IMG/VR virus record: IMGVR_UViG_3300030098_000891
Coordinates: 1 to 25,089 of that record
Strand: one strand, 5' to 3'
DNA: 25,089 nucleotides
DNA from: a virus
Positions 1 through 25,089 of the stretch are shown here, piece by piece. The position numbers were made by a program, and so were the translations under genes. A model generated the notes under the pieces. The model saw only the letters and a list, made by a program, of their open reading frames with translations, had not been told where the DNA came from and did no database searches. How positions within the stretch are numbered: the first letter of the stretch is position 1; each line of letters starts with the position of its first letter.

Positions 1-77
1 CTAATGTAAACAACAGTCATAGCTAGCATCATCAGGCGTGGGAGGATTTTCCATCTGTCTAGCATCTCAGGTGTCAT
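1..77 (-). CDS. Small membrane protein, holin-like (5' part only, runs off left edge)
   Basis: The first 25 codons are visible and begin MTPEMLDRWKILPRLMMLAM; the gene continues beyond position 1. The start is chosen because its ATG overlaps the stop of the upstream gene as ATGA (74-77), typical of coupling in this operon. The visible part is a short polar N-terminus followed by the beginning of a Met/Leu-rich hydrophobic helix. From memory, small proteins with this N-terminus are common near lysis genes of marine phages and have two membrane helices, so a holin-like or lysis-accessory role is plausible. This is recollection plus context, not proof. It may instead be a membrane protein unrelated to lysis. 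Confidence 0.6.
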   Translation of the reverse strand, partial: MTPEMLDRWKILPRLMMLAMTVVYI

Positions 78-574
78 AGTTCTATATTACCTCTGTCTAA
101 TTGAACAAGTCCATAAGTAATTGCGAATAGTACAGCAATACCAACAGCCAAGACAAGCGTTAAAACAACATACATAATAATCTTCTGCCTTAGAACTTGC
201 CTATCATATATCTCTTTTTGTCTACGCTTACGGATCTCACCTTCCATCTTGAGTAGCTCAGTCCATGCGTGTGTACCATGAGTAAACTTAATAAACTGTT
301 GAAGTTCGTATCGTTGTTCTTCTAAAGTTTTCTTGGCAGTAAAAGCTTGCAAAGCTTCTTGTTCTATACTCCCACGCTTAGTTAGTTTTTGAATGAAGGT
401 TGGATTCTTTGCTTGCTTATGTGCGTTCTCGATATCAGAAGCAGCAGACATCCAGTTCGACAAATCATTTGTCATACTCTGAATATCTTTACCAACTTGA
501 AACGCCCTTTTAATTCCGTTGAAAGCTGTATTTGCTGTTGCTACAGCAGCCGAAATTGTTAAAGGGTCTAACAT
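74..574 (-). CDS. Conserved marine-phage protein with one C-terminal membrane helix
   Basis: A 166-aa protein. Residues about 1-30 are small and Ala/Thr-rich (MLDPLTISAAVATANTAFNG), residues 75-130 are charged and helical with a basic stretch at 114-131 (EIRKRRQKEI), and residues about 132-156 form one strong transmembrane segment (Tyr-Val-Val-Leu to Ile-Thr-Tyr). The basic residues before the helix suggest that the long N-terminal part stays in the cytoplasm. I recall similar proteins in many marine podo- and myoviruses, always of unknown function. Its stop overlaps the next gene as ATGA, and a small membrane protein precedes it, so a role in lysis or membrane interaction fits the neighbourhood. 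No Shine-Dalgarno sequence is obvious before the ATG. Confidence 0.75.
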   Translation of the reverse strand: MLDPLTISAAVATANTAFNGIKRAFQVGKDIQSMTNDLSNWMSAASDIENAHKQAKNPTFIQKLTKRGSIEQEALQAFTAKKTLEEQRYELQQFIKFTHGTHAWTELLKMEGEIRKRRQKEIYDRQVLRQKIIMYVVLTLVLAVGIAVLFAITYGLVQLDRGNIEL

Positions 575-583
575 GTAACTAAG

Positions 584-745
584 CTAATAAACTTTTAGCA
601 AAACATTAATAAGCAAACCTATCACAGCAGAAATTCCACCAAGACCAACAAGTTCAATTCTCTTTAAGCGAAAGAAAATCTCCTTATACTGAATGTGATT
701 CTCAGTTTCTAGTTTAACTACTCTTGTTTCTAATGCTTTGGTCAT
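584..745 (-). CDS. 53-aa coiled-coil plus transmembrane protein, XhlA/holin-like
   Basis: A short gene in the gap between two clear genes. It begins MTKALETRVVKLETENHIQY and ends in KVY. Residues 1-32 are charged with heptad-like spacing (Leu, Val, Leu, Ile). Residues 33-52 are a hydrophobic helix containing Gly-Gly-Ile-Ser-Ala-Val-Ile-Gly-Leu-Leu. This layout (soluble helix, then one membrane helix, then almost nothing) is that of XhlA/haemolysin-type and class-II-like holin proteins. It starts 6 bases after the stop of the chaperone gene at 752-976 and ends 9 bases before the next gene, without a clear ribosome binding site, suggesting coupled translation. Holin or holin partner is inferred from topology and position only. 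Confidence 0.65.
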   Translation of the reverse strand: MTKALETRVVKLETENHIQYKEIFFRLKRIELVGLGGISAVIGLLINVLLKVY

Positions 746-751
746 AGCTTA

Positions 752-976
752 CTAACTCGGTTTTGTTGGAAAGGTTACACTCGACATATCAAGTAACAAT
801 TTTGTATCATCTAATTTTGGATTAGCAGTTTTAGGTAAATCTCTTAATGCTTGCCTATATGTTTTCCACTCATCTTTTTTACTATTTGATAAAGGACTAT
901 CAGACCCTTGTGTCCAATCACTTTGATTTAATAAGGCGTCTCTTTGTATTCTTAATAATATCTCTTCTTTTGTCAT
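752..976 (-). CDS. Tail-fibre assembly chaperone-like protein, copy B
   Basis: A 74-aa protein with the pattern of the phage tail assembly chaperone (Phage_tail_APC) group: an acidic helix, then Ser-Asp-Trp-Thr (19-22), Ser-Pro-Leu-Ser (27-30) and EWKTYRQALRDLPK (36-49), and a conserved tail SSVTFPTKPS (65-74). Such proteins lie directly downstream of fibre genes and are thought to help the fibre tip fold or trimerise. It follows the C1q-like fibre gene at 981-1517 by 4 bases and has an AGGAT ribosome binding site. It is a clear paralogue of the protein at 2609-2827; the two share the Trp-Thr, YRQALRDLP and C-terminal motifs but differ before residue 20. The fibre served is inferred from position. 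Confidence 0.8.
   Translation of the reverse strand: MTKEEILLRIQRDALLNQSDWTQGSDSPLSNSKKDEWKTYRQALRDLPKTANPKLDDTKLLLDMSSVTFPTKPS
771..793. repeat. 23-bp direct repeat, copy 1 (3' end of chaperone B)
   Basis: These 23 bases are identical to 2628-2650, in the same orientation, and the flanking eight bases on one side differ at a single position. They encode the conserved C-terminal Met-Ser-Ser-Val-Thr-Phe part of both chaperone paralogues. The remaining chaperone DNA is clearly more diverged, so the block stands out. Confidence 0.8.
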
Positions 977-980
977 TTTG

Positions 981-1517
981 TTATCCTATTAAAAACCCAG
1001 CAAAAATTTGATAATTCTTAGCAGTATAGTTTGTACGCCCTGTTCCATTTCCAGCATCACCGACCCTTACATAAGGCTGAAGTGTGTCATTTGCCGTATA
1101 CTGTCTTATTATAGTAGCTGAAAGAATATAATCGAGAGTAGCATGGGAACTTGTCATATATTCTTCTATAGTTTCTTCATCTGTACCAAATCCAGTCCCA
1201 TTCTGAATTAGCCCATGATACATTGTATTATCAACGGCAATGTTGTAAAAATTGTTTTTAAGTGTAAGACAATAAAACCCTGTTATGGGTACTGTAAATT
1301 TTCCTGTAGAAGTATTATAGTTTGTACCACCTTGTTGTGTAACATTGTTGTAAACTAGAGCTTGATTGCTTCCTGTACTAAATGCTAATTCACTTCCAGT
1401 ATACCATGCTTCAAACACAGGTTGGCTTGGCTTTAATATTCTACCACTACTATCAATTGTCATTCCAGTAGTGCCACCACTATGAGCAATCGTATCTACT
1501 TTTAATGTTGATGTCAT
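981..1517 (-). CDS. Short tail-fibre protein with C1q-like tip domain (copy B)
   Basis: A 178-aa protein in two parts. Residues 1-30 carry the attachment-like motif shared by three proteins of this window, with KVDTI at 6-10 and TTGMTIDSSGR at 16-26. Residues about 34-178 look like a C1q/TNF-type jelly roll: a Tyr-Asn-Asn-Val strand at 56-59, GGTNYNTSTGKFTVPITGFY at 63-82 and the closing strand FAGFLIG at 172-178. C1q-like trimers often form the distal receptor-binding tips of phage fibres. The gene has a GGAGAG ribosome binding site and is followed by its chaperone 4 bases later. Receptor binding is inferred from fold resemblance and position; it could also be a baseplate-proximal decoration. 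Confidence 0.78.
   Translation of the reverse strand: MTSTLKVDTIAHSGGTTGMTIDSSGRILKPSQPVFEAWYTGSELAFSTGSNQALVYNNVTQQGGTNYNTSTGKFTVPITGFYCLTLKNNFYNIAVDNTMYHGLIQNGTGFGTDEETIEEYMTSSHATLDYILSATIIRQYTANDTLQPYVRVGDAGNGTGRTNYTAKNYQIFAGFLIG
1441..1473. repeat. 33-bp near-identical repeat, copy 1 (shared fibre motif)
   Basis: This block matches 3253-3285 with two mismatches in 33 bases. It encodes the TTGMTIDSSGR segment of the short fibre. A 13-base core (taccactactatc) also occurs near 2164-2176 inside the long fibre gene, where it encodes Ile-Asp-Ser-Ser-Gly. Confidence 0.8.
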
Positions 1518-1528
1518 TATTTACTCTC

Positions 1529-2599
1529 CTATCCACAGTATAGAACGCAAGACACTAGCTTAACGTCTGTGCTACTATTCCCTATTGTTACCTTGCCGAT
1601 TGTCTTGCTCCTTACAATATCATCTGACTGCACTTTTGCTGTGCCATCTCCGTTGCTCTCTAGTAAGTCACCCTTTGCACACGCACCTGTTACACGCACA
1701 GAGCCTGTACCAACTGATGCAATCATTGCTTTTACATCTTCATTTTCTTCTATTGTTCTCCACCTTGAGAAAACACCATATACAGCTTTATCTCCTACGC
1801 TACTAGATACCTCTATCTTTGGGTGGTCTGCTCTATCTTGCTGTGATTTAGAACCATCTTTAGCAATAATTGTTTTAGTATCAACTGTGTCTATTGTACT
1901 TACAACAGTTCCTATAGGTGTGTCAGATGGTATGCCAGAACTTTCGTGTGAACCTTGAAAACCAGATAAAGATACTGTACTACCAGAAACAGTTATTTCT
2001 CCTTCTTCAGAACCTGCTTGATAAAATCGTATAAGGCTACCATCATTTGTTTGTCTGTTTACATCTAGTGGATTAGTACCTGCTCCTATATCAATGTTAC
2101 CATCTTGTGTCATACTGATGCCACTAACTTGTATGCCAGTATAAGTACTTCCAATGTTTACATTACCACTACTATCAATCCTCATGGCTTCTGCTGCTAC
2201 AGCACCATTTGGTCTAGTGATAAAAGCTAAACCACTTTCACTATCTCCCGATCCACTAAAACAAGCTATGCCACTTGCTCCATTATCGTAGGAAGAAGCA
2301 TCTGTTGCAAAAGCAATACCTGTTGCACAAGTGTCATCATCTGTGGGATTGTGTACATATATATCAGCATACGTTGTGTGGTCACTTGCATCAAAGTTTG
2401 TTGTTCGTGCAGAGGGTTGTATGTGCAACATACCCTTAGCAGGTGTAACTCCAATACCCACTCGTCCACTAGCATCTACCCTCATGCGTTCTGTATTAGC
2501 TGTCTTTACTGCAACCACATCATTAGTAGATAAATCTAATCCGCTATCTTGGTCGCCACTTTGATTGACTACTGTATCGACTTCAATTTTTGAAACCAT
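1529..2599 (-). CDS. Tail fibre/tailspike-like protein with conserved C-terminal domain
   Basis: A 356-aa protein. The N-terminus (MVSKIEVDTVV) matches the start of the two short C1q-like fibres. Residues about 35-56 contain ERMRVDASGRVGIGVTP, a motif common at fibre junctions, and a second copy of this theme (AMRIDSSGNVNIG) occurs near residues 138-150. The last 120 residues or so include a Trp-Arg segment and the motif GDLLESNGDGTAKVQSDDI before SKTIGKV. In other phages this type of ending is a trimerising or self-cleaving chaperone domain (peptidase_G2-like); I can see the resemblance but not a catalytic site with certainty. Ribosome binding site AGGAG. It lies between the two chaperone/C1q cassettes and probably forms part of the same host-recognition apparatus. 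Confidence 0.75.
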   Translation of the reverse strand: MVSKIEVDTVVNQSGDQDSGLDLSTNDVVAVKTANTERMRVDASGRVGIGVTPAKGMLHIQPSARTTNFDASDHTTYADIYVHNPTDDDTCATGIAFATDASSYDNGASGIACFSGSGDSESGLAFITRPNGAVAAEAMRIDSSGNVNIGSTYTGIQVSGISMTQDGNIDIGAGTNPLDVNRQTNDGSLIRFYQAGSEEGEITVSGSTVSLSGFQGSHESSGIPSDTPIGTVVSTIDTVDTKTIIAKDGSKSQQDRADHPKIEVSSSVGDKAVYGVFSRWRTIEENEDVKAMIASVGTGSVRVTGACAKGDLLESNGDGTAKVQSDDIVRSKTIGKVTIGNSSTDVKLVSCVLYCG

Positions 2600-2608
2600 G
2601 TCTTACTC

Positions 2609-2827
2609 CTATGATGGCTTTGTTGGGAAGGTTACACTCGACATATCAAGCATTATCCCTTTTACTTTCGGACTAGCTCCTTTAGGCAAATCTCTTAACG
2701 CTTGTCTGTATGTTTTCCATTCGGTTTGTTTGCTATCTGATAACGGACTATCTGGCATGACTGTCCAATCACTATCTGACAACATTTTATTTCTTACATT
2801 CCTTAATTCATTCATTTCATTTGACAT
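2609..2827 (-). CDS. Tail-fibre assembly chaperone-like protein, copy A
   Basis: A 72-aa paralogue of the 752-976 protein. It shows Ser-Asp-Ser-Asp-Trp-Thr, Pro-Asp-Ser-Pro-Leu-Ser, EWKTYRQALRDLPK and the identical end SSVTFPTKPS. The N-terminal helix (NEMNELRNVRNKM) is different from copy B, which would fit different fibre partners. It follows the C1q-like gene at 2832-3326 by 4 bases, and an AGGAT ribosome binding site lies in that gap, exactly the same arrangement as copy B. Phage_tail_APC-like assignment is from motif memory. Confidence 0.8.
   Translation of the reverse strand: MSNEMNELRNVRNKMLSDSDWTVMPDSPLSDSKQTEWKTYRQALRDLPKGASPKVKGIMLDMSSVTFPTKPS
2628..2650. repeat. 23-bp direct repeat, copy 2 (3' end of chaperone A)
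   Basis: Identical over 23 bases to 771-793; the copies are about 1.86 kb apart and bracket the long fibre plus one C1q-like fibre. Confidence 0.8.
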
Positions 2828-2831
2828 TTCT

Positions 2832-3326
2832 TTATCCTATTAACGTAAATGATGCCGCAGTATATCTTGAAGCATCTGTACCTGCTTTATTTATATCTCT
2901 ATCTCCACCAGAACCTTGTTGAAAATCTATGTATTGAGATGCAGTTGCTTCTACAGTTGTGGTAAACTCAATTTGTCTACTAGAGTCTACAAAAAATCTA
3001 TGGATATCAGAACCACTTAAACGTAAAGCAATATCAATATTTGCTGCTGAGTCTATGATTAATTGACAAGTAACTAAATATAAACCAGCTACAGGACAAA
3101 CATATCTGTAATTTGTTGTATCGTAATTTGAACCTGTTTCACGCACTATAGCTGCAAAAGGTATAACAGCGTTGTTTGCTACAGTATCGTACCCACCTGT
3201 AGCCGTTGCATTAATAACTACCAAAGCATGAGGTCTTGTAGGAGTTAATACTCTACCACTACTATCTATCGTCATTCCAGTAGTGTTATTGGTATGAGAT
3301 ATTGTTTCTACTTGTAGCTTACTCAT
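2832..3326 (-). CDS. Short tail-fibre protein with C1q-like tip domain (copy A)
   Basis: A 164-aa protein that starts MSKLQVETIS and repeats the TTGMTIDSSGR motif at residues 15-25. I choose the ATG at 3326 rather than one four codons upstream, because 3326 gives an ATGA overlap with the previous gene and a length that matches the paralogue at 981-1517. The rest (about 33-164) is a C1q-like beta domain: IPFAAIVRETGSNYDTTNYR leads into CPVAGLYLV, and the protein ends SFTLIG. Apart from the first 30 residues it is strongly diverged from copy B, as expected for tips recognising different surface structures. A chaperone gene follows directly. Confidence 0.77.
   Translation of the reverse strand: MSKLQVETISHTNNTTGMTIDSSGRVLTPTRPHALVVINATATGGYDTVANNAVIPFAAIVRETGSNYDTTNYRYVCPVAGLYLVTCQLIIDSAANIDIALRLSGSDIHRFFVDSSRQIEFTTTVEATASQYIDFQQGSGGDRDINKAGTDASRYTAASFTLIG
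3253..3285. repeat. 33-bp near-identical repeat, copy 2 (shared fibre motif)
   Basis: Matches 1441-1473 with two mismatches in 33 bases, in the same orientation and the same place relative to the start of a C1q-like fibre gene. Confidence 0.8.
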
Positions 3327-3508
3327 ACTATCACCCATATGCCAGATACAGTTACAGTAGCACTAGCTCCAATCGTAATTGGTCCAGCTGATACAGCATT
3401 GTTACTTGCATCTATTGTGAGTGAAGTAGCTACTGTGTTTTCTCCTTGCTTTATAACAGGCTCATACGAAGTAGCAGTTGCATCTTTACCTAAGTTATGT
3501 TCACCCAT
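3323..3508 (-). CDS. Small fibre-associated structural protein (61 aa)
   Basis: Begins MGEHNLGKDATATSYEPVIK and ends GASATVTVSGIWVIV. The ending resembles a short beta-structured motif (xTVxSGxxWVIV) seen at the ends of many phage fibre and tip proteins. The ATG overlaps the preceding stop as TAATG, and its own TGA overlaps the next gene as ATGA, so it is firmly embedded in the operon. It is probably a small tip or collar component; the function is otherwise unknown. Confidence 0.65.
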   Translation of the reverse strand: MGEHNLGKDATATSYEPVIKQGENTVATSLTIDASNNAVSAGPITIGASATVTVSGIWVIV

Positions 3509-3867
3509 TATGTAATCTCCATAATACTCATTGTAACGGAGAGCTTGTCAGCTACAGAGCAATCAATCTGTATTTTATCTGTAGTCTCCAAAACAATCTT
3601 TGCTCCCATTAAAACACTTGTGCTTTGTCCTACTGCAAGTGGAATATCGTTAGCTAAGAATGTCGTTGTGTTGGTGGCTGCTCGACCACCTCCACTTGTA
3701 TCTGAAACTAACTTTACATCTGCTGTGACTTGAGCAGTATGTACGTTACACAATACTAATCCTAAAACTACTGTCGTTGTACTACCTGGAGTTGTATACA
3801 AGTCTTCTGGAGTACCAGCACTTGCTGGCATTACATCATGACTTACAACTTTAAATGTATTTGCCAT
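3508..3867 (-). CDS. Small virion structural protein (119 aa)
   Basis: A beta-rich, Thr/Val-rich protein that begins MANTFKVVSHDV and contains the core TTTVVLGLVLCNV followed by alternating polar and hydrophobic strands, ending SVTMSIMEIT. A strong AAAGGAG ribosome binding site precedes the ATG. I recall similar small proteins next to fibre genes of marine phages, annotated only as hypothetical or structural. No signal peptide or membrane helix is visible. Position between the T7-type fibre and the smaller fibre genes suggests an adaptor or tip protein. Confidence 0.68.
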   Translation of the reverse strand: MANTFKVVSHDVMPASAGTPEDLYTTPGSTTTVVLGLVLCNVHTAQVTADVKLVSDTSGGGRAATNTTTFLANDIPLAVGQSTSVLMGAKIVLETTDKIQIDCSVADKLSVTMSIMEIT

Positions 3868-3882
3868 ATTAAATCTCCTTTA

Positions 3883-5424
3883 TCATCCTAAGGCAATTGC
3901 AAGTGCAACACTATTGGCTTCTGCTGTTGCTTCAGTAGTGCCTCCAATGTCACTTAATAGTTCTGAAGCAGAACGACCCTCAATAGATGTGCCATCTACT
4001 CTTAAAAAATCATTATCAACAACACTAGCATTTGCTACCAGAACATTCCCATTTGATATACCAGTTGATAGTGTTGCTGTTGTTGTAATAGAAGTACCAT
4101 TTAATGTCATAGCATCAGCTTCTAATGTTCCATCAACATCTACATCACCAGAGATATCTAAATCTGCAAATACAGAAGTTCCAGTACCAGTTACTGTTCC
4201 TCCTACTCCTAAGTTTCCAGCAATAGTAACATTTGTTGTGCCAGTAGGAATCTCAATAACATCATTATCAGCATCATTCTTTATCGTTACATCATTAGTA
4301 GAACCTTGACCAGTTAGTATCAATCCTTCTGCACTTGTATAACCTATTGCAGCATTATCTCCAGCAGACGTATCGCCAGTAGCTTCAAGAGTTGCACCAG
4401 TTATTACACCAGAAGCAGTAAGAGCAGTTATGTTTGGACTTCCTCCTGACCCAGCAAGTGAAGCCATGTCAGCAATAACAGAGCTAGTAGCAAGTAAATT
4501 CAAATCCTCAACTATAGCACTTGTTGCCAATAAATTTAGGTCAGTAACAATATCAGATGTTGCCAATGTATTTAAGTCATTAACGATATCTGTTGTTGCT
4601 AGTGTGTTAAGGTCGCTAACTATATCATCTGTTGCTAGTTTATTTAAGTCAGCAACAATATCACTTGTAGCAAGAGTATTCAAATCGCTAACAATGTCAC
4701 TTGTAGCTAAGATATTTAGGTCTTCAACGATTGCACTTGTCGCTAGTGTATTTAAATCAGATACAAAGTCTGATGTTATTAATGAAGCAACTCCAGCAAC
4801 ACTAGAAACTGCTGATGCTATTCCAGCAACTGTTGTTACGTTAGCTTGTATGCCAGCTACAGTAGTTACGTTAGCAGAAATTCCAGCAACAGTAGTTATA
4901 TTAGCAGTTATTGCAGCTAATGAACTTACGTTAGCAATAGTTGGTCCAGCTTCGGCAGCACCAGTAGTAGCATTAAACCCAAGAACTGTTCCTACTCTAT
5001 CTGCTTTAAGAGGAAGCTCCATAGACACAGCAGAATCAGAATCTTGCAATCGTACAGATCTTCCTATTGTATCATCAACGTCAGCATCAATCGCAACCAG
5101 TTTATCTAGCTCAGTATTCAGAGAAGAAATATTAAAAGCACCTTGAGTAGGGAAGTCAGTAGTTCTCTCAAGTGCTATGTCTCTTGTTATCACTACAGTC
5201 GAGCCACCAGTAGCACCAGTAACAGACATTGAAACTGTACCAGTAGAACCATCTCCACCTGATACAGAGTAATGAGTTGTTAATGTTTTTAGTGTTCCAT
5301 CTACATAAACATTTAAATCTGCTTCAGCAAAAAACTCAAAGTTAACTGCGAATGAAGTTGTTGTTGCTCCTTGAGAAACGGCATACGAAACTCTTGGCGT
5401 GTTATTTGAAACTGATATTGTCAT
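3883..5424 (-). CDS. T7 gp17-type tail fibre with tandem repeat shaft
   Basis: A 513-aa protein whose first 145 residues follow the T7 tail-fibre N-terminal domain that attaches to the tail tube: SYAVSQGATTTSFAVNFEFF, then VYVDGT, a YSVSG strand, VVITRDIALERTTDF and the Asn-Thr-Glu-Leu-Asp-Lys helix leading to IGRSVRLQDSD. The shaft consists of five 10-residue repeats (166-215; theme VTTVAGIxAN) and nine 12-residue repeats (220-327; theme IVxDLNxLATSD). The C-terminal part (330-513) is Thr/Gly/Asp-rich with NLGVGG and DVDVDG motifs and a final helix, a typical adaptor end to which other tip proteins bind. It lies directly after the ejection proteins, as in T7. Attachment to the tail is established family knowledge; the adaptor role of the C-terminus is inference. 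Confidence 0.87.
   Translation of the reverse strand: MTISVSNNTPRVSYAVSQGATTTSFAVNFEFFAEADLNVYVDGTLKTLTTHYSVSGGDGSTGTVSMSVTGATGGSTVVITRDIALERTTDFPTQGAFNISSLNTELDKLVAIDADVDDTIGRSVRLQDSDSAVSMELPLKADRVGTVLGFNATTGAAEAGPTIANVSSLAAITANITTVAGISANVTTVAGIQANVTTVAGIASAVSSVAGVASLITSDFVSDLNTLATSAIVEDLNILATSDIVSDLNTLATSDIVADLNKLATDDIVSDLNTLATTDIVNDLNTLATSDIVTDLNLLATSAIVEDLNLLATSSVIADMASLAGSGGSPNITALTASGVITGATLEATGDTSAGDNAAIGYTSAEGLILTGQGSTNDVTIKNDADNDVIEIPTGTTNVTIAGNLGVGGTVTGTGTSVFADLDISGDVDVDGTLEADAMTLNGTSITTTATLSTGISNGNVLVANASVVDNDFLRVDGTSIEGRSASELLSDIGGTTEATAEANSVALAIALG
4444..4767 (-). repeat. Tandem 36-bp coding repeat, nine units
   Basis: Nine 12-residue units occupy residues 220-327 of the tail fibre, with the consensus Ile-Val-x-Asp-Leu-Asn-x-Leu-Ala-Thr-x-x. 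The last unit is degenerate. The DNA units differ mainly at synonymous positions, so the array is old or under selection at the protein level. Confidence 0.85.
4780..4929 (-). repeat. Tandem 30-bp coding repeat, five units
   Basis: Five 10-residue units occupy residues 166-215 of the tail fibre, with the theme Val-Thr-Thr-Val-Ala-Gly-Ile-x-Ala-Asn; the first and last are degenerate (Ser-Ser instead of Thr-Thr). They directly precede the 12-residue array. Confidence 0.8.
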
Positions 5425-5434
5425 ATTTTATCCT

Positions 5435-8400
5435 TTAATATCTAGTACCAGCAATAGTTCTCGTCAAATCATTTACAAAGCTTTTTAAGAACCATAACCT
5501 CATATAAGGTAAATTGCTAATAAAATCTTTACTTGCAGCTCCGTAGTCTCCTTGTATAAACTGAACAACAGCTTTTGCTTGGTCGTAAGCAAGCCCAGTA
5601 GAAGCACCAGTTACAGATGTAATTGCATCCCCAAAATCTTCTTTTTGCGGAAACTTAGGGCTAATGCCTACGTCAATAGGTGGCATGCCTAATGCCATAG
5701 AAGTTTGCATAGATGTATAAAACATATCTGAATACATTGCAGCCAATCCAGACATATCAAAAGATCTAGCAATTTTATCTTCAAGACTCATCTCATCAAG
5801 AACCCACGGAGTATTCCTATACTTTAATTGCATACCCATATAAGCCAATGCCATAGCTGAACCCATACCAACAAGTCTATTGTTAACTGCTCCTTGAGTG
5901 TAAAGAGTCGTTATTTTATTCAGAGCAGCAAAAGAATAAGAATAAAATTGAAAGGGCAAAGCTATTATTCCATTCTCAATTCTAGCATATCCTTTAAATC
6001 TTTTATCTTCTACTAAACCCATGTGCTTCCCTATTCTAATAGGGACATAAAATACACCATCACTAACAATAGGTTTGTCTGCTGGTGTTCCCATTAAGAC
6101 TGTATTCTTAACGCTTGAGTTTAATGTTCTTCTAAATAAAGTAACTGCTTCTGGGTCATCCCAAGCATTTGTATTAGCTAAATAAAACCCTGACTTATCG
6201 TCACCAGATTTTTCTATAAAACCTTTGTCTCTCATCTTGGAAATCTTTAAAGCATCTTTTTTATCAAGACCCATTCTCAACATCCATTGAGCTTGCTTGT
6301 TGGTAATTTTACCATTAGCCCACTTAATAGAATAATCTACTATTGTGTGGGAATGAGCCATAGAAGATATCTGTTTAAATGTTCTGGTCATTGGACCGAG
6401 TAAGTTTAACTGAAAAAAAGTATTTTTAGCTTTAGATCTAAAGGTAGATTGAAAAGGATTGTTTAATGTATCTTCCATTAATCGTGTATATACATCACCT
6501 TTTAATATTTCTAACATCTCTCCAGCTATACGAGCTTCCATAGCGTTCATGCGAACCTTCTCATTATCAAGCGTTCTAATAAGTTGAGAGAAAAAAGGTC
6601 TTAGATCGTTTTGCATCATGATTGCCGCAAAGTCAGGAAGAGTAGAAAATCCAGCACTACCTAAATAATTCAAGGCAGCAAAGTCTTTTAACAACTGAGC
6701 TATGTAAAGATTCCAAGCATCAGGGTTCTGAATAACAACACCAGCAACACGATCATAACTATGAAGAAAATCTCTACGCAAAGCATTTAGTTGATTCTCA
6801 CTCAGTCCTCTTCGAGCTTCTTTTAAAAGTATTTCATTCGCAACAATCTCAGGATCTTCATGACCAAACATTTTATAAAACTCAAACTGTGAAGCAGTTC
6901 TGTTTGTATAAGCCATCATAGCTTGAACTGGATTTGTAATAATAAAATCAGCAATAAGCTCATTCGGAATATCAATCATCTTATGCTTAAAATGTTTTGA
7001 CTTACCATAACCATAAGACAACCCTTCAAACGGATCTCCTTCATTAAGAATCTTATCAACCATCTCCTTTACTCTTTTGCTAATATCATCTGGATCTGTT
7101 GAAATCTTAGTTGCTTTAATAATTTTATCTTTAGGGTCATACGCATAAGTATATGGATTCTCTCTCATCCATTCAGATAATATCTTTTCAAAAGCTATTC
7201 TGTTTTCTGAAATTCTTTGTTTATTAAAAAATCTAGGGAAGAACTTCTCAGGTTTAAACATCTTTTCAAAAGCATTTTCACCTTCTCTTGTTCTTTGTTG
7301 CAATTCGTGTTGCTTTAATTGACGAGATATTTTCCTCTTGTTGTCAATTAGAATATTAAATTCAATTCTATCTTTACCTTTAAGTATTGTATTAATTCTA
7401 GCAGAGTTTTGCTCAACCCAATCTTCAAAAGAAATTATATAACCTTGCTCATTTTTTTCTTTACCAGTATAGCCAAGCCTTTCTTTATACTTTGCTAAGT
7501 CATTATCATAAGTTGCATTTAATTCTGTATACTTAGCAACTCTTCTAGCAATTCCAGCATCAGATCCTAGATGACCAGTCTCAGTCAACCTATCTTCCCA
7601 ACGCTTAAAAAACTTATCCCAAGTATCTACAGCTTTACTTTCAAGATCAGTTAATTCTTGCTTCTTAGCACTCTTTAACCATGTTTCTTCTAGCCATAAT
7701 TCAAAAGGTTTCTTGTTAAAATGATAATCCATAACAGATTCTTTAGGCTTCCCTTTGCCAGATACTTCTCCGTATATTTTCAGAACTTCATCATAAGCCT
7801 CTACCCATTCTCCCTCATAAGTGGAAGCTTTAGTAAAAACAGAATGTTCTCCTTTAACTCCATTCCTATGACCTTCAAGAAGAACCCCATGATCTCCCAT
7901 CATTCTAATAAAAGATAACTTTGTTGATTGATCATAGTCACCTTGAAGAACTCTCTTCATAGGATTTGTAACACCTTTATACATCCAGCTTTTAGTAAAC
8001 CAATTCTCAGCCAAGCTATAAGGATTTTTAATTGTGCCATCAGCCTCTTCTAAACTCCTTACATGTTTTTCACTCTCAAACCATTTAGCTATTTTTTTTA
8101 ACTTTGAATGATGTATCTGCCTTGTAACACTATTACCTTTGTGCTTTTGAAATTCTTTCATTGCATAAGAGTTAATCCTATCTTCATAAGCTCCAACAGA
8201 TTCATTAGCTTTTCTTTTGTATAAAGGATCTGCAAGTTTTCTTGAGTGCATACCTTCATGCAAAACAACAAAGTCATAATATTCTTCAAAAGATTTAAAA
8301 GCATTATTAGGCAAAGCTTTTGCCTTACTGCCATCTCTTAATGTTCTAGGCTTAGTCCACGCTTTAGCCTTGAACTGTTTCATTATAGCATCTTTAGATA

Positions 8401-9388
8401 TATATATTGTGTTTGCTGTTACATTATAAGAAGCTCCAACTTCAGGATTCTTAGGTCCGAACTCATGTAAACCTTCGCCTAGTTCTTTTATTTCTAGCCT
8501 AGCAGAACTGCCAAGAACATCCATGTCAGTAGTAGTTCTGTCAAATTGATCCGTCTTTTGAAATTTAATAGGAGAATAAGGAGCTACTTTCTTTTGAATA
8601 TATTCTTTAACACCCTTCCAAGTTGATAGATTCGCTACATCTTTATCAGTAAGTTCATCAGATCGAAAAGTTAAACCATCAACATCTAAAATTCTTTCGT
8701 CTCTTTTGCCCAGCAAACTAAGTTGTTCTGCATCAGCAGTATTAATAACACTATTAAATTCATCTAATTCTTGTTGAGTTTTCATTTGGACATTAGCTTT
8801 TAATCTGGCTGGAACAGCCATAGCACCACCAATAGCACCACCAACAACAAAAGCAGCTCCTAAGTTTATCCCTGATTCTGTATAAGTAGCAGAAGGATCA
8901 AAAAGCTGACGACCAGCTTCAACTGGAGCTTGAATAGCTGTAACACCAAGACCAACACGAAGAGCTGATCTTCCTATGCCAAAGGCTGGACCTCCAAAAG
9001 GAAGAGCAAGAAGATTCAAAGGATCAAAAATACCAGTAGTAAATTGATTAAATATACCTGACCTAGCTAAAGTTTCTCTTGCTTCATTCATTCCATCAAC
9101 TTGAGCAATCAAATCATTCAGATGATCTCGGTTCTTTGCATCAGCTAAAGTATGGCGATACTCATAATAAGGAGTATCTTTAATGTGATCAATAGCGTTG
9201 AACTCTTCATCTCGTTCATAGTTTTCCCACGCATTATGTATGGCATTAATAAATGGCTTATATTGATATTCTAAATTAGCTCCTAGAGTATCAAACCAAG
9301 AAGGAGAAGAAACAATATCAGCTCCCTTAAGCCCAGTATTAAATGGTATCTCTGCATTATAATTATAATGGACATCATTTCTTATCAT
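5435..9388 (-). CDS. Large internal virion (ejection) protein, T7 gp16-like, with HExxH motif
   Basis: A 1317-aa protein and the third of three consecutive internal virion proteins, in the position of T7 gp16, the ejected protein that helps DNA cross the cell envelope. Residues 118-200 are Gly/Ala-rich and hydrophobic (AAFVVGGAIGGAMAV at 178-192), suited to membrane insertion. I see no lysozyme-like transglycosylase domain at the N-terminus, unlike T7 gp16. Instead residues 372-381 read DFVVLHEGMH, an HExxH zinc-protease signature (His377, Glu378, His381), with a possible third ligand Glu402 and an upstream edge-strand-like NTIYIS (326-331). The C-terminal half is long and mostly helical, with hydrophobic helices near 1140-1200. 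The start overlaps the previous stop as ATGA. The ejection role is inferred from order and size; protease activity is a hypothesis. Confidence 0.82.
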   Translation of the reverse strand: MIRNDVHYNYNAEIPFNTGLKGADIVSSPSWFDTLGANLEYQYKPFINAIHNAWENYERDEEFNAIDHIKDTPYYEYRHTLADAKNRDHLNDLIAQVDGMNEARETLARSGIFNQFTTGIFDPLNLLALPFGGPAFGIGRSALRVGLGVTAIQAPVEAGRQLFDPSATYTESGINLGAAFVVGGAIGGAMAVPARLKANVQMKTQQELDEFNSVINTADAEQLSLLGKRDERILDVDGLTFRSDELTDKDVANLSTWKGVKEYIQKKVAPYSPIKFQKTDQFDRTTTDMDVLGSSARLEIKELGEGLHEFGPKNPEVGASYNVTANTIYISKDAIMKQFKAKAWTKPRTLRDGSKAKALPNNAFKSFEEYYDFVVLHEGMHSRKLADPLYKRKANESVGAYEDRINSYAMKEFQKHKGNSVTRQIHHSKLKKIAKWFESEKHVRSLEEADGTIKNPYSLAENWFTKSWMYKGVTNPMKRVLQGDYDQSTKLSFIRMMGDHGVLLEGHRNGVKGEHSVFTKASTYEGEWVEAYDEVLKIYGEVSGKGKPKESVMDYHFNKKPFELWLEETWLKSAKKQELTDLESKAVDTWDKFFKRWEDRLTETGHLGSDAGIARRVAKYTELNATYDNDLAKYKERLGYTGKEKNEQGYIISFEDWVEQNSARINTILKGKDRIEFNILIDNKRKISRQLKQHELQQRTREGENAFEKMFKPEKFFPRFFNKQRISENRIAFEKILSEWMRENPYTYAYDPKDKIIKATKISTDPDDISKRVKEMVDKILNEGDPFEGLSYGYGKSKHFKHKMIDIPNELIADFIITNPVQAMMAYTNRTASQFEFYKMFGHEDPEIVANEILLKEARRGLSENQLNALRRDFLHSYDRVAGVVIQNPDAWNLYIAQLLKDFAALNYLGSAGFSTLPDFAAIMMQNDLRPFFSQLIRTLDNEKVRMNAMEARIAGEMLEILKGDVYTRLMEDTLNNPFQSTFRSKAKNTFFQLNLLGPMTRTFKQISSMAHSHTIVDYSIKWANGKITNKQAQWMLRMGLDKKDALKISKMRDKGFIEKSGDDKSGFYLANTNAWDDPEAVTLFRRTLNSSVKNTVLMGTPADKPIVSDGVFYVPIRIGKHMGLVEDKRFKGYARIENGIIALPFQFYSYSFAALNKITTLYTQGAVNNRLVGMGSAMALAYMGMQLKYRNTPWVLDEMSLEDKIARSFDMSGLAAMYSDMFYTSMQTSMALGMPPIDVGISPKFPQKEDFGDAITSVTGASTGLAYDQAKAVVQFIQGDYGAASKDFISNLPYMRLWFLKSFVNDLTRTIAGTRY

Positions 9389-12345
9389 TGTTTATTTAGC
9401 CATTCTCTAAACTCATTAGCAGAAACATATATAACTTCTGGTTGGTTATCATTTTCTGCGTTTTCTAAAACTAAAGGCTCAAGCTCACCATCTCTTCCCC
9501 AATGAACCATGAATTGTATATCGCCAATACCAGCATTATCAGCATTTCTATCATTATCATTTCTGTGCAGACCAATAAGAGGAGTAGTATTAGCACCATG
9601 AACTGGGACTAACCACGCTTTCTTTTGAACATCACTATGTTGCCAAGCAGTAAAAAACTCACCTATGCTACTAAAAGGTTCCCATCTCCAGGGGTCTACT
9701 TCTCCTTCGACATCACCTCGATCACCTCCATATAAAGAAACTTTATTGTTACTTAATCTAAGCAATTTAAGATCTACATATTCTTTAAAGCTTTCTCTAG
9801 TATCATCATCAGGAAATATATTTAACAAACTATAAGGAGTTTTATCTTCACCAGTAAAATTTAAATGCATAGCATCTAAAACAATATCCTCTCCAGAATA
9901 AAAATTATTAGACATCATGCTCTTAGCCCATGCTTTAATATTTAAATCTTCGCCATTTGCACGCTTTGCAGCCACATGAAAATCTAAAGCTGGCTCAATG
10001 AAATCAAAAATATAAGAACTGCCAGTTGCTCTTTTTAATTGATCTATAGCTATATCTCTACCAGTCCAATTTTTATATTTATCAAGCTTTAATTCTTTGT
10101 AAAATAATTGGTCATAATAATTATTGAGTCTTTCTGATTGAATAGGATTATTAAATTCAGCCATATCTGCTATTAGCTTACCAACAGATAAAGAATTAAC
10201 AACTTTAGAAGCTTCAATAACTTCATCAAAGAATTTCATTTCTTGCTCCAAGCCATTACTAGCTAATAATCTTCTTCTAACAACTCTAGTATCATAAGTG
10301 TTGTCTGCTTTTTTATGCCAAGTAACCATTTCACCACCATCTTTTTTTACATAATCCCAAAGAGCTAGTGTTGATGAATCACCTTCTTTAGCTTTACTTA
10401 AAGACTTTATGGCATTTACTAATGGTTGAGGAACAATACCTTTATTAGCCATTTGATCTACTCGTTTTCTAAACGCACTATCAGGGCTTAAAAAATGAGC
10501 AGTAAACCAAATATTCTCTATAGTAGGAGGATTTTTATTATGGGCTGAAGCTTGAAATAAAGGAGCAAATTCATTTGATAGAATTTCTCCAGCAATTTTT
10601 CGCTGGTCTGGAGAACTAGGTCCGATAATAGCACCAGTCTTATTGCTAGGGTCTAAAGTTCTAGCTAAATTTGTATACTTTTTTATAGAAGCTTGATGAG
10701 ATACAGCCTTATTCTGAGCCTCTAAGTTAGAACCCATCTTGCTTAGAAGCCTACTTCTAAATTCAGCAGTCATAGCTTTAGAACCTTTGCCAGTTAATAA
10801 AGCATCAGGAACATTTTCTATTGGCATATACTTACCAAACTTTTGAGCATAAGATTTTTGTTCAGAGGTAAACCCATTGAGCATAGATGTATTCTTTGGG
10901 TTGGCTATATAAGCCATAAGACTTTTCATCTTACCCATATTAACCATACCACTTTCAGTAAACAGAGAAGAAGAATCAGTAGCGATAATGTTAGCTATCT
11001 TACTGTCAAACTTAGTCATAACACTTGCAAGACCATCAGGAGTTAAAACTGATTGCTTGTCTTTGACTACATTCCCTTGAGAATCAACACCTTGAAGTAC
11101 AGTTGTACCAGAAACATTTAATTGTTTTCTAGCTTCTTGATAAGCAGCCATAGCTCCATCTGTATCTCCAGAATCAATTAACTTTTGTATGTTAGATATA
11201 GCACCACCATCTGCTCCATACACAAAGCTTTGGAAAATATCTTCTTGTGATTGTTTCCTTGATTGAACTAAATCACTTAGGAGATCATTTTTCTCATCTG
11301 TTTGTTTGCTTTCTAAATAGTTATCAACATGCCTATCAGCTACAGCTAATCCATTTAGTTTTGAATAAACTTCTGCACCAGCATTATTTTTTCTAACTAT
11401 ATTGACAAGACCCTTGATCTTTTCTTGCTGATCTTTTGAGAGACCACCGAGAATATCATTAGTAAGCTCTGTTCTCCCAAGAATTGCGTTACTAAGTTTA
11501 TATCCTATTATCTGACCCTTATCATTGTCGGCAATTAAATCAGCGAAGATACCTTGCAAAGATCCACTTGCATAACTTACTTCCATTTTTTTTCTGTATT
11601 CGCTGTAGGGCATTTTCATGCCACCACTATGAGCAAAAGAAGTACCAATGCGTTGTTTGAGATCCTGATTAACTGGATTCTTGTCATCTTTAATGCCAGC
11701 CAACATACTCTGCCAATTATTTCCTTTAGTTTCTTTACCTAAAGATTCTAAGTTTGCATCTGCTTCTGAAAGATCTCTAGCAAGAATAAGATTAGATATT
11801 CTCTTCTCATTCTCCATAGTGTCTCCGATTAACTTAGTCTTAACCGAAGCTCCCCATTCTGTTCCACCATCAAGAATAATATTCTTAAACTTACCCTCAT
11901 AAGGTAAAGCAAGATTATCTAAGTAATGAGCAAATTCATCTTGAAATTTATTAGGATTATTTGGGTGTTGAAGAGCTAATCTTTTAGATTTCTCCGTGTA
12001 TTGATTCCTAACAATGTTAGCAAATCGTCTTGTTATCTCTTCATCAAAAGCATTTTTACCGATAGAGCCATAACCTTTAGAAGATAACCCTTCAGTCAAA
12101 CCTTTTAAAAGATTAACAGGTCTTCCAGTATTAGGATCAGTACCTACTATTTGGTCATTAGATAAACTAGAGACATATTCTCTTGCTTCTCTGTCAGCAT
12201 TTTCAGCCGCATCTTTAAATAGTCTATTAGACATACCAGACATAGCATTAGCAATTTGATTCATGCTATTAGCAACAGACATATCAGCACCAACAACTCC
12301 TATTTGAGAATTACGATACTGTTGTTTATCTATTTTAATTACCAT
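9385..12345 (-). CDS. Internal virion protein, T7 gp15-like
   Basis: A 986-aa, largely helical, soluble-looking protein between the gp14-like and gp16-like genes. It begins MVIKIDKQQYRNSQIGVVGA and continues with Asn/Met-rich helices (VANSMNQIANAMSGMSNRLF), a common opening of gp15-like core proteins. No membrane segment or catalytic motif is evident. The C-terminal 100 residues or so are more acidic and beta-like and contain VHWGRDGELEPL. The ATG directly follows the TAA of the previous gene, with a GGAG ribosome binding site inside that gene. Together with its neighbours it would form the inner core of the capsid and be ejected into the host. The assignment rests on size, order and composition. 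Confidence 0.78.
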   Translation of the reverse strand: MVIKIDKQQYRNSQIGVVGADMSVANSMNQIANAMSGMSNRLFKDAAENADREAREYVSSLSNDQIVGTDPNTGRPVNLLKGLTEGLSSKGYGSIGKNAFDEEITRRFANIVRNQYTEKSKRLALQHPNNPNKFQDEFAHYLDNLALPYEGKFKNIILDGGTEWGASVKTKLIGDTMENEKRISNLILARDLSEADANLESLGKETKGNNWQSMLAGIKDDKNPVNQDLKQRIGTSFAHSGGMKMPYSEYRKKMEVSYASGSLQGIFADLIADNDKGQIIGYKLSNAILGRTELTNDILGGLSKDQQEKIKGLVNIVRKNNAGAEVYSKLNGLAVADRHVDNYLESKQTDEKNDLLSDLVQSRKQSQEDIFQSFVYGADGGAISNIQKLIDSGDTDGAMAAYQEARKQLNVSGTTVLQGVDSQGNVVKDKQSVLTPDGLASVMTKFDSKIANIIATDSSSLFTESGMVNMGKMKSLMAYIANPKNTSMLNGFTSEQKSYAQKFGKYMPIENVPDALLTGKGSKAMTAEFRSRLLSKMGSNLEAQNKAVSHQASIKKYTNLARTLDPSNKTGAIIGPSSPDQRKIAGEILSNEFAPLFQASAHNKNPPTIENIWFTAHFLSPDSAFRKRVDQMANKGIVPQPLVNAIKSLSKAKEGDSSTLALWDYVKKDGGEMVTWHKKADNTYDTRVVRRRLLASNGLEQEMKFFDEVIEASKVVNSLSVGKLIADMAEFNNPIQSERLNNYYDQLFYKELKLDKYKNWTGRDIAIDQLKRATGSSYIFDFIEPALDFHVAAKRANGEDLNIKAWAKSMMSNNFYSGEDIVLDAMHLNFTGEDKTPYSLLNIFPDDDTRESFKEYVDLKLLRLSNNKVSLYGGDRGDVEGEVDPWRWEPFSSIGEFFTAWQHSDVQKKAWLVPVHGANTTPLIGLHRNDNDRNADNAGIGDIQFMVHWGRDGELEPLVLENAENDNQPEVIYVSANEFREWLNKQ

Positions 12346-12810
12346 TTACTTACTCCATCCTGAACCAGTCCCAGTCTTACCAAGATTACCAATAGTATTA
12401 AACATTGTAGCATATCCATTAACATACCCAGCTCTTTCTGCGAATTTCCCAGCTCTTAAAGCAGATAATCTTCTTGTTTCTAATCGAGCTTGTGTATATA
12501 AACCTTGATACTGCACTCTTCTAAGATCTCTATTCGTAATATCTTTTTGAGCTTCTTTAAATTTCATACGAGAATTATCATCATCCCTATTCATAAAATC
12601 AAAAGTAGCTGTATTAATATCTTCTATTCTGTCTAGTTCAGCTTGAAGATCATTATGCTGTTGCATAGTATTTATTTTTGTTTGTTTTCTTTCTTGCTCA
12701 AGCTGTTTAGCTTCAATCTCTTTCTGTCTACGAGCTTCTTTACCAGCCGCTATAGAAGCACTAGCACTTAAAAGACCTGATACAACTTGTCCCGCAACTT
12801 GCCACCACAT
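12346..12810 (-). CDS. Small internal virion protein, T7 gp14-like
   Basis: A 154-aa protein. Residues 1-24 are hydrophobic and small (WWQVAGQVVSGLLSASASIA), followed by a long charged helix (residues 25-75) with many Glu, Gln and Lys residues, then an Arg-rich part containing RRLSALRAGKFAERAGYVNG, and a Gly-rich tail. Short proteins with this Ala/Gly-rich start and long coiled coil sit in the gp14 slot of T7-like phages and are thought to form a pore in the outer membrane during ejection. The ATG overlaps the tail tube B stop as TAATG, with GGAGGT as ribosome binding site. The gp14-like call is by context and shape. Confidence 0.75.
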   Translation of the reverse strand: MWWQVAGQVVSGLLSASASIAAGKEARRQKEIEAKQLEQERKQTKINTMQQHNDLQAELDRIEDINTATFDFMNRDDDNSRMKFKEAQKDITNRDLRRVQYQGLYTQARLETRRLSALRAGKFAERAGYVNGYATMFNTIGNLGKTGTGSGWSK

Positions 12811-15416
12811 TAGAATGTTACCTCCGCAATTAATGAATTAACTTGTAATGATAATGGTGCAGATTGACTAATAGAAACTTGAGGATCTTTAGAATAACCA
12901 AGCAATCTAAATTCTTTCTTACCATTAACAGGAGTTCTATCTTGACTTAAATCATCTGTAACCTGTCTAATAATCAGATCCTTAGAATTAACAGAACAAG
13001 ACAAAGTATTATTTAAATCTACAATAACTTTATTCATACTTCTTGGTTCTCCAGTTGTCGGTCCTATCTGAGATACAGTATCAATAGGATTTGTTTTCAA
13101 ATTAACATCAAACTTAAATCCTATTTCAGCTTTAGTCAAAGAACTATCTATCGCTGATACGTCAATATTCCCACTAGCAACAGTAAACTGACCAAGATAA
13201 TGAGTCCCAGAGACGACATCGAGAACTGCTCCGTTAGCGAAATCAGAGCTGACTGAGAAAACTCCGCTAGCACCATAGTAAGTTTTAGCCATATCAAGAT
13301 TAAAACTACTATCAAACTCACAAAGAATATATTTATTAGTACCATCACCTTTATCAAATTTTAATACAGCATACAGTCTTGTATCAATAGTGCAAATAGA
13401 ATGGAACGCACCTTGACTTGTAAACTGTGTCCATCCAAATCTTTGTTCTCCTCTATTTGAATTAAATACAGATAACGTACCATCTCCATCTACAATAAAA
13501 TAATAACTTTCATTACGATCAATACCACCAGCAAGTATAGTAGATCCAATAGGGGTTTTAATAAGATGAGAAGAAAGGCTTGATATAGGCTGACCAGTAT
13601 AAGCGTTCTGAGTATCGTCAAATAACATTTCTCTTACAATCTCTCCAGAGCTTTGAATATAAACAGTAGCACCATCAAACACATAAGGCTTTACATAAGC
13701 AGAACCAAAAGGAGTTTGTCTTTTAATTGTAGCATTTGTAGGGGTTGTAGGCTTCTCTATAAAAGCTGGAACAATAAATTCATCAGTAGATGTAAAGCAT
13801 TGGAGATCTCTGTTAGATACTAAATGACGAATAGTATTAACCTCTCCGATTGCGGCAGTAATATCAATAGCATCATTATCTGAAGCATCTCCTAAATCAA
13901 AGTTAAAAAACTGATTAGTTTTGCTAGACCATAACCCATCAGGCTGAGACAGAGTTCCTCCGAACCAAAGCCTATTCTGATGAAAAGTAACAGCTCCAGG
14001 ATATCCTCTTAAAGTAGAGAAGGATTGCTCAGACCAATTAGTAGCTACAGCATGAGTTTCTAAGAAAGGTGTTCCTCCTCCAACAGCAGAATCATTTGCG
14101 TTGGCGGCTGCATTAAAAGTAAATGTATTATCATCTATAACCTCAACAACAGTTCTTGCTCCGTTTATATTACTAGAAGCAATGCCACCAACTGTATTTG
14201 CATTACTTACTGTAAAAGCATCACTAGCCGAAAAACCATGATTAACAAGCGTAACTGTAATTGTAGCAACGCCATTGTCGGTTCTCATAGAATCAGCTTT
14301 TAATTTCTTTTTCAAAGCAGCTAAACAATTCCCAGTTGCTTGAGTAGTAGACTGAACAGAAGTAATAGTTATTTCTTGGTCATGGTATTTAATAGTAATA
14401 CCAACATGCTTTGAATCAGGATAATTACCACTATCTATATCTCCTGTAGTATCCCAATAAGCTTCACTTGTTGTCAGAGTGATTCCATTTCCAGAGCTAG
14501 CAGAAGGATCTAAAGTAACACCAAGATCTTGAAACTGATAATAAGGTTGGTATATTTTTGCTCCAGCCGATTGAGTGTCAAATGTAAAAGTCTCCACTTG
14601 AAAAGATGTAAGACCAGTACGAACTAACTTCCTAGTCATAAAAGATTGATGAGAAATAAACATTACATCACCTGATTGTGCGTAAGTTAATTCATGCAAA
14701 TTAGAATGTGTAATAGGAAGAGCAGCCGAACCTGTGTCTTGAGTAATAGTAGCTGCCAAACTTACTGTATTATTAGTAGCAATTTGGAATACTCTTATCT
14801 TTAAATTCTCTAATGAAACTATATATCTTTCATCATCAGAAAAAATAAATGGAACAAGTCTATGCTGTAAAACATTATCAACAGCAAAATTAGTAACAGC
14901 TAATCTGGTACTATCACTCGTTGAAACAGATTGATATCTCCCATCAAAGACATCATCTCTAACAACTGTAACCACAGCAGCCGAAGGATTCGCTACAGTA
15001 AATCCAGATATAGCATTAATAGCAGTATATAAATTATCAGCAGTTACATCATTAGATGTATTTCCTCTTACATAGTGAGTGTTACCAACAGATGCACTTG
15101 GACTACTGCTACCAGCAGTTTCAAATTCTACAGTAATTAACGTACCATCACTCTTATAAAATTTAATAGTAGAGCCAACAGGTATATTGGCATAGTCAGA
15201 AACAGTTATAGTAAAGGAAGCTTTGTCAGCAGTAGTATCAAACTCATAGATTTTAAACAATCCCGGTCTTTTAATTACTCCACCTTCAGCCCTTAAAAAA
15301 AAGTTTTCAATTTTTTGAGCCGAGTTTGTATATACTTTAGTATCGGTTCTCGATATCAAGCTAGGGCTTATTTCTCCAAACTGAAAATTAGTTAGAGGTA
15401 CTTTTGCTTTTCGCAT
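12810..15416 (-). CDS. Tail tubular protein B (T7 gp12-like nozzle protein)
   Basis: An 868-aa protein. The N-terminus LTNFQFGEISPSLISRTDTK followed by IENFFLRAEGGVIKRPG (37-53) and the central segment FSTLRGYPGAVTFHQNRLWF (466-485) followed by DGLWSSKTNQFFNFD are hallmark patterns of gp12-like proteins, which form the distal nozzle of the short tail and close the channel before ejection. It is somewhat longer than T7 gp12 (794 aa). Two segments look inserted: residues about 65-155 and about 381-450, the latter with VNHGFSASDAFTVSNANTVG and DDNTFTFNAA, typical of Ig-like decoration domains in phage structural proteins. The start overlaps the tail tube A stop as TAATG with an AGGAGG site. Confidence 0.88.
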   Translation of the reverse strand: MRKAKVPLTNFQFGEISPSLISRTDTKVYTNSAQKIENFFLRAEGGVIKRPGLFKIYEFDTTADKASFTITVSDYANIPVGSTIKFYKSDGTLITVEFETAGSSSPSASVGNTHYVRGNTSNDVTADNLYTAINAISGFTVANPSAAVVTVVRDDVFDGRYQSVSTSDSTRLAVTNFAVDNVLQHRLVPFIFSDDERYIVSLENLKIRVFQIATNNTVSLAATITQDTGSAALPITHSNLHELTYAQSGDVMFISHQSFMTRKLVRTGLTSFQVETFTFDTQSAGAKIYQPYYQFQDLGVTLDPSASSGNGITLTTSEAYWDTTGDIDSGNYPDSKHVGITIKYHDQEITITSVQSTTQATGNCLAALKKKLKADSMRTDNGVATITVTLVNHGFSASDAFTVSNANTVGGIASSNINGARTVVEVIDDNTFTFNAAANANDSAVGGGTPFLETHAVATNWSEQSFSTLRGYPGAVTFHQNRLWFGGTLSQPDGLWSSKTNQFFNFDLGDASDNDAIDITAAIGEVNTIRHLVSNRDLQCFTSTDEFIVPAFIEKPTTPTNATIKRQTPFGSAYVKPYVFDGATVYIQSSGEIVREMLFDDTQNAYTGQPISSLSSHLIKTPIGSTILAGGIDRNESYYFIVDGDGTLSVFNSNRGEQRFGWTQFTSQGAFHSICTIDTRLYAVLKFDKGDGTNKYILCEFDSSFNLDMAKTYYGASGVFSVSSDFANGAVLDVVSGTHYLGQFTVASGNIDVSAIDSSLTKAEIGFKFDVNLKTNPIDTVSQIGPTTGEPRSMNKVIVDLNNTLSCSVNSKDLIIRQVTDDLSQDRTPVNGKKEFRLLGYSKDPQVSISQSAPLSLQVNSLIAEVTF

Positions 15417-16003
15417 TAGCTCCTCCTAAAAGCACTAAATCTAGTCTGAGGTATAGTCCTAGTTGTTTGTTGTTGTGAATCTATATTCCTAGCTTTAAGC
15501 ATAGCTTGATCTGCCATCTGAGTCATCATGTTCATAAGGCTAGAATCTCTAGCAATCGAAGAAGCAAAAGCAGAAGCTAACGCATACTGCAAAGCTATAG
15601 TAAAATAACTAGGGAAATTTTCTTCTGTTGCTCTGAATGTATAGTCGGCAATTACAGTATCTTGCGTAGATGTATCTGCATAAATCATATCGCCATAGAT
15701 CTGATATTCAATCTGACCATCATTAACTGTGACTGCATGAACAATCAGAGTATCAGAAGGAAGTTGATAAGCATAATCATATCTACCAGTCGGAGCATCA
15801 GTTAATCTATTTAAAACTGCTTGATTGGTTGCAAACCTCCAACGAGTATTAGATAAAGCAGATCTGCATATATCCTCATAAAGATTAGAAGCAACAAGAG
15901 ATTCAGTAGTTCCATCTGTAAAAGAAGTAATAGGCTCTGCTCCTATAAGGATTAAAGCTCTACTTGAAATATCTATTGAACTATCTGCAACTGTTGATGT
16001 CAT
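15416..16003 (-). CDS. Tail tubular protein A (T7 gp11-like gatekeeper)
   Basis: A 195-aa protein, nearly the same length as T7 gp11. Key parts are SSRALILIGAEPITSF (13-28), LYEDICRSALSNTRWRFATN (42-61) with the conserved Trp-Arg-Phe-Ala, PSDTLIVHAV, and a C-terminal Ala/Met-rich helix ending in an Arg/Ser tail. It forms the ring that joins the portal to the nozzle. Adjacent tail tube B supports the call. Its translation start is unusual: a stable hairpin lies between the Shine-Dalgarno sequence and the ATG (see 16001-16035). Confidence 0.88.
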   Translation of the reverse strand: MTSTVADSSIDISSRALILIGAEPITSFTDGTTESLVASNLYEDICRSALSNTRWRFATNQAVLNRLTDAPTGRYDYAYQLPSDTLIVHAVTVNDGQIEYQIYGDMIYADTSTQDTVIADYTFRATEENFPSYFTIALQYALASAFASSIARDSSLMNMMTQMADQAMLKARNIDSQQQTTRTIPQTRFSAFRRS

Positions 16004-16035
16004 GTGGTAAAGGGGAGTTGCCTCCCCTTCTCCTT
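16001..16035 (-). promoter_or_regulatory. Structured ribosome binding site: hairpin between Shine-Dalgarno and ATG
   Basis: On the minus strand AAGGAG (16030-16035) is followed at once by a perfect 8-bp stem, AAGGGGAG (16022-16029) pairing with its complement at 16010-16017, capped by the GNRA tetraloop GCAA (16018-16021). Then come six bases (taccac) and the ATG (16001-16003). The linear distance from AAGGAG to ATG is 26 bases, too long for good initiation, but folding the hairpin leaves only 6 bases. Known precedents exist in phage T4 (gene 25). A second weaker GGAG lies inside the stem. There is no U-run after the stem, so a terminator is unlikely. Confidence 0.7.
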
Positions 16036-16042
16036 AATTATT

Positions 16043-16309
16043 TTAGTCGCCATCTGTTTCGACAATAGCTGTACCATCAGATACATCTACTACAGAACCA
16101 GTGTTTGATAGTACGTTTACCCAATGAGTTGTTGGAGCATTGGTATCTGAAACGCAGATAACATCACGAACACTTAACATATTTGCAGCACTATTAAAAT
16201 AACCAGCACTGTTAACAGTCGCAATTGTGTCAGATGTTGAATAGTTCCAAAGTTTCGGACCATTTCCATTCATAGACCAAAGGGTTAAACCAGAAGCACT
16301 ATAAGCCAT
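16043..16309 (-). CDS. Small virion structural protein, possible head decoration (88 aa)
   Basis: An 88-aa beta-type protein: MAYSASGLTLWSMNGNGPKL, then NYSTSDTIATVNSAGYFNSA (22-41), then MLSVRDVICV, and an acidic end. The pattern of a Tyr/Ser-Thr-Asp-Thr segment, Gly-Tyr-Phe and a following (L/V)xxxDxIxV strand is familiar from short proteins next to capsid genes of many phages. A strong AGGAGGTAA site precedes the start, 11 bases after the capsid gene, so it is probably made in large amounts like the capsid protein. A head-decoration or head-fibre role is inferred; I know no firm function for the family. Confidence 0.7.
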   Translation of the reverse strand: MAYSASGLTLWSMNGNGPKLWNYSTSDTIATVNSAGYFNSAANMLSVRDVICVSDTNAPTTHWVNVLSNTGSVVDVSDGTAIVETDGD

Positions 16310-16320
16310 ATAATTACCTC

Positions 16321-17136
16321 CTAAGAATTGTTGTCTAAGACTTCATAGAGACCATTGTCATCAATGACACATGCTCCCATAGACATCATAGAAGTTGCAA
16401 GATGAGATGCTCTTTCTGGAACATAGTTTAGTTCAGTAGAAACATCAGCATTAATTCCTAACCCAATAGCAGAGGTGTGATAAGCCATACTCTTACCAGC
16501 AGTTACAGCAGAGCTAGAGAAGATATTGAAGCCCAAGAAGTTCTTCATTGTCATTCCTCCAGCATAAGGTAAATTCTGGTCGCCAACATAGTCAGAGCTT
16601 GCAAACTCAGTAATTAAGAATAAGTCTGCAAATCCCTTCGGATGCATAGCAAGAAATCTACCACCATCTTCTGGAATATCGGCAGCACCCATTGTTTCAA
16701 ATAATGAAAGCAAGTCAGCTTTTTCAAGAGCTGAACTTGTATCATGTATCTGAGTTGAGTTAGCACCAGCATCCATAGCTGTGATTAGAAGTTCATCAGT
16801 TTTACGACCAAGAGCAGAAGCAGCCGAAGTTGCTACAGCTTGTCGTTCATTGATGTTAGTCTTTAGTTCATCCAACTTGTCGATATATTCAGCAGCATAG
16901 TAGTCAGCCATTGTTGCTTCGACAGTTGTATGAGCTAATTCCATTGGAGTCACAAGACCATTTCTGGACTTGGTACTCGCACTACCAGTTCCAATCTTCT
17001 GGAAACGTACAACGCTTCCACTCACATTGTTTGCCATTCGTACAGTATTCCGTAGCTTAGAACCCATACGCTGATAAGCAAGGTGAACTTCAGACTCGAA
17101 CTGTTTAATAAAGGCTGTGTCGATTGAATTTGCCAT
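16321..17136 (-). CDS. Major capsid protein
   Basis: A 271-aa HK97-fold-type capsid protein of the small podovirus class. It begins MANSIDTAFIKQFESEVHLA and has an N-terminal helix with AYQRMGSKLRNTVRM, the E-loop-like region around VRFQKIGTGSA, ADYYAAEYIDKLDELKTNIN (77-96), the conserved ALGRKTDELLITAMDAG and a P-domain with MKNFLGFNIFSSS. The gene order (scaffold before, small structural protein and tail tube after) supports it. A strong AAGGAG site lies before the ATG. The 85 bases upstream (17137-17221) contain no gene; this is the largest gap inside the late operon and could hold a promoter or processing site for capsid overexpression, but I see no recognisable consensus. Confidence 0.88.
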   Translation of the reverse strand: MANSIDTAFIKQFESEVHLAYQRMGSKLRNTVRMANNVSGSVVRFQKIGTGSASTKSRNGLVTPMELAHTTVEATMADYYAAEYIDKLDELKTNINERQAVATSAASALGRKTDELLITAMDAGANSTQIHDTSSALEKADLLSLFETMGAADIPEDGGRFLAMHPKGFADLFLITEFASSDYVGDQNLPYAGGMTMKNFLGFNIFSSSAVTAGKSMAYHTSAIGLGINADVSTELNYVPERASHLATSMMSMGACVIDDNGLYEVLDNNS

Positions 17137-17221
17137 TTATTTAGCTCCTTAGTTAAAGTTTCAATTTACGCTTCAGATTATCCTGTGCATTTTTCAACGA
17201 AGTTATCCGTAAGGGCTTCTC

Positions 17222-17746
17222 TTAATGCAGTACGGGTCTTTCACTTATACTATTATTACACTCAAATTTATTTAAATTGCAATAGAAAACTCGTACAAAC
17301 TCATGTTCATGCACAAAATACTGTTGATTTTCTACTTCAAACCCTATCCATTTAAGCCATCTAATCGTTTTATCGTGATCAATAGGCACATAATTTTCCA
17401 CCACATCATAGCCAATAGAAAGAAAACTAAGAATTAATTTGCTATGTTTATAAAAAGATTTCCACATTTCATCTACATCTTTAGTACCTAAGAACCAAAT
17501 CTTTCCAGTATGCATATACTTATCCATAGGAGTAATCCCACACATAGCTATAGGTTTTCTTTTGTGGGTGATAGTAAATCCTTTAGATCCTTCCTCAATA
17601 AAAGGAACATTAAGAGCCATAGAAGGAGTTACGCCAACCAACGCACACTCCCTGATATCAGGTAAGCGCATATTATCGAGAACAATATCAACATCAGAAA
17701 GCACACATGGTCGAAACTCAAGGTTGCCTCTCTTGATATAAGTCAT
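17222..17746 (-). CDS. T7 gp13-like / GNAT-fold protein
   Basis: A 174-aa protein with an acetyltransferase-like layout: an opening strand (NLEFRPCVLSDVDIVLDNM), then KRKPIAMCGITPM (a beta-turn-beta like GNAT strands 3-4), WFLGTKDV, a long helix, and IDHDKTIRWLKWIGFEVE, the typical GNAT motif B end. T7 gp13 (internal virion protein A, DUF2833) has this appearance. No Arg/Gln-x-x-Gly-x-Gly/Ala acetyl-CoA loop is obvious, so catalysis is doubtful. It has no Shine-Dalgarno sequence; the ATG overlaps the stop of an 11-codon mini-ORF as TAATG, so it probably depends on coupling. In T7, gene 13 lies after the tail genes; here the gene sits between scaffold and capsid. Confidence 0.72.
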   Translation of the reverse strand: MTYIKRGNLEFRPCVLSDVDIVLDNMRLPDIRECALVGVTPSMALNVPFIEEGSKGFTITHKRKPIAMCGITPMDKYMHTGKIWFLGTKDVDEMWKSFYKHSKLILSFLSIGYDVVENYVPIDHDKTIRWLKWIGFEVENQQYFVHEHEFVRVFYCNLNKFECNNSISERPVLH

Positions 17747-17781
17747 TAGTATCTAGGCTTTTTTACTTTTTTCTTTGTCAT
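17746..17781 (-). CDS. 11-codon basic mini-ORF coupling scaffold to gp13-like gene
   Basis: The reading frame MTKKKVKKPRY begins with an ATG that overlaps the scaffold stop (ATGA, 17778-17781) and ends with a TAA that overlaps the ATG of the next gene (TAATG, 17744-17748). Six of 11 residues are Lys or Arg. The next gene lacks a Shine-Dalgarno sequence, and this mini-ORF bridges the 31-base gap so that ribosomes could pass from scaffold to gp13-like without release. It may only be a coupling device, or the basic peptide may itself be functional. Coincidence cannot be excluded for such a short frame. Confidence 0.5.
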   Translation of the reverse strand: MTKKKVKKPRY

Positions 17782-18494
17782 CTGTTGTAAAGCTTCTTAA
17801 ATCCGTTATCTACTTGAGATATAAATGCTGGATCTCGTTTAGATACATTCCAATATCTAGGGTCATTCATCATTTCCTTTAGCTTATCTTCATTAAGAAG
17901 AGCAGTAGGCTGAGAATTACCAGCAACAGTATTTTCTTTTAAGCCATCCATAATAATCTCAACAGCTCTTATGCCTTCAGCAGTAGAGCATAGTTCATCT
18001 ATCGCTCCTCTAACTTCTTCTGGAAATTGATTCTCAACAAAAAGACCAACAGCTTCTACTCTTTCTTGAGCATTGTCGCCTAACTGAGCCATCTCAGATT
18101 CTGGATTATATCCATCATTTGTAGCCTCATAAAACATTTCAATTCCTTTTTGGAACTCATCTTGCGAATAACCATTTTCAAAAGAATGGTCAGCCCACCA
18201 ATTAAGAAGCTCATTGTCTACTGCCTCTTCTTCATCAATAATTTCAGGTAAGAGATAGTCTCCGACTTCGGCTGGTCTGTCAGCAAAAGCTTCAGCTTGC
18301 ATTTCTTCCATAAATGACTGTCTTAACTCTTCTTCTTTTTGACCTATTTTCGACTCAAGATTAGCGTAAGAGTCAGCCAAATCTTCTGGTGAGTTAAATT
18401 TTTCTGGTAGCCACTCTGGTCTGCTGTCAGCATATTCTTGAGGGACTTCAATAGTTTCTTGATTTTCTTCTGTAGATTCTGTTTCATCATTCAT
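17778..18494 (-). CDS. Capsid assembly scaffolding protein
   Basis: A 238-aa, very acidic protein with an N-terminal disordered Glu/Thr segment, the conserved RPEWLPEKFNSPEDLADSYA (25-44) and a following helix LESKIGQKEEEL, both found in scaffolding proteins of T7-like phages. The middle contains a Trp-Trp motif (NWWADHSF) and helices; the C-terminus ends in a basic stretch (NGFKKLYNR) that would bind the capsid protein. It should form the internal scaffold and leave before DNA packaging. It overlaps the previous gene by 8 bases and has an AAGGTG site. Confidence 0.87.
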   Translation of the reverse strand: MNDETESTEENQETIEVPQEYADSRPEWLPEKFNSPEDLADSYANLESKIGQKEEELRQSFMEEMQAEAFADRPAEVGDYLLPEIIDEEEAVDNELLNWWADHSFENGYSQDEFQKGIEMFYEATNDGYNPESEMAQLGDNAQERVEAVGLFVENQFPEEVRGAIDELCSTAEGIRAVEIIMDGLKENTVAGNSQPTALLNEDKLKEMMNDPRYWNVSKRDPAFISQVDNGFKKLYNR

Positions 18495-18756
18495 TTGATT
18501 TCACCTTATGACCATGTTGTATTCTTCTTTCGATTAAGCCAACAATAAATCGCTGACCTTCTGCGTGTCGAAGCGTATCATTCGTTACTGCCGAACCATG
18601 TACTGCTTCTATAGTTATACTCCTCAAATATTTAATAACCTCTATACCAGCTGGTGTAGTAAACAGAGAAGTAAAATGTAAAGATATTCTTTGTTCATCA
18701 TCTGTTCCTCGTGGGAATCCATCAAGATGACTTATATTAGGCTTGGATTTGTTCAC
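18487..18756 (-). CDS. Small Bbp19-like protein between portal and scaffold
   Basis: An 89-aa protein. The segment LFTTPAGIEVIKYLRSITI (31-49) followed by AVTNDTLRHAEGQRFIVGLI (56-75) matches the theme of Bbp19-like phage proteins (a short helical unit with TPxGxxVLxxL and a later EGxR helix), which commonly stand at this position. Function is unknown. It overlaps the portal gene by 20 bases and the scaffold by 8, so all three are coupled. The family assignment is from memory of the pattern. Confidence 0.72.
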   Translation of the reverse strand: MNKSKPNISHLDGFPRGTDDEQRISLHFTSLFTTPAGIEVIKYLRSITIEAVHGSAVTNDTLRHAEGQRFIVGLIERRIQHGHKVKSNE

Positions 18757-20323
18757 CTTGCATTGCTCCTTGTTGTTGCATTTCCATTTGTTGCTGTTGC
18801 ATTTGTTGAGCCATAGCTATTATTTGTTTTCTTTCTTCAAGATCTCTAATTAAATAATCTGGTACTCCAAATTTTTTAGCTAAATAAGCAGCCGTTTCTT
18901 CAGAATTAACAAGTATATTCACCAACTCTGGACCGAATCTTCCTTGAACTAATTCTAAGAATCTACTGACTGAAGTAATATCTTGATTAGCTTGAGCTTG
19001 AGATAGTGGAGAAACAGAACGAACTTTAACTTGACGACCATTTATAGTCGGAATTTTAATTCGATTTTGTTTCTTTAAAATATAAACAACTCTTTGAAGA
19101 ACTGGCTGAACTAACTCAGCTTGGAGTCTACCAAACGCAGATCCTATTCTTCTACTCAAATCAGCCATACGTTCTGCAATCTCAGTCGCACTAGCTGGAG
19201 TTCGATCTGGATTCCCAAGCATATCATTATACAAAGCTCTTTTAATATTAAGCCTCATGTCTGAAAGAATAAGATTAGCTACATCAAATGATCCAGCAGC
19301 TTGAACTGGTTGCAAACCTTGAGAGTTAGGAGCTTTAGGAATAACTGTTCCAGGCACTAGATTAATTGTATCTGGATTAATAACACCATCATCATCCATT
19401 TGATAGACACCAGATATAGCCATCTGTGCATTTTCTAAAATTAATTCTATTGTAAGATTGGTAGTCTTGATTGCACTTAATGCATTAATAAGTGGACCTC
19501 GACCATAGACTGCACCTGGATCTTTACTCCACCTAAAGCAAACAAACGGATTACTACCAGTGCCTTTATAAGTTTCATACTTTAATAAAGATTTAGAATT
19601 AATTTCAAATATTATGCAGTAATAAGCATCTTCATTTGGTAAAGAATAATTCTTACAAACTATTTCTAAAACTTTTGTTTTTCCTTCTGGATTTGCATTT
19701 ATTGAACTTTGAAGCTTTGGATTAACAGTAGCTTTAGGATAAAGAATACTTATATCAGAATACCTAACGTCCCTTTCCCTAAATACATGATCAATCTTAT
19801 CATCAGGACCAACATCCAAAACGACATGAGGTAAAGGCAAAGCAGTAAAATTAATAGGGTTAACAGAGTCACCCTCTTCGACATGAAGAACCCCAGTCCC
19901 AATAGCAAGATCCATAAAAGATTCATGAACTTCTTGACCAAAGTTTGAGTTCTGCAATATCTCAAAGACATAATCAGTTACTCCATCAAGATCATTATTA
20001 ATTGCTTCTCTATTTTCTTTTGGAATTTCAGAGCCAGCAGTAAAGTCAGCCCACCTAGCAAAGTTAGGAACTAACCCAGCTTGAAGTCTTGATGCAAACT
20101 CTTGAACACCAACAACAGCAGTTTCATCAAAGATTTTGTCATCTCTTCTTTCTCCTAGCGATTGAGAAGAAAAAGTTTGTCTCATAGGAAGAGCATATTC
20201 ATAACACTCATCAAATAAACTTTCCCATCTTTGGCGAACAGACTTAGCTTTTTCATATCTTTTTAAATAAAGATCTACTAATTCTTGTTCATTAGAAGCT
20301 TGTGCGTTTAAAGGTAAAGCCAT
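18737..20323 (-). CDS. Portal (head-tail connector) protein
   Basis: A 528-aa protein matching the head-tail connector family: an N-terminal helix with LYLKRYEKAKSVRQRWESLF, then YEYALPMRQTF, KIFDETAVVGVQEFASRLQA (64-83) and GLVPNFARWADFTAG, which are the hallmark sequence blocks of T7-type portals. The wing/stem region includes VCFRWSKDPGAVYGRGPLIN-like sequence and RTPASATEIAERM. The last 25 residues are almost pure Gln/Met (MAQQMQQQQMEMQQQ), a low-complexity tail. It forms the dodecameric channel for packaging and ejection. It starts 13 bases from the TerL-proximal Gly-rich gene's end region and has only a weak ribosome binding site. Confidence 0.9.
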   Translation of the reverse strand: MALPLNAQASNEQELVDLYLKRYEKAKSVRQRWESLFDECYEYALPMRQTFSSQSLGERRDDKIFDETAVVGVQEFASRLQAGLVPNFARWADFTAGSEIPKENREAINNDLDGVTDYVFEILQNSNFGQEVHESFMDLAIGTGVLHVEEGDSVNPINFTALPLPHVVLDVGPDDKIDHVFRERDVRYSDISILYPKATVNPKLQSSINANPEGKTKVLEIVCKNYSLPNEDAYYCIIFEINSKSLLKYETYKGTGSNPFVCFRWSKDPGAVYGRGPLINALSAIKTTNLTIELILENAQMAISGVYQMDDDGVINPDTINLVPGTVIPKAPNSQGLQPVQAAGSFDVANLILSDMRLNIKRALYNDMLGNPDRTPASATEIAERMADLSRRIGSAFGRLQAELVQPVLQRVVYILKKQNRIKIPTINGRQVKVRSVSPLSQAQANQDITSVSRFLELVQGRFGPELVNILVNSEETAAYLAKKFGVPDYLIRDLEERKQIIAMAQQMQQQQMEMQQQGAMQGEQIQA

Positions 20324-20326
20324 TTA

Positions 20327-20596
20327 TTAGCCCAACATATTATTTCTGTAGCCAATACCACCTCTAGGAGATGTATACAAAGCTCTTCTTCCTCTACTTC
20401 CTCGAACAACTTTACGACCAGTATCATAAGTTAAAGAGGTTTGAATCGGCTGTTGTTCAGCAATAGTCTCTTCTTTTTCGTCTTGCCTTCTTTGGATTGT
20501 CTTTTGCTTTTCTTCTTTTTCTTGCTCTTTCTGAGCAATGTCTACTTCATCTTCTTTTGGTTCTGGATCAGAACCACCACCACCACCAAAACACAT
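20327..20596 (-). CDS. Small Gly-rich MCFGGG protein next to portal (89 aa)
   Basis: The start is set at 20596 (MCFGGGGGSDPEPKEDEVDI) because AAGGAG stands 6 bases before it; longer frames begin inside the terminase gene and lack a site. The protein has a Cys/Gly-rich head, a highly charged Glu/Lys/Gln middle (residues 18-52) and a C-terminus with TGRKVVRGSRGRRALYTSPR. Short proteins beginning MCFGGG occur beside portals in many podoviruses and have no assigned function. No membrane segment is seen. A connector-associated role is inferred from position only. Confidence 0.72.
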   Translation of the reverse strand: MCFGGGGGSDPEPKEDEVDIAQKEQEKEEKQKTIQRRQDEKEETIAEQQPIQTSLTYDTGRKVVRGSRGRRALYTSPRGGIGYRNNMLG

Positions 20597-20606
20597 ATCA
20601 ATCTCC

Positions 20607-22127
20607 TTATAGTCTATTCCAAAAGCTAGTCTTATTTCTATTAATAGGCGATCTTTTAAAAATATCAAAGCCTTTTCTTGCATTGAAAGCCTTGACTGGT
20701 TTCTGACCAGAGATCAAAGATCTGCCTTCTCCAGCTCCCAACATCAAATATTGAAGAGCATCATGCACATGAGAGTACATATTTTTCTCAGGTTTATCAG
20801 TATATCTTTCACCTGATACTTGCATCCTTCTATAACAATAGCCACCTTGAAATCCTTTAATAAGTTGAGGACACCTTCTATCAATCATGAAAGCTGGCTT
20901 ACCATCTGACATTTTAGTTAATTGAGAAGAAACAGATTCAAGTCTTAGGTCTACGCTGTTACTTGGAGCTGGCACAGCTTTTAATCCAGCACCTCTCATA
21001 ATTTGAAACGGAGTTGATTCATCTGTTTGCGCCCTGAAATCTCCTGCTGGATCTCCATATATATAGATATCAAGACCAGAAAACCTAGTAGCTATTTCTT
21101 GTCGGAGCAGTTCAGCAAACCTAACAATCCCCATATCAATAGCAACAATCTCAGATTGAATTAACCAACGACCTCGAACCTTCTGACCAAACACAGCAGA
21201 GGGAGTAAGCCCAAAGTCAACACCAATGTAAAGAGGAACACCGACAGCAATAGGGATTTCTTCTTCAGCTAAATGAGTCTCACTAACAAAGTCAGGATAT
21301 ACTGGCTTACCTTCCTGAATCATTCCCAGCCGATTCATAACATAAACATCTATCCAACTTTTAGTCTTACCTCGAATAAGATTCGGATAATAAGTTTCTA
21401 AGATGTTTTGTTTATTCTCTGCTTTTTTATTAAGAGAATAAGAAGTGATTTCATTCTGTTCATTTTTAACTTCCAGCATAGCGGCTGGCTGTATAAAGAA
21501 CTTCCAGTTGTCAGGCTTTACTAACATGGTCGCTTGCTCTCTTGGTATATGATCTGGTATCGGAACTTCCCCAGCCATGATAGCCCACCAATGATCTTCC
21601 TCTGGTGCGTTAGTATCACAGATAACACCAGACCAACTAGCACCACCCTCTCTCATACTTGGGAATCTACCGACACGCATAGTACACGCATCAATAATAC
21701 TCTTCGGAATCTCTCTAGCTTCGTTGACCCATATCCCAGTTAGTTCCAGAGAAAGAAGTTTCTTTACATCTTCTGGTCTGTCTAACGCTAAGAAGATTAC
21801 TTCCAGGTCAAGATCATTTACTTTGATGTGATGAGTATAAGGAACTGACCAATGAAAGTTTCCCCAGTCTGATTCTGGAAACCAATCAAGCCAAGTCTTA
21901 ATGGTAGTAGTTCTTAACTGAGGATTGGTGTTTCGGATAACAGCCCACCTCGATCTCCGAACTCCATCTTCATTCGGCTTCTGCTCTAATGCTCTTCTAA
22001 ATACTTCAACACAACAACCAACAGATTTACCAGAGCCGACTGGACCTCGAATCCCACGAAAGAAACTACTATCCTTCATAAAATTTTTAAGGACTTCTCC
22101 GTCTGGTTTGTACTTGAAGTCTGTCAC
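20607..22127 (-). CDS. Terminase large subunit
   Basis: A 506-aa packaging motor with both domains. ATPase: Walker A GPVGSGKS (28-35), Walker B with LTGIWVNEARE (129-139; catalytic Glu136) and a following coupling segment TNAPEEDHWW. Nuclease: first acidic residue in VDFG (Asp304), second in YGDPAGD (Asp359/Asp363) and third in HVHDALQYL (Asp456). It translocates DNA into the prohead through the portal and cuts concatemers. The start codon is GTG, standing directly after the TAA of the previous gene. Placed in front of the head genes, unlike T7, where the terminases are at the genome end. The fold, residues and length all fit. Confidence 0.95.
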   Translation of the reverse strand: MTDFKYKPDGEVLKNFMKDSSFFRGIRGPVGSGKSVGCCVEVFRRALEQKPNEDGVRRSRWAVIRNTNPQLRTTTIKTWLDWFPESDWGNFHWSVPYTHHIKVNDLDLEVIFLALDRPEDVKKLLSLELTGIWVNEAREIPKSIIDACTMRVGRFPSMREGGASWSGVICDTNAPEEDHWWAIMAGEVPIPDHIPREQATMLVKPDNWKFFIQPAAMLEVKNEQNEITSYSLNKKAENKQNILETYYPNLIRGKTKSWIDVYVMNRLGMIQEGKPVYPDFVSETHLAEEEIPIAVGVPLYIGVDFGLTPSAVFGQKVRGRWLIQSEIVAIDMGIVRFAELLRQEIATRFSGLDIYIYGDPAGDFRAQTDESTPFQIMRGAGLKAVPAPSNSVDLRLESVSSQLTKMSDGKPAFMIDRRCPQLIKGFQGGYCYRRMQVSGERYTDKPEKNMYSHVHDALQYLMLGAGEGRSLISGQKPVKAFNARKGFDIFKRSPINRNKTSFWNRL

Positions 22128-22556
22128 TTATTTATTTTTTAATTCTTTCTTTATTTTTGTCGCATTAACAAAAGGAAGATTTTTAATAAAAGACCCATAC
22201 TGATAGTCTAGGTTCTTTTTCACATTACCTTTAAATTGTTTAAGTTTTTTTAATCTTTTGCTCCAAAGATCTTCAGTATGTTGCCGTTGAAGTTCGGCTG
22301 ATTTATTCATACCTTCGCCAACATTGTTGACACCTGATTTAATTAACTTCCATAAAGGGTTTGGTTTTTTTGGTTGCTTTCTACCATAGTCACTTTGGAA
22401 TGTTCTAGCTCTTTCTACATTCTCATTATACATTCTCATAAGACCTTCGTCTTTATCTTTTAGCTTTTTCTTTTTTTTGCCATGTAAATTTGGTCTTTCT
22501 TTTTGATAAGCAAATTGCCTCTTAAGTATGTTTAAAAATTTTTTGTTATCACTCAT
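22128..22556 (-). CDS. Basic protein of unknown function (142 aa)
   Basis: Not recognised. It is strongly Lys-rich, with a run HGKKKKKLKDKDEG (25-38), KQPKKPNPLWKLIKSG and a C-terminus KIKKELKNK. Predicted helical with no membrane helix and no catalytic motif. A good AGGAGATAAC site precedes the ATG, and its TAA abuts the GTG of the large terminase, so it is cotranslated with it. Nucleic acid binding or a packaging-linked role is an inference from charge and position. It could also be a virion protein. Confidence 0.65.
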   Translation of the reverse strand: MSDNKKFLNILKRQFAYQKERPNLHGKKKKKLKDKDEGLMRMYNENVERARTFQSDYGRKQPKKPNPLWKLIKSGVNNVGEGMNKSAELQRQHTEDLWSKRLKKLKQFKGNVKKNLDYQYGSFIKNLPFVNATKIKKELKNK

Positions 22557-22558
22557 TG

Positions 22559-22753
22559 TTATCTCCTATCTATGTTGTAATCTCTGCCTACCTTTTTGAG
22601 GTGGTCAAGTGTCTCAGGTAGTAGAGAAGAAATAAGTTTATCGGCTTCTCTGTCAGTAATAAAATCTTTAGGGTAGTATTTAAGATGTACGTTCTTAACT
22701 ACCACCCTTAAAAGACTTCTATCTTCTACGGATAGTTTATGCTCGAAAGACAT
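22559..22753 (-). CDS. Small protein of unknown function (64 aa)
   Basis: Begins MSFEHKLSVEDRSLLRVVVK and ends DYNIDRR. It is soluble, with mixed charge and two or three likely helices. The ATG overlaps the preceding stop as TAATG (22751-22755), and the next gene begins 3 bases after its end, so it is part of the same coupled series. No family recognised. Confidence 0.62.
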   Translation of the reverse strand: MSFEHKLSVEDRSLLRVVVKNVHLKYYPKDFITDREADKLISSLLPETLDHLKKVGRDYNIDRR

Positions 22754-23628
22754 TAGTTGCCCTGAAGAAATTTATCAAGTCGAGAAAACAAGCTACCTCT
22801 TTTAGACTTCTTCTTTTTCTTTTCATCCTTTGGCTTTTTATTTCCAAGAAATGAAGCAAGAGTCGGTGCATCAATCTTCCCAGCTTTATGAGCTTTCTCA
22901 ACTTCAGCTTGAGTTACGGCAGCATAAGATCTTGTCTTCCCATCTTTAGGATTAGTCCATTTAAAATCTCTTGGACCTTTCCCAGCTTTATATTTTTTAT
23001 GAGCTTCTGCAAAAGCTTGCTTAAAGGTCTGCCCTCCTTCGCTTGATTGTGTGGGGGAAGAAGTAGTTTTAGACTCAACCTTTCTTACCTGACCTTTCTT
23101 CTGGTCATCAGACATAGCAGATTTAGTTCCATAGTTCTGACTGCTTCGTTGGGAATCAGGCATAGCAGATTTAGCTTTACGAACAGCTCTTCTCTTTTGA
23201 GCATCAGTCATAGTAGAGGAAGCATCCATTCTATTCTTCTTCTGTGCATCAGGTATAGAAGACTTAGCTTTAGATTGAGGTCTTTTCTTTTGAGAATCAG
23301 TTATAGACTTCTTGGAAGTCTCAGTCATTCTCTTAGCTCTTTCAGCAGAACCTTGAAGAGTTCTTACAGCTTGATTATCTACTGAACCTTCACCAGAGTA
23401 TCTTCTCTTAGCTTCTAACCCAATACCACCACTCTCTTTACTTCTTTTAAGCCTTGCTCTAATCTCAGCCCTTTTAGCATCTGTCTTTTTAGTTTGAACT
23501 TTAGTCTTCGGACTACCATCTCTATTATGAGTAGACCCATACTTTTTCTTCCACTCTCTTTGCCTTCTAAAAATTCCTAACTTTGTATCGGTAGGATAAG
23601 GCGATACTCTTCTATCTACATCAGCCAT
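22753..23628 (-). CDS. Highly basic repeat protein between the terminase genes (291 aa)
   Basis: Extremely Lys/Arg/Ser-rich. Residues 106-178 consist of five units of about 16 residues sharing (K/S)S-x-(I/M)-(T/P/S)-D-x-Q-(K/R), with the Asp at 111, 127, 142, 158 and 174. Residues about 204-255 look like a folded unit: TFKQAFAEAHKKYKAGKGPR, then FKWTNPKDGKTRSYAAV. This resembles a short (AFxxAR...FxWxGKxYxT) motif that I remember in small podovirus proteins near terminase genes. The C-terminus ends in a Lys block (DEKKKKKSKRG) and a short helix. AAAGGAG site. A histone-like DNA-binding or packaging role is inferred from charge; no function is known to me. Confidence 0.68.
   Translation of the reverse strand: MADVDRRVSPYPTDTKLGIFRRQREWKKKYGSTHNRDGSPKTKVQTKKTDAKRAEIRARLKRSKESGGIGLEAKRRYSGEGSVDNQAVRTLQGSAERAKRMTETSKKSITDSQKKRPQSKAKSSIPDAQKKNRMDASSTMTDAQKRRAVRKAKSAMPDSQRSSQNYGTKSAMSDDQKKGQVRKVESKTTSSPTQSSEGGQTFKQAFAEAHKKYKAGKGPRDFKWTNPKDGKTRSYAAVTQAEVEKAHKAGKIDAPTLASFLGNKKPKDEKKKKKSKRGSLFSRLDKFLQGN
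23095..23313 (-). repeat. Five degenerate ~48-bp coding repeats
   Basis: These encode the five 15-16 residue units (residues 106-178) of the basic protein. The conserved core is (Ile/Met)-(Thr/Pro/Ser)-Asp-x-Gln, followed mostly by Lys/Arg pairs; Asp spacing is 16, 15, 16, 16 residues. Confidence 0.8.
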
Positions 23629-23654
23629 TTAATTTCTCCTTTGGTTCTGGATTC

Positions 23655-23837
23655 TCACCCACTTGATTTCTTCGAACTCTTCGCCTTCCTCTTACGAGGA
23701 CGACTCGGACTCTTCTTCGAAGGAATAATCTCCTTCTCTGATAACTTATCGACATTCTGTTTCATTGGCAAGACCCTTCCTAAAAGACTGCCAACAAGTA
23801 CACCTACTCTCATGAGTATCTCCTTCAGTTTGTTCAT
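23655..23837 (-). CDS. Small basic protein with one hydrophobic segment (60 aa)
   Basis: The start is set at 23837 (MNKLKEILMRVGVLVGSLLG), which has AGGAG 11 bases upstream; a longer frame from 23909 has no ribosome site. Residues 7-24 form a hydrophobic or amphipathic helix with Arg on one face, and the last 20 residues are almost all Ser, Lys, Arg and Pro (SPSRPRKRKAKSSKKSSG). The Ser/Lys composition resembles the repeat protein that follows. No family recognised. The 100 bases between it and the small terminase (23838-23937) contain a G6 run on the minus strand but no gene or convincing promoter. Confidence 0.55.
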   Translation of the reverse strand: MNKLKEILMRVGVLVGSLLGRVLPMKQNVDKLSEKEIIPSKKSPSRPRKRKAKSSKKSSG

Positions 23838-23937
23838 CGAGCTTTTTTCTCCTAAAATGTTAGAGCAATAGATCGCTTGTGGGAGAGTGACCGAGTTTTG
23901 ACCCCCCATGTACGCTTGTAGTGTATACAGAGAATCA

Positions 23938-24315
23938 TCAAGTCAGATCTATCTTTACGTTAATATTACCTACATGGCTATGCATTACTTTATCTGGTGC
24001 TTTAAAGCCAGCTCTATCTAGCAGATCTTTACTTGCCTCAAGGCTTACATACTCAGACTTAGCATTACTTGATAGCTGAACAATCTTATTCAGTGCTTTC
24101 GTAGCGTTCATTCCCATACTATCTGCTATAGCTTGCATCATATACTGTTGCACATGTGGTGTCTTCAATGCCTTAGTTGCACTTACTCTTCCACTTTCGC
24201 CAGCACTATACCCAGCGACTTGGCTTGCGTTCTTAACACTTCCACCATTTGCTACTAACGTATCAACCAGCTTCTTCTGTTTCTCTGTTAACCTTACAAG
24301 TGTCATGTCGGTCAT
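23938..24315 (-). CDS. Terminase small subunit-like protein
   Basis: A 125-aa protein starting with a helix-turn-helix-type region, LTEKQKKLVDTLVANGGSVK (9-28) then NASQVAGYS, followed by TKALKTPHVQQYMMQAIADS (48-67) and a segment with ASKDLLDRAGF (89-99) that is characteristic of Terminase_2/TerS-type DNA-recognition proteins. The C-terminus is a short beta-like tail (NINVKIDLT). It should recognise the packaging site and recruit the large subunit. First gene of the minus-strand operon; an alternative start is Met4 at 24306. No good ribosome site is visible before either ATG, perhaps because it is leader-proximal. TerS and TerL are separated by four small genes here. Confidence 0.8.
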   Translation of the reverse strand: MTDMTLVRLTEKQKKLVDTLVANGGSVKNASQVAGYSAGESGRVSATKALKTPHVQQYMMQAIADSMGMNATKALNKIVQLSSNAKSEYVSLEASKDLLDRAGFKAPDKVMHSHVGNINVKIDLT

Positions 24316-24427
24316 TCTGCAACTTTTCTCTACACCTTGTCAATAGATTAATCACCTACTTTTGCAATTAACTTAGTTCGTTCCTCACCAATCAGCTTTG
24401 TATTTCAATTATGCAATGCAGATGCAT

Positions 24428-24443
24428 ACCCAACAAGTTGGGT
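24428..24443. repeat. Perfect inverted repeat ACCCAA-CAAG-TTGGGT
   Basis: Six-bp stem with a 4-base loop (7 bp if the loop is compressed to two bases). No T-run follows on either strand, so it is not a standard terminator. Confidence 0.65.
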
Positions 24444-24453
24444 TCTTCGCCTC

Positions 24454-24541
24454 GGTGAGCCAGTCTCCACTCCAGCATGACTGCGTACCTCGTCATGCCT
24501 ATGTTACACCAGTCTCAACAAGGACTCGAATCTTACTCACC
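24454..24541. repeat. Nested stem: GGTGAG/CTCACC enclosing GCATGAC hairpin
   Basis: GGTGAG (24454-24459) pairs with CTCACC (24536-24541). Inside lies a perfect 7-bp stem, GCATGAC (24475-24481) with GTCATGC (24492-24498), with a 10-base loop. CCAGTCTC occurs twice (24460-24467 and 24509-24516) on the two sides of that hairpin. The arrangement would make a multi-branched RNA or DNA structure. Confidence 0.55.
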
Positions 24542-24597
24542 TGAAATACGGACACACACACACGAATTCCAATTATATGTCTAACGACAGTTCGGAT

Positions 24598-24623
24598 TCA
24601 GATTCTCCTAGACCCGAATCTGA
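24598..24623. repeat. Perfect 8-bp inverted repeat with 10-base loop
   Basis: TCAGATTC (24598-24605) pairs with GAATCTGA (24616-24623). It ends exactly where the longer stem-loop at 24624-24698 begins. Confidence 0.65.
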
Positions 24624-24698
24624 TTTGCCAAACATTGCCTACTAGGAAGTCATTCGGACAAGCCGAATAACGATTCCTACTAGTCTATGAGTGGCAAA
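24624..24698. repeat. 75-nt three-tier stem-loop
   Basis: Outer stem TTTGCCA (24624-24630) with TGGCAAA (24692-24698); a symmetric internal loop of 8 bases on each side; middle stem of 10 positions (9 paired) between 24639-24648 and 24674-24683; inner stem ATTCGG (24652-24657) with CCGAAT (24663-24668) and a 5-base loop. Three nested matching arms are unlikely by chance. Confidence 0.7.
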
Positions 24699-24781
24699 CT
24701 TATCCTCATTGTTTGCAAAACATAGTCGCACTGATAGGCGTGCTTCCTTGTTTCGTGAAGATCATGAACACCAGAATTTAC

Positions 24782-24829
24782 CGAGCCTTTGGCTCGCCCA
24801 AGAGGGAAGCGAAATATATGAAGCGAGCC
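24782..24829. promoter_or_regulatory. Mutually exclusive pairing element (switch-like)
   Basis: CGAGCC (24782-24787) can pair with GGCTCG (24791-24796) across a 3-base loop. The same middle arm, extended to GGCTCGC (24791-24797), can instead pair perfectly with GCGAGCC (24823-24829) across a 25-base loop. The two structures exclude each other, the logic of attenuators and riboswitches. It lies in the leader of the plus-strand gene at 25029, if transcription starts upstream. Confidence 0.5.
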
Positions 24830-24830
24830 T

Positions 24831-24847
24831 ACTTGCCTTCGGCAAGT
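24831..24847. repeat. Perfect 7-bp hairpin ACTTGCC-TTC-GGCAAGT
   Basis: A compact stem with a 3-base loop, starting two bases after the switch-like element. No T-run follows on the plus strand, so intrinsic termination is not supported. Confidence 0.65.
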
Positions 24848-25028
24848 CGCCAAACCGAACCCTCGCCCAGTATAGTCGTCGTGCCTCCTCCTTACTGGCA
24901 ATATTTAGCTTGTAAATTATGGAGTTCGTGATTAGCCGATACATGTTTTGGTATTCGTATGTGTGATATGTTTACTGGTTCGGATATCAAAATGTTAATT
25001 TAAACTTTATAATAAAGGAGTATATATC

Positions 25029-25089
25029 ATGAGTGAAGTTATTAAAACTAGTAAGAGATTCTTTGACAATGACATAGCTGAAAAGTCAG
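25029..25089 (+). CDS. Start of a plus-strand phage gene (5' part only)
   Basis: Twenty codons are visible, MSEVIKTSKRFFDNDIAEKS, and the frame runs off the right edge. A clear AAAGGAG ribosome binding site at 25014-25020 stands 8 bases before the ATG, which supports a real start. It is transcribed away from the late operon and is therefore probably the first gene of the early or middle arm. No family can be recognised from this fragment. Confidence 0.7.
   Translation, partial: MSEVIKTSKRFFDNDIAEKS

Follow-up and report, generated by a model that had tools for sequence, protein, structure and literature searches.

The stretch of DNA analysed here, referred to as the window, is a whole virus record of 25,089 bases and covers the structural half of a marine, T7-like phage. 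Its genes all lie on the minus strand, in the order terminase, portal, capsid, tail proteins, large internal proteins and a tail fibre with LED-type repeats, followed by an array of short fibre genes; the upstream names derive partly from this order and partly from sequence. The terminase is 64.6% identical to that of Pelagibacter phage EXVC031P Hodr, one of the nearest cultured relatives, which are SAR11 phages, and the LED-type repeats (3883-5424) are common to the tail fibres of Skadi phages. SAR11, among the most abundant ocean bacteria, is the likely host, as judged from these nearest cultured relatives. The array and its borders contain the following features:

3883-5424, minus strand: long tail fibre with LED-type repeats and a phage tail N-terminus (PHROG 1640 tail protein, 1e-12; LED_rpt 9.8e-6, below the cut-off)
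3508-3867, minus strand: 119-aa virion structural protein, conserved left anchor (57-58% to virion structural proteins of HTVC010P/HTVC034P)
3323-3508, minus strand: 61-aa protein, conserved left border, also at the left border in related loci (PHROG 5342 tail fibre C-terminus, 6.6e-6)
2832-3326, minus strand: fibre A, putative docking N-terminus MSKLQVETISHTNNTTGMTIDSSGR and predicted C1q/TNF-fold tip (AlphaFold2 pLDDT 88.2; Z 18.2 to the C1q head 1pk6_B; Pfam C1q 22.9 bits)
2609-2827, minus strand: putative chaperone A, 72 aa, Phage_tail_APC (PF16778, 9.2e-17; PHROG tail fibre assembly, 1.3e-19)
1529-2599, minus strand: fibre M, longer middle fibre with the end VSCVLYCG and no chaperone (PHROG tail fibre, ~1e-9 to 1e-7)
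981-1517, minus strand: fibre B, putative docking N-terminus MTSTLKVDTIAHSGGTTGMTIDSSGR and predicted C1q/TNF-fold tip (Pfam C1q 3.3e-8; AlphaFold2 pLDDT 80.9; Z 16.3 to the C1q domain 4ous)
752-976, minus strand: putative chaperone B, 74 aa, Phage_tail_APC (PF16778, 1.5e-17)
584-745, minus strand: 53-aa small membrane-type protein, right border (coiled-coil and one hydrophobic stretch by eye; conserved in related loci)
74-574, minus strand: 166-aa protein, right anchor (PHROG 32327, unknown function, 7.8e-10; conserved in related loci)
600-1457, minus strand: block with the fibre B tip, chaperone B and most of 584-745, common to loci L174/L176 (3 mismatches in 858 nt)
2482-2618, minus strand: left junction of a middle-fibre swap with locus L100 (0 mismatches in the 708 nt before, 18 in the next 136)

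The longest open reading frame of fibre A begins at 3338, and an alternative ATG at 3326 overlaps the stop codon of the 61-aa gene. The start at 3326, which the original prediction had used, was judged the likelier one. The 61-aa protein is similar to the C-terminus of large fibres (positions 3274-3319 of the 3319 in the PHROG 5342 profile) and may be a capping or docking piece, and the long fibre, the upstream neighbour of the array, is a possible carrier of the small fibres.

The two fibre-chaperone pairs, A and B, share their order, strand and a fibre-to-chaperone gap of exactly 4 bases (2828-2831 and 977-980). Identity between the fibres is 39% and confined to the first ~90 aa (BLASTP E 3e-19); the chaperones are 64% identical over their whole length (E 3e-30), with the common ending DMSSVTFPTKPS. 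The likeness extends to the DNA, as repeats of 72 nt at 81% (1433-1504 / 3245-3316), 111 nt at 77% (812-922 / 2663-2773) and 35 nt at 94% (759-793 / 2616-2650). By these comparisons the likeness is far beyond chance and the two pairs are homologous. The original prediction had described both pairs, with conserved N-termini, diverged tips, shared chaperone ends and a third, longer fibre between them, and this description held: the fibre likeness stops at ~90 aa, the common ending is present in both chaperones, and fibre M begins with a short related N-terminal stretch, MVSKIEVDT, on a body of another kind and is not followed by a chaperone. We also considered DNA-level recombination islands at the conserved ends. 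Codon conservation in the conserved ends of diverged chaperones was no higher than in the middle, and the share of common chaperone tail codons was 0.48 for within-genome copies versus 0.41 between genomes, a difference reached in 596 of 10,000 resamples. Since these codon-level tests were negative, this candidate was rejected, and the conserved islands are read as protein-level conservation.

The AlphaFold2 models of fibres A and B, both monomers, show the jelly-roll of the gC1q head over about 124-127 residues (Z 18.2 and 16.3, respectively), and Foldseek searches with the same models also match gC1q-type domains. Fibre B is a member of the Pfam C1q family (PF00386; 34.2 bits against a cut-off of 23.7, E 3.3e-8). 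Fibre A, at 22.9 bits, falls short of this cut-off by 0.8 bits, and is therefore classed as C1q-like by fold and not as a Pfam member. Profile searches seeded with either tip converge on the same ~118 ORFs, in loci drawn from the best 80 matches per scan, and the tip family profile matches cerebellin, adiponectin and C1q in the PDB. Unrelated folds of the two tips had been named as an outcome that would speak against the original prediction; instead, both are predicted to adopt the C1q/TNF fold, fibre A clearly so. The tips probably form trimers. Both chaperones belong to the Phage_tail_APC family (PF16778; 63.6 and 61.1 bits against a cut-off of 26.6), and because of this membership they are predicted to act on their fibres. 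Fibre M gave no Pfam match up to E 1 and so has no C-terminal S74 domain (PF13884), unlike the middle fibres of L100 and L174, in which S74 is present. Its ending, GDLLESNGDGTA...VLYCG (1529-1900), occurs in ~80 viral contigs among the matches listed, many times on unrelated fibre bodies, and itself has no Pfam match; by sequence, it is a common unnamed fibre end domain.

Related loci were taken from the best 80 matches per scan of viral contigs, mostly metagenomic, so the counts given here describe close relatives, and the fibre classes were assigned with profiles built in this analysis. In related pelagiphage-like contigs, the array is bounded by the 61-aa gene on one side and the 53-aa and 166-aa genes on the other, and in ~50 related arrays fibres fill this region on one strand. 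When cassette number was compared across these relatives, a check proposed with the original prediction, three short fibres were usual (exactly three in 24 non-redundant loci among the best 80 matches per scan), and tip swaps were seen. Four fibre classes were distinguished: C1q tips with a 72-77-aa APC chaperone; long fibres that start with MVSKIEVDT and end in an S74 domain or VLYCG, without a chaperone; tips ending in EIAQ, some of them with a 137-aa APC chaperone; and class IV, in which C1q tips sit on another N-terminus (MTSTLKVRNIEMGEG) and have a different partner of ~91 aa. They differ in their assembly solutions, namely an APC chaperone, the partner of ~91 aa, an S74 domain within the fibre itself or nothing that was recognised. 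Among the best 80 matches per scan, a recognised chaperone follows 54 of the 82 C1q tips and none of the 31 S74/YCG fibres, and the other 28 C1q tips have no partner recognised by our profiles. A strict tip-chaperone rule was rejected on these counts; they amount to a tendency.

Several individual loci add to this picture. L011 carries three fibre-chaperone cassettes in tandem. In the place where one would look for an APC chaperone, class-IV C1q fibres are followed by a protein of ~91-97 aa (L103:10913-11188, L195:5638-5913, L136:8832-9125); the L103 copy gave no Pfam or PHROG match, and the protein may be an undescribed fibre chaperone. Six loci (L119, L121, L123, L125, L151 and L161) have the same borders and enclose 4-5 proteins of ~120-165 aa of no recognised fibre class. 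In Pelagibacter phage Hodr (L183:5620-8728), larger and small genes alternate (237/97, 276/60 and 270/87 aa); two of the large genes match the tip profiles, the small ones gave no APC match, and the region looks like three fibre-plus-helper pairs. This record (OQ414635.1) is titled Hodr EXVC031P and has locus tags reading EXVC032PBaldr, a possible naming mix-up. Among cultured pelagiphages, HTVC026P gave two matches to the tip profiles and has an APC gene.

Across the arrays, the very first residues of the fibre N-termini tend to go with the position of the gene, and the 20-30 residues after them with the tip class. The single common docking base of the original prediction is therefore too simple. 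Slot-specific N-termini were seen as 63% versus 51% identity over five residues in different-class pairs, which none of 500 shuffles reached; this small effect weakly supports slot specificity, which we keep as a hypothesis.

Both pairs are under purifying selection and lie in one unbroken gene run. The dN/dS values are ~0.5 for fibre A and ~0.2 for chaperone A (against L041) and ~0.17 for fibre B and ~0.07 for chaperone B (against L105); with all four below 1, neither pair is degraded, an outcome that the original prediction had set out to be checked. No terminator-like site was found in the array region, and a promoter scan gave 20 sites where 19.3 were expected. Within the window, a fragment record, no near-perfect inverted repeat was found, and the one 23-nt pair, at 87% (790-812 / 3386-3408), encloses both cassettes. 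These arms, together with the presence of two paralogous pairs, would fit a reading in which the cassettes are alternatives, with one C1q tip per virion and the other spare or chosen by a switch. However, both arms fall within genes, and 18 pairs of this kind occur, which we judge to be chance level, and the purifying selection on both pairs and the ~50 related arrays (best 80 matches per scan) filled with fibres on one strand also speak against it, leaving this reading unlikely. On the inverted repeats of the window, an invertible switch of the Mu/P1 type found no support; no convincing invertible segment was seen. Because purifying selection coincides with the lack of a terminator-like site and of a convincing inverted repeat in the window, the data favour joint use of the tips over a switch, and several tips may be displayed together on the virion. 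Thus, where the original prediction had the virion either carry or choose between several tips, the first option gains from the related docking N-termini, the swaps in relatives, the same fold and the intactness of both pairs, and the second loses with the single strand, the selection on both pairs and the lack of an invertible segment or terminator-like site.

The C1q-like proteins might instead be tail decorations or caps, their variation being neutral or immune-like drift. C1q/TNF folds do serve in non-receptor roles, and exosporium proteins are among the structural matches of the tips. Against this stand the tail-fibre neighbourhood and the tail-fibre chaperones, the constraint within alleles as opposed to replacement between alleles, and the match of the fibre B model to a solved cell-binding domain, that of the short tail fibre of cyanophage A-1(L) (8ke9; Z 14.4, 139 residues). 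In addition, such proteins were proposed as receptor-binding by Mizuno et al. (PMC3909814). We consider a decorative role quite unlikely and putative receptor binding the better account of the tips.

Comparisons between contigs revealed exchange of the cassettes. L100 (contig 3300030099_000907) matches the window at 99.4% over 9.4 kb on one side of the array and 99.2% on the other, and has a different middle fibre, with an S74 end; no mismatch occurs over the 708 nt of fibre A and chaperone A, and the differences begin in the last codons of chaperone A. L100 also has a 50-aa hybrid gene (L100:10069-10221) made up of the beginning of a class-IV fibre and the final codons of a VLYCG-type one. 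It is apparently a scar of recombination; the two sources share ~5-6 bases at the join, far below the assembly k-mer, and an assembly join is hard to invoke here. Outside the array, L195 (from a contig of 33.9 kb) shares 95-97% identity with the window. Its A tip and chaperone are different ones, the alignment stopping at window position 3231, shortly after the conserved N-terminus; its middle fibre is a hybrid between the L100 type and that of the window, and its slot B holds a class-IV fibre and ~91-aa partner, with edges at 1497, in codon 7 of fibre B, and at 757, within the final codons of chaperone B.

Conversely, backbones of ~80-88% identity carry a fibre B tip and chaperone B that match those of the window at 99-99.7%. 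The L174/L176 block (1457-600, 3 mismatches in 858 nt) lies in a backbone of ~88%, and L105 differs from window 1457-783 by 7 mismatches in 675 nt, with a flank gene at ~80%; both blocks start at 1457, in the IDSSGR codons. L174 and L176 belong to one contig of 32,411 bases (IMGVR_UViG_3300030110_000183), which is probably circular and near complete, since fibre B is split over its two ends. Many further locus pairs have left flanks at 93-99% and some or all tips unalignable as DNA, and in five independent cases a tip is shared at 92% or more with at least one flank gene below 90%. Often, a breakpoint falls within the conserved N-terminal part of a fibre or at the very end of a chaperone gene, in its last codons. 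As judged from these contigs, tip cassettes are exchanged one at a time among relatives. That the swaps are instead assembly chimeras, joined at the conserved N-termini and chaperone ends, would suit the coincidence of junctions with conserved segments and the single contig behind L100, but is very unlikely given the recurrence of the window arrangement at 99.8% in a second metagenome contig (L004), identical arrays in several samples (e.g. L088/L089 and L096/L098), the short join of the hybrid gene, and the fact that the L105 and L174 blocks start at one left edge and have three differences from the window in common. Five Skadi isolates lack the array and have a SPRY gene in its place, so they are uninformative as a clonal control, and a phage DNA search with the B cassette gave as its sole match 58 bases of P-GSP1.

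The short tail fibre domain of cyanophage A-1(L) has the fold predicted for fibre B and is part of a longer fibre. We know of no paired APC cassette in that phage. In HTVC010P-like pelagiphages, C1q-domain proteins adjoin the tail fibre within metaviromic islands, with a well-recruiting N-terminus and a variable tip, and tail fibre assembly genes are present too (Mizuno et al. 2014, PMC3909814); C1q tips in the variable islands of this same phage group are thus already reported, and our contig comparisons agree with such an island. In its relevant passages that study deals with single C1q genes and read recruitment, whereas the present analysis concerns duplicated cassettes and mapped junctions, and the words 'chaperone', 'cassette' and 'recombination' are absent from the available passages of the paper. 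A conserved hypervariable region at the fibre genes of HTVC010P-type phages has also been described (PMC10504331). In Alteromonas phages A5 and V22, as here, a fibre and its downstream chaperone travel between marine phages as one host-recognition module; those chaperones are of the DUF4376 type (~195-240 aa), the fibres are larger and the exchange is between distant phages, whereas several slots per array are seen here, and V22 needs its chaperone, of another family, for an active fibre but A5 does not (PMC10579305). Conserved motifs likewise flank a variable adhesin as crossover points at the T-even distal fibre locus (Tetart et al. 1998, cited in PMC7468147), where one adhesin is swapped, on long fibres; the likeness lies in the way the two systems work. 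In cryoconite phages, core genomes that are nearly the same similarly carry C1q or fibre variants that can replace each other; these are Mu-like and other freshwater-ice phages with a single C1q gene, and no chaperone cassette appears in the relevant passages (PMC7468147). Unlike a diversity-generating retroelement, which mutates adenines only, the exchange seen here replaces whole tips. Against the literature as far as it was available, what is likely new is the tip and chaperone as a unit, the several slots between fixed borders, the several assembly solutions and the mapped junctions.

Taken together, we think it probable that the region is an exchangeable adhesin array of a pelagiphage-like podovirus, which would co-express several receptor-binding tips, each as a cassette. 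Three short fibre genes between fixed borders would be expressed together from one gene run, and each fibre would dock by its short N-terminus and grip surface receptors of the host with a variable tip, probably a trimer. The APC chaperone encoded 4 bases downstream would fold or trimerise the C1q-like tip, and the middle fibres would have their own folding domain or need none. Recombination would swap one cassette, a tip with its chaperone, per event, often by crossing over within the conserved docking part of the fibre or the chaperone's final codons, so that the docking parts would be kept and the grip changed. More tentatively, and at present doubtful, each position may have its own docking address with joint display of three tips, so that cassette exchange yields a combinatorial host range and the tip type dictates which helper travels along.

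The array bears on how SAR11 phages match the varied surfaces of their cells. With its fixed borders, tip slots and recurring cassettes, the exchange could be counted in long-read viromes and tested with purified tips, and the arrays offer a natural set of fibre-chaperone pairs for learning how chaperones match tips. If this account is true, tip exchange would let a phage alter which cells it grips.

Follow-up and report, generated by a model that had tools for sequence, protein, structure and literature searches.

A probable hairpin-bridged ribosome-binding site at the tail tubular protein A gene of an uncultured marine podophage lineage

The window, by which we mean the whole stretch of DNA analysed, is a phage record of 25,089 bases. 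The genes of known type listed for it (terminase, portal, major head protein, tail tubular protein A or ttpA, TtpB-like protein and tail genes) all lie on the minus strand, and an 88-aa gene is listed with them. The ttpA gene is placed between the major head protein and 88-aa genes on one side and the TtpB-like gene on the other. The stop codon of the 88-aa gene and the ATG of ttpA are separated by 39 nt, which hold a Shine–Dalgarno (SD) sequence, a hairpin and a short linker. A preliminary description of the locus listed an SD, an 8-bp stem, a GCAA loop, six bases and an ATG and named no strand; read on the minus strand, its coordinates match and both geometry and positions are exact.

16321..17136, minus strand: major head protein gene (phrog_3437)
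16043..16309, minus strand: 88-aa gene (phrog_18004, function not known), upstream of ttpA
16030..16035, minus strand: Shine–Dalgarno sequence AAGGAG, within TTAAGGAGA; duplex with the anti-SD (aSD) of -9.2 kcal/mol
16022..16029, minus strand: 5' arm of the stem, AAGGGGAG (from sequence, folding and covariation)
16018..16021, minus strand: GCAA tetraloop of the GNRA class (from sequence and the loop census)
16010..16017, minus strand: 3' arm of the stem, CTCCCCTT (from sequence, folding and covariation)
16004..16009, minus strand: linker TACCAC, 6 nt, leading to the start codon, with neither an SD nor a U-run
16003-16001, minus strand: start codon ATG of ttpA
15416..16003, minus strand: ttpA, tail tubular protein A, 195 aa (phrog_394, E 7e-41)

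In minus-strand order the element thus reads TTAAGGAG, AAGGGGAG, GCAA, CTCCCCTT, TACCAC, ATG, with the stem and loop occupying 16029-16010. The end of the SD lies 26 nt from the ATG in the linear sequence and 6 nt from it when the hairpin is left out; unless the hairpin is folded, the distance of the ttpA SD from its start codon is 25-26 nt. Neighbouring genes with a strong SD mostly carry it 4-8 nt from the start: the head protein has CTAAGGAGC at a spacing of 7, the 88-aa gene TAGGAGGTA at 5 and TtpB TAGGAGGA at 4. The SD of ttpA is similar in strength to those of these structural genes, and the earlier suggestion that the hairpin sets the stoichiometry between capsid and tail proteins gains no support from it. 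For the aSD the canonical 16S tail, ACCUCCUUA, was assumed.

The segment 16001-16035 is predicted to fold at -18.8 kcal/mol (z = -5.2), and none of 200 dinucleotide shuffles folds as well. When both strands are scanned over the whole window, the ttpA hairpin comes out as the most stable simple hairpin (-13.8, the next place reaching -11.0) and as the only one with an SD-like sequence on its 5' side and a start codon on its 3' side. The minimum-energy fold adds a G.U pair and, with an A/A mismatch in between, joins GG in the SD to CC in the linker. This extra pairing leaves the SD about half paired in the predicted ensemble (mean unpaired probability 0.48); the core SD lies outside the conserved stem. 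Rfam covariance models gave 0 matches to the element at the gathering score and 0 at E values up to 1.

We scanned viral contigs with four ttpA queries, taking the best 80 of 549, 192, 281 and 134 matches, and added four annotated records. Contigs duplicated across scans were merged by sequence only. Removal of 7 loci without a start codon, of loci with less than 65 nt upstream and of identical leaders gave 132 distinct leaders. Among the matches listed, 70 of the 132 have the order SD, hairpin, ATG (the window, L054 to L224 and others), with ttpA identity to the window down to 62% among the contigs compared. A further 24 leaders, close kin of the window with 77-93% ttpA identity, are stemless; 35 belong to a sister group, the lineage around pelagiphage Hodr (the Hodr lineage), and have a hairpin with no SD beside it; and 3 (MEP301, Baldr and MT838907) form a distant set, all again among the matches listed. 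The total of 70 includes L164, a leader with a loop over 14 nt that the hairpin finder missed and that was assigned by eye, so that loop and fold counts refer to 69 leaders; the spacing counts also exclude L171 (weak SD of -4.6, 10-nt linker) and refer to 68. Across the natural variants the stem ranges over 7-11 bp, the loop over 3-14 nt and the linker over 6-11 nt. Seven more leaders from cultured or public phages (L305-L311) were kept outside the 132; in one of them, L307 (MW202742.1), the ttpA homologue at 401-967 is annotated as 'major capsid protein'.

Base pairing in the stem is maintained through sequence change, and the covariation that the preliminary description proposed as a check is found in the relatives. 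It was scored on 19 distinct 20-nt cores of hairpins with four-base loops only (alignment A5), pairs being numbered from the loop outward. All 8 of the 8 stem pairs have changed on both sides. Double-change cells number 33, against 8.5 in shuffles and at most 7 in slid registers, and 98.7% of cells are paired, against 79.8% in shuffles. The choice of sequences favours this percentage, since only unbroken stems pass the finder, and affects the double changes less. Double changes, paired cells and the covariation score each exceed 500 of 500 shuffles and every slid register, and the number of pair types in the same cores is not above the shuffles (13 vs 12.3). Of 51 leaders, 36 have A-U at position 7 and 15 have G-C, with no mixed combinations. 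On the ttpA tree this pair has undergone at least 6 changes and the closing pair at least 9; these and all other tree counts given here assume that there was no recombination, which could inflate them. Among four-base loops, 43 of 51 are GNRA or UNCG (17 and 26, respectively), the two classes of stable RNA tetraloop, and exchange between them is expected of an RNA structure and not of a DNA palindrome. In alignments A1 and A4 part of the rows were misregistered, and neither entered the counts; A2 was used by eye only. For the Hodr lineage (A3) RNAalifold gave no consensus and MAFFT left rows out of register, and hairpins were judged singly.

In the 68 scored leaders the hairpin is 18-36 nt long and the linear distance from SD to ATG, 25-43 nt, tracks this length (r 0.93). 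Once the hairpin is excluded, the distance stays at 6-11 nt and hardly depends on hairpin length (r -0.18). As the SD abuts the stem, the hairpin-excluded distance is approximately the linker, and only the constancy of the linker counts as independent evidence. Linker length has changed at least 16 times on the tree, under the same assumption, and always within 6-11 nt. The aSD energy on the 5' side of the stem averages -8.2 and is -5.1 or better in 68 of 68 leaders; in the linker it averages +2.2 with a best value of -0.8, and an SD is found in the linker of 0 of the 68.

The arrangement is tied to ttpA. The 219 loci (1.09 Mb, among the matches listed) contain 809 hairpins of -11 kcal/mol or better, 162 of them at the ttpA start; with strict thresholds, 0 of the 647 lying elsewhere in these loci have SD, hairpin and start in order. 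With looser limits (-9 kcal/mol, aSD of -5 or better) the arrangement is present in 104 of 209 unique ttpA loci among the matches listed. The same limits, applied to ten contigs of relatives of 31-37 kb, of which two (G001 and G010) belong to the stemless set, return 8 ttpA sites and 5 other candidate matches, in which the start that comes first is GTG in four and ATG in one. In L087, L089, L158 and L171 the end of the upstream sequence resembles that of the major head protein (LDNN stop), and it seems that the 88-aa gene is absent there and the module stays with ttpA.

In the stemless leaders the upstream stop codon overlaps or nearly touches the ttpA ATG, as TAATG or TAANNATG. Near relatives with no stem and a normally spaced SD, which the preliminary description regarded as counter-evidence, do not occur among the 24 stemless leaders of the matches listed (0 of 24; aSD energy of -3.5 or weaker). 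SD, hairpin and spacer are instead absent together in 24 of 24 of these leaders. The stemless state requires at least 3 changes on the tree, 2 of them forced by well-supported branches, and the base of the stemless clade consists of window-type leaders, so that the loss seems to have been repeated. Hairpin and SD were apparently lost together at least twice, and the element is therefore dispensable. No intergenic replacement hairpin is found in the stemless clade; a recurrent strong hairpin near -334 lies inside the coding end of the capsid gene, and the stem-bearing L002 and L032 have, by eye, much the same sequence in that region.

Other hairpins occur at the same border. In the Hodr lineage (L082, L225-L304) the ttpA ATG is preceded, at 8-21 nt, by a strong hairpin that has an SD on neither side; SD spacing is thus not necessarily what a hairpin at ttpA is for. 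In the more distant YeP5, Pseudomonas phage AF and MT838907, ttpA is preceded by a U-run hairpin and then by a separate, normally spaced SD-like sequence. Taken with the Hodr hairpins, these suggest that a hairpin at the capsid/tail border may predate the arrangement with an SD and may once have served, or still serve, transcription or mRNA stability. Of the annotated records involved, L082 (OQ414635.1, Hodr) carries EXVC032PBaldr tags and L084 (OQ414636.1, Baldr) EXVC031PHodr tags; the locus tags of the two look swapped.

Folding of RNA between an SD and its start codon has precedents in T4, where, according to the review PMC3014915, structure shortens the spacing of gene 25 from 27 to 11 nt and that of gene 38 from 22 to 5 nt. 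The same review describes reporter and DMS evidence for the split site of gene 25 (work of Nivinskas and Malys), a fall in initiation upon destabilising mutations, and a gene 25 arrangement confined to close T-even phages. The element before ttpA shares three features of such sites that can be tested in sequence: the linear SD–AUG distance is over-long, the hairpin restores a functional spacing, and no alternative normally spaced SD is present. Because of these features we assign it to a known kind and infer its function: it is probably a split ribosome-binding site of the T4 gene 25/38 type, in an uncultured marine podophage lineage. The hairpin probably folds away excess RNA and so places the SD correctly for the ttpA start, as the matched mutations and the constant distance from the start suggest. 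The 30S subunit would bind the SD while the hairpin stays folded and held aside, and the ATG, then 6 nt from the SD in space, would be used as a normal start. We infer that the hairpin keeps its fold on the ribosome and that this folding raises ttpA translation. The proposal of the preliminary description that the hairpin rescues a distant SD has the backing of covariation, a constant linker beside a variable hairpin, an SD-free linker and the exchange of GNRA and UNCG loops. Against a split site count the SD-less hairpins of the Hodr lineage, the apparent joint losses of hairpin and SD, the half-paired SD of the predicted fold, the changes in linker length and the weak SD of L171.

Several other explanations can be set against a split ribosome-binding site. 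The hairpin might terminate or attenuate transcription, or stabilise the 3' end of the capsid mRNA, with the adjacent SD incidental, and the U-run hairpins with separate SD-like sequences of YeP5, AF and MT838907 and the SD-less hairpins of the Hodr lineage are what this explanation would lead one to expect. In T7 the late terminator Tphi lies between the capsid and tail genes, and the ttpA hairpin resembles both it and the U-run hairpins of the three distant phages in its position between a capsid or decoration gene and ttpA. It differs from late terminators in lacking a U-run and in having the SD on the 5' rather than the 3' side of the stem. The tail in the window, TACCACAT, has no U-run and the hairpin is absent from the list of the terminator scan; only 4 of 69 SD-hairpin leaders carry at least 5 T among the first 8 bases beyond the stem, although U-run terminators occur elsewhere in the contigs of 9 of 10 relatives (15 in all). 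On these grounds a terminator was rejected. A terminator moreover requires neither an SD abutting the 5' side nor a linker of 6-11 nt to the ATG, and no hairpin replaces the lost one between the genes of the stemless clade. We regard this broader explanation as unlikely, and repression of ttpA by a fold that masks its SD, which might act as an RNA thermometer or a coat-protein operator, as somewhat less likely still. The half-paired SD of the window fits such repression, but the pairs involved lie outside the covarying stem and the CC is missing from most relatives' linkers. At 15 °C as well as at 37 °C the stem is predicted to be folded, with a probability of at least 0.94 in 69 leaders, and the sequestration of the SD by a melting stem that marks an RNA thermometer is not seen at these temperatures; temperature sensing, raised in the preliminary description, is unlikely on this modelling. 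Conservation of loop class without conservation of loop sequence argues against a protein-bound loop.

The module could, alternatively, insulate ttpA from the ribosomes of the upstream gene or re-couple it to them, the hairpin blocking or stalling re-initiating ribosomes. The stop-start overlaps of the stemless relatives are compatible with this, as is the closeness of the upstream stop to the SD, which in several leaders follows it within a few nt. Neither the abutting SD nor the constant linker is explained, however, and the module stays with ttpA in the four leaders where the capsid gene itself seems to lie next upstream; we consider this account about as improbable as repression, or slightly more so. 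That the hairpin is due to chance or is a neutral palindrome is very improbable. The element is indeed missing from 24 close relatives, but its z of about -5 and the excess of double changes, paired cells and covariation score over all 500 shuffles and all slid registers contradict a chance origin. A further scenario, which we offer tentatively and consider doubtful as a whole, is that in this marine lineage the ribosome accommodates a folded tetraloop hairpin at a tail gene, that SD-hairpin-ATG and the SD-less stop-start overlap are initiation modules exchanged for one another at this single site, and that the hairpin may derive from a terminator between capsid and tail genes through loss of the U-run and acquisition of a 5' SD.

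Gene 25 of T4 is, like ttpA, a structural gene of a tailed phage, and in both a hairpin shortens an over-long SD–AUG spacing (by 16 nt to 11 nt in T4, and from 26 to 6 nt at ttpA). Unlike gene 25, the ttpA site belongs to an unrelated podophage gene and is described here from sequence; its stems are GC-rich, its loops are mostly GNRA or UNCG, and its loss takes the form of a stop-start overlap. Gene 38 is the nearest match in numbers to the ttpA site, but it is another gene in another type of phage, and the mutational evidence is from T4 only. Our partial search of the literature, which covered few subscription papers, found no report of a hairpin of this kind, whether for ttpA or for marine podophages. 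The natural ttpA variants constitute a large comparative set from which the features kept constant by selection can be read, and as ready-made variants they turn the holding of a hairpin between the SD and the P site of the 30S subunit into a testable structural question. They also call for caution with gene finders and ribosome-binding-site predictors that score linear spacing only.

The ttpA hairpin can also be read on the opposite strand. There, in L097-L109, L158 and L175-L201, TCTCCTTTTT-like runs, which are complementary to the SD, come after it, and on its sequence it looks like a weak antisense terminator. Among the tail genes of the window, minus-strand ORFs of 74 and 72 aa at 752-976 and 2609-2827 are nearly identical in their C-terminal half (WKTYRQALRDLPK...LDMSSVTFPTKPS) and are seemingly duplicates. 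The tail protein at 3883-5424, also on the minus strand, contains many repeats of the DLNTLATSDIV type.
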